Under the pieces are notes generated by a model. The model was not told where the DNA came from, did no database searches, and worked only from the letters and a program-made list of their open reading frames with translations. From Microbispora hainanensis (GTDB lineage Bacteria; Actinomycetota; Actinomycetes; Streptosporangiales; Streptosporangiaceae), in contig NZ_CP108086.1 of NCBI RefSeq assembly GCF_036186745.1, positions 1-64,000 on the forward strand: a stretch of DNA of 64,000 nt. Reading direction: 5' to 3'. Of this stretch, positions 1 to 64,000 are shown piece by piece; position 1 is the stretch's first letter, and every line of letters begins with the position of its first letter. The translations under genes were made by a program, and so were the position numbers.

Positions 1-33
1 ATGCGAAAGCCCCGGCCACACCCCGGCCGGGGC
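1..33 (-). terminator. Distal rRNA operon terminator hairpin
   Basis: A perfect 9-bp GC stem pairs 9-17 with 25-33 around a 7-base loop. On the minus strand it is followed by TTTCGCAT. It lies beyond the first hairpin after 5S rRNA and is probably a back-up terminator. The window edge hides the rest. Confidence 0.45.
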
Positions 34-164
34 CACCACCCACCACACCCACACCCACCGCCCACACACACGCAGGAACAAGCAGCGGGAACCAACACCC
101 AGCAACCCGCCGGGGAACACACCCCAGGAACAACCCCGGAAACAAACCCGCGAAAAGAAAGGTG

Positions 165-203
165 CCCGAAAATGCGGAAGGGCCACCCCACAAGGGATGG
201 CCC
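165..203 (-). terminator. rRNA operon terminator after 5S
   Basis: About 20 bases past the 5S 3' end, 180-185 pairs with 198-203 and, after one mismatch, 187-189 pairs with 194-196, leaving the loop ACAA. On the minus strand the stem is followed by a T-rich tract (CATTTTC). Position and orientation fit the main intrinsic terminator of the rRNA operon. Confidence 0.6.
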
Positions 204-221
204 AACCACATATCAAAGATT

Positions 222-338
222 GTCCGGCGGCGTCCTACTCTCCCACACCGTCCCCGGTGCAGTACCATCGGCGCTGACAGGCTTAACTTCCGGGTTCGGA
301 ATGTAACCGGGTGTTTCCCTGCCGCTATGACCGCCGTA
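222..338 (-). rRNA. rrf: 5S ribosomal RNA
   Basis: The minus strand reads as a 5S rRNA of about 117 bases. It has the conserved core around CCGAACCCGGAAGTTAAGC, and the 5' end (ACGGCGG) pairs with the 3' end (CCGCCG). It is the last gene of the operon, about 65 bases after 23S. The ends are estimated from the terminal helix and may be off by a few bases. Confidence 0.93.
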
Positions 339-406
339 ACCCCACGAAACACACAACCTAGTGGTTGCTGTCTCTGAGATCACATAGTGAACGCGAACAT
401 CTATGG

Positions 407-5484
<5,078 letters not shown>

Positions 5485-5508
5485 GCTTGAAAAGAGATCA
5501 CTCTGGCC

Positions 5509-5534
5509 GGCACCCCCGGCTAAGGAAAGGTGCC
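5509..5534 (-). other. Hairpin in the 16S leader
   Basis: GGCACC (5509-5514) pairs with GGTGCC (5529-5534) about 25 bases upstream of the 16S 5' end. It may belong to a processing stem or antitermination structure of the rRNA leader. Only the pairing is seen; the role is inferred. Confidence 0.35.
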
Positions 5535-5600
5535 GTCAAAGGAATCCGCCACCGATGAAAACCACCGGTAGACGGGGTCATGCATGATTCATGCACTGGC

Positions 5601-5630
5601 TTTTAGCACACTGTTGAGTTCTCAAGAAAC
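5601..5630 (-). promoter_or_regulatory. rRNA leader antitermination (boxA-type) region
   Basis: The minus strand carries TTGAGAACTCAACAGTGTGC, a leader motif I recognise from actinomycete rRNA operons just upstream of 16S. It includes the palindrome TTGAGAACTCAA. In this family such leaders bind Nus factors to prevent premature termination. The assignment rests on the motif and its position. Confidence 0.6.
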
Positions 5631-5718
5631 GGACGCGACCACCATCACCCGAAACCCTGAAAGGTCCCACGCTCCGGGGCGTTTCACCGTTTGTTTTTCT
5701 TTTGTCTTGCTGGTCTTA

Positions 5719-5747
5719 ATTCTTCCCGACCGGCTCTTTCGTGTCAA
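5719..5747 (-). promoter_or_regulatory. Candidate rRNA promoter (P proximal)
   Basis: On the minus strand a consensus -35 TTGACA (5742-5747) is separated by 17 bases from AAGAAT (5719-5724), which fits a -10. It lies about 235 bases upstream of 16S, a normal distance for actinomycete rrn promoters, which usually occur in multiples. Confidence 0.5.
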
Positions 5748-5830
5748 ATCCGCCCCACCGGGACTTCATTTGACCCGAAACCCGCCGACCGACAGGAATT
5801 CCGACCCCCCGTTTCCGGGGCAACCCCTCT

Positions 5831-5860
5831 AACTTACCTGATCCCCGAATGTCCGTCGAA
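5831..5860 (-). promoter_or_regulatory. Candidate upstream rRNA promoter
   Basis: On the minus strand TTCGAC (5855-5860) and TAAGTT (5831-5836) are 18 bases apart, a second possible rrn promoter. Apart from these two candidates I see no gene in the 630-base leader between 16S and valS. Confidence 0.25.
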
Positions 5861-6072
5861 TCGCGACGAATCATCCCGAGATCGGGTTCGATAAGAGGGA
5901 GTCGCTGAGATCCTAACAGCCGATCCCCCGAGGGGGATTCAGGCTCGCCGGTCCTCAGCGCGTGCAGAAAGACTAGCACCCACGCGGAGGTGCTGTGCAC
6001 AACTTGGGCAACTTCGTGGTCCTGCCCTGTCTCCAGGGTCTTCAAACCTCAGTCGTCACAAAGCTTGAGACG

Positions 6073-6107
6073 CCTGTGCGCCCTCGTCCACGACGAGGGC
6101 GCACAGG
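6073..6107 (-). terminator. valS terminator hairpin
   Basis: A perfect 15-bp inverted repeat (6073-6087 with 6093-6107, 5-base loop) starts about 9 bases after the valS stop codon. It is very stable and without a long T-tract, as is common for actinomycete terminators. It also separates valS from the rRNA promoters. Confidence 0.75.
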
Positions 6108-6115
6108 AAGACGGC

Positions 6116-8704
6116 CTAAGCCGGCAGGGCGGCGAGCTGGGCTTCGAGACGGGAGATGTCCTCGGCGGCCTGCTCGGCCCGCCGGCGCACCTTCGCCACG
6201 ACGTCCTCCGGCGCCTTGGCCATGAACTGCTCGTTGCCGAGCTTCGCCGTCACCTGGGCCTGCTCCTTGCGTGCCGCGGCCAGGTCCTTCTCCAGCCGTT
6301 TCCGCTCGGCGGCGACGTCGATGGCTCCGGCCGTGTCGATCTCCACGAGCACCGTGCCGACCGTGAGCCGGGCTGTCGGGCTGAAGGTGTCCGTCGGCTC
6401 GTCCAGACGCAGCAGGACGCGGATCGCCCCCTCATGGGCGGCGAGAGCCGTACCGGACAGGGACAGCCGCGCGGCGACCCGCTGGCCGGGCTTGAGGCCC
6501 TGGTCCGAACGGAACCTGCGCACCTCCGTCACGAGATTCTGCAGCGAGGAGATCTCCTGCTCGGCCGCGGGGTCGATCAGCTCGGGCGACGCCGTAGGCC
6601 AGGGAGCGACCACGATCGACTCCCCACCGGTCAGAGCCCGCCACAACTCCTCCGTGACGAACGGCACGAGCGGGTGGAGCAGCCGTAGCAGCGCGTCGAG
6701 GACATGCCCCAGAACCCGCTTGGTGTTCTCGGCCACCACGCCGCCCTCGGCGAACTGGACCTTGGCCAGCTCGACATACCAGTCGAAGACCTCGTCCCAG
6801 GCGAAGTGGTAGAGCGCGTCGGACGCCTTGGCGAACTCGAACTCCTCGAAGGCCGCGTCGACGCTGGTGACGACCTCCTGCAGGCGCGACAGGATCCACC
6901 GGTCGGCCGAGGTGAGCTCTTCGGGCAGACCGTCGGAGACGGCGCCGTTCATCAGCGCGAAGCGGGTGGCGTTCCAGATCTTGTTGCAGAAGTTGCGGGA
7001 TCCGGCCGCCCAGTCCTCGCTGATCGCCACGTCTGAGCCGGGGTTGGCACCGCGCAGGAGCGTGAAGCGCGTGGCGTCCGCGCCGTACCGCTCGATCCAG
7101 TCGAGCGGGTCGACGACGTTGCCGAACGACTTCGACATCTTCTTGCCGAACTGGTCGCGCACCATGCCGTGCAGGGCCACGGTGCGGAACGGCGGCTGGC
7201 CGTCCATCGCGTACAACCCGAACATCATCATCCGGGCGACCCAGAAGAACAGGATGTCGTAGCCGGTGACGAGCACGGTCGTCGGATAGAAGCGGGCCAG
7301 ATCGGGTGTGGCGTCGGGCCAGCCCAGCGTGGAGAACGGCCACAGACCGGAGGAGAACCAGGTGTCGAGGACGTCCTGGTCCTGCTCGTAACCGGCCGGC
7401 GGCTCCTCGTCCGGCCCCACGCAGACCATGTCGCCGTCCGGGCCGTACCAGACGGGGATCCTGTGTCCCCACCACAGCTGGCGCGAGATGCACCAGTCGT
7501 GCATGTCGTCGACCCAGTCGAAGTAGCGCTTGGCCAGCTCCGGCGGGTGGATGCGGGTGCGGCCGTCACGCACCGCGTCGCCCGCGGCCTTCGCCAGCGG
7601 GGTGACGTTGACGAACCACTGCAGCGACAGCCGCGGCTCCACCACGGTCTTGCAGCGGGAGCAGTGTCCGACGGAGTGCACGTAGGGCCGCTTCTCGGCG
7701 ACGATGCGGCCCTGCTCGCGCAGCGCGGCGACCACGGCGGGCCGCGCCTCGAACCGGTCGAGCCCCTCGAAGGGCCCGTGGGCGGTGATGATTCCGCGCT
7801 CGTCCATGATGACGAGCGACTCCAGCGAGTGGCGGCGCCCGATCTCGAAGTCGTTCGGGTCGTGCGCGGGGGTGACCTTGACCGCGCCGGTGCCGAAGGA
7901 CGGGTCCACGTGCGCGTCCGCGACGATCGGGATGCGCCGGCCGGTGAGCGGGACCTCGACGTACTTGCCGACAAGGTGCGCGTAGCGCTCGTCGGCGGGG
8001 TGGACGGCGACAGCGGTGTCGCCCAGCATGGTCTCGGCGCGGGTCGTGGCGACGACGATCTCCTCGTCACCCGAGCCGTAGCGGATGGAGACGAGCTCGC
8101 CGTCGTCGTCGCTGTGCTCGACCTCGATGTCGGACAGGGCCGTCAGGCAGCGGGGGCACCAGTTGATGATCCGCTCGGCGCGATAGATGAGCCCGTCGTC
8201 GAACAGCTTCTTGAAGATCGTCTGGACGGCCCGGGAGAGCCCCTCGTCCATCGTGAAGCGCTCACGCGACCAGTCAACGCCGTCGCCGAGCTTCTTCATC
8301 TGACCGAGGATCCGGCCGCCCGACTCCTCCTTCCACTGCCAGACGCGCTCGACGAACGCCCCGCGGCCGAAGTCGTGGCGCGACAGGCCGTCCTTGGCGA
8401 TCTCGCGCTCCACGACGTTCTGCGTGGCGATGCCGGCGTGGTCCATTCCGGGGAGCCACAGCGTTTCCATGCCCCGCATGCGGGCTCGCCGGGTGAGCGC
8501 GTCCTGGATCGAGTGGTCGAGGGCGTGGCCCACGTGGAGCGACCCGGTCACGTTGGGCGGGGGAAGCACGATGCTGTACGGCTCGCGCCCGCTGCCCGGG
8601 TCCGCTGTGAAGTAGCCCGCCGATACCCAGCGCTCGTAGCTCCGGGTCTCGACATCGACGGGCGCGTACTGGGTGGGCAGCTCAGACGTAGTCACGCTGC
8701 CCAA
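6116..8704 (-). CDS. valS: Valyl-tRNA synthetase
   Basis: A class I aminoacyl-tRNA synthetase that charges tRNA-Val with valine in the cytosol and edits mischarged threonine. The 862 residues are full length. The HIGH-type motif is HVGH at residues 57-60 (in [13 protein letters not shown]) and the KMSKS loop is near residue 521. The last 65 residues form the charged coiled-coil arm typical of ValRS that grips tRNA. The called start is TTG at 8704. A GTG three codons downstream is also possible, and neither has a strong ribosome-binding site. It lies 73 bases after clpX on the same strand and may be read through from it; a strong hairpin follows. Confidence 0.96.
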
Positions 8705-8777
8705 TTCTAGGGATGTCCGGAAGCCGTCCGAGCCGTCGCCGCACGCCCTGTGGACAACGCCGCGGCGAAGGCCCGTT

Positions 8778-10061
8778 TCAGGCGGACTTCTCCCTGGGGG
8801 TCCGCTGCTGCTTGGCCTGCAGCTGGTCGCGGGGCACCAGGGTCGGATTCACGTGCTCCAGCACGGCCTCGCGGGTGATGACGACGCGGGCCACGTCCTG
8901 GCGGGAGGGCACCTCGTACATCACGGACTGGAGGACTTCCTCCATGATGGCGCGCAGCCCGCGGGCGCCGGTGCCGCGCAGAATGGCCTGGTCGGCGATG
9001 GCCTCAAGGGCGTCGTCGGAGAACTCCAGCTCGACGTTGTCGAGTTCGAGCAGGCGGCGATACTGCTTGACGAGCGCGTTGCGCGGCTCCGTGAGGATCT
9101 GGATCAGCGCGTCCCTGTCGAGGTTGTGCACCGACGTGATCACAGGGAGACGGCCGACGAACTCGGGGATCATGCCGAACTTCAGGAGATCTTCCGGCAT
9201 GACGTCCGAGAAGATGTCGGAGGAGTCCATCTCCTCCTTCGAGTGGATGATCGCGTTGAAGCCGATGCCCTTCCTGCCGACCCTCGACTCGATGATCTTC
9301 TCGAGGCCGGCGAAGGCGCCGCCGCAGATGAACAGCACGTTCGTGGTGTCGATCTGGATGAACTCCTGGTGGGGGTGCTTGCGCCCGCCCTGCGGGGGCA
9401 CGCTCGCCGTGGTCCCCTCCAGGATCTTCAGCAGGGCCTGCTGCACGCCCTCGCCCGACACGTCCCGCGTGATCGACGGGTTCTCGCTCTTACGGGCGAT
9501 CTTGTCGACCTCGTCGATGTAGATGATGCCGGTCTCGGCCTTCTTGACGTCGTAGTCGGCGGCCTGGATCAGCTTGAGGAGGATGTTCTCCACGTCCTCG
9601 CCGACGTAGCCGGCCTCGGTCAAGGCAGTGGCGTCCGCGATGGCGAACGGCACGTTGAGCATCTTGGCGAGGGTCTGCGCGAGCAGGGTCTTTCCCGACC
9701 CGGTGGGGCCGAGCAGCAGGATGTTGGACTTGGCCAGCTCCAGGCCGTCGTCTCGGCCGCGCTCCCCGGACTGGACGCGCTTGTAGTGGTTGTAGACCGC
9801 TACCGACAGCGCCTTCTTCGCCTTGTCCTGCCCGATGACGTACGCGTCGAGGAACTCGTAGATCTCGCGCGGCTTGGGCAGGTTGTCCCACTTGAGCTCG
9901 GAGGATTCGGAGAGCTCCTCCTCGATGATCTCGTTGCAGAGATCGATGCACTCATCGCAGATGTAGACGCCTGGTCCGGCGATGAGCTTCTTGACCTGCT
10001 TCTGGCTCTTGCCGCAGAACGAGCACTTCAGCAGGTCTCCCCCGTCGCCGATGCGTGCCAC
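8778..10061 (-). CDS. clpX: ATP-dependent Clp protease ATP-binding subunit ClpX
   Basis: AAA+ unfoldase that recognises substrates and threads them into ClpP. The protein is 427 residues. The N-terminal C4 zinc-binding domain has CSFCG and CDECIDLC. Walker A GPTGSGKT is near residue 120, the pore loop GYVGED follows, and Walker B is [10 protein letters not shown] chose GTG at 10061 because AAAGGAG lies 9 bases upstream and the protein then begins with the standard [17 protein letters not shown] longer frame to 10139 would add an unconserved N-terminus. It is downstream of clpP1-clpP2 but separated from them by a long hairpin, so it may have its own transcript. Confidence 0.96.
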
Positions 10062-10248
10062 CCCAGATACTCCTTTGCGTGGGACCGCCCCTGCCGCCGC
10101 GGTCGCTTCCGTCCGCACCCTGCTCGCGATCCGGCTCATGGTTCTGAGTCATGATCCGACGATCGCGATCCGGTGCGAAAACGTCATCCCGCTCAGGTTT
10201 CGACGTTACCGTCTCTCGGGCCCTCAGTGAGCCCCCTAGCGGTGAGTC

Positions 10249-10285
10249 GCACCGGAACGTGCCCAAATGGGCACCGTTCCGGTGC
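10249..10285 (-). terminator. Hairpin between clpP2 and clpX
   Basis: A 16-17 bp inverted repeat with a single bulge (10249-10265 against 10268-10285) and a 2-base loop lies 10 bases after the clpP2 stop. It probably ends or attenuates the clpP1-clpP2 transcript before clpX. Confidence 0.65.
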
Positions 10286-10295
10286 GGCAACTCCC

Positions 10296-10943
10296 TCAGG
10301 AAGCGGCGACCGCCGCCGCGCGCTTCTTCCGCGACGGGATGATGTCGTCCACCAGCCCGTACGCCTTCGCCTCCTCGGCGCTGAGGATCTTGTCACGCTC
10401 GATGTCCTTGCGGACCTCGTCGGCCGACTTGCCCGAGTGCTTGGCCACGATCTCCTCGAGCAGCGACCGCATCCGCAGGATCTCACGAGCCTGGATCTCG
10501 ATGTCGCTGCCCTGGCCGCCGCCCTCGGTGTAGGGCTGGTGGATCAGAACGCGGGCGTTGGGCAGGGCGAACCGCTTGCCCGGGGTGCCGCCGGCCAGCA
10601 GGACCGCGGCGGCCGAGGCCGCCTGCCCAAGGCAGACCGTCTGGATCTCGGGCCGGACGAACTGCATGGTGTCGTAGATCGCGGTCATCGCGGTGAACGA
10701 GCCACCCGGCGAGTTGATGTACATGCTGATGTCGCGATCCGGGTCGAGCGACTCCAGCGTCAGCAGCTGCGCCATCACGTCGTTCGCCGAAGCGTCGTCG
10801 ATCTGGACGCCGAGGAAGATGATGCGGTCCTCGAACAGCTTGTTGTAGGGGTTCATCTCCTTGACGCCGTACGACGTGCGCTCGACGAAGGAGGGAAGGA
10901 CGTAGCGGCCGTTGATGTCACCCGGCCGGATCAGCTCACTCAT
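10296..10943 (-). CDS. clpP2: ATP-dependent Clp protease proteolytic subunit ClpP2
   Basis: Serine protease ring subunit of 215 residues; in actinobacteria it assembles with ClpP1 into a mixed tetradecamer. The catalytic serine lies in GQAASAAAV and the histidine in [10 protein letters not shown]. The N-terminus [21 protein letters not shown] and the basic C-terminal tail are typical of the second paralogue. ATG at 10943 follows a GGAGC ribosome-binding site, 14 bases after the clpP1 stop, so the pair is one operon. A longer reading frame upstream only overlaps clpP1 in another frame. Confidence 0.95.
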
Positions 10944-10957
10944 CTGGGAAGCTCCAG

Positions 10958-11602
10958 TCACGAGACGGCGCCCTCGGAGGGCACCTGGCGGGCGCTGCGC
11001 ACCACGTGGTCGATGAAGCCGTAGTCCTTGGCCTCCTCGGCCGTGAACCAGCGGTCCCGGTCGGAGTCGCGCTCGATCTGCTCGAGCGGCTGGCCGGTGT
11101 GGAAGGCGATCCGCTCCGCGAGAGTCTTCTTCACGTAGAGCATCTGCTCGGCCTGGATCGCGATGTCGGCCGCGGTGCCGCCGATGCCGCCCGACGGCTG
11201 GTGCATCATGATCCGGGCGTGCGGAAGCGCGTATCGCTTGCCACGGGCGCCGGCGCACAGCAGGAACTGCCCCATGGAGGCGGCCAGTCCCATGGCGACC
11301 GTGCACACGTCGTTCGGCACGTACTCCATCATGTCGTAAATCGCCATGCCGGCGGTCACCGAGCCACCGGGGGAGTTGATGTACATCCAGATGTCGCGCT
11401 CGGGGTCATCGGCGGCGAGGAGCAGGAGCTCAGCGGCCAGCCGGTTGGCCACCTCGTCGTTGACCTGGGTGCCGAGCACCACGATCCGCTCGCGCAGCAG
11501 GCGCTGGTAGAGCTGGTCCTCGAGGCGGGAGGGGCCACCCTCCGGGCTCCGGGCCTCGAAGCCGGAACCACCGGTCGGGAAGAAGGTCGGCGGGCTGGTC
11601 AC
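10958..11602 (-). CDS. clpP1: ATP-dependent Clp protease proteolytic subunit ClpP1
   Basis: Serine protease subunit of 214 residues that pairs with ClpP2. The active-site serine is in GLAASMGQ and the histidine in MMHQPSGG; the hydrophobic [17 protein letters not shown] core is complete. I chose GTG at 11602 because GGAAGGTGA precedes it and upstream codons in frame are unlike ClpP. It is the first gene of a two-gene operon. A 340-base upstream gap holds a ClgR-type palindrome, so it is probably induced by ClgR during proteotoxic stress, as in Corynebacterium and Streptomyces. Confidence 0.94.
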
Positions 11603-11689
11603 AGCGTCACCTTCCGATGCGTCGTAATCGATTGGCTTTGCTTGTGACCTTAACGCGCGACGCAGACAGGTCATGCCCGTGCGCCGTAC

Positions 11690-11707
11690 TGTTCGCTGAC
11701 GGCGCAT
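11690..11707. promoter_or_regulatory. ClgR-type operator upstream of clpP1
   Basis: The sequence TGTTCGCTGACGGCGCAT contains CGCTGACGGCG, which fits the core CGCYNANRGCG that I recall for the Clp gene regulator ClgR. It is centred about 95 bases upstream of the clpP1 start. ClgR control of clpP1P2 is established in other actinobacteria; here it is inferred from the motif. Confidence 0.5.
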
Positions 11708-11856
11708 GTCCCGCCCGGGACGAGGCCCCCGCGCCACATCGCCCGTGTTCCCCGCCCTAACGGCACGGGCCGGGGCATACAGATCCCGGCCGTACGATTT
11801 GCTCCCCGACACGCGGTAAGAAACATATTTGCAGGGATTTGCCCGAATATAACCGG

Positions 11857-11890
11857 AAACCCCCGGCGCACCCGAGTGCGCCAGGGGTTT
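11857..11890 (-). terminator. tig terminator, distal hairpin
   Basis: AAACCCC-CGGCGCAC pairs with GTGCGCC-AGGGGTTT (about 15 bp with small bulges). It is the second hairpin after the tig stop codon in the transcribed direction. Confidence 0.6.
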
Positions 11891-11904
11891 CACCGTTACC
11901 GCGA

Positions 11905-11932
11905 CACCGATCGGCCTCCCGGCCGATCGGTG
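11905..11932 (-). terminator. tig terminator, proximal hairpin
   Basis: A perfect 12-bp stem (11905-11916 with 11921-11932, loop TCCC) lies 28 bases after the tig stop codon. Together with the next hairpin it separates tig from clpP1. Confidence 0.65.
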
Positions 11933-11960
11933 GCAGAAGTCAGGCGAGAGCCTGGGTGAA

Positions 11961-13355
11961 TCAGCTTTCCTTGGCCTCGTCGGAGGGCTCCCCGGCGCCC
12001 GCCTCCTCGACGCCCACGGCCTCCTGCTCAGGGTTGAGCTCGGCGTAGATGGCCTTGATGTCCACCTCGTTGCCGGCCGTGTCGGTCACCTTGGCCGCGT
12101 CGCCGATGAGGGTCTTGGCCTTCTCGCGCACGATCTCCATCATCGCCAGCGGGAGCTGGTTGTTGTCGGCGAGGTGCTGGGCCAGCGTGTTCGGCGCGAC
12201 GCCCATCTGCATGGCGCGACGCACCACGAAGTCGGTCAGCTCCTGCTCGCTGACGCCGATCTCCTCGGCCTTGACGATCTTGTCGAGGACGAAGCCGGAC
12301 TTCAGCGCCTTGGCCGAGGTCGCCTCGTACTCGGCGAACAGCTCCTCCTCGGTGGTCTGCTGGAGGCGCAGGTACGCCTCGCGGCTCAGACCGCTCTCGG
12401 CGACCTGGTGCTCGAGGTTGTGCTTGCGCGCGTCGATCTCCGCCTGGAGCGCGCTCTCGGGCAGCGGGATGTCGATCTTCTCGAGCAGCGCGTCGAGCGC
12501 CTTCTCGCGGCTCTGCACGACCTGCTCCACCAGCTTGTTGCGGCGAACCTGCTGGCGGATGCTGTCCTTGAGCTCGTCGAGCGTGTCGAACTCGCTGGCG
12601 AGCTGCGCGAACTCGTCGTCCAGCTCGGGCAGGACCTTCTCCTTGACCGACTTGACGTTGATGATCACGTCGGCCTCCTCGCCGGCGTTCTCACCACCGA
12701 CGAGCGTGGTGCGGAAGGTCTTCTCGTCGCCGGCGGCCATGCCCTGCAGGGCGTCGTCCAGGCCCTCCAGGACCGAGCCCGCGCCGACCTCGTACGACAC
12801 GTCGGCGGCCTGCTGCTCGTCGAGGTTGCGGCCGTCGATCTCGGCACGCAGGTCCATGACGACGTAGTCGCCGTTCTGGGCCGGGCGCTCGACGCCGGTC
12901 AGCGTCGCGAAGCGCTGGCGCAGGGCCTCGAGCTGGGTGGTGATGTCCTCGTCGGTCACCTCGGCGGGGTCGACCACGACCTCGGTGCCCTGGTAGTCCG
13001 GGACATCGAAGGCGGGGCGGATGTCCACCTCGGCGGTGAACTCGACCTGCTCGCCGTCCTCGATCTTGGTGACCTCGATCTCGGGCTGGCTGACCGGGAA
13101 GACCTCGGTCTCGTCAACGGCCTGGCCGTACAGCTTGGGCAGGGCGTCGTTCAGGGTCTCCTCGAGAACCACCGCGCGGCCGAAGCGCTGCTCGATGATC
13201 CGGGCCGGCACCTTGCCAGGACGGAAGCCGGGCACGCGCACCTGCTGCGCGACCTTCTTGTACGCGGCCTGCAGGCTCGGCTCGAGCTCCTTGAACGGCA
13301 CCTCGACGGTGAGCTTGACCCGGGTAGGGCTGAGCTCCTCGACAGCGGTCTTCAC
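11961..13355 (-). CDS. tig: Trigger factor
   Basis: Ribosome-bound chaperone with peptidyl-prolyl isomerase activity that shields nascent chains at the exit tunnel. The protein is 464 residues. The N-terminal ribosome-binding domain carries the signature [17 protein letters not shown], followed by an FKBP-like domain (about residues 155-240) and the helical C-terminal domain. The tail is acidic ([15 protein letters not shown]). I chose GTG at 13355 because AAGGAG lies about 10 bases upstream and the protein then starts [18 protein letters not shown]. The clpP1P2-clpX neighbourhood is conserved in actinobacteria. Confidence 0.95.
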
Positions 13356-13556
13356 GGGGTGGTCTCCTTGATCCAGCATCTGGTGATCGCGGGCACGTCG
13401 TGCACGGCAACCGCGGCACAGTAACGCGCGCCGCGCCCACGTGAGAGGCGCAGGATCACCGTCTCGCCTGCACGCGACCTGTCCGGGCATGCTCGACTGT
13501 GGCGGGTGTCCAACGCCAAGGGCAGTCTAGAGCAGATGAGCCCCGGTAGCGACTGA

Positions 13557-14423
13557 TCAGAGGTCTGCCATGATCTGCCGCAACAGGTCCACCGTCTCCG
13601 TAGGGGTGGTGCTGACCGCGCAGAGGCGTTCCATGACCTCGCTGTAGCGGTCGACCTCTTCCCGTTTGTCCAGGTAGAGCGCACTGGCGAGCTGCTCGAC
13701 ATACACGATGTCGGGCAAGTCGGGATCCGCGAACCGGAGGATGCTGAAGGCACCGCCCTCTGCGGCGTGTCCGCCATAGCTGAACGGAATGACCTGGATC
13801 GTCACGTTCGGCTGGTTCATCAGGTCGATGAGGTGCTGGATCTGACCCCGCATCACGTCGACACCGCCGATCGGCCGGCGCAGCGCCGCCTCGTCGATCA
13901 CGGCCCAGAACTTGGGACTGTTCTCACCGTCGAGGATGCGCTGGCGTTCCAGCCGCAGGTCGACCCGCCTGGCGATCTCCTCCGGCGCCGCTCCGACCGC
14001 GCCGGCCATGATGACGGCCCGCGCGTACTCCTTTGTCTGCAGCAGACCGGGAACGAACTGCACCTCGTAGGTGCGGATGCGCTCGGCGGCCTCCTCCAGG
14101 CCGACGTACGCCTGGAACCACGACGGCAGCAGGTCGTTGAACCGGTGCCACCAGCCGGGCTCGTTGGCCCGCTCGACCAGGTTCATCACGACATCGCGCG
14201 TCTCCTCGTCCTCCACCCCGTAAAGGGCGAGAAGGTCGGCAACGTCGCGTTCCTTGAATCCGACCCGGCCCAGCTCCATCCGGCTGATCTTCGACTCGGA
14301 GGCCCTGATGCACTGGCCGGCCTGGTCGCGGCTGATGCCCTTGCTCTCACGGAGCTTGCGGAGCTGGGACCCGAGAAGGATGCGCAGGGCCGTCGGACCC
14401 GATCCAGCCTGGATCTGTATCAC
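13557..14423 (-). CDS. XRE-family regulator with DUF5753 domain
   Basis: Predicted DNA-binding regulator of 288 residues. An N-terminal helix-turn-helix (about residues 15-70; LRKLRESKGISRDQAGQCI, then SESKISRMELG) is followed by a DUF5753 domain with characteristic segments such as YEVQFVPGLLQTKEYARAV. GTG at 14423 has GGGAGG 5 bases upstream. It diverges from an ATP-binding protein gene, a pairing very common in Streptomyces and relatives, where such loci influence development and antibiotic production. The ligand and targets are unknown. It probably acts on the shared 275-base intergenic region. Confidence 0.85.
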   Translation of the reverse strand: MIQIQAGSGPTALRILLGSQLRKLRESKGISRDQAGQCIRASESKISRMELGRVGFKERDVADLLALYGVEDEETRDVVMNLVERANEPGWWHRFNDLLPSWFQAYVGLEEAAERIRTYEVQFVPGLLQTKEYARAVIMAGAVGAAPEEIARRVDLRLERQRILDGENSPKFWAVIDEAALRRPIGGVDVMRGQIQHLIDLMNQPNVTIQVIPFSYGGHAAEGGAFSILRFADPDLPDIVYVEQLASALYLDKREEVDRYSEVMERLCAVSTTPTETVDLLRQIMADL

Positions 14424-14568
14424 GGCGCCTCCCTCTCACCTCGGCTCTGTGTGCCGCCAAGGGACGACCCGCACGACACCCCCAGCCCACACAGTGTCAC
14501 CACTTCGGGCTCCGATGACAAGGTCTGATCTACGTGTCCCTGACGGTTAGCACGGACAGCTTGTGCGT

Positions 14569-14662
14569 CTGCACATGACAATTGCACGTGCATTTGGGTC
14601 TTGCAGCGACGGGACGCACTGATCCATCATGTCTAGGTGCATATTGGGCCAAAATGTGCACC
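14569..14662. promoter_or_regulatory. Repeated half-sites in the divergent promoter region
   Basis: GGTGCATATT (14636-14645) and AATGTGCACC (14653-14662) form a 9/10 inverted repeat. The half-site TGCACAT recurs near 14570, next to the palindrome GCACGTGC near 14584. The cluster lies between the DUF5753 regulator and the ATP-binding gene and is a plausible operator for the former. Seen: the repeats; inferred: the role. Confidence 0.4.
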
Positions 14663-14699
14663 AGTCCTCGACCTAGGCCAGCGGGAGGTACGGGCAACC

Positions 14700-15179
14700 A
14701 TGTCGGACGAGCCCAAACCCGGCGGCCAGCTGACCCGTGACGTGGGATTCGGCTGGTTCCGGAGGGCGGCAGGGGCGTCCGATACGGCGATGTGCCCCCT
14801 GGCACCACAGGCAGACTCGGTCAAGACCGCGCGTGATGTCACACGTACGACCCTGCGCCAGTGGGGCCTGTCGGAACTGAGTGACGACGCGGCACTGGTC
14901 GTGAGCGAACTGGTGACGAACGCGGTCCGTTACGCGCTGTATCCGGCGCACCGAGCCATCGCCTGCCCTATAACACTGACGCTCCTGCGCATCGCCCCGC
15001 ACGTGTTGCTCGCCGTCTCGGATCCCAGCGACCAGGCGCCGTCGCCCACGCAACCCGACTTCGTCTCCGAGCACGGACGCGGCCTCTACATCGTCGAGAC
15101 CTACAGCCAGGCATGGGGCTGGGACGCACTCGACGAGGGCGGCAAGGCAGTCTGGGCCCTCTTCCGCACCGGCGACTGA
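14700..15179 (+). CDS. ATP-binding protein (GHKL fold, anti-sigma-factor-like)
   Basis: A 159-residue single-domain HATPase_c_2 protein of the SpoIIAB/RsbW-like type. The N-box helix is VVSELVTNAVRYA, G1-like AVSDPSDQ and G2-like GRGLYIVETYSQAWG. The catalytic region looks intact enough to bind ATP. ATG at 14700 has GGGAGG 9 bases upstream and is preferred to an ATG at 14637. It diverges from the DUF5753 regulator; such pairs are abundant in actinomycetes. It may regulate a sigma factor or anti-anti-sigma factor, but no partner is visible nearby. Confidence 0.85.
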   Translation: MSDEPKPGGQLTRDVGFGWFRRAAGASDTAMCPLAPQADSVKTARDVTRTTLRQWGLSELSDDAALVVSELVTNAVRYALYPAHRAIACPITLTLLRIAPHVLLAVSDPSDQAPSPTQPDFVSEHGRGLYIVETYSQAWGWDALDEGGKAVWALFRTGD

Positions 15180-15263
15180 CCCGCACCACCGGGTGATCTT
15201 CAGCTTCCGGGGCGTCACCTGGAGGCTGTTCCACGTCCTCATCAGTTTCTCCTGGCCGGGCAG

Positions 15264-15728
15264 CTAGGGAAGTTGTGCGCGGAGCGCGAGCCACTGGTCG
15301 AGCGTTCTTGCCGTCGGCGTCTCCGACAGGTGACTACGGATGATCTCGGCCGGCGCCAGGAGGTTCTTGCATTGACGGAGGGCCAAGAGCTGCTTGTGAG
15401 GCCGCTGTCGCCAGTCGGCTGCCCACTCCGCGGCGTTCTCCAGTTCAACGGGGAGGGCCGCGAGGATGTCGATGGCGAGGGCATCGGGGTTCAGCAGGGG
15501 TGAACGCGTGGAGCCGAGGCTGTCGATCAGATATGCACGCAGGTTGAAGCGCCTCACATTGGCGGCGATGGCGTCCAGTCCTGCGGCCTCGGCTCTGGCG
15601 AGCGCGTACATGGCCGTCTCCGCCCACGCTCGCCGTCCTTCGCCGAGCTCGGCCCGACAAGCGTGGAGGCTGTTCACCTCCCACACCCCGAGCCAGTGAT
15701 TGACGGATTCGGAGGGGTGATCGACCAC
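15264..15728 (-). CDS. Hypothetical protein
   Basis: A 154-residue cytosolic protein that I do not recognise. It is helical and Ala/Leu/Arg-rich, with several Trp residues (NHWLGVWEV, EWAADWRQ) and no signal peptide or membrane segment. The start is GTG at 15728 with only a weak ribosome-binding site. The WAETAMYALARAEAAGLDAIAANVRR segment resembles TPR-like helix pairs, so it could be a fragment of a larger helical regulator. It stands alone between the ATP-binding gene and tRNA-Gly. Confidence 0.5.
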   Translation of the reverse strand: MVDHPSESVNHWLGVWEVNSLHACRAELGEGRRAWAETAMYALARAEAAGLDAIAANVRRFNLRAYLIDSLGSTRSPLLNPDALAIDILAALPVELENAAEWAADWRQRPHKQLLALRQCKNLLAPAEIIRSHLSETPTARTLDQWLALRAQLP

Positions 15729-15786
15729 GAGGTCACTTTCCCACGCGCGCGGTGAAGTGACATGTGAGGCACGGAAGGAAACGTCG

Positions 15787-15821
15787 AAGGCCAGGCACCC
15801 CGTACGGAGTGACCTGGCCTT
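15787..15821 (-). terminator. Terminator of tRNA-Gly
   Basis: AAGGCCAGG (15787-15795) pairs with CCTGGCCTT (15813-15821) about 10 bases after the tRNA 3' end. The loop contains a smaller CCGTACGG palindrome. It is nearly symmetrical and could work in both directions. Confidence 0.6.
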
Positions 15822-15831
15822 TCTTGATGAG

Positions 15832-15902
15832 AGCGGACGACGGGAATCGAACCCGCGTAGCCAGTTTGGAAGACTGGGGCTCTACCATTGAGCTACGTCC
15901 GC
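15832..15902 (-). tRNA. tRNA-Gly (anticodon TCC)
   Basis: The minus strand folds as a 71-base cloverleaf: acceptor GCGGACG/CGTCCGC, D-arm AGCTCAATGGTAGAGC, anticodon loop CTTCCAA (anticodon TCC) and T-arm GGGTTCGATTCCC. The CCA end is not encoded. Confidence 0.95.
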
Positions 15903-15992
15903 GCGCGCCCGGTGTCCATCTGGTCTAGACTTCATCCGGTCGTCAGGGCGTAAGCGTACCGGAGTCTCGGACCGCACGCGTACCCGACGAGA

Positions 15993-16069
15993 CGGGGCGT
16001 GGCGCAGCTTGGTAGCGCGCTTGCTTTGGGAGCAAGAAGTCGCAGGTTCAAATCCTGTCGCCCCGACCA
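15993..16069 (+). tRNA. tRNA-Pro (anticodon TGG)
   Basis: A cloverleaf with acceptor CGGGGCG/CGCCCCG, D-arm TGGCGCAGCTTGGTAGCGC, anticodon stem CTTGC/GCAAG with loop TTTGGGA (anticodon TGG) and T-arm CAGGTTCAAATCCTG. The 3' CCA is encoded (16067-16069). It is transcribed away from tRNA-Gly, 90 bases apart. Confidence 0.95.
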
Positions 16070-16183
16070 TCGCTCGAACACGTCGAAGGCCGCATCCGGC
16101 GACGGGCCGCCTTGAACACCGATTCCGCCCGGGCTCGGTGACCGGACGGCCGGAACCGGCACCGAGCCGGACAGCTATTCGAG

Positions 16184-17122
16184 ATGCGACGGCGGATCGC
16201 GTTCCGGCAAACTGCGCGGGTGAGCGCGGACACGTCCATATCGCCACAGGAGCGCGCCCTCCGCCATGTCGAGGCCATGTCGTCGGGAGACCCGCTCGAT
16301 ATCCGGTTGCGTGTGACCCTCAACTTCCACCCCGACCGCTCGGCCAGCGGCCGGGAGATCCTGCTCGGGCTGGCGGACGAGGGCGTCTACGTGTCGCAGT
16401 TCGTCACCGGAACGAGCAACGGGGGACTCACCGCTCATCCGGGTGGTGACCGGTGGCGCTGGGAGAGCAGGATCTTCGGTGGCGCCTACGACAACGCGCC
16501 CGCGCGGGAGCGCCCCGTCTATGGCGCGCTGAACTTCCGGCGCAGGTCCGTCGGCGCCGCGCCGCGGTTCGGATCCGCTCACTTCCGGCTGACGGCCGAG
16601 ACTCTTCGCCGCACGACCTTCTGTTATCCGGACAGCTTCTTCGAACCCTCGGCTTTCGGTGTCGCGTCCCGCATGGCGCTGATCGAGCCGGCCGAGGCCG
16701 GCGACGCGGACCTCCTGGACGACTACATCGAAGCTCAGGTGCACGGGCCGGTCAGGCTCGACCGGGACGTGGAGGCCCTGGTCCTCGATCCCAGCTATCG
16801 CGGGACCTCTGTGGAGGCCGCTGCCCGCCGGTTGCCGTGCCCGGTGGAATGGCATCGCGGGTTCCGCCTCACCGTCGAGCATCTGCGGCGCCACCCTGAC
16901 TACCGGGGCCAGGAGTACGTGGCGCTCGGCGCGGAGATCGCGGTCGGCGGCGTGCTCGATCCGCGGATCATCGGAGACGCCGCCCGCAGCGGGCGCTACG
17001 ACGCGCAGGCGCTGAAGAAGGTCTGGTATTGCGTGGCGCGCTTCGGCGCGCCTCTGCCCCCGGCCGGCGAAACTCCTGCCCCGGTCGCCGCCTGCTGTCC
17101 GTACGGACCGGAAGGCGGCTGA
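16184..17122 (+). CDS. DUF3626 domain protein
   Basis: A 312-residue cytosolic protein that I place in DUF3626. The recognisable parts are RPVYGALNFRRRSVGAAPRFGSAHFRL, RTTFCYPDSFFEPSAFG and the C-terminal HPDYRGQEYVALGAEIAVGG. The conserved R, YGALN, FGSAHF and E positions look like an enzyme active site, but no reaction is established as far as I know. The start is uncertain: ATG at 16184 has no clear ribosome-binding site, and a GTG at 16220 would drop a basic N-terminus. It stands alone after tRNA-Pro. Confidence 0.7.
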   Translation: MRRRIAFRQTARVSADTSISPQERALRHVEAMSSGDPLDIRLRVTLNFHPDRSASGREILLGLADEGVYVSQFVTGTSNGGLTAHPGGDRWRWESRIFGGAYDNAPARERPVYGALNFRRRSVGAAPRFGSAHFRLTAETLRRTTFCYPDSFFEPSAFGVASRMALIEPAEAGDADLLDDYIEAQVHGPVRLDRDVEALVLDPSYRGTSVEAAARRLPCPVEWHRGFRLTVEHLRRHPDYRGQEYVALGAEIAVGGVLDPRIIGDAARSGRYDAQALKKVWYCVARFGAPLPPAGETPAPVAACCPYGPEGG

Positions 17123-17303
17123 ACGGGACCTTCACCCCCTCGCCGATCCTGAGTGGATCTCCGGGACGAATCCGAGAGCGGCGACCGCTCGTGTCGCCGT
17201 CTCCACGTCCTGAAACCAGAGCCTGGGCATCCGGGGCGGGCCGGGGGCCGCACACGTTTCTATAACCTGTTCTCGCCGTACCCCCGGAACATTGAGGAGC
17301 ACC

Positions 17304-18065
17304 ATGGGCGACCTCGTCCTCGTCGACCGGCCATCCGAGGCCGTCGCGGTCGTGACGCTTAACCGTCCGCGCAAGTACAACGCGATCTCCAAGGCGCTGC
17401 TCGACGAGTTCCAGGACACGCTCGGGCGGCTCGCGCAGGAGCCCTGCCTGCGCGCGATGGTCCTCACCGGGGCCGACCCCGCCTTCTGCGCGGGACTGGA
17501 CCTCGGGGAGCTGGAAGCGGGGGTGAAGATCGGCCACCCCGACTCCATCCTCCCGCTGCGGAACTTCCCGGTGCCAGTCATCGGCGCGATCAACGGCGTG
17601 GCGGTGACCGGCGGCCTGGAGTTCGCGCTCGCCTGCGACTTCAGGATCGCCAGCGAACGGGCGCGGTTCGCCGACACCCACACCCGCGTCGGCATCGTGC
17701 CCTCCTGGGGCATGACGGCCAGGCTCAGCCAGGCCGTCGGGCAGTCCTGGGCGCGGCAGATGACGTTCACGGGGGACTTCGTGGACGCTCCCCTGGCACT
17801 GCGCATCGGCCTGGTGAACGAGGTCGTCGCGCACGACCGGCTGCTGCCCCGGGCGGTCGAGCTCGCGCAGAGCATCGCGACGACGACGCCGGAGACGCTG
17901 CGCAGGATCCGGGAGATCTACGACCTCCTGCGCGACGGCACCGGCGCCGACGGCCTGCGGGCCGAGCTGGAGACCGGCCGGGACGGGCTCGCCATCACCA
18001 GCCCCGAGGACTTCGCCGCCCGCAGGCGGGCCGTCTTCGACCGGGGCCGGACACAGGCCCGCTGA
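17304..18065 (+). CDS. Enoyl-CoA hydratase/isomerase (crotonase) family protein
   Basis: A 253-residue crotonase-fold protein expected to act on an acyl-CoA thioester. Oxyanion-hole segments are present: ADPAFCAGLDL and GAINGVAVTGGLEFALACDFRIAS. ATG at 17304 has GAGGAG 7 bases upstream. The usual first catalytic Glu position is Glu in GGLE, but the second (normally Glu in PEITLGxIPG) reads ADTHTRVGIVPSWG, with His/Thr in its place. Hydratase activity is therefore doubtful and an isomerase, hydrolase or other role is possible. No fatty-acid or degradation genes adjoin it. Confidence 0.85.
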   Translation: MGDLVLVDRPSEAVAVVTLNRPRKYNAISKALLDEFQDTLGRLAQEPCLRAMVLTGADPAFCAGLDLGELEAGVKIGHPDSILPLRNFPVPVIGAINGVAVTGGLEFALACDFRIASERARFADTHTRVGIVPSWGMTARLSQAVGQSWARQMTFTGDFVDAPLALRIGLVNEVVAHDRLLPRAVELAQSIATTTPETLRRIREIYDLLRDGTGADGLRAELETGRDGLAITSPEDFAARRRAVFDRGRTQAR

Positions 18066-18069
18066 GGGG

Positions 18070-18462
18070 TCACTCCTCCTTGACGTACGGGTGGGTGAGG
18101 AACTCGATGGAGTGGCCGTCGGGGTCGTCCACGTACACCCCGCGGCCGTGGTGCCGGTGGTTGATCTGCTGCGGCTCCTGGTGCTCGGGGCCTCCCCAGT
18201 AGGGCAGGCCCCGCTCGGCGATGCGGGAGAAGATGTCGTCGAACTCGTCCTCGGAGACGAGGAACGCCAGGTGCTGCATGACGATCCTGTCCCGGTCGAC
18301 GATCGAGTCGGCGTAGTCGATCGTCACGCCGTTGCCGAGCGGGACCGTGGCGAACGGCCCGTACGCGCCGGGCTCGGGCTCGCCGAGCAGCCCGGTCAGG
18401 AACCGGGCGGACGCGAAGCGGTCGCTGCTGTGCACGATCGTGTGGTCCAGTTGAGCGGTCAC
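18070..18462 (-). CDS. VOC (glyoxalase/bleomycin-resistance) superfamily protein
   Basis: A 130-residue single VOC module pair: N-terminal LDHTIVHSSDRFASARFLTGLLG and C-terminal YVDDPDGHSIEFLTHPY, with metal-ligand-type His and Glu (LDH, QHLAF, HSIEF). This superfamily covers lyases, dioxygenases and binding proteins, and the substrate cannot be told. I prefer GTG at 18462, preceded by GGAGGG, over ATG at 18492, which has no ribosome-binding site. It is convergent with the crotonase gene (4 bases between stops). Confidence 0.8.
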   Translation of the reverse strand: MTAQLDHTIVHSSDRFASARFLTGLLGEPEPGAYGPFATVPLGNGVTIDYADSIVDRDRIVMQHLAFLVSEDEFDDIFSRIAERGLPYWGGPEHQEPQQINHRHHGRGVYVDDPDGHSIEFLTHPYVKEE

Positions 18463-18512
18463 GTCGCCCTCCAGGTTTCCTCCTGCCTTCATCAAGGCAA
18501 TACCGTGGACGG

Positions 18513-19010
18513 GTGATCGACAAGCACATCTCCCGCGTGCTCGGACTCCTCGGGCAGGACGACACACTGCGTGTCCTGGCCGGGCTGGTCCTGCGTCCCG
18601 GTGAGCCGCTCGACAAGGTCACCGGGCTCGACCCCGACGTGGTGGGCAAGGCCCTGGACCGGCTGGAGCGGGGCGGCCTCGCCGTACGGGACGAGGACGG
18701 CTGGCGGGCACGGCCCGAGACCTTCCGCGACCTGCTGCGCACGATCCCCTCCGCGCCGGCGGACCCGATGGATGCGTTCCTGGTGGACGGGCGGCTCGTC
18801 TCGATCCCATCGAAGAGAGCCAAACGCCTGATGGTGCTCGACTACATCGCCCAGGTGTTCGAGATCGGCGTGCGCTATCCGGAGAAGGAGGTCGACGTGG
18901 CGCTGCGCGCGTTCCATGACGACTACGCCGCGCTGCGCCGTTATCTGGTGGACGAGGGGTTCCTCACCCGGGAGGCCAACGTCTACTGGCGCTCGGGGGG
19001 AACCGTCTGA
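18513..19010 (+). CDS. DUF2087 domain protein
   Basis: A 165-residue protein. Residues 1-75 look like a winged-helix segment (LRVLAGLVLRPGEPLDKV, then VVGKALDRLERGGLAV). Residues 85-165 are a DUF2087 domain with the hallmark IPSKRAKRLMVLDYIAQVFEIG and HDDYAALRRYLVDEGFL. It is probably DNA- or RNA-binding, with no confirmed function. The start is GTG at 18513. It diverges from the VOC gene over about 50 bases, and a 13-bp tandem repeat begins at its last sense codon and runs through the stop. Confidence 0.8.
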   Translation: MIDKHISRVLGLLGQDDTLRVLAGLVLRPGEPLDKVTGLDPDVVGKALDRLERGGLAVRDEDGWRARPETFRDLLRTIPSAPADPMDAFLVDGRLVSIPSKRAKRLMVLDYIAQVFEIGVRYPEKEVDVALRAFHDDYAALRRYLVDEGFLTREANVYWRSGGTV

Positions 19011-19070
19011 CGCGGCCGTCTGACGCGGCCAGTCTGACGCGGTCGTTTGACGCGGTCGTTTGACCGGGTC
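19005..19070. repeat. 13-bp tandem repeat across the DUF2087 stop codon
   Basis: Five copies of (G/A)TYTGACGCGGYC: 19005-19017, 19018-19030, 19032-19044, 19045-19057 and a diverged 19058-19070. The first copy contains the last Val codon and the TGA stop. The array fills most of the gap before the TrpB-like gene. Confidence 0.8.
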
Positions 19071-19127
19071 CGGCCACATCGGCAGACGCCCTTTCCCGAT
19101 GGGCCCGCGGCGCGGAGACTGGGAGTC

Positions 19128-20486
19128 ATGGGCGAGCCGACCAGGGTCCTTCTCGACGAGTCGCGGATTCCGCGGAACTGGTACAACGTCGTCCCCGACC
19201 TGCCGACGCCGCCCCCGCCGGTGCTGCACCCCGCGACGCTGCAGCCGGTCGGCCCCGACGATCTCGCCCCGCTCTTCCCCTCGGCGCTGATCGAGCAGGA
19301 GGTGTCGGGTGAGCGGTTCGTCCCCGTCCCCGACGGCGTCCTCGACGTCTATCGCCTCTGGCGGCCGACACCGCTCATCCGCGCCCGGCGCCTTGAGCGT
19401 GCCCTCGGCACACCGGCGCGGATCTACTACAAGTACGAGGGCGGCAGCCCGTCGGGCTCGCACAAGCCCAACACCGCGGTCCCCCAGGCGTACTACAACG
19501 CGCGGGAGGGCGTGCGGAGGCTGACCACCGAGACCGGCGCGGGCCAGTGGGGCTCCGCCCTGGCGTTCGCCTGCGCCCAGTACGGCCTCGACTGCGAGGT
19601 CTGGATGGTCCGGGCGTCGTACGACCAGAAGCCCTACCGGCGCACGCTGATGAAGATCTACGGCGCGACCCTGCACGCCAGCCCGTCGGCGGTGACCACG
19701 GCGGGCAGCAGGATCCTGGCGGAGGACCCCCACTGCACGGGGTCGCTGGGCATCGCCATCAGCGAGGCGGTCGAGGTCGCCGGTCAGCATGACGACACGC
19801 GATACGCCCTGGGCTCGGTGCTCAACCACGTCCTGCTGCACCAGACCGTCATCGGCGAGGAGGCGCTGGAGCAGCTCGCCGTCCTCGGCGAGACCCCGGA
19901 CGTGGTGATCGGCTGCACCGGCGGCGGCTCCAACTTCGCCGGGCTGGCCTTCCCGTTCCTGCGCGAGAAGCTCGCCGGGCGCATGAACCCCGTGCTGCGC
20001 GGCGTCGAGCCCGCCGCCTGCCCGTCCCTGACCCGGGGCTCCTACGCGTACGACTTCGGGGACACGGCGGGGTTCACGCCGCTGATGAAGATGCACACGC
20101 TGGGGCACACGTTCGTGCCCGACCCGATCCACGCCGGCGGGCTGCGCTATCACGGCATGTCGCCGCTGCTCTCGCACGTTTACGAGCTGGGCCTGGTGGA
20201 GGCCGTGGCCGTCACGCAGACCGACTGCTTCGACGCGGGGATCCGCTTCGCCAGGGCCGAGGGGATCGTGCCGGCGCCCGAGCCCTCCCACGCGGTGGCC
20301 GCGACGATCGCGGAGGCGCTGCGGTGCGCGGAGTCGGGCGAGGAGAAGGTCATCGTGATGTCCCTGTGCGGGCACGGCCACTTCGACCTGCCCGCCTACG
20401 AGAGCCGTCTCGCCGGGCGACTGGAGGATTTCACGCTCCCGCAGGAGCGGATCGACGCGGCCCTCGCGCACCTGCCCGCCGTCTGA
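19128..20486 (+). CDS. TrpB-like pyridoxal phosphate-dependent enzyme (TrpB2 type)
   Basis: A 452-residue PLP enzyme of the fold-type II tryptophan-synthase beta family. The Schiff-base Lys is in [10 protein letters not shown] (about residue 113), and the phosphate-binding loop is GCTGGGSNF. Its length, and insertions relative to about 400-residue TrpB, mark it as TrpB2, which can condense indole and serine but usually lies outside trp operons. No trpA or other trp gene is present, so its role (indole salvage or another beta-replacement) is open. ATG at 19128 has GGAG 10 bases upstream. Confidence 0.85.
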
Positions 20487-20648
20487 TGTGACGCATGCTC
20501 ACTGATATCCGTTTCGTCCCTTGACCGGCGGGTACGGCTGCGCCATCGCTCCGTCATACCGACCGGAGCTCTCATGTCAAACGGCTGAAATGCGCGGTAT
20601 CAGCTCCATACGATTCTGGGACACCATCCGCTCTCTCCGGAGAATTCG

Positions 20649-22382
20649 TTGAACCGGAACTGCGTCATCAAGGACCCCGCCCCGGGCAACCGGGCGCAGT
20701 GGCGCCGCAGCAGCGCCGCGTCCGCGCACGAGCGGCTGGCCTTCCTGAACGAGGCGAGCCGGCGGATCGGCAGCACGCTCGACCTGTCCGAGACGAGCCG
20801 GGAGCTCGTCGACATGGCCGTCCCCCGCTTCGCCGACGCGGCGGCGGTGATGGTGCAGGACCGCCTCGTGGCGGACGGCGAGCTGTCGTCCCGGCCGGTG
20901 GACGGCACCACGCTCGTACGCAGGGTCGCCCTGGCCGTGGCGGGCGCGGATCCGGACTCCTGGGTGAAGACCTTCCCCGTGGGCGAGTCGATGGTCTATC
21001 CGGCGATCCTTCCGCAGGCCCAGTGCATGGCCGTCGGCAAACCGCTCATGTATCCGGCGCTCGACAAGGAGAGCGCCCGGCTGATCGGCGCCAGCATGGA
21101 CCGGGAGGAGGCGGTCGCCTCGCTCCTGACCGACTCGTCGTTCCTCGCGGTGCCGCTGCGGGCGCGGGGGCGGGTGCTCGGCTGCGTGATCTTCACCAGG
21201 CATCCGGGAACGCGGTCGTTCGAGGAGCAGGACGTGGTGGTGGCCGAGGACCTGGCCGCCCGCACCGCCGTGTGCATCGACAACGCCCGGCTCTACACCA
21301 GGGAGCGCAGGACCGCGCTGACCCTGCAGAGCAGCCTGCTGCCCGTCGAACTGCCGCAGGCGCTCGGCATGGACATCGCCACCCGTTATCTGCCGGCCAG
21401 CGACCTGATGGGCGTCGGGGGTGACTGGTATGACGTCATCGCCCTGCCCGGGTGCCGTACGGCCCTGGTGGTGGGCGACGTCATGGGCCACGGCACCAGG
21501 GCCGCGGCGACGATGGGCCAGCTGCGCACGGCCGCGCGTACGCTCGCGAGCCTCGACCTGCCGCCCGACGAGGTGCTGTTCCGGCTCAACCTGATGAGCC
21601 AGGACCTCGACCCCAGCCAGATCGCGACGTGCATCTACGCCGTCTATGACCCGGTGACACGCAACTGCGCGCTCGCCCGGGCCGGCCATGTGCCGCCGAT
21701 CCTCCTGCACCCCGACCGGTCGACCGAGATCATCGACCTGCCCGCGGGCCTGCCTCTCGGCATCGGCAGCGACCCGCTGGAGTCGCGCGAGATGGTCCTG
21801 CCGCCCGGGAGCGTGCTCGCCCTCTACACCGACGGCCTCGTGGAGAGCCGGGAGCGGGACCTCGACGCCGGGATCATGGGGCTGCGCCGTCTGCTCGCCG
21901 GTCCGGTCGAGGACCTGGAGGACATGTGCGACGTGATCATCAGCAGCCAGCGGTCGGGGCATGAACGTGACGACATCGCCCTGATGGTGGCCCGGGTGCG
22001 CGACCTCGACCCGGACGAGGTGGCGACCTGCCCGCTGCCGTCCGACCCGCGGTTCGTGTCGCACGCCCGCCGCTTCGTCCGCAGCACCCTGCAGAGGTGG
22101 GGGCTGAGCGGCCTGGTGGACAGCACCCAGCTCATCGTGAGCGAGCTGGTCACCAACGCGCTCAAACACGGCTGGCCGCCGATCGAGCTGCGTCTGCTGC
22201 GCGGCCGCACGCTGGTGGTCGAGGTCGTCGACGGCTCCCCCGCCGCTCCCGCCCCGCGCACGGCCACCCCCGACGAGGACACCGGCCGCGGTCTGCAGCT
22301 CATCAAGCGGTTCGCGTACCGGTGGGGCACCCGGCCCACTCCGTACGGAAAGATCGTCTGGGTGGAGCAGCACCTCCCTTGA
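20649..22382 (+). CDS. GAF-PP2C-HATPase signalling protein
   Basis: A 577-residue multidomain regulator: GAF sensor (about residues 45-205, LAFLNEASRRIGSTLDL), SpoIIE-type PP2C phosphatase (about 235-440; metal-ligand segments VGGDWYDVIAL, VGDVMGHG, ARAGHVPPIL, LYTDGLVESR, RDDIALMV) and a C-terminal GHKL ATPase (about 455-575; SELVTNALKHGW, GRGLQLIKRFAYRWG). Such proteins act in partner-switching control of sigma factors, with the kinase and phosphatase sitting in one chain. TTG at 20649 follows CGGAGA. No anti-anti-sigma gene is adjacent. Confidence 0.9.
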   Translation: MNRNCVIKDPAPGNRAQWRRSSAASAHERLAFLNEASRRIGSTLDLSETSRELVDMAVPRFADAAAVMVQDRLVADGELSSRPVDGTTLVRRVALAVAGADPDSWVKTFPVGESMVYPAILPQAQCMAVGKPLMYPALDKESARLIGASMDREEAVASLLTDSSFLAVPLRARGRVLGCVIFTRHPGTRSFEEQDVVVAEDLAARTAVCIDNARLYTRERRTALTLQSSLLPVELPQALGMDIATRYLPASDLMGVGGDWYDVIALPGCRTALVVGDVMGHGTRAAATMGQLRTAARTLASLDLPPDEVLFRLNLMSQDLDPSQIATCIYAVYDPVTRNCALARAGHVPPILLHPDRSTEIIDLPAGLPLGIGSDPLESREMVLPPGSVLALYTDGLVESRERDLDAGIMGLRRLLAGPVEDLEDMCDVIISSQRSGHERDDIALMVARVRDLDPDEVATCPLPSDPRFVSHARRFVRSTLQRWGLSGLVDSTQLIVSELVTNALKHGWPPIELRLLRGRTLVVEVVDGSPAAPAPRTATPDEDTGRGLQLIKRFAYRWGTRPTPYGKIVWVEQHLP

Positions 22383-22469
22383 CCCGGGCGTTCCCTCCCT
22401 GTCGAGCGTGTATGACTGATCGTTGAGAAGAGTTACGTTCGAATCGGGAGTTCGTGGCGAGGAGGGGAC

Positions 22470-23036
22470 ATGATCGACATCCGTGACGCGTACCGCAGGG
22501 CGCTGGATGGCTTCGGGGCCCGTCTCCATCTCGTCCGCCGCGGGCAGTGGGAGCTGCCGACCCCCTGTGTCGACTGGGACGTCCGGGGGCTCGTCAACCA
22601 CGTCGTGGCCGAGAACCTGTGGGCCCCCGAGTTGCTGTCCGGCCGTACGGTCGCCGAGGTGGGGGACGCCTTCGAGGGCGACGTGCTCGGCGACGACCCG
22701 GTCAAGGCGTTCGAGGCGTCCGCGCAGGGAGCGGTCCAGGCGGTGTACGCCGAGGGCGCCCTGACCAGCGTAGCCCACCTGTCCTTCGGCGACGTGCTGG
22801 GCGAGGAGTACATCACCGAGCTGTTCGCGGACGCGCTGATCCACACCTGGGATCTGGCACGTGCCATCGGCGGGCCGGAACGGCTCGACCCCGAGCTCGT
22901 CGCCTCATGCTCGGAGTGGTTCGAGAAAGCACGGGAGGACTACCGCGAGGCGGGAGTGTTCGGGGACGAGCAGGGCGTCCCGGCCGACGCCGACCAGCAG
23001 ACCCACCTGCTCGCCGCCTGGGGCAGGAACCCCTAA
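22470..23036 (+). CDS. TIGR03086-family DinB-like metal-binding protein
   Basis: A 188-residue four-helix protein of the mycothiol-dependent maleylpyruvate isomerase/DinB superfamily. Potential metal ligands are His in VRGLVNHVVAEN and in FADALIHTWDLARAIG, with the typical N-terminal WELPTPCVDWDVR. It may be a mycothiol S-transferase, but the substrate is unknown. ATG at 22470 has GGAGGGG 4 bases upstream. Confidence 0.85.
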   Translation: MIDIRDAYRRALDGFGARLHLVRRGQWELPTPCVDWDVRGLVNHVVAENLWAPELLSGRTVAEVGDAFEGDVLGDDPVKAFEASAQGAVQAVYAEGALTSVAHLSFGDVLGEEYITELFADALIHTWDLARAIGGPERLDPELVASCSEWFEKAREDYREAGVFGDEQGVPADADQQTHLLAAWGRNP

Positions 23037-23043
23037 AGAGTGC

Positions 23044-23121
23044 CTATCGGCCGGTGGGCCGCTTGCCGTGGTTGGCCTTCTTCTTCTTGCGTGCCTTCGA
23101 CTTGCGTGCGCGTCTGCCCAT
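23044..23121 (-). CDS. Small 50S ribosomal protein bL37
   Basis: A 25-residue very basic protein, easily missed because of its size. It begins MGRRARKSK, has a run KARKKKKANHGKRP and ends TGR. The ANHGKRP tail is the hallmark of bL37, the short protein found in mycobacterial 50S subunits and annotated across actinobacteria. ATG at 23121 is preceded by GGAAGGCGG at normal spacing. It diverges from the DeoR regulator. Confidence 0.85.
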   Translation of the reverse strand: MGRRARKSKARKKKKANHGKRPTGR

Positions 23122-23200
23122 GACGACCGCCTTCCGTCGAGTACGGCTTTCGCCCACTGTCCTCCCTGGGACCACGGGCGGCAAGAGGCGTACCCCAACT

Positions 23201-23230
23201 CAACATGTCTCCACGTTCGTGAGGCATAAT
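23201..23230 (+). promoter_or_regulatory. Promoter of the DeoR-family gene
   Basis: TCAACA (23201-23206) and CATAAT (23225-23230) are 18 bases apart, and the start codon lies 28 bases downstream of the -10. This is a good match to a housekeeping promoter, unusual for its AT content in this window. Confidence 0.5.
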
Positions 23231-23257
23231 TTGTTTGAATCTGTAGAGGAGTGGTGG

Positions 23258-24061
23258 ATGCTGGCCCAGCAACGGCAGCAGGCGATCCTTGAGAGGGTAC
23301 GCAGGACCGGCGGGGTGCGCGTCGCGCAGCTCGTACGCGACCTCGGGGTCTCGGACATGACGATCCGCCGCGACCTGGAGGTCCTCGCGGAACGCGGCCT
23401 GATCGTCAAGGTGCACGGCGGGGCGACCGCCACCGGCACGGGCTCGACGGAGGAGCCGGGCTTCGCGGCCAAGTCGGTGCGGCAGCAGGCCGAGAAGGAG
23501 GCCATCGCCCGCAGGGCCGCCCTGCTCGTGCGGCCGGGCAGCTCCGTAGCGCTCTCGGCCGGCACCACGACCTGGACACTGGCCCACCATCTGGTGGACG
23601 TGCCCGAGCTGACCGTGATCACCAACTCGGTGCAGGTGGCCGACGTCTTCCACCGCGCGGGACGGCCCGACCAGACCGTGGTGCTGGTGGGAGGCGTGCG
23701 CACGCCCTCCGACGCGCTGGTCGGCCCGGTGGCCGTGGCGGCCGTCCGCTCCCTGAACGTCGACACGCTCATGCTGGGCGTGCACGGCATGAGCGTCCGG
23801 GCCGGTTACACCACGCCCAACCTGCTGGAGGCGGAGACCGACCGCGCCCTCATCGCGGCCGCCCAGCAGCTCGTGGTCCTGGCCGACCACACCAAGTGGG
23901 GGACGATCGGCTTCAGCACGATCGCCGCCCTCGACGAGGCCGGCGTGGTCGTGAGCGACGTCGGCCTGCCGGAGGAGGCACGCGACGCGCTGTCGGAGCA
24001 CGCCGGCGAGCTCCTCCTCGTCGATCCGTCCGGGGAGACCGAGCTGGAGACCGCGCTGTGA
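23258..24061 (+). CDS. DeoR-family transcriptional regulator
   Basis: A 267-residue sugar-pathway repressor. The N-terminal HTH (residues 1-55) carries the family signature VRVAQLVRDLGVSDMTIRRDL then LAERGLIVKVHGGA. The C-terminal DeoRC domain has SAGTTTWTLA and LADHTKWG, which bind a phosphorylated sugar. ATG at 23258 follows GAGGAG. galT is the next gene in the same direction, so it probably controls galactose metabolism with a sugar phosphate as inducer. Its last codons (ELETAL, stop) are duplicated just before galT. Confidence 0.92.
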   Translation: MLAQQRQQAILERVRRTGGVRVAQLVRDLGVSDMTIRRDLEVLAERGLIVKVHGGATATGTGSTEEPGFAAKSVRQQAEKEAIARRAALLVRPGSSVALSAGTTTWTLAHHLVDVPELTVITNSVQVADVFHRAGRPDQTVVLVGGVRTPSDALVGPVAVAAVRSLNVDTLMLGVHGMSVRAGYTTPNLLEAETDRALIAAAQQLVVLADHTKWGTIGFSTIAALDEAGVVVSDVGLPEEARDALSEHAGELLLVDPSGETELETAL

Positions 24062-24198
24062 CGCCGGCCCGCCGCACGTCCTCCGACGCCTGTAGTAAAC
24101 CCGGTGCATCCCCCGGCCTCCGCGCGCCCGCCGTGTCCCCCTTTCGCAAACCCGCACCGACCCCCTTGTAAGCCCGCTCCGACCCGGGACACCGCACC

Positions 24199-24243
24199 GT
24201 GAAAGCCGGAGATCGCACCGTGAAGCTGGAGACCGCTCTGTGA
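24199..24243 (+). CDS. Possible leader minicistron overlapping the galT start
   Basis: Two in-frame GTG codons (24199, 24220) open a 14- or 7-codon frame ending ..KLETAL with TGA at 24241-24243, which overlaps the galT GTG (24240-24242) as GTGA. It lies in a degenerate 20-21 bp repeat, and its end copies the DeoR gene 3' end (24041-24061 against 24223-24243). CCGGAGA precedes the second GTG. It could couple translation to galT. No peptide product is known. Confidence 0.35.
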   Translation: MKAGDRTVKLETAL

Positions 24244-25298
24244 AGCGCACCATCACCCATCTCGCCGACGGCCGTGAGCTGATCTACTTCGACCGGCGCG
24301 ACGACGCCGACCACAGCGCCATCGACACCAGGGACCTGCCGCCGCGCCCGCTCGCCTCCGAGCTGCGCTACGACCCCCTGATGGACGAGTGGGTGGCCGT
24401 CGCCCGGCATCGCCAGACACGCACACACCTGCCGTCGGCGGAGGAGTGCCCGCTCTGCCCGGGTCATCCCGGCTCGGAGATCCCCTCGCCGTACGAGGTG
24501 GCGGTGTTCGAGAACCGCTTCCCGTCGTTCAGCTTCAACACGGGCTCGTACGAGCAGGTGGGCGGGCTGAGCGAGGTGCGTCCGGGGATCGGGCGCTGCG
24601 AGGTCGTCTGCTTCACCTCCGACCACAACGCGTCGTTCAGCTCGCTGAGCGACGAGCAGGCCGAGCTGGTCGTCGAGGCGTGGGCCGACCGTACGGCCGA
24701 GCTGTCCTCGCTGCCCGGCGTGGAGCAGGTCTTCTGCTTCGAGAACCGCGGCGCCGAGATCGGCATCACGCTGCCGCACCCGCACGGGCAGATCTACGCC
24801 TATCCGTACGTCACGCCGCGCACCCGGCAGATGCTGAACGCCGCCGCCCGTCATCAGGGCGGCAACCTGTTCGCGGATGTCCTGGCCGCCGAGCGGAAGG
24901 GCCCCCGGGTGGTGGCCGCCAACGAGCACTGGACGGCCTTCGTGCCCGCCGCCGCGCGCTACCCGTTCGAGGTGCACGTCTACCCGCACCGCCAGGTGCC
25001 CGACATCCCGGCGCTGTCGCCGGAGGAGCGAGCCGCGTTCGCGCCGCTCTACATCGAGGTGCTGCGCCGCCTGGACGGGCTGTTCGGCGTCGTCATGCCG
25101 TACGTCGCGGCCTGGCACCAGGCTCCTGTCACCTACCGGCGCGACCTCGCCTACCTTCACCTGCAGCTTTTCACGATCCGGCGGGCGCCCAACAAGCTCA
25201 AGTATCTGGCCGGATCGGAGTCGGCCATGGGCGCGTTCGTCAACGACGTGCTGCCCGAGGAGGCCGCCCGGATGCTTCGCGAGGCGATAACGGCCTGA
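24240..25298 (+). CDS. galT: Galactose-1-phosphate uridylyltransferase
   Basis: Leloir-pathway enzyme that exchanges UMP between UDP-glucose and galactose-1-phosphate. The protein is 352 residues. Zinc-site segment ECPLCPG is near residue 77 and the catalytic histidine triad HPHGQ is near 180-184 (LPHPHGQIYAYPY). Substrate segments FENRFPSFSF and CFENRGAEIG are intact. GTG at 24240 has GGAG about 9 bases upstream, inside the preceding repeat. galE and galK are not adjacent. It follows a DeoR regulator by 178 bases. Confidence 0.95.
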   Translation: MKRTITHLADGRELIYFDRRDDADHSAIDTRDLPPRPLASELRYDPLMDEWVAVARHRQTRTHLPSAEECPLCPGHPGSEIPSPYEVAVFENRFPSFSFNTGSYEQVGGLSEVRPGIGRCEVVCFTSDHNASFSSLSDEQAELVVEAWADRTAELSSLPGVEQVFCFENRGAEIGITLPHPHGQIYAYPYVTPRTRQMLNAAARHQGGNLFADVLAAERKGPRVVAANEHWTAFVPAAARYPFEVHVYPHRQVPDIPALSPEERAAFAPLYIEVLRRLDGLFGVVMPYVAAWHQAPVTYRRDLAYLHLQLFTIRRAPNKLKYLAGSESAMGAFVNDVLPEEAARMLREAITA

Positions 25299-25357
25299 TC
25301 TCCGATTGATTGCGGCTTTGGTGGCAGCGACGGTTTCTTTACCACTAGTATCCCTGA

Positions 25358-25504
25358 CACCGGCCGTCACAACCGGTACGCCTAATCCCGGGCGCCCCGC
25401 CCGGGAACCGGGGACCCAATCACGCACCTGGGGTCAAGGCAGTCGCCTGCCCGGGCTCCTCCAGCCCGAACCCGTCAGCTAACCCGGTCGGCAGATGGAG
25501 AGGA
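25358..25504 (+). ncRNA. Cyclic di-AMP riboswitch (ydaO-yuaA type)
   Basis: The leader of the downstream secreted peptidase contains the conserved blocks of this class: GGTACGCCTAATCC, a GC hairpin with CCCGGGAACCGGGGACCC, GGGGTCAAGGCAGTCGCC, and CCCGAACCCGTCAGCTAACC ending GGTCGGCAGATGGAGAGGAG. In actinobacteria these riboswitches precede cell-wall hydrolase genes and turn them down when c-di-AMP is high. The gene's AGGAG lies at the 3' edge, so control of translation or transcription end is possible. A TAGTAT at 25346-25351 may be the promoter -10. Confidence 0.85.
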
Positions 25505-25511
25505 GTGGGCT

Positions 25512-26453
25512 CTGCCCCGCGCATTCCCCCTGGCTGTCGGCGTGCTCGCCTCCGCCGTCCTCGTGTTCGGTACGGCGGCGCCGGGCGTCGCCGAGCCCAA
25601 ACCGACGGAGAAACAGCTCAAGAAGGAGCTGTCGGACCTGCGGCAGAAGGTCAACCGGCTGATCGCCGACTACAACGCCAAGCGTGTCGCCCTCGCCAAG
25701 GCCCGTGAGGAGGAGAAGGCGGCTCGCGACCGGCTGGCCAGGGCCCAGGCCGACTACCAGGCCGCCAGCGACGCCGTACGGCAGATGGCCGGGCTGCGCT
25801 ACCAGACCGAAAGCGCGATGGCGCTGCCCGACATGAACACCGCCGCGCTCAACTACCAGCTCAAAGAGGAACAGGCCGCCCGGCTCGCGCACTTCGACCG
25901 GGTGCGCGACGCCCGGCAGCAGGCCGCGGACGCCGCCAAGACGCTGACCGCGCAACTGAAGGCGCAGGCCGAGGCGGTCGCCGTACAGCGCAAGGACGCC
26001 GAGGACCTCATCGACGAGATCAAGGACAAGCTCGACGCGCTGATCCCGATCGCGCCGGGAAAGCTCCCGGGTGGGTCGTGGGCACCGGAGCTGCCCAGCG
26101 GTGCCGACAACATCACGCCCCGGATGAGGTTCATGCGCACCGAGGTCGAAAACCACTTCAGCCTGCGGTTCCCGGTGGGCTGCTACCGGGCGGAGAACAG
26201 CGGCGAGCATCCTCTCGGGCGCGCCTGCGACTTCATGATGAGCTCGGGCGGCGCCATGCCCTCCCCCGAGATGAAGGCGCTCGGCGACAGCCTGGCCGAC
26301 TGGGCCATCAAGAACGGCCCCAAGCTCGGCGTCATGTACGTGATCTGGCAGCAGCGCATCTACAACCTCGGCCGTCCCGGCTGGCGGCTCATGTCCGACC
26401 GCGGCGGAATCACCGCCAACCACTACGACCACGTACACATCTCGATGTACTGA
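25512..26453 (+). CDS. Secreted coiled-coil protein with Hedgehog/DD-peptidase-fold domain
   Basis: Probable cell-wall peptidase of 313 residues. A signal peptide (about residues 1-28, PRAFPLAVGVLASAVLVFGT then APGVAEP) is followed by a long coiled coil (30-170; KQLKKELSDLRQKVNRL) and a C-terminal metallopeptidase-like domain with HPLGRACDFM (near 233) and HYDHVHIS (near 305), the zinc-ligand pattern of the ARB_07466/M15 type. The only frame-compatible start near the AGGAG at 25501-25505 is CTG at 25512. A GTG at 25542 lacks a ribosome-binding site and the basic signal-peptide end. The riboswitch just upstream supports a wall-remodelling role. Confidence 0.8.
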   Translation: MPRAFPLAVGVLASAVLVFGTAAPGVAEPKPTEKQLKKELSDLRQKVNRLIADYNAKRVALAKAREEEKAARDRLARAQADYQAASDAVRQMAGLRYQTESAMALPDMNTAALNYQLKEEQAARLAHFDRVRDARQQAADAAKTLTAQLKAQAEAVAVQRKDAEDLIDEIKDKLDALIPIAPGKLPGGSWAPELPSGADNITPRMRFMRTEVENHFSLRFPVGCYRAENSGEHPLGRACDFMMSSGGAMPSPEMKALGDSLADWAIKNGPKLGVMYVIWQQRIYNLGRPGWRLMSDRGGITANHYDHVHISMY

Positions 26454-26518
26454 CCTGCCAGGGCACTCGCGGGGTGGGCCGGCCACCTCGGCGAGCGAGG
26501 CGGCCGGCCCGCTCCGGG

Positions 26519-26950
26519 TCAGGCCGGGATCTGCTTCTCGTGCCAGGTGTAGTAGAGGTAGGTGCTGCCGGGCCCGGTCAGCGTGCCGTAGACCTGCCAG
26601 AAGGTGTTGGTGCCGGGCGAGAAGCGGAAGATCTTGTCCCCGGGCCGGTCGTCCACGATGACCTGCTGTGACCCCGTGGGCCCGATCCGGACCTCGATCG
26701 TGAACGTCTCGTTGTCGGGGATGTCGAGGCAGACCTCGTGCGTGTACGCCGTCGGACCGGCGATGTTGTAGAGGCGATTGTCCACCGCCGGCGACTCGAC
26801 GTTGGTGGGGACGTATTTGTTGACGACGTAGGTGTACCCGCCCGTGGAGCAGTCCACTGCGGAGGTGTCCGCGAGCGCGGGGCCGGCGCCGGTGAGCGTG
26901 ACGCCGAGAACGCCGGCGGCGACGGTGAGAACGGAGATGGTGCGCTTCAT
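26519..26950 (-). CDS. Secreted hypothetical protein
   Basis: A 143-residue exported protein. A signal peptide (MKRTISVLTVAAGVLGVTL, cleavage after about PALA-DT) precedes a beta-rich domain with two Cys residues that could form a disulphide. I do not recognise the family. ATG at 26950 has AGGAG 6-10 bases upstream. It is convergent with the secreted peptidase, with 65 bases between the stops. Confidence 0.75.
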   Translation of the reverse strand: MKRTISVLTVAAGVLGVTLTGAGPALADTSAVDCSTGGYTYVVNKYVPTNVESPAVDNRLYNIAGPTAYTHEVCLDIPDNETFTIEVRIGPTGSQQVIVDDRPGDKIFRFSPGTNTFWQVYGTLTGPGSTYLYYTWHEKQIPA

Positions 26951-26977
26951 GCCTCTCCTCATCCGTACGGTGTGACG

Positions 26978-26997
26978 CTTCAACCAAGTAGTTGAAG
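26978..26997. promoter_or_regulatory. Palindrome upstream of the secreted protein gene
   Basis: CTTCAAC and GTTGAAG form a perfect 7-bp inverted repeat with a 6-base spacer, 28 bases upstream of the start codon. The gap of about 285 bases from there to the next gene is AT-richer than its surroundings and contains no other gene. The palindrome may be an operator or a leader hairpin. Confidence 0.35.
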
Positions 26998-27237
26998 GCT
27001 GAACTGATTTTGATCACATTCGCCACAATTACACAAGTCTGATCAATTACCTGTCCGAATCCGAGTCAAGACGGCCGGGTTCGGCCTCCCGTCGGGCGCA
27101 GGCCCGGCGTGCGGCCCGGCCTTCGGCTACGTCATGAACCGCGCTCAGGAGGGGGGTGCCGGGACGGGCAGAACCGCCGGGTGCCTCCGCCCGCTAATCG
27201 GGGTGACTACGCGCCGAGTCCGGGGGAGGATGCCGGG

Positions 27238-27750
27238 ATGACCGACACACGTATCGATCCCCCCGTCGTCGCGGGAGAGCGCGAGATGCTGCGCGCCTGG
27301 CTGGACTGGCACCGTGACACCCTCGCCGTGAAGTGCCGGGGCCTCACCGAGGAGCAGTTGCGGCTGCGCTCGGTGCCGCCCTCCAGCATGTCGCTGCTCG
27401 GCCTCGTACGGCACATGGCCGACGTCGAGCGGGCCTGGTTCCGGAGGCGGCTGAACGGCGAGGATCTTGGCGGCATCTACTTCAGTGCCGACGACCCGGA
27501 CGGCGAGTTCGACAATGTGGACACCGCGTCGGCCGAGGAGGCCTTCGCGACCTGGCAGGCGGAGATCGAGCAGGCGCGGGCGGCCGAGGAGGCCTGCGCC
27601 GACCTGGACGCCATGACGAAGGCGTCCACTCGTGACGGCGTCCACTACTCGCTGCGGTGGATCATGTGCCACATGATCGAGGAGTACGCCCGCCACAACG
27701 GCCACGCCGATCTGCTGCGCGAGCGCGTCGACGGCGTGACGGGCGAGTAG
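27238..27750 (+). CDS. DinB family protein (DUF664)
   Basis: A 170-residue four-helix bundle. The metal-site pattern is GLVRHMADVERAWFRRR in the middle and WIMCHMIEEYARHNGHADLLRE at the end, as in DUF664/DinB proteins. These are often thiol (mycothiol or bacillithiol) transferases, but the substrate here is unknown. ATG at 27238 follows GGGGGAGGA at 8 bases. Confidence 0.87.
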   Translation: MTDTRIDPPVVAGEREMLRAWLDWHRDTLAVKCRGLTEEQLRLRSVPPSSMSLLGLVRHMADVERAWFRRRLNGEDLGGIYFSADDPDGEFDNVDTASAEEAFATWQAEIEQARAAEEACADLDAMTKASTRDGVHYSLRWIMCHMIEEYARHNGHADLLRERVDGVTGE

Positions 27751-27773
27751 CCCCCGACGGCGAGTGGCCTCCC

Positions 27774-29078
27774 TCAGCCGGACAGGCGGACCGGGTTGAC
27801 GAGGTCGGCGTAGATGAGCAGGCCGCCCATGACGACCAGCAGGGCCGCCATGACGTACGTCAGCGGGAGCGCCTTGGCCACATCCACATAACCGGGGACG
27901 GGCCTGCGGCGCACCCGCGCGAACGCCCGCTTGACGCCCTCCCAGAGCCCGCCGGCGATATGGCCGCCGTCCAGCGGCAGCAGCGGGATCAGGTTGAACA
28001 TGCCCACGGCGAGGTTCAGCCCGGCGAGCAGGTTGATGAAGATTTCGATCTTGTTCTCGACCGAGAGGTCGGAGGCGGCGATCTCACCGCCGATGCGGCC
28101 CGCCCCGACGATGCCGATCGGCCCGTTCGGGTCGCGCTTCTCCCCCGAGAACGCGGCGTTCCACACGCCGACCATCTTCTTGGGGATGTTGACCATAGCG
28201 ACGGCGGTGCGCTCGGTCAGCTCCCACATCTGCCCGACGACATAACCGGGGCCCTTCTTCACCACGACGGTGGTCGGGCTCACTCCCAGGAAGCCGACGT
28301 TCTTCTCGATCTTGTCCGGGTCGGTGAGCGAGGGCATGTCCTGCGCGATCAGGTCGACCTGGAGGTCGGTCCGCTGCCCGCCCCGCTCGATGCCGAGCGT
28401 GGTCACCCCCGCGCCGTGCTCCCGGATCAGGCGCTGCGCGGCCTCCCAGTCGGTGACCGGCGTGCCGCCGATGGCGACGATGTGGTCTCCGGGCCGCAGA
28501 CCGGCCTTGGCGGCGGGCGTCAGCGGGTCGCTGTCGCGGCAGTCCCGGTGGTCCGCCTCGGCCGCCGGGATGGCGCACTTGGACACCGAGGCCACGACGG
28601 GCGTCAGCTCACGGACGCCGAAGCCCATCATCACGACCGCGAACAGCACGAACGCGAGCACGAAGTTCATCGCCGGGCCGCCGGTCATGATGATGACCTT
28701 CTGCCACCAGGGCTTGCGATAAAAAACCCGGCCCTCGTCGCCCGGCCGGATCTCCTCGGACGCGACCGCCCGCGCGTTCTCGATCAGGCCCTGCCAGGGA
28801 CCGGTGGAGACGCTGCGCAGCTTGCCGGGCTCGTCGGACGCACGCGGCGGCAGCATGCCGATCATGCGGATGTAGCCGCCGAGCGGCACCCACTTCACGC
28901 CGTATTCGGTCTCGCCCCGCTTGCGCGACCACATGGTGGGCCCGAAGCCGACCATGTACTGGGTCACGCGTACGCCGAAGAGCTTGGCGGGCACGAGGTG
29001 CCCGATCTCGTGAAGGGCGATCGAGACCAGCAGACCGACGAAGAGGATCACGAATCCGGCCGCGAAGAGCCAGCTCAT
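27774..29078 (-). CDS. Site-2 protease (RseP/Rip1 family membrane metalloprotease)
   Basis: Intramembrane zinc protease of 434 residues that cuts transmembrane anti-sigma factors or signal proteins. The HEIGH zinc motif is at residues 23-27 in the first membrane helix. A PDZ domain (about 185-275; LRPGDHIVAIGGTPV) follows, with the third ligand in NLIPLLPLDGG near 370. There are about four membrane helices. In many actinobacteria it sits between dxr and ispG; here neither is next to it. ATG at 29078 has a weak GGGGGT upstream. Confidence 0.93.
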   Translation of the reverse strand: MSWLFAAGFVILFVGLLVSIALHEIGHLVPAKLFGVRVTQYMVGFGPTMWSRKRGETEYGVKWVPLGGYIRMIGMLPPRASDEPGKLRSVSTGPWQGLIENARAVASEEIRPGDEGRVFYRKPWWQKVIIMTGGPAMNFVLAFVLFAVVMMGFGVRELTPVVASVSKCAIPAAEADHRDCRDSDPLTPAAKAGLRPGDHIVAIGGTPVTDWEAAQRLIREHGAGVTTLGIERGGQRTDLQVDLIAQDMPSLTDPDKIEKNVGFLGVSPTTVVVKKGPGYVVGQMWELTERTAVAMVNIPKKMVGVWNAAFSGEKRDPNGPIGIVGAGRIGGEIAASDLSVENKIEIFINLLAGLNLAVGMFNLIPLLPLDGGHIAGGLWEGVKRAFARVRRRPVPGYVDVAKALPLTYVMAALLVVMGGLLIYADLVNPVRLSG

Positions 29079-29268
29079 CAGCGCGTACCCCCGAATCGGA
29101 GAAGGTGCTCTGGCAGACGAAGCACCCTTCGAGCGTAGCCCACCCGCACGAGGGCGAAGACTTTTCCGGCGCCGGTTCGGCTTGCCCGTGTGTGACCGGT
29201 TGGGGACACTTCGTTGACAGTACGCAGTTGGGCGATCACCCTGTGAAAGACGTCAAGAGGGGAGCATC

Positions 29269-29874
29269 TTGATCCGGATCCTGGTGGCCGAACACCTTCC
29301 GTTGGTACGGCGCGGCCTGGTCGCGTCCCTCGATGGGGAGGACGACCTGCGGGTGGTCGCGGACGTCGGGTCGGGCGAGGACATCGTGCCCGCGGCACTC
29401 GACGTACGGCCGGACGCCGCCGTGGTCGACGCCGACCTCCCCGGGGTGGACGGGCTCACGGCCGCCGCGCGGCTGGGAGAGAAGGCCCCGCGCTGCCGCG
29501 TGATGCTGCTGTCGGCGCAGCCCAGCCCGGGGCACATCAAGCGGGCCTTCGCGGCGGGCGTCCTCGGCTACCTGGGCATCGAGGTGGCCCCCGAGCATCT
29601 GGCCGACGGCATCCGCCGGATGGTCGCCGGACGCCGGGTCGTCGACTCCGAGCTCGCCGTCGCCGCGCTGGAGGCCGCCGACTGCCCGCTGACGCCGAGG
29701 GAGCACGAGGTGCTGCGGCTCGCGGCGGGCGGCGGGCGCTCGAAGGACATCGCGGCCGAGCTGGGCCTGTCCGTCGGCACCGTGCGCAACCACCTGTCGC
29801 GCATCCTCGTCAAGACCGGAGCGCGCAACCGCGTCGACGCCATACGGATCGCCACCGACTCCGGCTGGCTGTAG
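29269..29874 (+). CDS. LuxR-type response regulator (atypical receiver)
   Basis: A 201-residue regulator: receiver domain (1-115) and LuxR HTH (about 135-200, LTPREHEVLRLAAGGG, then SVGTVRNHLSRILVKTGARNR). Asp54 (AVVDADLPG) is the expected phospho-acceptor. The acidic pair near residue 8 is AEH rather than ED or DD, and the conserved Lys in the GYLLKD region reads GYLGIEV. Phosphorylation may therefore be unusual or absent. TTG at 29269 has GGGGAG 6 bases upstream. No histidine kinase adjoins; a PP2C phosphatase gene is convergent. Confidence 0.88.
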   Translation: MIRILVAEHLPLVRRGLVASLDGEDDLRVVADVGSGEDIVPAALDVRPDAAVVDADLPGVDGLTAAARLGEKAPRCRVMLLSAQPSPGHIKRAFAAGVLGYLGIEVAPEHLADGIRRMVAGRRVVDSELAVAALEAADCPLTPREHEVLRLAAGGGRSKDIAAELGLSVGTVRNHLSRILVKTGARNRVDAIRIATDSGWL

Positions 29875-29879
29875 GCGGC

Positions 29880-30992
29880 TCAGGGGCGCCAGATCAGGAC
29901 GAGCGCGCAGTCGTCGTTGTGGCCGGAGGACATCGCCTGCACGAGCTGCCGGGCCTTGTCGCGGAATCCCGACGGCAGCAGCCGCTCGGCCTCGCCGAGC
30001 AACCGGTCGAGCCCGGCGTCGATGTCCCTGCCCGGCTGCTCGATCAGCCCGTCGGTGAACAGCATGAGCGCGTCGCCCTTGCGCAGCACGCCGCTGTCGG
30101 TCTCGCAGGCGAGATCGGGCACCACGCCGAGCACGACGCCCTTCGCCGTGGAGACCCGCCACGTGCCCGACCCGGAGTCGAACCGGACCACGGGCGGGTG
30201 CCCCGCCGAGGTGATCGTGTACTCCCCCGTGGACAGGTCGAGCTCCAGGTGCACGGCCGTGACGAACCCCTCGTCGCCGAGCTGGCGGTGCAGGTAGGAG
30301 TTGCACGCCGCGAGGAAGTCGTCCACCGAGCCGAGCAGGCCGCCGAAGGTGCCCGACAGCATGAGCGCGCGGGTTCCCGCGTCCACGCCCTTGCCGGAAA
30401 CATCGACGACCGCCAGCTGAACCCGGTCGCCCTCACGCATCGAGACGACGAAGTCGCCGCCGAACGACGATCCCCCGGCCTGCTTCAGCACCACCTTGCC
30501 GCCCCAGTCCTTGGGCAGCGGCGGCAGCTCGCTCTGCCGCTTGAGCCGGTCGCGCAGCTCCAGCAGCATCGCGTCGCCGCGCAGGCCCTGGACGCCGAGC
30601 TTGCCCCGCGTCCGCGCCATCGTCCAGGCGAGCGCTGCCGTGAAGGCCATCGTGATGAGCAGGCCGGGGCCGACGCTGAGCACCCCCCTGACCGGGCCCA
30701 TGTACGTCAGGGCCGCGACGACCACGCACAGCAGGAGCGCGAGACTGCGCAGCCGGAGCTGGAGGCCGCCGATCAGCGTGAAGAGGATCAGCAGCGAGGG
30801 CGAGAACCAGTACGCCGACACGTCCGCGTCGAGCACGCCGACCACGACGGTGAGCGTGACGAGAGCGATGAGAAGGTAGCGGTCCTTCGACCACACCTTC
30901 CTGACGAAGCGGACCAACGGCACCAGGAGTGGCACACGCGCCAGGAGCGCGCGCAGCCGAGGAGGGATCAGCGGCGCCGGACGGGAATTCAT
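29880..30992 (-). CDS. Membrane-anchored SpoIIE-type PP2C phosphatase
   Basis: A 370-residue protein with about four membrane helices in residues 40-135 and a PP2C/SpoIIE catalytic domain (about 165-370). Metal-site segments are SSFGGDFVVSM, VVDVSGKGVDAG, TSAGHPPVV, LFTDGLIEQ and HNDDCALVL. It likely dephosphorylates an anti-anti-sigma factor. ATG at 30992 has GAGG upstream. It is convergent with the response regulator, leaving 5 bases between them. Confidence 0.88.
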   Translation of the reverse strand: MNSRPAPLIPPRLRALLARVPLLVPLVRFVRKVWSKDRYLLIALVTLTVVVGVLDADVSAYWFSPSLLILFTLIGGLQLRLRSLALLLCVVVAALTYMGPVRGVLSVGPGLLITMAFTAALAWTMARTRGKLGVQGLRGDAMLLELRDRLKRQSELPPLPKDWGGKVVLKQAGGSSFGGDFVVSMREGDRVQLAVVDVSGKGVDAGTRALMLSGTFGGLLGSVDDFLAACNSYLHRQLGDEGFVTAVHLELDLSTGEYTITSAGHPPVVRFDSGSGTWRVSTAKGVVLGVVPDLACETDSGVLRKGDALMLFTDGLIEQPGRDIDAGLDRLLGEAERLLPSGFRDKARQLVQAMSSGHNDDCALVLIWRP

Positions 30993-31109
30993 GATGGCCT
31001 CGACTGTATCCGGACATCCCAGGTAGCGATACCTGCTTGACCAACGTCTAGATCATCCGGCACGGATATTGGCTCGCCTCGCGCGTCGGCCGGCTTCTAC
31101 GGTGAGACG

Positions 31110-32339
31110 ATGAGCCTCACCGTGCGCGCCATCACGGATTCCGAATGGCCGGCCTACTCGGACGTCCTGTTCGAGGCGTTCAACTCCTCCTATCCTTCTG
31201 AGATCCGCGAGCGCTGGCGGGAGCTCGCGGAGATCGACCGCACGATCGCGGCCTTCGACGGTGACCTCGCGGTCGGCGGCGCGCAGATCCTGTCCTTCTC
31301 CATGACCGTGCCGGGCGGGCCGATCCCCGTGGCCGGCGTCACGTCGGTGGGCGTGCTCCCCTCGCATCGCCGCCGCGGCGTGCTGACCGCCCTCATGACC
31401 CGGCAGTTGCACGACCTGCACGAGAACGGGCGTGAGGCCGTCGCCGCGCTCTACGCCAGCGAAGCCGGCATCTACGGACGCTTCGGGTATGGCAGGGCCG
31501 CAGACACCTTGTCCTTCCGCATCCCCACCCACGACTCGGCCTTCACGCGCTCGGCTCCCACCGATCCGGCGCTGCGTCTGCGCCTGGTCCCGCCTGCGGA
31601 CGCGCTGCCCGCCCTTCAGCGGGTCTACGACGCCGTACGGCCGGGCCGTCCCGGCCTGTACGGGAGGTCCGGCGGGTTCTGGCGCAATGAGATCCTCCCG
31701 GACACCGAGCACGACCGGGGCGGGATGGGCCCGCTGCGCTGCCTCGTCGCCGAGGACGCGACGGGAGCGCGCGGCTACGCGCTGTTCCGGGCGAGGGGCA
31801 GGTGGAGCGAGCACTCCGTGCCGGAAGGAGAGGTCCGGCTCCTGGAGCTGATGGCCACCGATCCCGCGGCGTACGCGCTGGTCTGGCGCGGCGTCCTCGA
31901 CCGCGACCTGTGCGCGGTCGTCCACGCCGGGCGGCGGCCGGTGGACGACCCGATCATGCACCTGCTGGCCGATCCCCGCCGGCTCAACGCGATCTGGTTC
32001 GACGACCTGTGGATCCGCCTGGTCGACGTCGACCGGGCCCTGGCCGCCCGCGCGTACGCGGCCCCCGCCGACCTGGTCCTGGAGGTCGTGGACGAGATCT
32101 GCCCGTGGAACGCCGGCCGCCTGCGCCTCGTCACCGACAAGGGATCGTGCGAACCGACGGACGCGCCCGCCGACCTCACGCTGCCGGTCGACGTGCTGGG
32201 CGCGGCCTACCTCGGCGGGCGGCCCCTGCGGGCGGCGGCGGACGCCGGGCTGGTGCGCGAGCACCGGCCGGGAGCGCTGCGCGAGCTGTCGGCCGCCATG
32301 ATGTGGGACCCGGCTCCCTGGGGCTGCCGGGTGTTCTGA
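31110..32339 (+). CDS. Eis-family GNAT N-acetyltransferase
   Basis: A 409-residue acetyl-CoA-dependent transferase. The N-terminal GNAT domain has the acetyl-CoA loop VGVLPSHRRRGVLTALM and YASEAGIYGRFGYG; a second GNAT-like region and a C-terminal SCP2-like domain follow. The protein ends in a free Phe (GCRVF), used as the general base in Eis. Mycobacterial Eis acetylates aminoglycosides and proteins; whether this one does is unknown. The start is ATG at 31110. Confidence 0.9.
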   Translation: MSLTVRAITDSEWPAYSDVLFEAFNSSYPSEIRERWRELAEIDRTIAAFDGDLAVGGAQILSFSMTVPGGPIPVAGVTSVGVLPSHRRRGVLTALMTRQLHDLHENGREAVAALYASEAGIYGRFGYGRAADTLSFRIPTHDSAFTRSAPTDPALRLRLVPPADALPALQRVYDAVRPGRPGLYGRSGGFWRNEILPDTEHDRGGMGPLRCLVAEDATGARGYALFRARGRWSEHSVPEGEVRLLELMATDPAAYALVWRGVLDRDLCAVVHAGRRPVDDPIMHLLADPRRLNAIWFDDLWIRLVDVDRALAARAYAAPADLVLEVVDEICPWNAGRLRLVTDKGSCEPTDAPADLTLPVDVLGAAYLGGRPLRAAADAGLVREHRPGALRELSAAMMWDPAPWGCRVF

Positions 32340-32377
32340 TCTCCGCAGGGCCGCCGCGACCGCGTAGGCTTCGAGGC

Positions 32378-32539
32378 ATGGCGCTGCAGAGTTTGCAGAT
32401 CACCGCGATCACGGCCATGCGGGCCCGTGACGTGTCCCGGCCGACGCCCGAGCAGCAGGAGGCCGCCGACCAGCGGCCGCTGCGCGACGAGACACCCCGG
32501 CGGGAACCCCGCCGGGGCCGGGACAGGGACGCTCGCTAG
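32378..32539 (+). CDS. Small hypothetical protein
   Basis: A 53-residue frame starting at ATG 32378 with GAGG 4-7 bases upstream. It begins MALQSLQITAITAMRARDVSRP and ends in an Arg/Asp-rich tail (EPRRGRDRDAR). It lies 38 bases after the acetyltransferase gene on the same strand. Codon use is GC-rich at third positions, which supports coding. No family recognised. Confidence 0.5.
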   Translation: MALQSLQITAITAMRARDVSRPTPEQQEAADQRPLRDETPRREPRRGRDRDAR

Positions 32540-32559
32540 ACGTACGGCGCTGGAGGCGC

Positions 32560-33030
32560 TCAGGCGGGCAGCGGCGGCAGTTCGCCGGTGGCCTCGTATT
32601 CGGCCAGCTGCCGGATCCGCCGGGCGTGTCGCTCGGCCCCGGAGAACGGCGTGGCCAGGAAGATCGCGACGAACCTGGTGGCCTCCTCCGGCGTGTGCTG
32701 CCGGGCGCCCAGGCTGATCACGTTGGCGTCGTTGTGCTCGCGGGCGAGCTTCGCCGTTTCCTCGTTCCAGGCGAGGGCCGCGCGCACCCCCCGCACCTTG
32801 TTGGCGGCGATCTGCTCGCCGTTCCCCGAGCCGCCGATCACCACCCCGAGGCTGCCAGGGTCGCCGGCCACGCCCTGCGCGGCGCGCAGCACGAACGGCG
32901 GATAGTCGTCCTCCGCGTCGTAGACGTGGGGACCACAGTCCTCCACCTCGTGGCCCTGCTCCTTGAGCCAGGCGACCAGATGATTCTTGAGCTCGTAGCC
33001 GGCATGGTCGGCACCGATGTAGACACGCAC
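32560..33030 (-). CDS. rpiB: Ribose-5-phosphate isomerase B
   Basis: Interconverts ribose-5-phosphate and ribulose-5-phosphate. The protein is 156 residues. Key segments are GADHAGYELKNHL and GGSGNGEQIAANK; the Glu near residue 72 replaces the catalytic Cys of the E. coli enzyme, as in the mycobacterial type. The His in HNDANVISLGAR is conserved. The start is GTG at 33030. It diverges from def. The rpiB, Rv2466c and pepN neighbourhood matches M. tuberculosis. Confidence 0.94.
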   Translation of the reverse strand: MRVYIGADHAGYELKNHLVAWLKEQGHEVEDCGPHVYDAEDDYPPFVLRAAQGVAGDPGSLGVVIGGSGNGEQIAANKVRGVRAALAWNEETAKLAREHNDANVISLGARQHTPEEATRFVAIFLATPFSGAERHARRIRQLAEYEATGELPPLPA

Positions 33031-33138
33031 GGCACAAGTTTCCCAGAAAGGCTCTGGCGGGGACGACCCCGGGCTCCACTAGAGTAATAGCCGATATGGG
33101 CCTGCGTCCCTTACACCCTCCGGCCTGACAGGAGTGTC

Positions 33139-33627
33139 ATGCACGAGCTTCGGTATGTCGGCGACCCGGTCCTGCGTACCCCCGCCGAACCCGTGACGGA
33201 CTTCGACCGCGAGCTGCGCCGGCTGATCGACGAGATGTTCGCCGTCATGTACCAGTCCGACGGTGTCGGGCTCGCGGGGCCGCAGATCGGCGTGGGCCTG
33301 CGGCTGTTCGTCTACGACATCAGCAACCGCAAGGGACACGTGATCAACCCGGAGCTGACGATCGACGACTCCGAGCCGGTCATCGAGGAGGAGGGCTGCC
33401 TGTCGGTGCCCGGCAAGGAGACCGGCAGGCCGCTGTACGCCCCGACCCCCCGCGCCGCCGGGGTCACCCTGCGCGGGGTCGACAAGCTCGGCCGGCCCGT
33501 CTCCCTGAAGGCCCGCGGCATGCTCGCCCGGTGCTTCCAGCACGAGTTCGACCACCTCGAAGGCATGCTGTACGTCGACCGGCTGGGCAAGGACGAGCGC
33601 CGCAAGATCCTGCTGCAGACGCCCTGA
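33139..33627 (+). CDS. def: Peptide deformylase
   Basis: Metalloenzyme that removes the formyl group from nascent proteins. The protein is 162 residues. All three motifs are present: GVGLAGPQIG, EEGCLSVPG and QHEFDHLEG, whose Cys and two His bind the metal. ATG at 33139 has AGGAG 6 bases upstream. It is convergent with the aldehyde dehydrogenase gene (4 bases between stops) and is a probable second deformylase rather than the fmt-linked one. Confidence 0.95.
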   Translation: MHELRYVGDPVLRTPAEPVTDFDRELRRLIDEMFAVMYQSDGVGLAGPQIGVGLRLFVYDISNRKGHVINPELTIDDSEPVIEEEGCLSVPGKETGRPLYAPTPRAAGVTLRGVDKLGRPVSLKARGMLARCFQHEFDHLEGMLYVDRLGKDERRKILLQTP

Positions 33628-33631
33628 CGTC

Positions 33632-35038
33632 CTACATCAGGATGGCCTTGATCTCCAGGAACTCCTCGAGGCCGAACTCGCCCAGCTCGCGGCCGATCCC
33701 GGAGTGCTTGTAGCCGCCGAACGGCGCCATCGTGTTGAACCGGCCGCCGTTGACCGACACCTGCCCGGTGCGCAGGCGGCGGGCGACCGCGAGCGCCCTG
33801 CCCTCGGTGCCCGCCCAGACCGCCCCCGACAGCCCGTACGGCGTGCCGTTGGCGATCTCGACCGCCTCGTCCTCCGAGGAGAACGGGATGATCGACAGCA
33901 CCGGGCCGAAGATCTCCTCCTGCTCGATGGCCATGCCCGGCGAGACGCCCGCGAAGATCGCGGGCTCGACGTAGTAGCCGCGCTCCATGGGGTTGTCGGT
34001 GCCGCCGAGCACGAGGCGGGCGCCCTCCTCCTGGCCGCGGTTGATGTACTTGACGACCCGGTCGCGCTGGGCGGCGGACACCAGGGGCCCCAGCCGTGTG
34101 CCCTCGGCGAACGGGTCGCCGGGGACGTAGGCGCCGGCCGCCTGCACGGCCAGCCCCACGGCGTCGTCGTACTGGTCCCAGTGGACGAGCATCCGGGTCA
34201 GCGCGGAACAGGTCTGGCCCGAGTTGAGGTAGGCCCCCGCGACGCCGCTCTTGACCGCCTTCTCCAGGTCGGCGTCGGGCAGGATGATGTTCGCCGACTT
34301 GCCGCCCAGCTCCAGCGCCACCCGCTTGACCGTCTCGGCCGCGAGGGCCGCGACCCGGCGGCCCGCCCTGGTCGACCCGGTGAACGAGACCATGTCGACG
34401 TCAGGGTGGGCGGCGATGGCCTCGCCGACCACCGGACCGTGGCCGCTGACCATGTTGAACACGCCGGGCGGCAGCCCGATCTCGTGGAAGATGCCGGCCA
34501 GCGCGTACGCCGCGAGAGGCGCGACCTCGCTCGGCTTGAGCACGACGGTGCACCCGGCCGCGAGGGCCGGAGCCACCTTGCACACCACCTGGTGGAGCGG
34601 GTAGTTCCACGGCGTGATCGCGCCGACCACGCCGACGGGCTCCCGCACGACGAGCGAGTTGCCCACGCGGCCGGCGTCGAACTCGTACCGTTTGGCGAGG
34701 TCGGCGTAGGAGGCCAGCACCTCGGCCGGCATCAGCGTCTGCACCTTCAGCGCGAGCGTTAGCGGGGCGCCCATGTCGGTGGCGATCGTGGCCGCGATCT
34801 CCTGCGCGCGTTCCTGCAGCAGCCCGGCCGCCGCCCCGAGGAACGCGGCGCGTTCGGCCGGTTCCAGGGCCGACCACGACGGGAAGGCGGCACGGGCGGC
34901 GGCGACGGCGGACTCGACGTCGGCGGGTGCCCCGGCGGGCACCCGGTCCACGACCTCCTCGGTCGCGGGATTGACGACGTCGACGGCCTCGCGCGAGGCG
35001 GACGGGACCCAGGCTCCATTCATGTAGAGGTGACGCAT
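33632..35038 (-). CDS. Aldehyde dehydrogenase family protein
   Basis: NAD(P)-dependent aldehyde dehydrogenase of 468 residues. The catalytic Cys is in [11 protein letters not shown] and the general-base Glu in LELGGKSAN; the oxyanion Asn is in [10 protein letters not shown] and the cofactor loop is FTGSTRAGR. The substrate cannot be assigned. ATG at 35038 is chosen because AAGGATG precedes it; an ATG at 35047 overlaps that ribosome-binding site. It follows the Rv2466c-like gene on the same strand by about 95 bases. Confidence 0.92.
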
Positions 35039-35133
35039 GTCACTCATCCTTGCGCCTCGGCTGTCAGATGGCGAGTCTTCCGGCCGAAACCTTTCCAGCG
35101 GATTATCGCGAGGGTGAAGGAGCCTGTGAAGTC

Positions 35134-35742
35134 TCAGGTGAAGATCGGGTCGCGTGTCCTCGACCTCTTCAGCTCGAAGAAGCCGTCGGTGCCGGCGACG
35201 AGCAGAACGCCGTCCCACAGGCGCGCGGCGGCCTCGCCCCTCGGGATGGGCGAGACGACGGGGCCGAAGAACGCCGTGCCCTCGACGGCGATGACGGGGG
35301 TGCCGACCTCCTGGCCGACCAGGTCGATGCCCTCACCGTGCGAGCGCCGGATCTCCTCGTCGTACTCGTCCGAGTCGTGCGCGGCCGCCAGCGCGGGGTC
35401 GAGCCCGGCGGCGGTGAGAGCCTCGGCGATCGTGTCCAGGCCGCGGTCGCGTCCCTCGTCGTGGAAGCGCCTGCCGAGCTCGGTGTAGAGGGTGCCGAGC
35501 ACCTCCTCGCCGTACTTGTCCTTGGCGGCGGCCAGCACTCGCACCGCGCCGAGCGTCTGCTTGACCCGCTCGGCGTAGTCGGCGGGGATGTCCTTGTCCT
35601 CGTTCAGCACGGCCAGGCTCATGATGTGCCAGCGCACGTCGATGGGACGGAGCGCGGTGACCTCGTGGATCCAGCGCGAAGTGATCCACGCCCAGGGGCA
35701 GGCGGGGTCGAACCAGAAATCGACAAGCTTTCGGTCGGACAC
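35134..35742 (-). CDS. DsbA-fold protein, Rv2466c family (mycothiol-dependent reductase-like)
   Basis: A 202-residue thioredoxin-fold protein without signal peptide. The active-site segment is [17 protein letters not shown]: Cys15-Pro-Trp followed by Ala18, where Rv2466c has CPWC. The conserved cis-Pro region is [12 protein letters not shown]. Rv2466c is a mycothiol-dependent nitroreductase/oxidoreductase; losing the second Cys suggests a monothiol mechanism. GTG at 35742. As in M. tuberculosis, it lies divergent to pepN and near rpiB. Confidence 0.9.
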
Positions 35743-35924
35743 TGTGACACCCTCTCGTACGGACTATGGTTCCCTCGGTCGTCAACCCGGGCAGGAAATC
35801 TCCTATTCCAGGTAGGAGCGATCTCGAATCCGCCTTGTCGCCGCGGCGTGGCAGGATTCATGCAATCCCTGCCGCGACGGGGCGGCGGGGGCCGGGGGCG
35901 TTGATCATGCGATGAGGAGCGGGT

Positions 35925-38501
35925 GTGGCAGGGAATCTGACACGGGACGAGGCTCGGGAGCGTGCTCGGTTGCTCACCGTCCAGTCCTACCAGGTCGAGC
36001 TCGACCTGACCGAGGGCGAGGAGCGGTTCGAGAGCATCACGACGGTCCGCTTCACGTCGGACCGTGAGGGGGCGGACACGTTCATCGACCTCCACGGCGC
36101 GCACGTGCGGAAGGTCGTGCTCAACGGCCGGGAGCTGGACGCCGGCACCTACGACGCCGAGAAGGGCCGCATCCCGCTGCCGGGGCTCGCCGCGCAGAAC
36201 GAGCTGCGCGTGGACGCCGACTGCTCCTACATGCGCACCGGCGAGGGCCTGCACCGCTTCGTCGACCCTGTCGACCAGCAGGTCTACCTGCACAGCCAGT
36301 TCGAGACGGCCGACGCGCACCGCATGTACGCCTGCTTCGACCAGCCGGACCTCAAGGCGACCTTCGAGCTGACCGTCCTCGCCCCCGCCGACTGGGAGGT
36401 CGTGTCCAACGCCGCCCCCGACGCGGTCGAGGCGCTGGAGGAGCACCAGGGGCGGCACGGCACACTGCAGGCGGCCAAGCGCTGGCACTTCCCGCCGACT
36501 CCCGTCATGTCGACGTACATCACGGCCCTCATCGCCGGGCCGTACGCGGTCGTGCGCGACGAGCACGACGGGATCCCGCTCGGGATCTACGTGCGCCGCT
36601 CGCTCGCGCAGTATCTCGACCCCGAGAACATCTTCGAGGTCACCAAGCAGGGCTTCGACTTCTTCCACCGCGTCTTCGGGCTGCGCTACCCCTTCGGCAA
36701 GTACGACCAGCTGTTCGTGCCGGAGTTCAACGCGGGCGCCATGGAGAATGCGGGCGCGGTGACCTTCCTGGAGGACTACGTCTTCCGCTCGCGCGTGACC
36801 GACGCGCTGATCGAGCGCCGCGCGGAGACGATCCTGCACGAGATGGCGCACATGTGGTTCGGCGACCTCGTCACCATGCGCTGGTGGGACGACCTGTGGC
36901 TGAACGAGTCGTTCGCCACCTACATGTCCGTGCTGTGCCAGGCCGAGGCCACGCGGTGGGGTCAGGGCGCGTGGACGACGTTCGCCAACGTCGAGAAGGC
37001 CTGGGCCTACCGGCAGGACCAGCTGCCCTCCACCCACCCCATCGCCGCCGACATCCCGGACATGCAGGCCGTCGAGGTCAACTTCGACGGCATCACGTAC
37101 GCCAAGGGCGCCTCGGTGCTCAAGCAGCTCGTCGCGTACGTGGGGCTCGACAACTTCCTCGCCGGGGTGCGCGACTACTTCAACGAGCACGCCTGGAAGA
37201 ACACCACCCTGCAGGACCTGCTGTCGGCACTGGAGCGCACCTCCGGGCGTGACCTGTCGTCCTGGTCGAAGGAGTGGCTGGAGACCTCGGGCGTCAACAC
37301 GCTGCGCTCGTCGTTCACCACCGACGACGAGGGCCGGTTCCTGAGCTTCGACGTGCTGCAGGAGGCCACGCAGGAGCACCCGACGCTGCGCTCGCACCGC
37401 GTCGCCATCGGCCTGTACTCCCTGCGCGACGGCGTGCTGACCCGGACCAAGCGGGTCGAGCTCGACATCGTCGGCGCGCGGACGTCCGTGCCCGAGCTGA
37501 TCGGCGAGGTCCAGCCCGACCTCGTGCTGGTGAACGACGACGACCTCACGTACGCGAAGATCCGCCTCGACGACCGGTCGCTGCAGACCCTCGTGAACGG
37601 CGGGATCAGCGCGTTCGCCGAGTCGCTGCCCCGCGCGCTGTGCTGGTCGGCCGCCTGGGACATGACGCGCGACGCCGAGATGGCCACCCGCGACTACGTC
37701 AAGCTGGTCGTCTCCGGCATCGACTCGGTGCGCGACCTCACCGTCCTGCAGACCGTGCTGCGCCAGGCCCGCCAGGCCGTGCAGCAGTACGCCGACCCGG
37801 CGTGGCGGGCCACCGGCCTGAACGAGCTGGCCGGCGCGCTGCGCCGGCTCGTCGCGTCGGCCGAGCCGGGCTCGGACCACCAGCTCGCCTACGTCAACGC
37901 CCTCGCGGCGACCGCCGTCTCACCCGAGGACCTGGCGTTCCTCAAGGGCATCTTCGACGGCACCGCGGTGCCCGAGGGCCTGGCCGTCGACGCCGACCTG
38001 CGCTGGACGCTCATCCAGTCGCTCGTGTCCGGCGGCGTCCTCGGCGCCGCGGAGATCGACGCCGAGCTGGCCAGGGACGCCACGGCGACCGGCGAGCGCT
38101 CGGCCGCCACCAGCCGGGCCTCGATCCCGACCCCGGAGGCCAAGGCCGAGACCTGGGCGACGATCGTGGGCGGGAAGCTGAGCGGCGCGCTGCTGCGCGC
38201 CACGATCCTCGGCTTCATGGACCCGCAGCACCCCGAGCTGCTGGAGCCGTACGCCGACCGCTACTTCGAGGAGGTCGGGCGGATCTGGAGCGAGTGGACC
38301 TCCGACATGGCGCAGAACTTCGCCATCGGCTGCTACCCCGCGCTGCTGATCAGGCCGGAGACCGTGGCCCGCACGCAGGAGTACATCAGCACCACGCAGC
38401 CGCCGCACGCGCTGCGGCGCCTGCTGCTGGAGGGCGCCGACGGCGTCAGCCGGGCGCTGCGCGCCCGGGAGCGGGACGCCGCCGCCGGATCCGCCGCCTG
38501 A
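35925..38501 (+). CDS. pepN: Aminopeptidase N (M1 family)
   Basis: Zinc aminopeptidase of 858 residues that trims N-terminal residues from peptides. The substrate motif GAMEN is in FNAGAMENAGAVTF, and the zinc motif is HEMAHMW with the distal Glu in DDLWLNESFAT. The C-terminal ERAP1-like helical domain is full length. GTG at 35925 has GAGGAG about 6 bases upstream. It diverges from the Rv2466c-like gene, as in mycobacteria, and ends before a strong hairpin. Confidence 0.96.
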   Translation: MAGNLTRDEARERARLLTVQSYQVELDLTEGEERFESITTVRFTSDREGADTFIDLHGAHVRKVVLNGRELDAGTYDAEKGRIPLPGLAAQNELRVDADCSYMRTGEGLHRFVDPVDQQVYLHSQFETADAHRMYACFDQPDLKATFELTVLAPADWEVVSNAAPDAVEALEEHQGRHGTLQAAKRWHFPPTPVMSTYITALIAGPYAVVRDEHDGIPLGIYVRRSLAQYLDPENIFEVTKQGFDFFHRVFGLRYPFGKYDQLFVPEFNAGAMENAGAVTFLEDYVFRSRVTDALIERRAETILHEMAHMWFGDLVTMRWWDDLWLNESFATYMSVLCQAEATRWGQGAWTTFANVEKAWAYRQDQLPSTHPIAADIPDMQAVEVNFDGITYAKGASVLKQLVAYVGLDNFLAGVRDYFNEHAWKNTTLQDLLSALERTSGRDLSSWSKEWLETSGVNTLRSSFTTDDEGRFLSFDVLQEATQEHPTLRSHRVAIGLYSLRDGVLTRTKRVELDIVGARTSVPELIGEVQPDLVLVNDDDLTYAKIRLDDRSLQTLVNGGISAFAESLPRALCWSAAWDMTRDAEMATRDYVKLVVSGIDSVRDLTVLQTVLRQARQAVQQYADPAWRATGLNELAGALRRLVASAEPGSDHQLAYVNALAATAVSPEDLAFLKGIFDGTAVPEGLAVDADLRWTLIQSLVSGGVLGAAEIDAELARDATATGERSAATSRASIPTPEAKAETWATIVGGKLSGALLRATILGFMDPQHPELLEPYADRYFEEVGRIWSEWTSDMAQNFAIGCYPALLIRPETVARTQEYISTTQPPHALRRLLLEGADGVSRALRARERDAAAGSAA

Positions 38502-38586
38502 TCCGCCTGTCCGATCCGCTGGCTGATCCTGGCCTGATGCCGGTCTGATCCTGACCGGACCGGCGTCGGGCCGCACGATCACGACC

Positions 38587-38620
38587 CCGAGGGCCCCGGC
38601 ACTACCGCCGGGGCCCTCGG
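38587..38620 (+). terminator. pepN terminator
   Basis: A perfect 14-bp GC stem pairs 38587-38600 with 38607-38620 around the loop ACTACC, 86 bases after the pepN stop. There is no T-tract, as is common in actinomycetes. Confidence 0.75.
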
Positions 38621-38663
38621 GCGCATCAGAGGACATGCGGGCGCAGCAGGGGTCCCGTGCGGC

Positions 38664-38912
38664 GGGCGTGTCGCCGCGGACGCGTAGGGGCCTCGGGCGT
38701 GTGGCGCGGCCAGCGCAGAGGCGAGGCGCGGGCGGATGACGTGGGCGTGTCGCCGCGGACGCATAAAAGCCTCGCGCTTGTGGCGCGGACGCACATAGGC
38801 GAGGCGCGGGCCGGGTGGCGCGGGGGCGCCGGCTGGGCTGTGGCCGGCGAGCGAAAGCGGGCCTGTGGCGGGCGCGCCGGCGAGGCTGTGGCGGGCGCGT
38901 GAAAGCGGGCCG
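38664..38912. repeat. Degenerate long direct repeats in a gene-free gap
   Basis: Two copies of a roughly 79-bp unit start at 38664 and 38743 with GGGCGTGTCGCCGCGGACGC and share GAGGCGAGGCGCGGGC near their ends. They are followed by a second family (GGCTGTGG..GCGAAAGCGGGCC, 38832-38912) repeated with variation. I see no credible gene in the 630 bases between pepN and lemA. Frames on the minus strand give only low-complexity Arg/Ala/Pro protein. Confidence 0.7.
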
Positions 38913-38989
38913 CAAGCCGGATGCAAGGCACCGGGAGTGCGATGGGGATGCCAGGACCGTTCGCCGCGGCGTCCACAGGACCGTTCACG

Positions 38990-39037
38990 ACCCTTCACCG
39001 TGCCCCTCACCGGGCCCCTCACCGGGCCCCTCACCGG
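38990..39037. repeat. 12-bp tandem repeat upstream of lemA
   Basis: Three exact copies of GCCCCTCACCGG (39002-39013, 39014-39025, 39026-39037) follow a diverged copy (38990-39001). It ends about 98 bases before the lemA start. The unit length is a multiple of three, but no gene reads through it convincingly. Confidence 0.8.
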
Positions 39038-39134
39038 GCCGCTGAAAGGGCCGTTCACAGGATCTTCGACGGAACCTTCGCTTTGGGCCCTTCACCGGGC
39101 GGACGGGCCGGGCTACCGTCCGTCCAGGAGGCCC

Positions 39135-39695
39135 GTGAACGCCATGATCCCTATGCTCGTCGCCCTCGCCGTCGTGGCCGTCCTCGTCGCGACGGTCGTC
39201 TCCGCCTACAACCGCCTCGTACGCGCCCGCAACAACGTCGACAACGCCTGGGCGCAGATCGACGTGCAGCTCAGGCGGCGCTACGACCTGATCCCCAACC
39301 TCGTGGAGACCGTCAAGGGCTACGCCGCCCACGAGCGGGCGACCCTGGAGGCCGTCGTCGCGGCGCGCTCGCAGGCCATCGGCGCACAGGGCCCCGAGGA
39401 GCGGGCCGCGGCCGAAAACCTGCTGTCCGGCGCGCTGAAGAGCCTCTTCGCGGTGGCCGAGGCCTATCCCGACCTCAAGGCGAGCGCCGGCTTCGCCGAG
39501 CTCCAGGAGGAGCTGGCCACCACGGAGAACCGGATCGCCTACTCGCGGCAGTACTACAACGACGCCGTCCTGACCTACAACAACGCCATCCAGACGGTGC
39601 CCGCCAACCTCGTGGCGGGCATGACCGGCTTCACGCCCCGCGAGTATTTCCAGGCGCCCGGCGAGGAGCGCGGCCCCGTCCAGGTCGGGTTCTGA
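39135..39695 (+). CDS. lemA: LemA family protein
   Basis: A 186-residue membrane-anchored protein. One N-terminal helix (about residues 6-28) precedes a long helical cytoplasmic or surface domain with the family signature NRLVRARNNVDNAWAQIDVQLRRRYDLIPNLVETVKGYA and the end NLVAGMTGFTPREYF. Function is poorly defined. AGGAGG at 39126-39131 is 3 bases from GTG 39135 and 12 from ATG 39144, so either may be the start. It is followed within 2 bases by a DUF2207 gene, the usual LemA partner. Confidence 0.92.
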   Translation: MNAMIPMLVALAVVAVLVATVVSAYNRLVRARNNVDNAWAQIDVQLRRRYDLIPNLVETVKGYAAHERATLEAVVAARSQAIGAQGPEERAAAENLLSGALKSLFAVAEAYPDLKASAGFAELQEELATTENRIAYSRQYYNDAVLTYNNAIQTVPANLVAGMTGFTPREYFQAPGEERGPVQVGF

Positions 39696-39697
39696 CC

Positions 39698-41167
39698 ATG
39701 GCCTTCTGGGCGGCCGCGGCGGCGGCGACCGGGCTGTGGCTGCTGCTCCTGCTCGCGCTCGCCGCGGCGACGAGAAACCCGGACGTCGAGCCGGGCCCGG
39801 CCACCGGAGTGCTCGCGGAGCACTCCCCCGCGGTGGTCGACCTGATCACCGGCGGCTGGCGGCTGTGCGACGAGGCGGCCTCCGCCACCCTGCTCGACCT
39901 GGCCGCCAGGGGCGTCGTGGCCGTCGAGGAGATCGGCCCCGAGCTGTCCCTCGTACGGCTGCGCAAGGACCCCGGCGGCCTGCGGCCGTACGAGCGGCTC
40001 GTCTACGACCACGTGCGCGCGCTGGCCGTGGACGGCGTGGTGGCGACGGGGGCGCTGGCCGAGGGCTCGCGCGACCTGCGCCGGTGGTGGAAGAGCTTCC
40101 GCAGGAAGGTGATCGTCGAGGCGCGGGAGCAGGGCCTGTCACGGCCGCGCTGGAGCCGGGGCCACGCGCTGCTCCTCGGCGCGGCGGCGGTGGTCCCCGC
40201 CGCGGCGATCGGCATCGCGGCCGGTGCCGGCGACGCCGGTGCGGACCACAACGGCGGGCCCGGAGCGGCGATCGTGTCCTTCGCCCTGCTCGTGATGTTG
40301 ATGGGCAGGCTGAACGGGGAGCGCGGCACGGCCGAGGGGGCCGCGGCCGCCGCGCACTGGCTGGGCGTCCGCGAGCACCTGCGGGCGACGGGACGGTTCG
40401 CCGAGCAGCCCGCCGCCTCGGTCACGATCTGGGGCCGCCACCTCGCGTACGCCGCCGCGCTCGGGCTCGCGCCGCGTGCCGTCGGGAACCTCCCGGTCAG
40501 CACCCCCGCCGACGACAACCGGGCCTGGTCCGACTATGGCGGGATGTGGCACGTCGTGAACGTCCGCTATCCCTCGCGCCTGCTGTGGGGCCGGCCGCCG
40601 GGGACGACGATCGTACGGGGTCTCGCGGCCGGCTGGTTCGCCGGGTTCTTCACCTGGATCCTCCTGGTGGCCGCCGCCGCGTTCGGCGTGTGGCCGGACG
40701 GTCTGGTCCTGCCCGCCGCCCTCGCCGTGGGCCTGGTGGTAGCGGGCCTGCCGGTCGTCTACGCGATCGGCGACCTCGGCGGCGCGGCGACCGTCGAGGG
40801 CCGGATCGTACGGCTGCGCCGATTCCGCGACGGCAGCAAGGGGGACGACACCGCCAAGTGGACCTACTGGTGCGCCATCGACGAGGGAGGCTCCCGCGAC
40901 GTCAGGGCGATGTGCCTGAGCGAGGACCTGTGGCGCCGTCTGCGGGAGGGCGACACGGTGCGGGCCGTGGCGGGGCGCAGGCTCGGCTGGATCAGGCGGA
41001 TCGACGTGATCGAGGACTCCCGGCTGCGGGCCTCCTACGACGACACCGGTGAGCACCTGGTGGACGCGCCGGAGAACCTCGGCGAGGTGCGCATCCTGCC
41101 CGACCGCCCCGCGCGCGCCTTCCGGGCCGAGGACGGCGGGGCCGATGCCCCCCGGCGCCCTGAGTAA
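39698..41167 (+). CDS. DUF2207-like membrane protein
   Basis: A 489-residue protein with an N-terminal helix (residues 4-24), a predicted helical cytosolic region, a helix pair around 155-205 and another pair near 310-355. Segments such as PAVVDLITGGWRLCDEAASATLLDLAARGVVAVEE and YERLVYDHVRA match the C-terminal part of DUF2207, while the N-terminal beta domain of the full family is missing. ATG at 39698 is 2 bases after the lemA stop, so the two are one operon. The LemA-DUF2207 pairing suggests an envelope role. Confidence 0.82.
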   Translation: MAFWAAAAAATGLWLLLLLALAAATRNPDVEPGPATGVLAEHSPAVVDLITGGWRLCDEAASATLLDLAARGVVAVEEIGPELSLVRLRKDPGGLRPYERLVYDHVRALAVDGVVATGALAEGSRDLRRWWKSFRRKVIVEAREQGLSRPRWSRGHALLLGAAAVVPAAAIGIAAGAGDAGADHNGGPGAAIVSFALLVMLMGRLNGERGTAEGAAAAAHWLGVREHLRATGRFAEQPAASVTIWGRHLAYAAALGLAPRAVGNLPVSTPADDNRAWSDYGGMWHVVNVRYPSRLLWGRPPGTTIVRGLAAGWFAGFFTWILLVAAAAFGVWPDGLVLPAALAVGLVVAGLPVVYAIGDLGGAATVEGRIVRLRRFRDGSKGDDTAKWTYWCAIDEGGSRDVRAMCLSEDLWRRLREGDTVRAVAGRRLGWIRRIDVIEDSRLRASYDDTGEHLVDAPENLGEVRILPDRPARAFRAEDGGADAPRRPE

Positions 41168-41176
41168 GGTCGTCGG

Positions 41177-42148
41177 GTGCACTCAGCCCACGACCTGTTG
41201 ATCGCCCTGGCCGGGAGGTACTCGTTCGGTGACGTCGGCGCGCTCGCGCCGGCCGTGCTCGGAGATGGGGACCAGGCGGCCCTGGTCGCGTCGGTCTGCG
41301 AGTTCGGCCAGCGGTTGCTCACGCTCGACGCGGAGGACTTCCACACCGTGATCGACGCCCAGACGGTGCCCGCCGACCTGCGCAGGCGCGCCCGCGCGTG
41401 CCACATGCCGCAGACGCCCCGGGAGCAGCCGCGCGGCGCGCTCGACTCGCTGCGGCCGGCGTACGCACTGCTCCTGGAGGTCGTCGAGGCCCGCTGGAGG
41501 CGGCGCGAGCTCAGCTCGATGATCGCGGCCGTGCACATCTGCAGCGAGTATCTTCCGCTGCTCGCCTTCGAGCCCGCGCTCGGACACGCGGGCGACCCGG
41601 CCCGGTGGCCGGAGGGCCTGCGCGCTCCCGGCAGCCGGTTCGGGGCCATGCCCGACCGGGAGTGCGATCACACCAGGGCGGAGCGGTCGGCGGCCGAGCG
41701 GACCCTGCGGGTGGCCGTGGAGCCGCCACCCGGCTGGCGGGCCTACTTCGACCGGCAGCACAGCCAGGTGGCGGGGGCGCTCGCCACCTGCGCGGGCCGG
41801 TGCCGCACCCCCTGCTCCGCCCTCGACTGGGTGCCGGACCTCGACGACCTGTCCGCCCGCTGCCGGATCGCGCTGACGTTCGCCGACACCCCGCTCGTAC
41901 GGCTGCGCCACGCGGCCCCGGTCGGCCACGGCTTCGGCGTGCCGTCGCCGGAGGAGGTGCTGGAGGCGTGGGAGCGCAGCCGCGCCGCGCTGGCCAAGCA
42001 CGAGGCGGCCGCCGCCGTCACCGCCGACGACGGCTTCCCGCTGCCGGGGTTACCCTCGCTGTTCTCCGCCGTGGCGGCGGCGCCGGTGCGGCCGGCCACA
42101 CTGCTCGCCGACGTCGCCGCCCACATCGTGAACCTTCTTAAGGACTGA
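41177..42148 (+). CDS. Hypothetical protein
   Basis: A 323-residue soluble protein with no signal peptide, membrane helix or motif I recognise. It is Ala/Arg-rich with scattered Cys (ATCAGRCRTPCSALDW, RARACHMP) that could bind metal. It starts at GTG 41177, 9 bases after the DUF2207 stop, and probably shares its transcript. Base composition matches the neighbours. Confidence 0.65.
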   Translation: MHSAHDLLIALAGRYSFGDVGALAPAVLGDGDQAALVASVCEFGQRLLTLDAEDFHTVIDAQTVPADLRRRARACHMPQTPREQPRGALDSLRPAYALLLEVVEARWRRRELSSMIAAVHICSEYLPLLAFEPALGHAGDPARWPEGLRAPGSRFGAMPDRECDHTRAERSAAERTLRVAVEPPPGWRAYFDRQHSQVAGALATCAGRCRTPCSALDWVPDLDDLSARCRIALTFADTPLVRLRHAAPVGHGFGVPSPEEVLEAWERSRAALAKHEAAAAVTADDGFPLPGLPSLFSAVAAAPVRPATLLADVAAHIVNLLKD

Positions 42149-42153
42149 CCGCG

Positions 42154-43581
42154 TCACCACATCGGCGGCCTGCGGTCGCCCCAGAATCCACCGACGGACG
42201 CCTCCACCTGGGACGACAGCGAGATGAGCGTCCCCTCCTCGCCGAACCTGCCCGCCAGCATGACGCCGATGGGCAGGCCGTCGGGCGTCCAGTAGAGCGG
42301 GAGGTTCACCGCGGGCTGACCGCTCACGTTGTAGATGGCCGCGAAGGGTGCGAAGCGCATCATCCGCTCGAACGTCTCCTCGGGCGACTCGACGTCCTCG
42401 AACCAGCCCACCGGCACGGGCGGCTGGGTCACGGTCGGCGACAGCACCGCGTCGTACGCGTCGGTGACGAGCAGCGCGAAGCGGGTGGCGAGCTGGAGCG
42501 TCCCCTGCGCCTGGAGGAACTCCGGGGCCGAGACGGCGCGGCCACGCTCGCGCAGCCACGCGGTGAGCGGGCGCAGCTTCGGCTCCAGCTCCTCCGCCAC
42601 GGGGTGCATGCACGAGAAGCTGAACCACATCTTGACGAACTCGGGCACCACGTCCGGGCCGAACGGCGGCGCGATCTCCTCCACCTCGTGCCCGAGCGAC
42701 TCCAGCACCGCCGAAGCGCTCTTGTACGCCGCCAGCACGTCGGGGTGGACCTCCGCGCCGGGCACGGCGGGGGTGGCGAACCTGGCGATCCGCAGCCGCC
42801 CCGGCTCGCGCCCGACGTAGGCCGAGAACGACCCGAGCTCGGGCGCCGGCGCGTGGTAGAGGTCCCCGGGGTTGTTGTGGGCCATGACGTCCAGCAGCGC
42901 GGCGGCGTCGGCGACGTTCCTGGCCAGCGGCCCGTTGGTCGACAGCCCCGCGAGGTCGGGGATGATCGGGCCCGCGGAGATGCGGCCCCGGCTCGGCTTG
43001 ATGCCGAACAGGCCGCAGACGGAGGCGGGGATGCGGATCGAGCCCGCGCCGTCGCTGCCCTGCGCGGCGGGCGCGAGACCGGCCGCGACGGCGGCCGCCG
43101 CTCCCCCACTCGACCCTCCGGCCGACCGCGTGATGTCCCACGGCGTACGGGCCGGCTCGTGCAGGTAGGTCTCGGTGTAGCAGGGCATGCCGAACTCGGG
43201 GGTGCTGGTCTTGCCCAGCATGACCGTGCCGGCGTCTCGCAGGCGCTCGACCACGCTGTCGTCCGCGGGTGCGACGAACCCCTCGTACGTGGCCGAACCG
43301 AAGTGCAGCGGCACGTCCTTGACGAAGTTGAGGTCCTTGATCGGGATGGGCACGCCCAGCAGCGGGGGCAGGTCCCCGGTGTCACCGGCGGCCAGCCGGG
43401 CCTCCTGCTCGCGTGCCTGGGCGAGGGCCCGGTCGGCCGTCACCGTGACGAACGCCCCCAGGCCGGGGTCGAGCCGCTCGATGCGCTCCAGGTAGTGCTC
43501 GGTGATCTGAACAGGAGAAAGTTCACCCGTACGTACGGCTGCCGCCTGCTCAAGAGCGGTAAGATCGTGAATGTGCGCCAC
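42154..43581 (-). CDS. Amidase (amidase signature family)
   Basis: A 475-residue amide hydrolase with the Ser-cisSer-Lys triad: Lys in [10 protein letters not shown], cis-Ser in [16 protein letters not shown] and nucleophile in [13 protein letters not shown]. Related enzymes include acylamide and 6-aminohexanoate-dimer hydrolases; the substrate is unknown. It is not GatA-linked, since no gatB or gatC is nearby. I chose GTG at 43581 ([15 protein letters not shown]). The frame extends to 43644, but the extra residues are unconserved. A perfect palindrome lies directly before the start. Confidence 0.9.
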
Positions 43582-43582
43582 G

Positions 43583-43596
43583 CTACCGAACGGTAG
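43583..43596. promoter_or_regulatory. TetR-type palindrome at the amidase start
   Basis: CTACCGAACGGTAG is a perfect 14-bp palindrome ending 2 bases before the amidase start codon. TACCGNNCGGTA is typical of TetR/AcrR operators. The same pattern occurs at 62163-62174. No TetR gene is in the window. Confidence 0.45.
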
Positions 43597-43716
43597 GCCT
43601 CTGGGCCGCGGATATCTAGAGAAGATACCCGCACTTCCGAGCAACGAATCAGCTCAAGCAGGCCACAAAAGTATGAACCATCCAACACTAGGCAAGCCGC
43701 TGACGGCTCAACTACC

Positions 43717-44556
43717 GTGAGTGATGTGGATACCGGTCTAGCGCCAGAAGACGGTCACGATACGTCACCTATATGGGTGGGTGACCAATCGTCAGAGCAG
43801 GCGGAACGCCCTTCGGCGCCCCCTGAGGCGCCGGCGACTCCGACGTACGCTCCGGTCGAGCGAACGTCGCTGATCAGCCTGTGGCAGGACACGCGATATC
43901 GCCACCTGCGCAGGCGGGCCGTGATCGCCGTCGCGGCGGGCGTGGTGTTCGGCGTGCTCTTCGGCAGCTGGCGGCTCGGGCTCACCGCGGCCATCCTCGC
44001 GTGCGTCGCCGACGCCGTCTATCGGGCGAGGACCGTCTCCACCATCCCCGCGTGGCGGCGCGCCTCCGCGGCCGAGCGGCAGACGGAGGCCCAGCTCAAG
44101 AAGCTGGAGCGCAACGGATATAAAACGCTGCACGCCCGGGCCATCCCCGGCAGCGAGGCGCAGATCGACCACCTCGTGGTCGGGCCCACCGGCGTGTACG
44201 CGGTGGACTCGGAGAAGTGGGACAAACGGCTGCCCGTACGGGTCCAGTCGCACCGCAAGCTCTTCCACGGCCCGTTCAACCAGAAGCCGCGGCTCGACGA
44301 GGCCCGGTGGGAGGCGGCGCAGGCCAGCGACCTGATCAGCAAGGCGCTCGGCCGGGAGATCACCGTGGTGCCGTCCCTGGCCATCTACGGTCCGCCGATC
44401 CCGTGGCGCATCCTCAACATCCGCGAGGTGGACGTTTTCTCCGGCGGGCTGGTCCGCAAGTGGATCACCAAGCGGGAGAGGTCGCTAACCACATCGGAGA
44501 TCGACGCGATCTACCGGGCCGCCGAACGCGTGCTGCCCGCGCGCTACCCCGAGTAA
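43717..44556 (+). CDS. NERD domain membrane protein
   Basis: A 279-residue protein: a disordered acidic/proline-rich N-terminus (1-55), two membrane helices (about 67-105) and a NERD (nuclease-related) domain (about 125-230; EAQIDHLVVGPTGVYAVDSEKW, with the Glu, Asp and Lys positions of the nuclease fold). DNA-processing activity is possible but unproven for this family. GTG at 43717 lacks a good ribosome-binding site. A 35-bp repeat begins at its stop codon. Confidence 0.82.
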   Translation: MSDVDTGLAPEDGHDTSPIWVGDQSSEQAERPSAPPEAPATPTYAPVERTSLISLWQDTRYRHLRRRAVIAVAAGVVFGVLFGSWRLGLTAAILACVADAVYRARTVSTIPAWRRASAAERQTEAQLKKLERNGYKTLHARAIPGSEAQIDHLVVGPTGVYAVDSEKWDKRLPVRVQSHRKLFHGPFNQKPRLDEARWEAAQASDLISKALGREITVVPSLAIYGPPIPWRILNIREVDVFSGGLVRKWITKRERSLTTSEIDAIYRAAERVLPARYPE

Positions 44557-44641
44557 AGCGCGGCACCCCAGGTAGAGCGCGTCGCGAGCGAAGCGCGGCA
44601 TCCCAGGTAGAGCGCGTCGCGAGCGAAGCGCGGCGAGAGCG
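44556..44641. repeat. 35-bp tandem repeat after the NERD gene
   Basis: Two full copies, 44556-44590 and 44591-44625, differ at one position (GGCACCCC against GGCATCCC), and a partial third follows to about 44641. Copy one starts on the last base of the TAA stop. Nothing else is seen in the 208-base gap to ilvD. Confidence 0.85.
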
Positions 44642-44764
44642 TGGCACCCCGGAGCGAGCCGGTTTCCGGGGGGACACGTCCCGACTCGTGGACAGCGGGT
44701 CTCGGCAGCCGGGCAGTGGTCGTACCATTTGAAGACTCAGTAGTCTCCGGATGGGGGTCCCTCG

Positions 44765-46603
44765 ATGCCCGCTCTCAGGTCCCGCACTGTCACTCACGGC
44801 AGGAACATGGCCGGCGCCCGTGCGCTGCTTCGGGCCACGGGCGTAGCGGGCAGCGACCTCGGCAAGCCGATCGTCGCGATCGCCAACAGCTTCACCCAGT
44901 TCGTGCCCGGCCACGTGCACCTGCGCGAGGTCGCCGACGTGGTGGCCGGCGCGGTCCGCGAGGCGGGGGCCGTCCCGCGCGAGTTCAACACGATCGCCGT
45001 CGACGACGGCATCGCGATGGGCCACGGCGGCATGCTCTACTCGCTGCCGTCCCGCGAGCTGATCGCCGACGCCGTCGAATACATGGTCAACGCCCACTGC
45101 GCCGACGCGCTGGTCTGCGTCTCCAACTGCGACAAGATCACGCCCGGGATGCTGCTCGCCGCCTTCCGGCTCAACATCCCCACGATCTTCGTGTCCGGCG
45201 GCCCGATGGAGGCCGGCAAGATCCCCGGCCGCAAGCTCGACCTGATCGACCCGATGATCGCTTCGGCCGACGAGAGCGTGTCGGACGCCGACCTCCTGGC
45301 GATGGAGGAGAACGCCTGCCCGACCTGCGGGTCCTGCAGCGGCATGTTCACCGCCAACTCCATGAACTGCCTCGCCGAGGCGATCGGCCTGGCCCTGCCC
45401 GGCAACGGCACCACGCTGGCGACCCACAAGGCCCGCAAGGCCCTTTTCGAGGACGCCGGACGGCAGATCGTCGACATCACCCGGCGTTACTACGAGGAGG
45501 ACGACGAGGCGGTCCTGCCGAGGAGCATCGCCACCCGCGAGGCGTTCGAGAACGCGATGGCGCTCGACGTCGCCATGGGCGGATCGACCAACACGATCCT
45601 CCACATCCTGGCCGCCGCCCGCGAGGCGGGCGTCGACTTCGGGCTCAAGGAGATCAACGAGATCTCGCTGCGCGTGCCGTGCCTGTGCAAGGTCGCCCCG
45701 GCCACGATGAAGTACCACGTCGAGGACGTGCACCGGGCGGGCGGCATCCCCGGCATCCTCGGTGAGCTCGACCGGGCCGGCCTGCTCCACCGCGACCTGC
45801 CGACCGTCCACTCCGCCTCCATCGCGGAGTACATCGCCAAGTGGGACCCGAAGTCCCCCGAGGTCACCGACGAGGCTTTGGAGCTGTGGCACGCCGCCCC
45901 CGGCAACGTGCGCACCGTCAAGGCGTACTCGCAGGACGCCCGCTGGGAGTCGCTCGACCTCGACCGCGCCGAGGGCTGCATCCGCGACCTCGACCACGCG
46001 TACACAAAGGACGGCGGCCTCGCCGTCCTGTACGGGAACATCGCCCAGGACGGCTGCGTGGTCAAGACGGCCGGCGTGGACGAGTCGATCTGGCGCTTCT
46101 CGGGCCCGGCGGTCGTGTTCGAGTCGCAGGAGGCGGCCTCCGAGGGCATCCTCGGCGGCAAGGTCAAGGCCGGCGACGTGGTCGTCATCCGCTACGAGGG
46201 CCCCAAGGGCGGCCCCGGGATGCAGGAGATGCTCTACCCGACGAGCTTCCTCAAGGGCAAGGGCCTGGGCAAGGCGTGCGCGCTGATCACCGACGGCCGC
46301 TTCTCCGGCGGCACGTCGGGCCTGTCGATCGGCCACGCCTCCCCCGAGGCCGCCGAGGGCGGCGCGATGGCCCTGATCGAGGACGGCGACATCATCGACA
46401 TCGACATCCCGGGCCGTTCGATCGAGCTCAGGGTGGCCGAGGACGTGCTGGCCGCCCGCCGCGAGCGGCTGCTGGCCGACCTCGGCGGCTACCGGCCGCG
46501 CGACCGGCAGCGTCCGGTGTCGGCCGCCCTCCAGGCGTACGCCGCGCTGACCACGTCGGCCTCGACCGGCGCGTCCCGCGACCTGTCCCAGCTCTCCCGC
46601 TAG
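44765..46603 (+). CDS. ilvD: Dihydroxy-acid dehydratase
   Basis: Iron-sulphur enzyme of valine, leucine and isoleucine synthesis, which dehydrates 2,3-dihydroxy-3-methylbutanoate. The protein is 612 residues. The cluster ligands and signatures are [12 protein letters not shown] and [18 protein letters not shown], and the C-terminal signature [21 protein letters not shown] is intact. ATG at 44765 is preceded by GGATGGGGGT. The other ilv genes are not in the window. A strong hairpin follows. Confidence 0.97.
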
Positions 46604-46615
46604 ACCCGGGAAACG

Positions 46616-46647
46616 CGTGGGGCCGCCTCCGAGGAGGCGGCCCCACG
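46616..46647. terminator. Bidirectional terminator between ilvD and a secreted protein gene
   Basis: A perfect 15-bp stem (46616-46630 with 46633-46647, 2-base loop) lies between two convergent genes, 12 bases from each stop codon. On the plus strand it ends GTTCTCC. Confidence 0.8.
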
Positions 46648-46658
46648 TTCTCCTGCCG

Positions 46659-47111
46659 TCAGCTGTAGGAAACCGTCTGCACGCTGCAGTTGGTCATCCA
46701 CGGACCGGGATAGACCGGGGCCGTCGTGCAGCCCCAGGTGGCGGTCACGGTGGTGGTTCCCGCGGGGATGCTGACGCTGCCGGCGGTGCCGGCGAAGTCG
46801 TACGAATGGCCCTCACTGCATATGGCGGAGACGCTGACGGACGTCGTCCCGCTGGGCAGCGTCTTCGTGAACTGCCACGCGTGCGTGGCCGGGACCGCGA
46901 CCAGGCTGCTGTAGGGCACCCCTACGACGGAGATGGGGTACCAGTCCCTGGTGTCCCCGAAGCTGTTGTAGTTGAGGCAGTCCACTGTGGCGTTCAGCGT
47001 GACGGTGTCGGCCATGGCGGGGCTGGGCGCGAGCGCGAGGCTCAGCACGCCGGTGGTCACGAGCGCCGCACCGAGCGCGAGCACTCTCCGGGCTGGATTC
47101 GCAGCGAACAT
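46659..47111 (-). CDS. Secreted hypothetical protein
   Basis: A 150-residue exported protein: signal peptide (residues 1-35, RRVLALGAALVTTGVLSLA, cleavage after about AMA-DT) and a beta-rich, Ser/Thr/Val-rich domain with four Cys that can form two disulphides. The family is not recognised. ATG at 47111 has GAAGGGA about 7 bases upstream. It resembles in layout the other secreted protein of this window (26519-26950), including the DT after the cleavage site. Confidence 0.75.
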   Translation of the reverse strand: MFAANPARRVLALGAALVTTGVLSLALAPSPAMADTVTLNATVDCLNYNSFGDTRDWYPISVVGVPYSSLVAVPATHAWQFTKTLPSGTTSVSVSAICSEGHSYDFAGTAGSVSIPAGTTTVTATWGCTTAPVYPGPWMTNCSVQTVSYS

Positions 47112-47577
47112 TGGTGTCCCTTCTCCCTCATTTCAACAACGAATGCACCATCTCCCCCAGGAACGGTCAATCTCCGGAGTTTTCGGAAGTCCGGAATGTC
47201 GGGCCGGCTGAAAATGCGCCGAGCCGGGGGCCCGAAACGCACCGCCGGCCCGCCCGGATAACCGAAATCCGATATGCAGCGGATGATCGCAGAGATTTCA
47301 GGCACGATTCGGCGAAATGTTTCGAATGCCCCGCTCATGGTGATTTCCGGGTGGAGCCCGGTCTCTGAAAGTTTCAGAGCGTCGTCCGCCCACGACCACC
47401 GCGAAGCCGTCCGGCGCTCATGGTTCACCGCCGTTGCCGGGCCGCCCACAGGTGATGCGGGGCCGTGTGGAAGCCGTGCCGGACCGGGCGCAGGCGGCGA
47501 ACAGGCCGCCATCACGCCGGTCTTCGCCGTCGTCGGCCTTCACGTCACCAGGACCGTACGGCCCGGCGAGGGGATGC
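47112..47577. other. Intergenic region with a 17-bp palindrome
   Basis: No credible gene is seen in these 466 bases. A perfect palindrome CTCTGAAA-G-TTTCAGAG spans 47363-47379, and the left part is less GC-rich than its surroundings. The right part grades into GGGGATGCACG-type sequence related to the repeat around the insertion sequence. Confidence 0.6.
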
Positions 47578-47696
47578 ACGCCGGGAGGGTGGCCGTGGCC
47601 GTGGCCGTGGGGCTCGCCGGGCGGATGCGCGCCGCGATGTGACGAGTCGTATGGCACGGCAAGGGGATTGCACGCCAGGATGCGGCCGTGGTCGTA
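47578..47696. repeat. 119-bp direct repeat, left copy (putative target duplication)
   Basis: This 119-bp segment (starting ACGCCGGGAGGGTGG, ending GGCCGTGGTCGTA) is identical to 49360-49478 and directly abuts the left terminal inverted repeat of the insertion sequence. IS1634-type elements are known for very long, variable target duplications. Confidence 0.9.
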
Positions 47697-49359
47697 CCTG
47701 AGTTGGCTCAATTTAGTGCGCACCTTCGGGGCTGCGGATCCGCTTGAGGGCGTTGCGTAGGTCGGTGGGCAGAGGGTCGGCGGCGGTCAGGACGTGGTTG
47801 CCGGCTTGGATTCGGACGGTGCGATAGCGGCGGGCGGTGCGGACGAACTTCTTGATCGACCATCCGGTCCGTGCCTCGATCCACCGGCCGACCGCCAGGG
47901 CGGCGAACACGATCGTCAGGTGCGCGTCGATGGACTCGCGTTTGTGGTGGTAGATCGGCCGTGCTTTGAGGTCGTGCTTGCTCATCCGGAAGGACTTTTC
48001 GATCTCGAACAGCCGATGGTAGGAGCTGATGACGAACTCGGCGGTGATGGGCGTCCCGTCCGGGCAGGCGGCGAGATTGGTGATGTAGCCCTTGAGCCCG
48101 GCCAGGGCCTTGGCCTTGTCCACCAGCTCGGTGTTGACGCTCTTGGTAGCGCCGGACAGCCTGATGAACCGGTTGCGCTTGACCGGCGCCTGCCCGTCGA
48201 CGGCGCGCTGGGCCTTGGCGACCTGCTCGTCGATGCCGCGCAGGGTGCGCCGGGCCCGCTCTGCCCGGTACTGGTAGTAGATCATCTGGTCGCGGCGGGG
48301 CCGGCTCGATCCCGACGGCCAGGGCTGGATGAAGATGTGCCCGTCGGGGATCGGGGTGCCGGGGTGCTCGCGCCGCCACTGCTTGACCACATACGGCACC
48401 TCGGGGATCTTCATGCCGAGGATGAACGACAGCCCAGCGGCTTCGATGGCCTGCTTGTTCGCCTCGGAGATCATCCCGGCGTCGGCCACGATCGTGACGT
48501 CCGGCAGGTGGTGGGCCGCCATGAACCCTTCGATCACCGGGAGCATGGTGTGGGTCTCGGCCTTGTTGCCCTCGAAGGCGGTCACCATGAGCGGGAACCC
48601 GGAGGAGTCGGTGAGCAGCCCGATCGTGATCTGCGGGTCCAGGCGGCGTTCCTTGGAAAAGCCCGGCTCGCGGAACCCATCCCCGGCGTCGGTCTCGAAG
48701 TACAAGGTTGACACGTCGTAGAGGACCAGGCTGGCCGGCCCGAGGCGGGTGTGGGCCGCGCATGCACCGGCCAGGGCCTGGCGCCACTGCGGTGCGGCGT
48801 AGTCCGGCAGGCGGCGCTTCACCGTGGCATACGACACCGCATCGATCCCGGCCTCGCCGAGCACGCGCAGGCTGTCGTGCTTGCTCGTCGGTTCGATCAC
48901 CCGCGCGAGCACCAGCTGCCGGAACACCTCATCGCCCCCGGCCGCGGCAGCAAACCCCAGCGTGTCGTAGGCGCGGGACAGCGCGTCCCACAGGTGTTCC
49001 ATCCGCGAGCTGACGATCTCCAGCGGCCCGCCCGCCATCGGCCCATCGTCCAGCCCCAGGTCCAGTTCCTGCTGGCCGGCGGCCAGCCGCTGACGCGCCA
49101 CCGCCCTGAGCGTCTCCAACTCGGCGTCGTCGTGCGCCGACCCGATGTGCTCGATCTCCCGCGATCCGCGGCGGGAGGAGTAGACGATCTGCACCGCCCG
49201 GGCGCCTGAGGCCGTCTTCACCGTCCGCACGTACGGAGACACGGCCACCAGGGTAGAGACATGATCGATTTAGTGCGCACTTTTCGCCGTTCCCGACGGG
49301 GAACCACGAGGTCAACGCCTCGCGCTCAGCGACAATCTTGAAACGTGAGCCAAGTCAGG
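47697..49359 (-). mobile_element. IS1634-type insertion sequence, 1,663 bp
   Basis: The ends are CCTGAGTTGGCTCA (47697-47710) and TGAGCCAAGTCAGG (49346-49359), a 14-bp terminal inverted repeat with one mismatch. One transposase gene fills the element. A 13-bp direct repeat ATTTAGTGCGCAC lies inside both ends (47711-47723, 49268-49280). The element is complete and flanked by a 119-bp perfect repeat, so it is probably a recent insertion. Confidence 0.88.
47713..49248 (-). CDS. IS1634 family transposase
   Basis: A 511-residue DDE transposase of the IS4-like superfamily. The acidic triad is probably Asp in VLYDVSTLYFE, Asp in TIVADAGMIS and Glu in FEIEKSFRMSK. The N-terminus (VRTVKTASGARAVQIVY, then EHIGSAHDDAELE) and the C-terminal HHKRESIDAHLTIVFAALAV are typical of IS1634 transposases. 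It starts at GTG 49248 and ends inside the left subterminal repeat. There is no frameshift or internal stop, so it looks active. Confidence 0.93.
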   Translation of the reverse strand: MAVSPYVRTVKTASGARAVQIVYSSRRGSREIEHIGSAHDDAELETLRAVARQRLAAGQQELDLGLDDGPMAGGPLEIVSSRMEHLWDALSRAYDTLGFAAAAGGDEVFRQLVLARVIEPTSKHDSLRVLGEAGIDAVSYATVKRRLPDYAAPQWRQALAGACAAHTRLGPASLVLYDVSTLYFETDAGDGFREPGFSKERRLDPQITIGLLTDSSGFPLMVTAFEGNKAETHTMLPVIEGFMAAHHLPDVTIVADAGMISEANKQAIEAAGLSFILGMKIPEVPYVVKQWRREHPGTPIPDGHIFIQPWPSGSSRPRRDQMIYYQYRAERARRTLRGIDEQVAKAQRAVDGQAPVKRNRFIRLSGATKSVNTELVDKAKALAGLKGYITNLAACPDGTPITAEFVISSYHRLFEIEKSFRMSKHDLKARPIYHHKRESIDAHLTIVFAALAVGRWIEARTGWSIKKFVRTARRYRTVRIQAGNHVLTAADPLPTDLRNALKRIRSPEGAH

Positions 49360-49478
49360 ACGCCGGGAGGGTGGCCGTGGCCGTGGCCGTGGGGCTCGCC
49401 GGGCGGATGCGCGCCGCGATGTGACGAGTCGTATGGCACGGCAAGGGGATTGCACGCCAGGATGCGGCCGTGGTCGTA
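49360..49478. repeat. 119-bp direct repeat, right copy
   Basis: Identical base for base to 47578-47696, it starts immediately after the right terminal inverted repeat. Removing the element and one copy restores a continuous sequence leading into the tandem repeat at 49489. Confidence 0.9.
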
Positions 49479-49488
49479 GGCCACGGGC

Positions 49489-49546
49489 GGGCGGATGCAC
49501 GGCGCGGTGACGACAGCGGGCGGATGCACGGCGCGGTGACGACAGC
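49489..49546. repeat. 29-bp tandem repeat
   Basis: Two exact 29-bp copies (GGGCGGATGCACGGCGCGG.., 49489-49517 and 49518-49546). A diverged version (GGGCGGATGCGCGCCGCGATG) lies within both 119-bp repeats, so the insertion sequence entered a local minisatellite-like tract. From 49547 to the WYL gene I see only a possible -10, TATTGT, near 49672. Confidence 0.8.
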
Positions 49547-49683
49547 GGGCGGGGACGACCGGTTTCCTCCGCAGGCGGTCGGGCGTCCCGGACAGAAAAC
49601 GGTGGCCGGAAGGACAGGCCAACCTAGCGCCGTTACCGAGCACGCGTTCGGAAAATGTCAGTGCTCGTCGCTATTGTCGAACT

Positions 49684-50178
49684 ATGGCCAACGTCATTCG
49701 GCACTCGCTGACCGCCGAGGAACTCGCCGCCCTCGCCCTGTCGCTCGCTCACCTCGGTGCCGGCCCGCAGTCGGTCACCGCCCGGCGCGGTCTGCGCCAC
49801 GCTTTCGAGCACCTCGATCTGGACGACGACGTCATCGCCACGACCCTGACCACCCTGACCACTCCGCTGCCCACCGACGTCGCCCGCCGGGCGCGGGCGG
49901 TGGCCAACGCGATCACCGCCCGCCTGGTGATCCGCATCCAGTATCACGACGCGGCGGGCCGGATGACGGTCCGCGACGTCGAGCCGGTGACCTGCCTGGT
50001 CCACGGCGAGTTCTGGTATCTGGTGGGCTGGTGCCGCATGCGCCGCTCGATCAGGGCGTTCCGCTTCGACCGCATCCTGGCGGTGGAGCCGACCGACCTG
50101 CCTGCGCGTGCTCACCTGCCGCAGCGCTACCTGCCGTTCCAACGCCGCTCGCGGGCCCGCCGCCCGTCCGCGGCCTGA
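49684..50178 (+). CDS. WYL domain protein
   Basis: A 164-residue protein. The first 75 residues are helical (LTAEELAALALSLAHLG) and unlike the usual winged helix. The second half is a WYL domain: RLVIRIQYHDAAGRMTVRDVEPVTCLVHGEFWYLVGWCRMRRSIRAFRFDRI. WYL domains sense ligands, often nucleic acid, in transcription regulators and defence systems. Lacking an obvious DNA-binding domain and being half the usual length, this may be a stand-alone sensor. ATG at 49684 has no strong ribosome-binding site and may be leaderless. Confidence 0.85.
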   Translation: MANVIRHSLTAEELAALALSLAHLGAGPQSVTARRGLRHAFEHLDLDDDVIATTLTTLTTPLPTDVARRARAVANAITARLVIRIQYHDAAGRMTVRDVEPVTCLVHGEFWYLVGWCRMRRSIRAFRFDRILAVEPTDLPARAHLPQRYLPFQRRSRARRPSAA

Positions 50179-50316
50179 CTCGACAGCCCGGCTCCGGTCC
50201 CTGAACCGGCGGCCCGGCTACGCCGCCCGAATCAGCCCGGAGCAGCCCAAGGAGCCCCAAGGCAGCCTGGAGAAAGCCCCGGAGCTGCCCGGTGAGAGCA
50301 CGGGGACGGACGCGGC

Positions 50317-50541
50317 TCAGCCGCCGCAGCAGCCACCACCGCAGCAACCGCCGCCCGCGCCACCCGACGGACGGGCGGCGGGAGCCCCGGACGCCCTGCC
50401 CGTGACGGCCACGGTGGACAGCAGCTTCACGGTGTCGTCGTGGCCGGAGGGGCAGACCGCCCGGTCACCGGCCTCAGCCATGGGACGGTTGAGTTCGAAC
50501 GTCGACCCGCACGCGCGGCAACGGTAGTCATAGCGAGGCAT
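50317..50541 (-). CDS. FmdB-type zinc ribbon protein
   Basis: A 74-residue protein. The N-terminal zinc ribbon (MPRYDYRCRACGSTFELNRPM, then AVCPSGHDDT) has the C-x2-C motif, although the second pair is CPSGH rather than CPxC. The C-terminus is Gly/Cys-rich (GGAGGGCCGGGCCGG), a common tail of this family. The role is unknown; it is often taken as regulatory. ATG at 50541. Confidence 0.85.
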   Translation of the reverse strand: MPRYDYRCRACGSTFELNRPMAEAGDRAVCPSGHDDTVKLLSTVAVTGRASGAPAARPSGGAGGGCCGGGCCGG

Positions 50542-50556
50542 GCGTCCAGATTAGAG

Positions 50557-50852
50557 CCCGGCCCGGCGTAAGCGGGCGTCCCCGGGGAGGCGGCGCAGCC
50601 GAAGTAGGTGGTCACATAGCCGGCCATAGACCGGCGACCGAGCCGCCTGCAGGAAGGACGACGACCCGGCGTAAGCGGGCGTCCCCGGGGAGGCGGCGCA
50701 GCCGAAGTAGGTGGTCACGCAGCCGGCCATGGACCGGGCACCAAGCCGCTGCCAGGAGGGATGACGACCCTGCGTAGGCGGGCGTCCCGGGGAGGCGGCT
50801 CAGGCGAAGTGGATGGTCGCGTAGTCGGCGATGGGCCGGAAGCCGAGCCGCT
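50557..50852. repeat. 101-bp triplicated tail of the acetyltransferase gene
   Basis: Three copies with a 101-bp period. The copy nearest the gene includes the last 18 codons of the acetyltransferase (50800-50852) and its 3' flank. The two others, ending near 50751 and 50650, lie beyond its stop. The outer two are nearly identical to each other and differ more from the gene copy. They carry stop-disrupted versions of the C-terminal codons. Confidence 0.8.
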
Positions 50853-51615
50853 GATAGACGGAGTTGGACGTGGGGTTGTCCAGATCGGTGAACAGCAGCA
50901 CCTCGGTGGCGCCGTCGTCGAGCGCCTTCCTGCTGGCCGCGTGGGCGACGGCGCTGCCGTACCCGCGTCCGCGCAGCTCGGGCGGGGTGTAGACGGGCCC
51001 GATCCGCGACATGCCGGCGATCGGCGCGGAGACACCGGCGATGGAGACGGACCGGCCGTCGTCCTCCCACATGATCAGTTCCTCCCGGTTGACCCGGGCG
51101 GCGACGACCGGAGTGGGGTCGGCCGTGCGCTCGGCATGCGCCTCGTGCTGGAACTCCCGGATGAAACTCACGGCCGTCGGCAGGTCGCCGGGGCCCGCGA
51201 CGCGGGGCTTCCCCGGCGCGGAGGGAGTCCGCAGCGCGCCGAGGCGATAGAGCCGCTCGGCCCGGCGGCGGGTTTCCGGCCGCCACCACGCGGCCGCGAA
51301 CGCCTCGGCGACGGCGATCGGACCACCGACCGCGGGCACGTCGTGGTCCAGCTCGATCAGGTCGCGTGCCAGCAGGGGAAGCGCCGCGAGCGGAACGTCG
51401 CCCAGCGCGAGCGGATAGGGCGGCGTCTGGCAGGCCGCCCCTGCCACGGTGTCGCCGTCCTCCAGCCAGGCCAGCAGGGGATCGACCGTGAACTGACCGC
51501 TGCGGATCCCGCGCAGCACGGTCAGCATGACCGTGCTGCGGACGGGATCGCGCAGCAGCCAGGGCTCCGCCGCCGCGGCGTACTCCTCCACGTCGGCGGT
51601 GATCGTCCACCTCAT
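50800..51615 (-). CDS. GNAT family N-acetyltransferase
   Basis: A 271-residue acetyltransferase. The C-terminal GNAT domain (about 135-271) has the acetyl-CoA loop VYTPPELRGRGYGSAVAHAAS and the end NPTSNSVYQRLGFRPIADYATIHF; the N-terminal half is a degenerate GNAT fold. The substrate is unknown. ATG at 51615 has GAGGTGG 5-11 bases upstream, but that sequence is part of a 14-bp duplication creating a five-codon minicistron that ends ATGA over this start. It follows the HNH gene by 25 bases on the same strand. Confidence 0.87.
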   Translation of the reverse strand: MRWTITADVEEYAAAAEPWLLRDPVRSTVMLTVLRGIRSGQFTVDPLLAWLEDGDTVAGAACQTPPYPLALGDVPLAALPLLARDLIELDHDVPAVGGPIAVAEAFAAAWWRPETRRRAERLYRLGALRTPSAPGKPRVAGPGDLPTAVSFIREFQHEAHAERTADPTPVVAARVNREELIMWEDDGRSVSIAGVSAPIAGMSRIGPVYTPPELRGRGYGSAVAHAASRKALDDGATEVLLFTDLDNPTSNSVYQRLGFRPIADYATIHFA

Positions 51616-51640
51616 GACGTCCACCTCATGACGTCGCCCG

Positions 51641-52150
51641 TCAGGCCGCCGTCTCCGACAGGTAGGGCGCCCACTGCGGATCACCGTCGAGTTGCGCGCC
51701 GATGAGCCGCCAGTGCGCGCCGTGCGGCACCACGGGGGCCACCCGCAGCGCCCAGCCGAGCTCCTCCAGCAGCTTGTCGGCCTTGCGGTGGTTGCACGGC
51801 GTGCACGAGGCGACGCAGTTCTCCCACGTGTGAGGGCCACCCCGGGATCGCGGGATGACGTGATCGATGGTCTCGGCCCGCTGGCCGCAGTAGGCACAGC
51901 GGAAGTTGTCCCGGCGCATCAGCGCGGCCCGGGTGAGCGGGATGCGCGTCCGGTAGGGGATGCGGACATAACGCCGGAGCCGGATCACCGATGGGACGTC
52001 GAGCGTGCGCGTGGCCGAGCGCAGGACCGCGCCCCGGCCGTCGCGGTGGACGACGTCCGCCTTCTCTCTCAGCACCAGAATTACGGCCCGGTGCAGGGAG
52101 AGCGTGGTCAGCGGTTCGTATGTGGCGTTCAGGAGCAGGACTTGGCGCAT
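51641..52150 (-). CDS. HNH endonuclease
   Basis: A 169-residue protein with a Cys-rich HNH nuclease domain (about 80-125): CAYCGQRAETIDHVIPRSRGG, then HTWENCVASCTPCNHRKAD. The two CxxC pairs bind zinc, and DH, N and H form the active site. The N-terminus VLLLNATYEPLTTLSLHRAVILVL is typical of a chromosomal HNH family widespread in actinobacteria, of unclear role. ATG at 52150. Confidence 0.9.
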   Translation of the reverse strand: MRQVLLLNATYEPLTTLSLHRAVILVLREKADVVHRDGRGAVLRSATRTLDVPSVIRLRRYVRIPYRTRIPLTRAALMRRDNFRCAYCGQRAETIDHVIPRSRGGPHTWENCVASCTPCNHRKADKLLEELGWALRVAPVVPHGAHWRLIGAQLDGDPQWAPYLSETAA

Positions 52151-52449
52151 CAGCCGGCCTCCACAGCGGTCTCGGCTGTGCGCCTGGGTTGTGGTCCCGT
52201 CGGTTGGGACCCGGATGCTTCCGTCACAGGGACCTCCGCCGGACGGCCCAGCGGATCGTCACCACGGCACCGCCCTTCACCAAAGTGTGGCCTTGTCGGC
52301 GGCCCCCGCGCCACCCCATAAAGGGTCTGTGAGGTGAACGACTGGGACGCCTGCTGCTTCTATGCCCAGGTGTTCACCCCTTTATTCCCGTCTTGGCCGG
52401 GTACGGACGATGTACCGCCGCAGGCGTCCGGCTGTTTTAAAGTGCCTGC
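52151..52449. other. Intergenic region with a stem-loop
   Basis: No gene is seen. GGTGAAC (52333-52339) pairs with GTTCACC (52372-52378), with an inner TGGG/CCCA pairing, and on the plus strand the stem is followed by CCTTTATTCC. It may be a leader structure or attenuator of the downstream peptidase, or simply part of the divergent promoter region. Confidence 0.4.
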
Positions 52450-54513
52450 ATGAGCCGAGTGCCGTACCCGCCAGCCCGCCGTGACGACATCGTCGACGAT
52501 CTCCACGGAACGCCCGTCCCCGACCCGTACCGGTGGCTGGAGGATCCGGACGATCCGGCGACGAAGGAGTGGCTGGACGCGCAGGAGACCCTCTTCAGGT
52601 CCGCCGAGCTCGAAGGGCGCGACCACTTCCGCGAGCGCATCGCCGAACTCCTGCGTTCCGGGTCGGTGGGCACGCCGTCCTGGCGCGGCGAGCGCCGCTT
52701 CTTCACCCGGCGGGCCCCCGACCAGGAGCACCCGGTCCTGTACGTCGCGGACGGCGGCGGCGAGCGGGTGCTGCTCGACCCCACCGCCCTCGACCCCTCG
52801 GGCCTGACCACGCTCGACTCCTACCAGCCGGACAAGGAAGGCAACCGGCTGGCGTACCAGATCTCGGTCGGCGGTGACGAGGAGTCGCGCCTGTACGTCG
52901 TCGACGTGGCGACCGGAGAGATCATCGAGGGGCCGATCGACCGCTGCCGCTACTCCCCCGTGGCCTGGCTGCCCGGCGGGGAGGCGTTCTACTACGTGCG
53001 CCGGCTGGCGCCCTCGCTGGTCCCGGCCGGCGAGGAGCAGTATCACCGCCGCGTCTACCTGCACCGCGTCGGCACCTCTCCCGACGACGACGTGCTGATC
53101 TTCGGCGAGGGCCTGGAGAAGACCAACTACTACGGGGTCTCGGTCTCCCTCGACGGCAGATGGCTGTCGGTCTCCGCCTCGCGGGGCACCGCCCCGCGCA
53201 ACGACCTGTGGGTGGCCGACCTGGCCGCCTCGTCGCCGGAGGCGCCGGAGCTGGTCACCGTGCAGCAGGACGTCGACGCCCAGACCGGGCTCCACTTCGG
53301 CCGCGACGGGCGGCTCTACGTCTTCACCGATCTCGACGCCCCGCGTGGGCGGGTCTGCGTCACCTCGCCGGAGACGCCCGGCCGTGAGCACTGGCGCGAC
53401 CTGATCCCCGAGGACGCCGAGGCGGTGCTGTCCGACTTCGCGATCCTCGACGGCATGGCCGAGCCGGTCCTGCTCGTCGGCTGGACCCGCCACGCGATCG
53501 GCGAGATCTCCGTCCATGCCCTGGAGAGCGGCGAGCGGATCGGTGAGGTCCCGCTGCCGGGGCTCGGCTCCATCGGAGGGATCTTCGAGCGCCCGGAGGG
53601 CGGGCACGAGGCCTGGTTCAGCTACACCGACGGCATCACCCCGACCGCCGTGTACCACTACGACGCGCTGACCGGCGAGACCTCCCTCTGGGAGGCGCCG
53701 CCTGGCGCGGTGGAGGTGCCCGAGGCGACCACCGAGCAGGTGGTCTACCGGTCGAAGGACGGCACCGAGGTGCGCATGCTGGTCACCTCGCGCCCCGGCT
53801 CCGGGCCCCGTCCCACGATCCTGTACGGCTACGGCGGCTTCGGCGTCCCGCTGACCCCCGGGTTCTCCGCCACGACGCTGGCGTGGGTCGAGGCGGGCGG
53901 CGTCTACGCGGTCGCCCAGCTTCGCGGCGGCGGCGAGGAGGGCGAGCAGTGGCACCGTGACGGCATGCTCGGCAACAAGCAGAACGTCTTCGACGACCTG
54001 CACGCGGCGGCCGAGCACCTCATCGCCACCGGCGTCACCACCCGGGACCAGCTCGCCATCTCGGGCGGGTCCAACGGCGGGCTGCTCGTCGGCGCGGCGC
54101 TCACCCAGCGCCCCGACCTGTACGCGGCGGTCGTGTGCTCGGCGCCGCTGCTCGACATGATCAGGTATGAGAAGTTCGGTCTCGGGGCGACCTGGAACGT
54201 CGAGTACGGCTCGGCCGACGTGCCGGAGGAGTTCGCCTGGCTGTGGAGCTACTCGCCGTACCACCACGTGCGTGAGGGGGTGTCCTACCCGGCCACGCTG
54301 TTCACCGTGTTCGCGTCCGACACCCGTGTCCATCCCCTGCACGCGTGGAAGATGGCGGCGGCCCTGCAGCACGCGCAGGCGGGCGACCGGCCGATCCTGC
54401 TGCGCAACGAGACCGAGGTGGGGCACGGCGCCCGGGCCGTGAGCCGGTCGGTCGAGCTCTCGGCCGACCAGCTCGCGTTCCTGGCCCGGCACACCGGCCT
54501 GAAGGTCGGCTGA
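52450..54513 (+). CDS. Prolyl oligopeptidase (S9A family)
   Basis: A 687-residue cytosolic serine peptidase: N-terminal beta-propeller (PYRWLEDPDDPATKEWLDAQE start, about residues 60-400) and C-terminal alpha/beta hydrolase. The triad is Ser in ISGGSNGGLLVG (near 540), Asp in FASDTRVHPLHAWKM and His in ETEVGHGA. It cleaves short proline-containing peptides. No signal peptide is present. ATG at 52450. Confidence 0.94.
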   Translation: MSRVPYPPARRDDIVDDLHGTPVPDPYRWLEDPDDPATKEWLDAQETLFRSAELEGRDHFRERIAELLRSGSVGTPSWRGERRFFTRRAPDQEHPVLYVADGGGERVLLDPTALDPSGLTTLDSYQPDKEGNRLAYQISVGGDEESRLYVVDVATGEIIEGPIDRCRYSPVAWLPGGEAFYYVRRLAPSLVPAGEEQYHRRVYLHRVGTSPDDDVLIFGEGLEKTNYYGVSVSLDGRWLSVSASRGTAPRNDLWVADLAASSPEAPELVTVQQDVDAQTGLHFGRDGRLYVFTDLDAPRGRVCVTSPETPGREHWRDLIPEDAEAVLSDFAILDGMAEPVLLVGWTRHAIGEISVHALESGERIGEVPLPGLGSIGGIFERPEGGHEAWFSYTDGITPTAVYHYDALTGETSLWEAPPGAVEVPEATTEQVVYRSKDGTEVRMLVTSRPGSGPRPTILYGYGGFGVPLTPGFSATTLAWVEAGGVYAVAQLRGGGEEGEQWHRDGMLGNKQNVFDDLHAAAEHLIATGVTTRDQLAISGGSNGGLLVGAALTQRPDLYAAVVCSAPLLDMIRYEKFGLGATWNVEYGSADVPEEFAWLWSYSPYHHVREGVSYPATLFTVFASDTRVHPLHAWKMAAALQHAQAGDRPILLRNETEVGHGARAVSRSVELSADQLAFLARHTGLKVG

Positions 54514-54523
54514 GGCGCGGAGG

Positions 54524-55372
54524 TCAGCGCGGGAAGATGACGGTCTTGTGGCCGTCCAGCAGCACGCGGTGCTCCGCGTGCCAGCGGACGGCCCGGGCCA
54601 GCGCCTGGCATTCGAGGTCACGGCCGATCGCGGCGAGGTCCTCGGGCGAGTGGGTGTGGTTCACCCGCGCGACCTCCTGCTCGATGATCGGCCCCTCGTC
54701 GAGGTCGGGCGTCACGTAGTGCGCCGTGGCGCCGATCAGCTTCACGCCCCGCGAGTACGCCTGGTGGTACGGCTTGGCGCCCTTGAACGACGGCAGGAAC
54801 GAGTGGTGGATGTTGATCATCCGCCCGGCGAGCTTGGCGCACATCTCCTGCGAGAGCACCTGCATGTAGCGGGCGAGCACGACCAGATCGGCCTGATAGT
54901 GGTCGACCAGCGTGAGGATCTCCGCCTCCTGCCGCGGCTTGGTGTCCGGGGTGACCGGCAGGTGGTGGTAGTCCACGCCGTACGACTGGGTGAGCGGGCG
55001 CAGGTCGGGATGGTTGGACGCGACGCCCACGATCTCGATCGGCAGCAGGCCCGAGCGCACCCGATAGAGGAGGTCGTTGAGGCAGTGGTCGAATCTGCTG
55101 ACGAGCACCAGCGCCCGCGTCCGCACCGCGAGGTCGAAGAGCTGGAACTCCATGGCGAACTCCGACGCGAGCGCGGCGAACGCGGCCTGCAGCTCGTCGA
55201 CGGCGTGCCCGCTGGAGAACTGCACGCGCATGAAGAACCGCTCCTCGACGGGGTCGCCGAACTGCTGGCTCTCGATGATGTTGCAGCCCTTCCCGGCCAG
55301 CAGCCCGGAGACGGCCGCGACCACTCCCGGCCGGTCCGGGCAGGACAGGGTCAGCACATATTCAGCGCTCAT
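54524..55372 (-). CDS. purU: Formyltetrahydrofolate deformylase
   Basis: Hydrolyses 10-formyl-tetrahydrofolate to tetrahydrofolate and formate, balancing the one-carbon pool. The protein is 282 residues: an N-terminal ACT domain (CPDRPGVVAAVSGLLAGKGCNI) and a formyltransferase-like domain with NIHHSFLPSFKGAKPYHQAY and the catalytic Asp in TPDLDEGPIIEQ. ATG at 55372. It is convergent with the prolyl oligopeptidase gene. Confidence 0.95.
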   Translation of the reverse strand: MSAEYVLTLSCPDRPGVVAAVSGLLAGKGCNIIESQQFGDPVEERFFMRVQFSSGHAVDELQAAFAALASEFAMEFQLFDLAVRTRALVLVSRFDHCLNDLLYRVRSGLLPIEIVGVASNHPDLRPLTQSYGVDYHHLPVTPDTKPRQEAEILTLVDHYQADLVVLARYMQVLSQEMCAKLAGRMINIHHSFLPSFKGAKPYHQAYSRGVKLIGATAHYVTPDLDEGPIIEQEVARVNHTHSPEDLAAIGRDLECQALARAVRWHAEHRVLLDGHKTVIFPR

Positions 55373-55532
55373 GCTCAGATCCTCGAGGGGTGACGGTGTC
55401 GGCTACAAGGGTAGGGCCACCCGGTCGCCGAACGCGGGCCTGGCGGCGAGCGCAACCCGGGACACGCGGGCTGCGCCGGCGGAGCAGGCGAGGACGCCGG
55501 GAGCGGACCCCGTAGCGGCGGGCCGGATCGGT

Positions 55533-55617
55533 GAAGGCCGGGCCGGGCAGGTTGACCGGTGGAGGCCGGGCGGGCAGGCAGGCCGGTGGAAGCGGGGCCG
55601 AGCAGGGTAGACCGGTG
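55533..55617. repeat. Degenerate 27-29 bp tandem repeat
   Basis: Three units ending in CCGGTG (55533-55561, 55562-55588, 55589-55617) share GRRGCCGGGC.GGGCAGG. They occupy the gene-free 330 bases between purU and the TPR gene. No other feature is seen there. Confidence 0.65.
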
Positions 55618-55703
55618 GAGGCCAAGCTGGGTCTGTGGCTGCGGGGACGGCGGACGACCGGGGGTGGCCGTCCGCCGTGAGCGCTCCCCCGCCGTGAGGG
55701 GAC

Positions 55704-57749
55704 CTAGCCCGCCTTCTCGTGCCGCTCCAGCGCCGCCCGTACGTCGGGGTCGTCCGGGGCCAGGGCCAGCGCCCGGCGCAGGTCGAGCATCGCCTCCCGG
55801 CCCCGCCCGAGCGCGTCGAGCGCGGTGGCCCGGTTGAAGTACAGCGCCGCGTCCTCGCCCAGCTCGATCGCCCGGGTGAGGTCGTCTACGGCGCCCCGCG
55901 CGTCGCCGGTCTCGAACCGCAGGGTCGCGCGGTTCGCCCAGGCCGAGGCCAGGCGGGCGTCGGCGGCCAGCGCCGCGTCGAAGGCCAGGGCGGCCTCCGC
56001 GTAGCGGCCCGCCTCGGTCTCCAGCTGCCCCAGCACGCCGTGCAGGTGCGCGTTGCCGGGGTCGAGGGCGAGCCCCGCCTCGACGTCGCGCCTTGCGGCC
56101 TCGTGCTCGCCGAGCATCTCCAGCACGCCGGCCCGGTTGACGTACGCGTCGAGGTAACCGGGGTCGAGCTCGATCACGTGGTCGAGATCGGCCCGGGCGC
56201 CGTACAGGTCCCCGGCGGCCAGGCGCAGCTCCGCCCGGTTGTAGTACGCCTCGGGCAGCGGCGGGCTCACCCGCATCGCCGTCTCGTAATCGGCCAGCGC
56301 CTCCTCCGTACGTCCTATCTCGAACAGCAGGTTGCCCCGGTCGAGATAGTTGTCGGGGAAGCCCGGGTCGATCGCGACGGCGCGGTCGAAGTCGGCCAGC
56401 GCCTCCTCCGTGCGGCCGAGGCGTGCGAGAAGCTGCGCGCGGTTGCCGAACAGCACCATCCGGTGCACGGGGTGGGCGTCCGGTGGAAGATCGCGCTCGG
56501 CCAGGTCGATGGCCGACTGCACCAGGCCGAGTGCTTCGTCGGTCCGCCCTTCCCGCAGCTCGATCAGCGCGCGGCCGTTCTGGTCGAACCCGAGCTTGAA
56601 TGCTCGGGTCCGCCGGTCGGGCAGCAGCGTGGAGATCGCTATCGCCTCGTTGATCCAGGCCCTGGCCCTGACCAGGTCGCGCCGCGCCGGATCGCGGTCG
56701 CGCGCGTCGAGCATCGCCGTGCCGTATGCGGCGGCGGCATGCACGGCCGGATCGACGCTGACCCTGCGCGCCTGGTCGTACAGCTCCTGCGCGTGCGCCC
56801 GACGGCCCAGCCCCGCCAGGGCCGTCGCGGTGCGGTGGGTGAAGCGCCACCACAGGTCGGACCCCGGCTCCACCAGCCGCAGGCCGCGCGAGCCCAGCTC
56901 CACGACCGCGTGCAGGAACCCCTCGGTGACGCAGTGGTCCACCGCGGCCCACAGTGCCCGCGCCGCCGCGTCGACGTCGCCGCCGTGCTCCAGGTGGTAC
57001 GGCACCGCGCCCAGGGCGTGCTCCGCCGCCGCGGGGTCGGCCATCAGCTCGGCGGCGCGCCGGTCGTGCCGGAGCGCCCGTTCCTCCGGCGGCAGTGACA
57101 GGTAGGCGCGGTAGGCCCGGGGGTCGTCGGAGGTGCCGTCAGAGGTGACGTAGTCGTCGGGCGGGCCGCCTTGGGCCCGCGCCTCCACCACGCGCGCCCC
57201 CTCCCACGTGTCCTCCCACGTGTCCTCCCACGCGTCGTTCCACGGGGGTTCCGGGGAGCCGAGGGCCAGCGTCAGATCCGGCACCCGACGCACCAGGACG
57301 CGCAGCAGCTCGCGGTCGGCCGGGTCCGCCTCGTGCAGGTTGTCCACCAGCAGCGTCCGCGGCCCTTCGAGGCAGTCGCGGACGAACTCGGCGATGCCGT
57401 TGGCGATCCGGAGCGTACGGCGCGGCGCGGGCACGAGGATCCGCTCGTCCTCGGTCAGACGGGCCTCGATGGTCTGCCGTCGCGCCGGCACCAGAGGGCG
57501 CAGGCTCGGGGCGACGGCGCGGATCTCGATGTCGTGTTCCGCCACCAGGCCCGGGGAACGCTCCAATGCGACCGGGACGAGGGCGCGCAGGATCGCGCCA
57601 CCGATCGTGTACGGACCGCGTAGCCGCCGGTGCCCGTTGACGACGGGCGCGACGGAAGGCGGCGCCTCCATGACGAGCGCGCGGAGGGCTGCCACGCGGT
57701 CCCGGGAGAGGTCTCCCCGGACCCAGATGTGGCTCGGGTGGACCCTCAC
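55704..57749 (-). CDS. TPR protein with degenerate ATPase-like N-terminus
   Basis: A 681-residue soluble protein. Residues about 1-175 resemble the AAA part of large LuxR/MalT regulators: a Walker B-like RTLLVDNLHEADPADRELL is visible, but no Walker A, so ATP binding is doubtful. The rest consists of TPR units (for example RTEEALADFDRAVAIDPGFPDNYLDRGN repeated with variation from about 430 on). It is a likely protein- or peptide-binding scaffold. The start GTG (57747-57749) overlaps the stop of a 25-codon gene as GTGA, which points to translational coupling. Confidence 0.82.
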   Translation of the reverse strand: MRVHPSHIWVRGDLSRDRVAALRALVMEAPPSVAPVVNGHRRLRGPYTIGGAILRALVPVALERSPGLVAEHDIEIRAVAPSLRPLVPARRQTIEARLTEDERILVPAPRRTLRIANGIAEFVRDCLEGPRTLLVDNLHEADPADRELLRVLVRRVPDLTLALGSPEPPWNDAWEDTWEDTWEGARVVEARAQGGPPDDYVTSDGTSDDPRAYRAYLSLPPEERALRHDRRAAELMADPAAAEHALGAVPYHLEHGGDVDAAARALWAAVDHCVTEGFLHAVVELGSRGLRLVEPGSDLWWRFTHRTATALAGLGRRAHAQELYDQARRVSVDPAVHAAAAYGTAMLDARDRDPARRDLVRARAWINEAIAISTLLPDRRTRAFKLGFDQNGRALIELREGRTDEALGLVQSAIDLAERDLPPDAHPVHRMVLFGNRAQLLARLGRTEEALADFDRAVAIDPGFPDNYLDRGNLLFEIGRTEEALADYETAMRVSPPLPEAYYNRAELRLAAGDLYGARADLDHVIELDPGYLDAYVNRAGVLEMLGEHEAARRDVEAGLALDPGNAHLHGVLGQLETEAGRYAEAALAFDAALAADARLASAWANRATLRFETGDARGAVDDLTRAIELGEDAALYFNRATALDALGRGREAMLDLRRALALAPDDPDVRAALERHEKAG

Positions 57750-57823
57750 CCCTTGTGGATCACGCTTGAGGTGCCGCTGAGCTTGGTCGTCCCCGGCTTA
57801 CGGATAATGATCTTCTTCATCAT
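57746..57823 (-). CDS. Micropeptide gene coupled to the TPR gene
   Basis: A 25-residue peptide beginning MMKKIIIRKPG and ending TSSVIHKG: basic, Ser/Thr-rich, without Cys and without a classic signal peptide. ATG at 57823 (or 57820) follows AAAGAGG. Its TGA overlaps the TPR gene GTG (GTGA), and a promoter-like TTGGCG-17-AATACT lies 33 bases upstream. Overlap, ribosome-binding site and promoter together favour a real gene. It could be a signal peptide, a RiPP-like precursor or a coupling leader. No modification enzyme is nearby. Confidence 0.6.
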   Translation of the reverse strand: MMKKIIIRKPGTTKLSGTSSVIHKG

Positions 57824-57855
57824 GCCTCTTTCCCCACTCTTGCGGACAAGGCACA

Positions 57856-57884
57856 AGTATTCGCACAGATCAGCTATCCGCCAA
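57856..57884 (-). promoter_or_regulatory. Promoter candidate for the micropeptide-TPR unit
   Basis: On the minus strand TTGGCG (57879-57884) and AATACT (57856-57861) are 17 bases apart, within an AT-rich gap of 77 bases between the acetyltransferase stop and the micropeptide start. Confidence 0.45.
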
Positions 57885-57900
57885 GGGATGGAAGCATTAT

Positions 57901-58467
57901 CTATCGGGAGAAAAGTGGCGAGACAACGGCATTTAGCTGCTTCTCGATATAAATCACCACGTTGTCGCCACGTACCTCGCGTCGCAGCTCCCGCCACCCG
58001 GATTTGCGGTAGAGCTCCAGCGCGGCCACCTGACGCATGGTGGTGTCGCCGCGCAAGGTGCTGTAGCCGAGCCGGCGCGCCCGATCCTCAAGCTCCTGAG
58101 TGATCCGTGCGCCGTAGCCGCGCCGCTGGTGATCGGGGTGGACCCGGAGCCGGCACATCTCGGCCGTGTCGGCGTCGATGCGCCGCAGGCCTCCCATCGC
58201 GACGAGCCCCGCACCGGGCACCTCCCCCACCAGGAAGTCGCCCCCGGCCCTCAAGTAGACCTCGGTGATCCGGGGGAAGTCGTCGTCGTAGTAGACGCCG
58301 TCACCCGGCACGACACCCACCTGGGCCAGGCCCATCTGATGGAGGGACCACACCGCGTCGAGGTCGGACCAGCGGTATCGCCGGATCCTCAGCGGCGCGG
58401 GCCCGTTCTCCCCGCCCCTCACGGGATCTCCCGGCTCGAGATCTCCCGCCAGCGCGTCTCCTGCCAC
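57901..58467 (-). CDS. GNAT family N-acetyltransferase
   Basis: A 188-residue single-domain acetyltransferase. After a 25-residue variable start come IRRYRWSDLDAVWSLHQMGLAQVG, the acetyl-CoA loop LRVHPDHQRRGYGARITQELEDRA and the end ALELYRKSGWREL. The substrate is unknown. GTG at 58467 has AGGAGG upstream. It lies 21 bases after the HTH-TPR regulator stop and 77 bases before the micropeptide on the same strand. Confidence 0.87.
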   Translation of the reverse strand: MAGDALAGDLEPGDPVRGGENGPAPLRIRRYRWSDLDAVWSLHQMGLAQVGVVPGDGVYYDDDFPRITEVYLRAGGDFLVGEVPGAGLVAMGGLRRIDADTAEMCRLRVHPDHQRRGYGARITQELEDRARRLGYSTLRGDTTMRQVAALELYRKSGWRELRREVRGDNVVIYIEKQLNAVVSPLFSR

Positions 58468-58488
58468 ACGTCCTCCTCGGTACCCACG

Positions 58489-60078
58489 TCACCCGGCATC
58501 CTGGAGCAGCTCCGGCGGCACCTCGACCCGGCTCTCCTTGAGCATCTCGCAGAAGGCCTGGAGCCTGGGCGAGTCGCCGTGTTTGGCCCTGATCTCCTTC
58601 ACCAGGTCGTACGCCGGTCTGAGCAGCAGGTCGGTCCGGTAGTCCTTGTCGACCAGCTCGATGGCCTCCTCGCCCAGCTTGAGCGCGGCGTCGACGTCGC
58701 CGTCGATGAGCCGGCACATCGCCCGGTCGAACCGGATCAGGGTCTGGTCGAGCAGGTCCTCGTCCGTGTACTTGTCGAGCGCCTGCTGCAGGATCACGTC
58801 GGCCTCGACCGTCTGCCCCAGCTTCACCAGGACGTCGCCCTGGTAGAAGTAGAGCTGCCGCTCGGTGTAGCCGAACGCCGGGTCCTCCCGATCGCTGTCG
58901 GTCATCTGCTGGAAGGCCGCCCTGGCGCGGTGCAGGGCCCGCTTGGCCTGCTCGACCACCTCGTGGCGCGAGCCGTTGACGCCGGCGATCTTCGCCAGCG
59001 CCCTCGCCTCGACGACGGGCGCCATGGTCCGCGCGGCACAGGGGGTGTGGCCGGCCAGGTCGCGGCTCTTCTTCGCCAGGGTGAGCGCCTCACGCGGGTC
59101 GCCGTAGTAGAGCGGCACCAGCGCCTCACGGGCGGTGACCCAGGCCCGCAGCGCCCGGTCGCCGGTCTCGTCCGCCGCCATCCGGCCGGTGCGGAAGAAC
59201 GAACGCGCCATCCGCTGGTCCCCGAGGTCGATCATGATCATTCCCGTGAGCCCGGCGAGCTGGGCGGCCATCCGGCACAGCCGTTCCTGCACGTCGATGG
59301 GCTGCCGGTGGTCCAACGCCTTGCGCACGGCGGTGAACTCCAGCATGACGTCGCAGAGCAGCCGTACGGGCGGGGTGTTCATGTACTGCCGCCCGAAGCC
59401 GAACGTGGCCTGCTCCCACTGGTCGAGCATCGCCGGCGAGACCGTGGCCATGACCATCGTCTCGTCCATCCGCCGGCGGAGGTTCTCCACCGCGCCGAGC
59501 ACCTCTTCGTTGAGCTCCTTGAGCCCGACCGACCCGACGGCGCCGCCGGCGAGGAGCTTCAACAGCGTCCTCCGTAGCACGTTCTCGTCCTCCTCGCCCC
59601 CGTCCACCGGATGGGTGCCGCCGCCTGACGGGGCGGGCGCACCCCACGGGGCGGGTGAAGTGATATGTCTGTCCTGCTCCGACTCCCCGCCACCCGATTC
59701 GCCCGGATGTCCGTGGCCGCAGATGCACGGGCTTTCGAACCCGAGGGCCAGGGGCTCCACCCGGTAGACCGAGCACAGATAGTGGAGGTACTCCGGGCCG
59801 GGCCGCTTCATGCCCGACTCGTACGCGGACAGTAGCGTCTCGCCGATGCCTGGGACGGCTTTTCCGTCCTTCTCGAAGAGAGCGCGCACCTGCTCGATCA
59901 CGTCGGCGAGCGCCACACCATGCGAGAGGCGATGTGCCTTGATCCGAGTCGTGCCGAACTGTGGTCCGCAGTCTTTGTGGATTTCCTCGGCGATCTGGGC
60001 CAGGCTACGCCCGGCGGCCAGGCCCCGCGCCCGGATCCGGCGCGCGATCTCCGTCTCCCTGTGTTGCCTGCCGGACAT
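58489..60078 (-). CDS. HTH regulator with TPR-like C-terminal domain
   Basis: A 529-residue predicted transcription regulator. The N-terminal 110 residues hold an XRE-like HTH (SLAQIAEEIHKDCGPQFG; LLSAYESGMKRPGPEYLHYLCSVY). A linker with CICGHGH follows, then an LRRTLLKLLAGGAVGS helix and a long helical TPR-like region (about 200-520; EDPAFGYTERQLYFYQGDVLVKLG). The architecture recalls peptide-sensing RRNPP regulators of Firmicutes and Streptomyces XRE-TPR proteins. ATG at 60078 follows GAGAGGGG. It heads a collinear group with an acetyltransferase, a micropeptide and a TPR gene. Confidence 0.82.
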   Translation of the reverse strand: MSGRQHRETEIARRIRARGLAAGRSLAQIAEEIHKDCGPQFGTTRIKAHRLSHGVALADVIEQVRALFEKDGKAVPGIGETLLSAYESGMKRPGPEYLHYLCSVYRVEPLALGFESPCICGHGHPGESGGGESEQDRHITSPAPWGAPAPSGGGTHPVDGGEEDENVLRRTLLKLLAGGAVGSVGLKELNEEVLGAVENLRRRMDETMVMATVSPAMLDQWEQATFGFGRQYMNTPPVRLLCDVMLEFTAVRKALDHRQPIDVQERLCRMAAQLAGLTGMIMIDLGDQRMARSFFRTGRMAADETGDRALRAWVTAREALVPLYYGDPREALTLAKKSRDLAGHTPCAARTMAPVVEARALAKIAGVNGSRHEVVEQAKRALHRARAAFQQMTDSDREDPAFGYTERQLYFYQGDVLVKLGQTVEADVILQQALDKYTDEDLLDQTLIRFDRAMCRLIDGDVDAALKLGEEAIELVDKDYRTDLLLRPAYDLVKEIRAKHGDSPRLQAFCEMLKESRVEVPPELLQDAG

Positions 60079-60309
60079 TCCGGCCCCTCTCTCGTGGCCG
60101 GCCGCACTCGCAGCCCGTGGTCTCGAGCGGTCCTCGCTTCGTGACGGAGAGTGACTTACTCGTCGCACTCCGCCGACACCATAATGATGGACCATAGTTG
60201 GCGCGGCCAAGCCCCCAACATGAACGTGCCGACTAAGGATCGTCTACCGATAGGGGTTTTCTTTCAACCAACATGGGTTTTCCTCCACCTCAGCGCCTCC
60301 TGGCCATCG

Positions 60310-60338
60310 TTGACCCGAGCAGTTCCGTGAGCCATCTT
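60310..60338 (+). promoter_or_regulatory. Promoter of the small protein gene at 60414
   Basis: TTGACC (60310-60315) and CATCTT (60333-60338) are separated by 17 bases, 76 bases upstream of the start codon. The 335-base gap to the HTH-TPR gene also contains ATGGACCAT (60187-60195), a small palindrome close to the divergent promoter. Nothing else is visible there. Confidence 0.4.
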
Positions 60339-60413
60339 GGGCGCACCAGAGTGAACAGACGGGAACGCAAAGTACACATTCCGTCCGCGAACGGAAGTGA
60401 AGGAGGACCTACG

Positions 60414-60674
60414 GTGGGGGAGGACGATTTCCGGCGCCTGGAATATCTGGTGGCCGAACTCGATGCGCGGGGTCTGCTCGCGCGAGTCGTGCGCACCCCG
60501 TCGGGCCGCGCCTACGTACGCGTGATCAACCCCGACGCGACGAGCCTCACGGAGAACGTCGTCTGCCAGGCGGCCGACTACTGGTGGTCCTGGGGTGAGC
60601 GGATGCACCGGGCGGACGACCCCGCCGGAGCGGCCACGAAGGTGGCCCGCGTGCTTGCCGCGGTGAGCGAGTAG
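60414..60674 (+). CDS. Small hypothetical protein
   Basis: An 86-residue acidic soluble protein. GTG at 60414 has AGGAGG 8 bases upstream. The sequence (GEDDFRRLEYLVAELDARG, YVRVINPDATSLTENVVCQAADYWWSWGERM) has an alpha-beta-alpha look and a Trp-rich YWWSW segment. I recall similar small proteins next to XRE-type regulators in actinomycetes, but I cannot name a family or function. It diverges from the HTH-TPR regulator. Confidence 0.7.
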   Translation: MGEDDFRRLEYLVAELDARGLLARVVRTPSGRAYVRVINPDATSLTENVVCQAADYWWSWGERMHRADDPAGAATKVARVLAAVSE

Positions 60675-61145
60675 GGGAAGGCGGCGGCCCCGAGGTGAGA
60701 ACCGGCGAGAGCGCAGGCGCCGTGGGCCGCCGCATCCACCGCGGCTTTGAAGGGGTGGGCAGGACGCCCGGTGCGGAGCGTGGTCGTCGCGCCGCCCCGG
60801 TGCGACGGCGACGCTGCGGCGTCCCGCCCGCCCCGACCCCGCCCGCGCCCCGCGGGCGGGCCGACCGGTTCGCCGGTCGCCACGAACGGCCGTCCGGCCC
60901 TGTCGAGCAGGTGGGGCCGGACGGTGATGGGGGGGATCCCCACTTGGAGAACGGCGCCGGGCGCGCTTCCGGGTGCGCGCCCGCGTCCTGCCACACCGTC
61001 ACTGGAGCGTGTCCGGTCCGCCCTCCGCGGCCCCGGACGGGACGCGCTTCCGTCTTCCCCGGCGATGTGACGGAGGCCGGATCAGTCGGCAGTATTGGCT
61101 TCGTCCGAGAACTGCCGCTGATCCGATCCGGGGGGGATCCACCTC
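60675..61145. other. Gene-free GC-rich region
   Basis: I see no gene, RNA or clear repeat in these 470 bases. Frames on either strand give Arg/Pro/Ala-rich products. GATCCGATCCGGGGGGGATCC near 61119 places a G-rich ribosome-binding site before mscS. Confidence 0.5.
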
Positions 61146-62159
61146 GTGTTACCGCTGTCGCCCGTGACGCCGACTCCTGAGCCGACCGTCGTGCCGGACC
61201 TGGACGTGCTCGGGGAGAAGATGTCGCAGGCGTGCCAGAACAACGACGGCATCTTCTGCACCGTCCTGAACAGCGCCTTCCCCGAGCGTGACTTCCCCGC
61301 CTGGGTGCAGCTCGTGGCGGGCGTCGTCGACGTGCTGATCCTCATCGCCCTGATTCTGGCCGGGGCGCTGGTCATCCGTAACGTCGTTCACCGGCTGATC
61401 ACCCGGCTCACCATGCGGGCCAGTGTGGGCGTGCTGCCGGAACGGCTGCGCGGCAAGAGCGTGCTGACGAGCACGGAGGCCGCAGCGGCGATCATGACGG
61501 AGCGTCGCAGGGCGCGCGCCGAGACGATGGGCTCGGTGCTGCGGAGCCTCGCGTCCGTCGTGATCCTGGGCACCGCGGCCTTGATGGTCTTCGCGAAGCT
61601 CGGGGTCGAGCTGGCGCCGCTGCTCACGAGCGTCGGCATCATCGGTGTGGCGGTCGGCTTCGGCGCGCAGGAGCTGGTCAAGGACTTCATCGCCGGCATG
61701 TTCATGCTGCTGGAGGACCAGTACGGCGTGGGCGATGTGATCGACACCGGGGTGGCCGTCGGCACGGTGGAGGCCGTCACGCTCCGCATCACCCGCCTGC
61801 GCGACTCCGACGGCAAGGTCTGGTACGTGCGCAACGGCACGATCACCCGGATCGGCAACGAGTCGCAGGGCTGGTCGAGGGCCGTCGTGGACGTGCCGGT
61901 GCCGTACGACAGCGACGTGGCCACGGTCCGCGAGCTGCTGAACGACCTGGCCCGCGACATGTGGGAGGACCCGGACTACCGCGACACGGTCATCGTCGAG
62001 GAGCCGCAGGTCTTCGGCCTGGAGTCGATCTCGGGCTCGTCCGTCATCTTCCGGGTCAGCGTGAAGACCGTGCCGGCGCGGCACCTGGAGGTCGCCCGTG
62101 AGCTGCGCCTGCGGGTGAAGCGGGCCTTCGACGAGAAGAGCCTCACGTTCGCCGCCTGA
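61146..62159 (+). CDS. Small-conductance mechanosensitive channel (MscS family)
   Basis: A 337-residue membrane channel that releases solutes on osmotic downshock. There are three membrane helices (about 55-80, 122-145, 150-172), the third with the Gly/Ala pattern VGIIGVAVGFGAQELVKDFIAGMFMLLEDQYGVGD, followed by the beta and C-terminal vestibule domains. The start is GTG at 61146 with GGGGGG about 9 bases upstream; the second codon is TTA, rare in high-GC actinomycetes. A GTG at 61164 would avoid it. Confidence 0.93.
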   Translation: MLPLSPVTPTPEPTVVPDLDVLGEKMSQACQNNDGIFCTVLNSAFPERDFPAWVQLVAGVVDVLILIALILAGALVIRNVVHRLITRLTMRASVGVLPERLRGKSVLTSTEAAAAIMTERRRARAETMGSVLRSLASVVILGTAALMVFAKLGVELAPLLTSVGIIGVAVGFGAQELVKDFIAGMFMLLEDQYGVGDVIDTGVAVGTVEAVTLRITRLRDSDGKVWYVRNGTITRIGNESQGWSRAVVDVPVPYDSDVATVRELLNDLARDMWEDPDYRDTVIVEEPQVFGLESISGSSVIFRVSVKTVPARHLEVARELRLRVKRAFDEKSLTFAA

Positions 62160-62162
62160 CCT

Positions 62163-62174
62163 TACCGATCGGTA
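62163..62174. promoter_or_regulatory. TetR-type palindrome upstream of the haemoglobin gene
   Basis: TACCGATCGGTA is a perfect 12-bp palindrome between the mscS stop and the globin start, 20 bases upstream of the latter. It is the same TACCGNNCGGTA pattern as at 43584-43595. Confidence 0.4.
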
Positions 62175-62193
62175 CCTGTCTTAGGCTGAATCC

Positions 62194-62577
62194 GTGACCA
62201 GCGAGCAGACCCTGTCCTTCTACGAGGCGGTCGGCGGCGAGGAGGTCTTCGAGCGCCTCGTCCGCCGGTTCTACGAGGGCGTCGCGGAAGACCCCCTGTT
62301 GCGCCCGATGTACCCCGAGGAGGACCTCAGCGGCGCGGAGGAGCGGCTGCGCCTGTTCCTCATCCAATACTGGGGCGGCCCGCGGACCTACAGCGAGCAG
62401 CGCGGCCATCCCCGGCTGCGGATGCGGCACGTGCCGTTCGTCATCGACGAGGCGGCGCGGGACGCCTGGCTCAGGCACATGGGAGACGCCGTGCGCTCCC
62501 TCGGCCTGCCGGCCGAGCGCGAGAAGGAGCTGTGGGACTACCTCGTCTACGCCGCCCACAGCATGGTCAACGCATAA
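62194..62577 (+). CDS. glbO: Group II truncated haemoglobin (trHbO)
   Basis: A 127-residue haem protein that binds oxygen or detoxifies reactive nitrogen and oxygen species. Features of the O-type are Tyr in RRFYEGV (B10), the proximal His in [10 protein letters not shown], Trp in RDAWLRHM (G8) and the PMYPEEDL segment. GTG at 62194. The next gene is a GH13 glucosidase, the same order as glbO-aglA in M. tuberculosis. Confidence 0.93.
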
Positions 62578-62607
62578 GCGACGGAAGCAGCGGGCAGCCC
62601 AAGACTC

Positions 62608-64000
62608 ATGGAAACAACCCCCTGGTGGCGTGATGCCGTCGTCTATGAGATCTACGTCCGCAGCTTCGCCGACGCCTCCGGCGACGGCGTGGGCGACCTG
62701 GCGGGAATCCGCGACCGCCTGCCCTACCTCGCCGAGCTCGGCGTCGACGCGATCTGGCTGACCCCCTTCTATCCCTCCCCCATGGCCGACGGCGGCTACG
62801 ACGTGGCGGACTACCGCGACGTCGATCCGCTGTTCGGATCACTTGCCGACTTCGACGACCTGGTCGCCGACGCGCACGCGCACGGCCTGCGGCTGATGGT
62901 GGACATCGTGCCGAACCACAGCTCGTCGGCCCACCCGTGGTTCCAGAAGGCCCTGGCGTCCCCCAGGGGCTCCCAGGAGCGCGAGCGGTACATGTTCAGG
63001 GACGGCGGCCCGGAAGGCGGCGGAAGCGGCCACGGAGAGCCGAACAACTGGCTCTCCACGTTCGGGGGCCCGGCGTGGACCCAGGTGCCCGACGGGCAGT
63101 GGTACCTCCATCTGTTCGCACCCGAGCAGCCCGACTTCAACTGGCGCAACCCCGAGGTGCGGGAGGAGTTCCTCGACGTCCTGCGGTTCTGGCTCGACCG
63201 GGGGGTGGACGGCTTCCGGATCGACGTCGCGATGGGCCTGATCAAGGCGGAAGGGCTGCCGGACACCGATCCGGGCTTCAGCTCGCGGTCGCCGATCTGG
63301 AGCCGGCCCGAGGTGCACGACGTCTATCGCGACTGGCGGCGGGTGCTCGACTCCTATCCCGGCACGCGCGTCGCCATCGGCGAGGTCTGGACCGACTCGG
63401 CCGAGGACCTCGCGTTGTATGTGCGGCCCGACGAGCTGCACCAGAGCTTCAACTTCGCCTGGCTTGAGGCCCCCTGGTCGGCCACGGCCTTCAGGAAGGT
63501 CATCGACGACACCCTCAAGGCCGTCGCCTCGCCGACCTGGGTGCTGTCCAACCATGACGTCGTACGGCATGTGACCCGCTATGGCCAGGGGTCGCTCGAC
63601 CCGGGGGCCGGCCTGGCCCGGGCCCGTGCGGCGCTGCTCGCCATGCTCGCCCTGCCGGGGTCGGCCTACCTCTACCAGGGTGAGGAGCTGGGGCTGCCCG
63701 AGGTCACCGACCTTCCTCCGGAGGCGCGCCAGGACCCGATCTTCGCGCGGTCGAACGGCGAGGTGCCGGGCCGCGACGGCTGCCGGGTGCCGCTGCCCTG
63801 GTCGGGCACCGAGCCGCCGTACGGCTTCGGATCGGGCGGGTCGTGGCTGCCGCAGCCGGCCGATTGGGCGGACCTCACGGCCGAACGGCAGGCGGCCGAC
63901 CCGTCCTCGACGCTCTGGTTCTACCGCCGGGTGCTGCAGACGCGGCGGGAGCTGCGCGGCACGCTGCCCGACGCGATCACCTGGCTGGAGTCGCCGGAGG
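62608..64000 (+). CDS. GH13 alpha-glucosidase (partial, cut by window end)
   Basis: The frame starts at ATG 62608 and is still open at the window end (464 residues seen). It begins WWRDAVVYEIYVRSFADASGDGVGDLAGI, as in alpha-glucosidases. Catalytic positions are the nucleophile Asp in DGFRIDVAMG, acid/base Glu in VAIGEVWTD and the transition-state Asp in SNHDVVRH; the calcium/substrate loop is DIVPNHSSSAHPWF. It resembles AglA more than trehalose synthase, but the missing C-terminus leaves this open. It lies 30 bases after glbO and is probably cotranscribed. Confidence 0.92.
   Translation, partial: METTPWWRDAVVYEIYVRSFADASGDGVGDLAGIRDRLPYLAELGVDAIWLTPFYPSPMADGGYDVADYRDVDPLFGSLADFDDLVADAHAHGLRLMVDIVPNHSSSAHPWFQKALASPRGSQERERYMFRDGGPEGGGSGHGEPNNWLSTFGGPAWTQVPDGQWYLHLFAPEQPDFNWRNPEVREEFLDVLRFWLDRGVDGFRIDVAMGLIKAEGLPDTDPGFSSRSPIWSRPEVHDVYRDWRRVLDSYPGTRVAIGEVWTDSAEDLALYVRPDELHQSFNFAWLEAPWSATAFRKVIDDTLKAVASPTWVLSNHDVVRHVTRYGQGSLDPGAGLARARAALLAMLALPGSAYLYQGEELGLPEVTDLPPEARQDPIFARSNGEVPGRDGCRVPLPWSGTEPPYGFGSGGSWLPQPADWADLTAERQAADPSSTLWFYRRVLQTRRELRGTLPDAITWLESPE

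Follow-up and report, generated by a model that had tools for sequence, protein, structure and literature searches.

Background

Most DDE transposases duplicate a fixed number of target bases, the length being held because both ends of the element join the target in one rigid complex. The locus described here, in the chromosome of Microbispora hainanensis, raises the question of how an insertion sequence (IS) can come to lie between two identical copies of a sequence as long as 119 bp. The window, by which we mean the whole stretch of DNA that was analysed, comprises 64,000 nucleotides (positions 1 to 64,000 of contig NZ_CP108086.1).

The family table in PMC2266710 gives IS1634-family elements a size of 1500-2000 bp, ends starting in C and a target duplication of 5-6 bp, and the same paper names IS1549 of Mycobacterium smegmatis and IS1634 of Mycoplasma mycoides as atypical, with repeats of 8-514 bp. 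The long variable duplications of these two elements were first published in 1998-1999 and are known to us via that paper, according to which, in 2008, they still lacked any proposed mechanistic model (PMC2266710). In the excerpts available, ISGka5 of Geobacillus generated 6 bp (PMC8024623), and a legend for Acidiphilium gives three 6-bp sequences termed inverted repeats (PMC4549789), which we take as flanking duplications because the Acidiphilium multivorum plasmid copy in our own survey has 6 bp; these two elements belong to the same family as the one in the window, but their duplication is short and fixed. The accessible parts of PMC3053259, PMC11004492, PMC6114881 and PMC11708052 hold no repeat-length data on the family. 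Among the matches listed in our literature search (titles and abstract openings, few of them from subscription journals), none maps the duplication habit on a tree or describes a footprint for each end.

Results

The element (47697..49359, on the minus strand, which is that of its transposase) measures 1663 bp. Its left terminal inverted repeat, CCTGAGTTGGCTCA (47697..47710, plus strand), and its right one, CCTGACTTGGCTCA as read on the minus strand (49346..49359), are identical at 13 of 14 bases; both ends start with CCTGA, and the size and the initial C agree with the family table (PMC2266710). The open reading frame at 47713..49248 (minus strand) encodes a transposase of 511 aa with the Pfam domain DDE_Tnp_1, whose catalytic triad (D178, D256, E417) aligns with that of the IS1634 family and which scores 366.3 bits against the family model NF033559 over residues 29-505 (cut-off 100). 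The flanking sequences at 47578..47696 and 49360..49478 (both plus strand) are identical over their 119 nt, start to start 1782, and the left copy has an A at its junction end. The initial annotation had described a 1,663-bp IS with imperfect 14-bp ends, an intact transposase and exact 119-bp borders, and all of this is confirmed.

Judged from the list of open reading frames, the element appears to lie between genes. Two further repeat pairs are present in the intergenic target region (47555-49544), one of them degenerate and the other a perfect 29-bp tandem (49487-49544), and the sequence of this region differs strongly among species of the genus.

Copies of the element were sought in the 8.8-Mb single-contig genome, and the ends and both flanks of each copy were compared. 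The chromosome carries 12: eight are full-length at 100% identity (with equal score), one is full-length at 97%, and three are interrupted. Direct repeats lie flush with the ends of all 12, their lengths being 5, 19, 26, 55, 103, 119, 127, 149, 163, 279, 567 and 579 bp; the initial annotation had named the other copies in the genome as a check, and what they carry is repeats of differing length, not a short fixed one. The pairs are perfect at 11 of the 12 copies. The exception (L034, near 1.935 Mb) has 127-bp repeats that differ solely in one run of three adjacent bases, which looks like a single multi-base change. When left and right flanks of different copies were mispaired as a control, a repeat of at least 5 bp was found in 1/132 pairs and one of at least 10 bp in 0/132, which excludes a chance origin of the flush repeats. 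The copy near 3.769 Mb (L030) is 97% identical to the others, yet is bordered by a perfect 103-bp repeat, which suggests that this variant arrived separately.

The three interrupted copies (L027, L028 and L029, near 1.296, 5.866 and 1.890 Mb) contain a nested IS630-like insert (Pfam DDE_3) of 1,157 bp, at the same site and with the same ends, the copies of which are not letter-identical. The insert cuts the transposase frame down to 475 codons, a loss of 36. Since these copies lie in three different targets, with repeats of 19, 279 and 149 bp respectively, the 2,820-bp compound of IS and insert must be mobile and have moved more than once; such movement would call either for help in trans or for a transposase able to work without its tail.

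Empty versions could be found for three of the occupied sites; each lacks the IS and has the repeat sequence once. The 163-bp site, which reads as lying within a transposase gene, is matched by another copy in the same genome over 247 bp across both borders, ungapped and at 99.2%. The 55-bp site lies in a multi-copy transposase-like gene, of which two checked paralogues match 195 bp at 100% and ungapped, besides further full-length matches, and the 103-bp site is empty in another species of the genus (202 bp ungapped, 88.6%). The window's own 119-bp site was not recovered in its empty state: the relatives compared are without the IS and the stretch is not conserved in them (one 40-bp match at 80%). 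For two further sites, no spanning match was present among the matches listed.

The duplication lengths fit an exponential distribution (Kolmogorov-Smirnov p = 0.87 for the 12 own copies and 0.38 for 44 pooled lengths, which omit insertions found later) and a lognormal one as well (p = 0.69 and 0.95), the parameters of both having been estimated from the same data. Lengths of exactly 5 bp occur in 2/16 copies of two long-type elements, with p = 0.004 under one geometric law. The lengths show no helical phasing.

Relatives were surveyed by the same reading of ends and flanks. Within Actinomycetota, long repeats were found in Micromonospora (124 bp), Trebonia (151), Dietzia (58), Actinomyces oris (56), M. 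riyadhense (608), R. rhodochrous (93) and R. ruber (224), and in genome G076 (64, 128 and 365 bp, and once 5 bp). They occur also in Bacteroidota (Persicobacter, 33 and 406 bp), Campylobacterota (Aliarcobacter, about 680 bp with one mismatch), Bacillota (Carnobacterium, about 309 bp, with a break of about 115 bp in the left copy; Ligilactobacillus, 13 bp) and Mycoplasmatota, where two elements of Mycoplasmopsis gallopavonis stood in for IS1634 (43, 53 and 255 bp for one; 50, 108, 125 and 400 bp for the other). The long habit is thus present in five phyla, three of which are represented by one or two insertions each. Fixed short repeats were read in G441 (5 bp at 5/5 full-length copies), G132 (5 bp at three copies), G164 (6 bp at three copies) and G302 (5 bp at five of six full-length copies, the right end of the sixth being about 1.7 kb off), and also in Geobacillus, Alicyclobacillus and others. 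On contig 1 of G441 (L304, about 916750-920120), two copies of the 5-bp type follow each other head to tail with 87 bp between them, one flanked by the 5-bp repeat CCCGA and the other by TCTGT. None of the relatives sought in viral contigs was confirmed.

The habit follows the phylogeny of the transposase. On a tree of 53 transposases, unrooted as to which habit came first, four changes of habit are needed versus about 17 with shuffled labels (0/500 shuffles as low), and well-supported branches force three of the four. A branch with 100/99 support separates 14 tips, all short (5-6 bp), from a part with 31 long tips (13 to about 680 bp) and eight 5-bp tips in nested groups; the 5-6 bp tips thus belong either to the other half of the family or to these groups. 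The window element stands in a group with 100/100 support whose nine tips are all long. Opposite habits also occur among close relatives: the transposases of R. rhodochrous (93 bp) and R. ruber (224 bp) are 74-76% identical to that of R. jostii (5 bp, one copy read). Both our trees (39 and 53 tips) take in loci whose repeat could be determined and whose reading frame is usable, and leave out those that have no repeat, have a truncated frame or run into the end of a contig. A single insertion each represents R. jostii, Microbacterium, G404, G492, G478 and G581. The 53-tip tree should be read with its long end branches (L138, L173 and L181), the meeting of two long short-type branches and the odd composition of 11 rows in mind.

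At some loci both ends of an element are present and no repeat is flush with them. The long-type part of the family has at least 18 such distinct loci (among them L042, L046, L047, L048, which is the same as L282, L059, L167, L172, L189, L254, L258, L261, L274, L278 and L292), and in Mycoplasmopsis 3/10 full-length copies are of this kind; the short half has them too (e.g. L120, L122, L124 and L125). The long-type loci, like the Mycoplasmopsis copies, may be deletions, rearranged copies or the result of decay. One of the long-type loci, L167, is on the Corynebacterium faecale plasmid NZ_CP047205.1, where two IS1634-family transposase genes bracket two SMR transporter genes along with a TetR-family regulator, a layout resembling a composite transposon. 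A 2.9-kb relative (about 1651-4549), about 97-99% identical across the genera Kibdelosporangium, Amycolatopsis and Actinomadura, carries two passengers, a gene of the Glyoxalase family and an alpha/beta-hydrolase-like frame that falls just short of its Pfam cut-off. They sit between two left ends, an outer one and an inner one that has an extra base. Among the nine passenger elements with both ends, five have repeats (L036, L052, L054, L061 and L063, with 20, 60, 49, 31 and 14 bp), and four have no flush repeat (L038, L040, L050 and L057, counted within the at least 18).

The junctions themselves were compared in the main actinobacterial clade. Its 5-bp relatives (15 insertions) use targets near a TCNGA palindrome, with 28/30 ends carrying C at -4 and G at -2 and 22/30 carrying A at -1; the two ends of each 5-mer are mirror images. 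The set of long repeats comprised 38 insertions (11 own, 27 elsewhere), i.e. 76 junctions read from -15 to +10. In the pooled set, solely -1 (A, 52/76, p = 2e-30) and -5 (T, 29/76, p = 6e-5) survive correction for 25 positions. The T at -5 is enriched in both subsets, at 9/22 junctions of the window element (p = 0.007) and 20/54 of the other elements (p = 6e-4), and a four-letter test at this position passes correction in neither subset alone (p = 3.2e-3 for the other elements). The 54 junctions of the other elements, taken alone, have a C at +1 that passes correction (30/54, p = 1.3e-3), perhaps because the elements begin with C and some ends are possibly set one base off. In a control with fixed register and local composition, T stands at -5 in 24/54 junctions having A at -1, compared with a flank frequency of 15% (p = 2e-7), and -3 follows as the offset with the next smallest p (0.02); an error in the end register of L255 is corrected in this control, while it stands in the tree, the 5-bp target counts and the pooled 25-position test. 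With T at -5 and A at -1, every long-duplication junction resembles one side of a symmetric 5-bp target of its own. As a statistical property of the set, the T-NNN-A pattern that marks a staggered 5-bp target thus recurs at each junction separately.

Several candidates for what sets the habit were rejected. The stretch Q-x-x-L-D-[LF] near residue 59 is present in 13/13 of the long-type tips first examined in the main actinobacterial clade and is altered in the first 5-bp sister pair. It resembles a clamp-binding peptide. The sliding clamp as determinant nevertheless fails, as the stretch is kept in G441 (5 bp at all of its full-length copies), G404 and G581; moreover, the accessible part of PMC4549789 presents a clamp-binding member of the family with 6-bp sequences flanking its copies. 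Nor is the end sequence the determinant, since CCTGACTCGTGCC opens the elements of G302 and G581, which make 5 bp, as well as that of G076, which makes long repeats. Residue 423, which in the window transposase adjoins the conserved lysine 424, is the only position to stand out in the main actinobacterial clade (S in 22/22 long tips, A in six of the eight 5-bp tips); as a single-residue signature it fails across the family despite this trend, and we regard it as a weak lead to the coupling of the ends.

Discussion

We think that the feature in the window is a recent insertion of an IS1634-family element with an IS1549-like habit, by which 119 bp of target were duplicated, and would put the probability of this reading at roughly 90%. 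The IS is a new member of the family. The 5-6 bp duplication of the family table is found at one of its 12 copies (5 bp), the other 11 having 19-579 bp; we do not treat this length as family-defining, since PMC2266710, in the part available, itself names IS1549 and IS1634 as atypical and since 31 of our 53 tree tips are long. The variable lengths among copies that mark the long-duplication group (IS1549/IS1634-like) are present, with 12 lengths at 12 copies. The likeness to IS1549 is drawn from its description (PMC2266710): it too is an actinobacterial member of the family that makes long repeats on insertion, and it differs in host and copy set. IS1634 of M. mycoides, again compared by description (PMC2266710), shares the family and the long variable repeats and belongs to a different phylum.

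That the 119-bp repeat is a long target duplication had been proposed in the initial annotation, and is supported by the flush variable repeats at every copy and by the three sister sites that are single-copy when empty; its claim of a recent insertion fits the complete identity of the two repeat copies. The alternative starts from a 119-bp tandem duplication that was already there and that the IS then entered, either by inserting between the two units or by recombination. The presence in the intergenic region of a degenerate repeat pair and of the 29-bp tandem pair speaks in its favour, as does the failure to recover an empty version of the window's own site in the relatives compared. It would hardly account, however, for 12/12 copies with repeats flush to the IS ends and all of different length, for three sites that are single-copy when empty, or for the 0/132 mispaired flanks with 10 bp or more, and we consider it largely refuted and most improbable. 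How a long target duplication arises is a harder question. A single complex that cuts with a very wide stagger, the width being loosely controlled, is verbally the simplest answer, and the 5-6 bp members of the family do cut with a fixed stagger; yet neither the 5-bp footprint at each junction nor lengths from 5 to about 680 bp lacking a helical phase are expected of one rigid complex, which makes this answer improbable.

Two separate junctions of the 5-bp type and a broad range of lengths would also be predicted if, behind a replication fork, the two ends joined different sister arms, the left end one and the right end the other at a different place, the duplication then being carried by the surviving chromosome. 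The long-type loci with no repeat could be the deletions that such an insertion into sister duplexes should leave; its geometry, however, gives deletions as often as duplications, and repeats are found at all 12 own copies, at 4/4 full-length copies in G076 and at 2/2 in G372, and we consider this sister-duplex insertion rather unlikely, though a serious rival. Since each junction has a 5-bp-type target of its own, the duplicated stretch is best viewed as the gap between two separate target engagements. The reading that we prefer, at somewhat less than even odds, is therefore that the two ends are joined in separate reactions, each to a 5-bp-type site of its own and with a directional opening of the target, and not in concert with a fixed 5-bp stagger.

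On this preferred reading of separate joining, no single complex of fixed 5-bp stagger would hold both ends, each of which would take its own 5-bp-type site. The first strand transfer would leave a free target 3'-OH, from which strand-displacing extension, or else unwinding the same way, would open the target DNA on the side where attack by the second end yields a duplication, not a deletion; this directional step is a hypothesis drawn from strand polarity, the free 3'-OH presumably pointing into the stretch whose second-strand attack duplicates. The length of the duplication would be that of the stretch opened before the second end joins; exponential lengths would be expected if the second joining had a roughly constant rate during movement along the DNA, and both ends at the same site would give an ordinary 5-bp duplication, as in 1/12 own copies. 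The long-type loci with no repeat and the Mycoplasmopsis copies of the same kind weigh against the directional step. More tentatively still, we suggest that one half of the IS1634 family transposes by two separate joinings at their own T-NNN-A sites with directional opening between them, the concerted 5-bp reaction being the ancestral or fallback mode and having been regained several times.

The initial annotation had also proposed that the unusual mechanism is shared across phyla. This holds for the outcome; it is not new, since IS1549 and IS1634 were already reported and Mycobacterium, the host of IS1549, is itself actinobacterial (PMC2266710, as far as its text is accessible). What is added here is the mapping of the habit on the transposase tree and the separate 5-bp footprint at each end. 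The puzzle of the long duplications has thereby become testable, with a habit that passes down along with the transposase, is found in five phyla and has opposite states in close relatives, and with a 5-bp mark at each end. As up to several hundred bases of host DNA are copied per jump, such insertions are relevant both to annotation and to repeat-mediated recombination. If the ends are indeed uncoupled, this would be a route of DDE transposition in which they are joined independently, and the comparison of closely related transposases of the long and the 5-bp type would reveal the residues responsible for their coupling.
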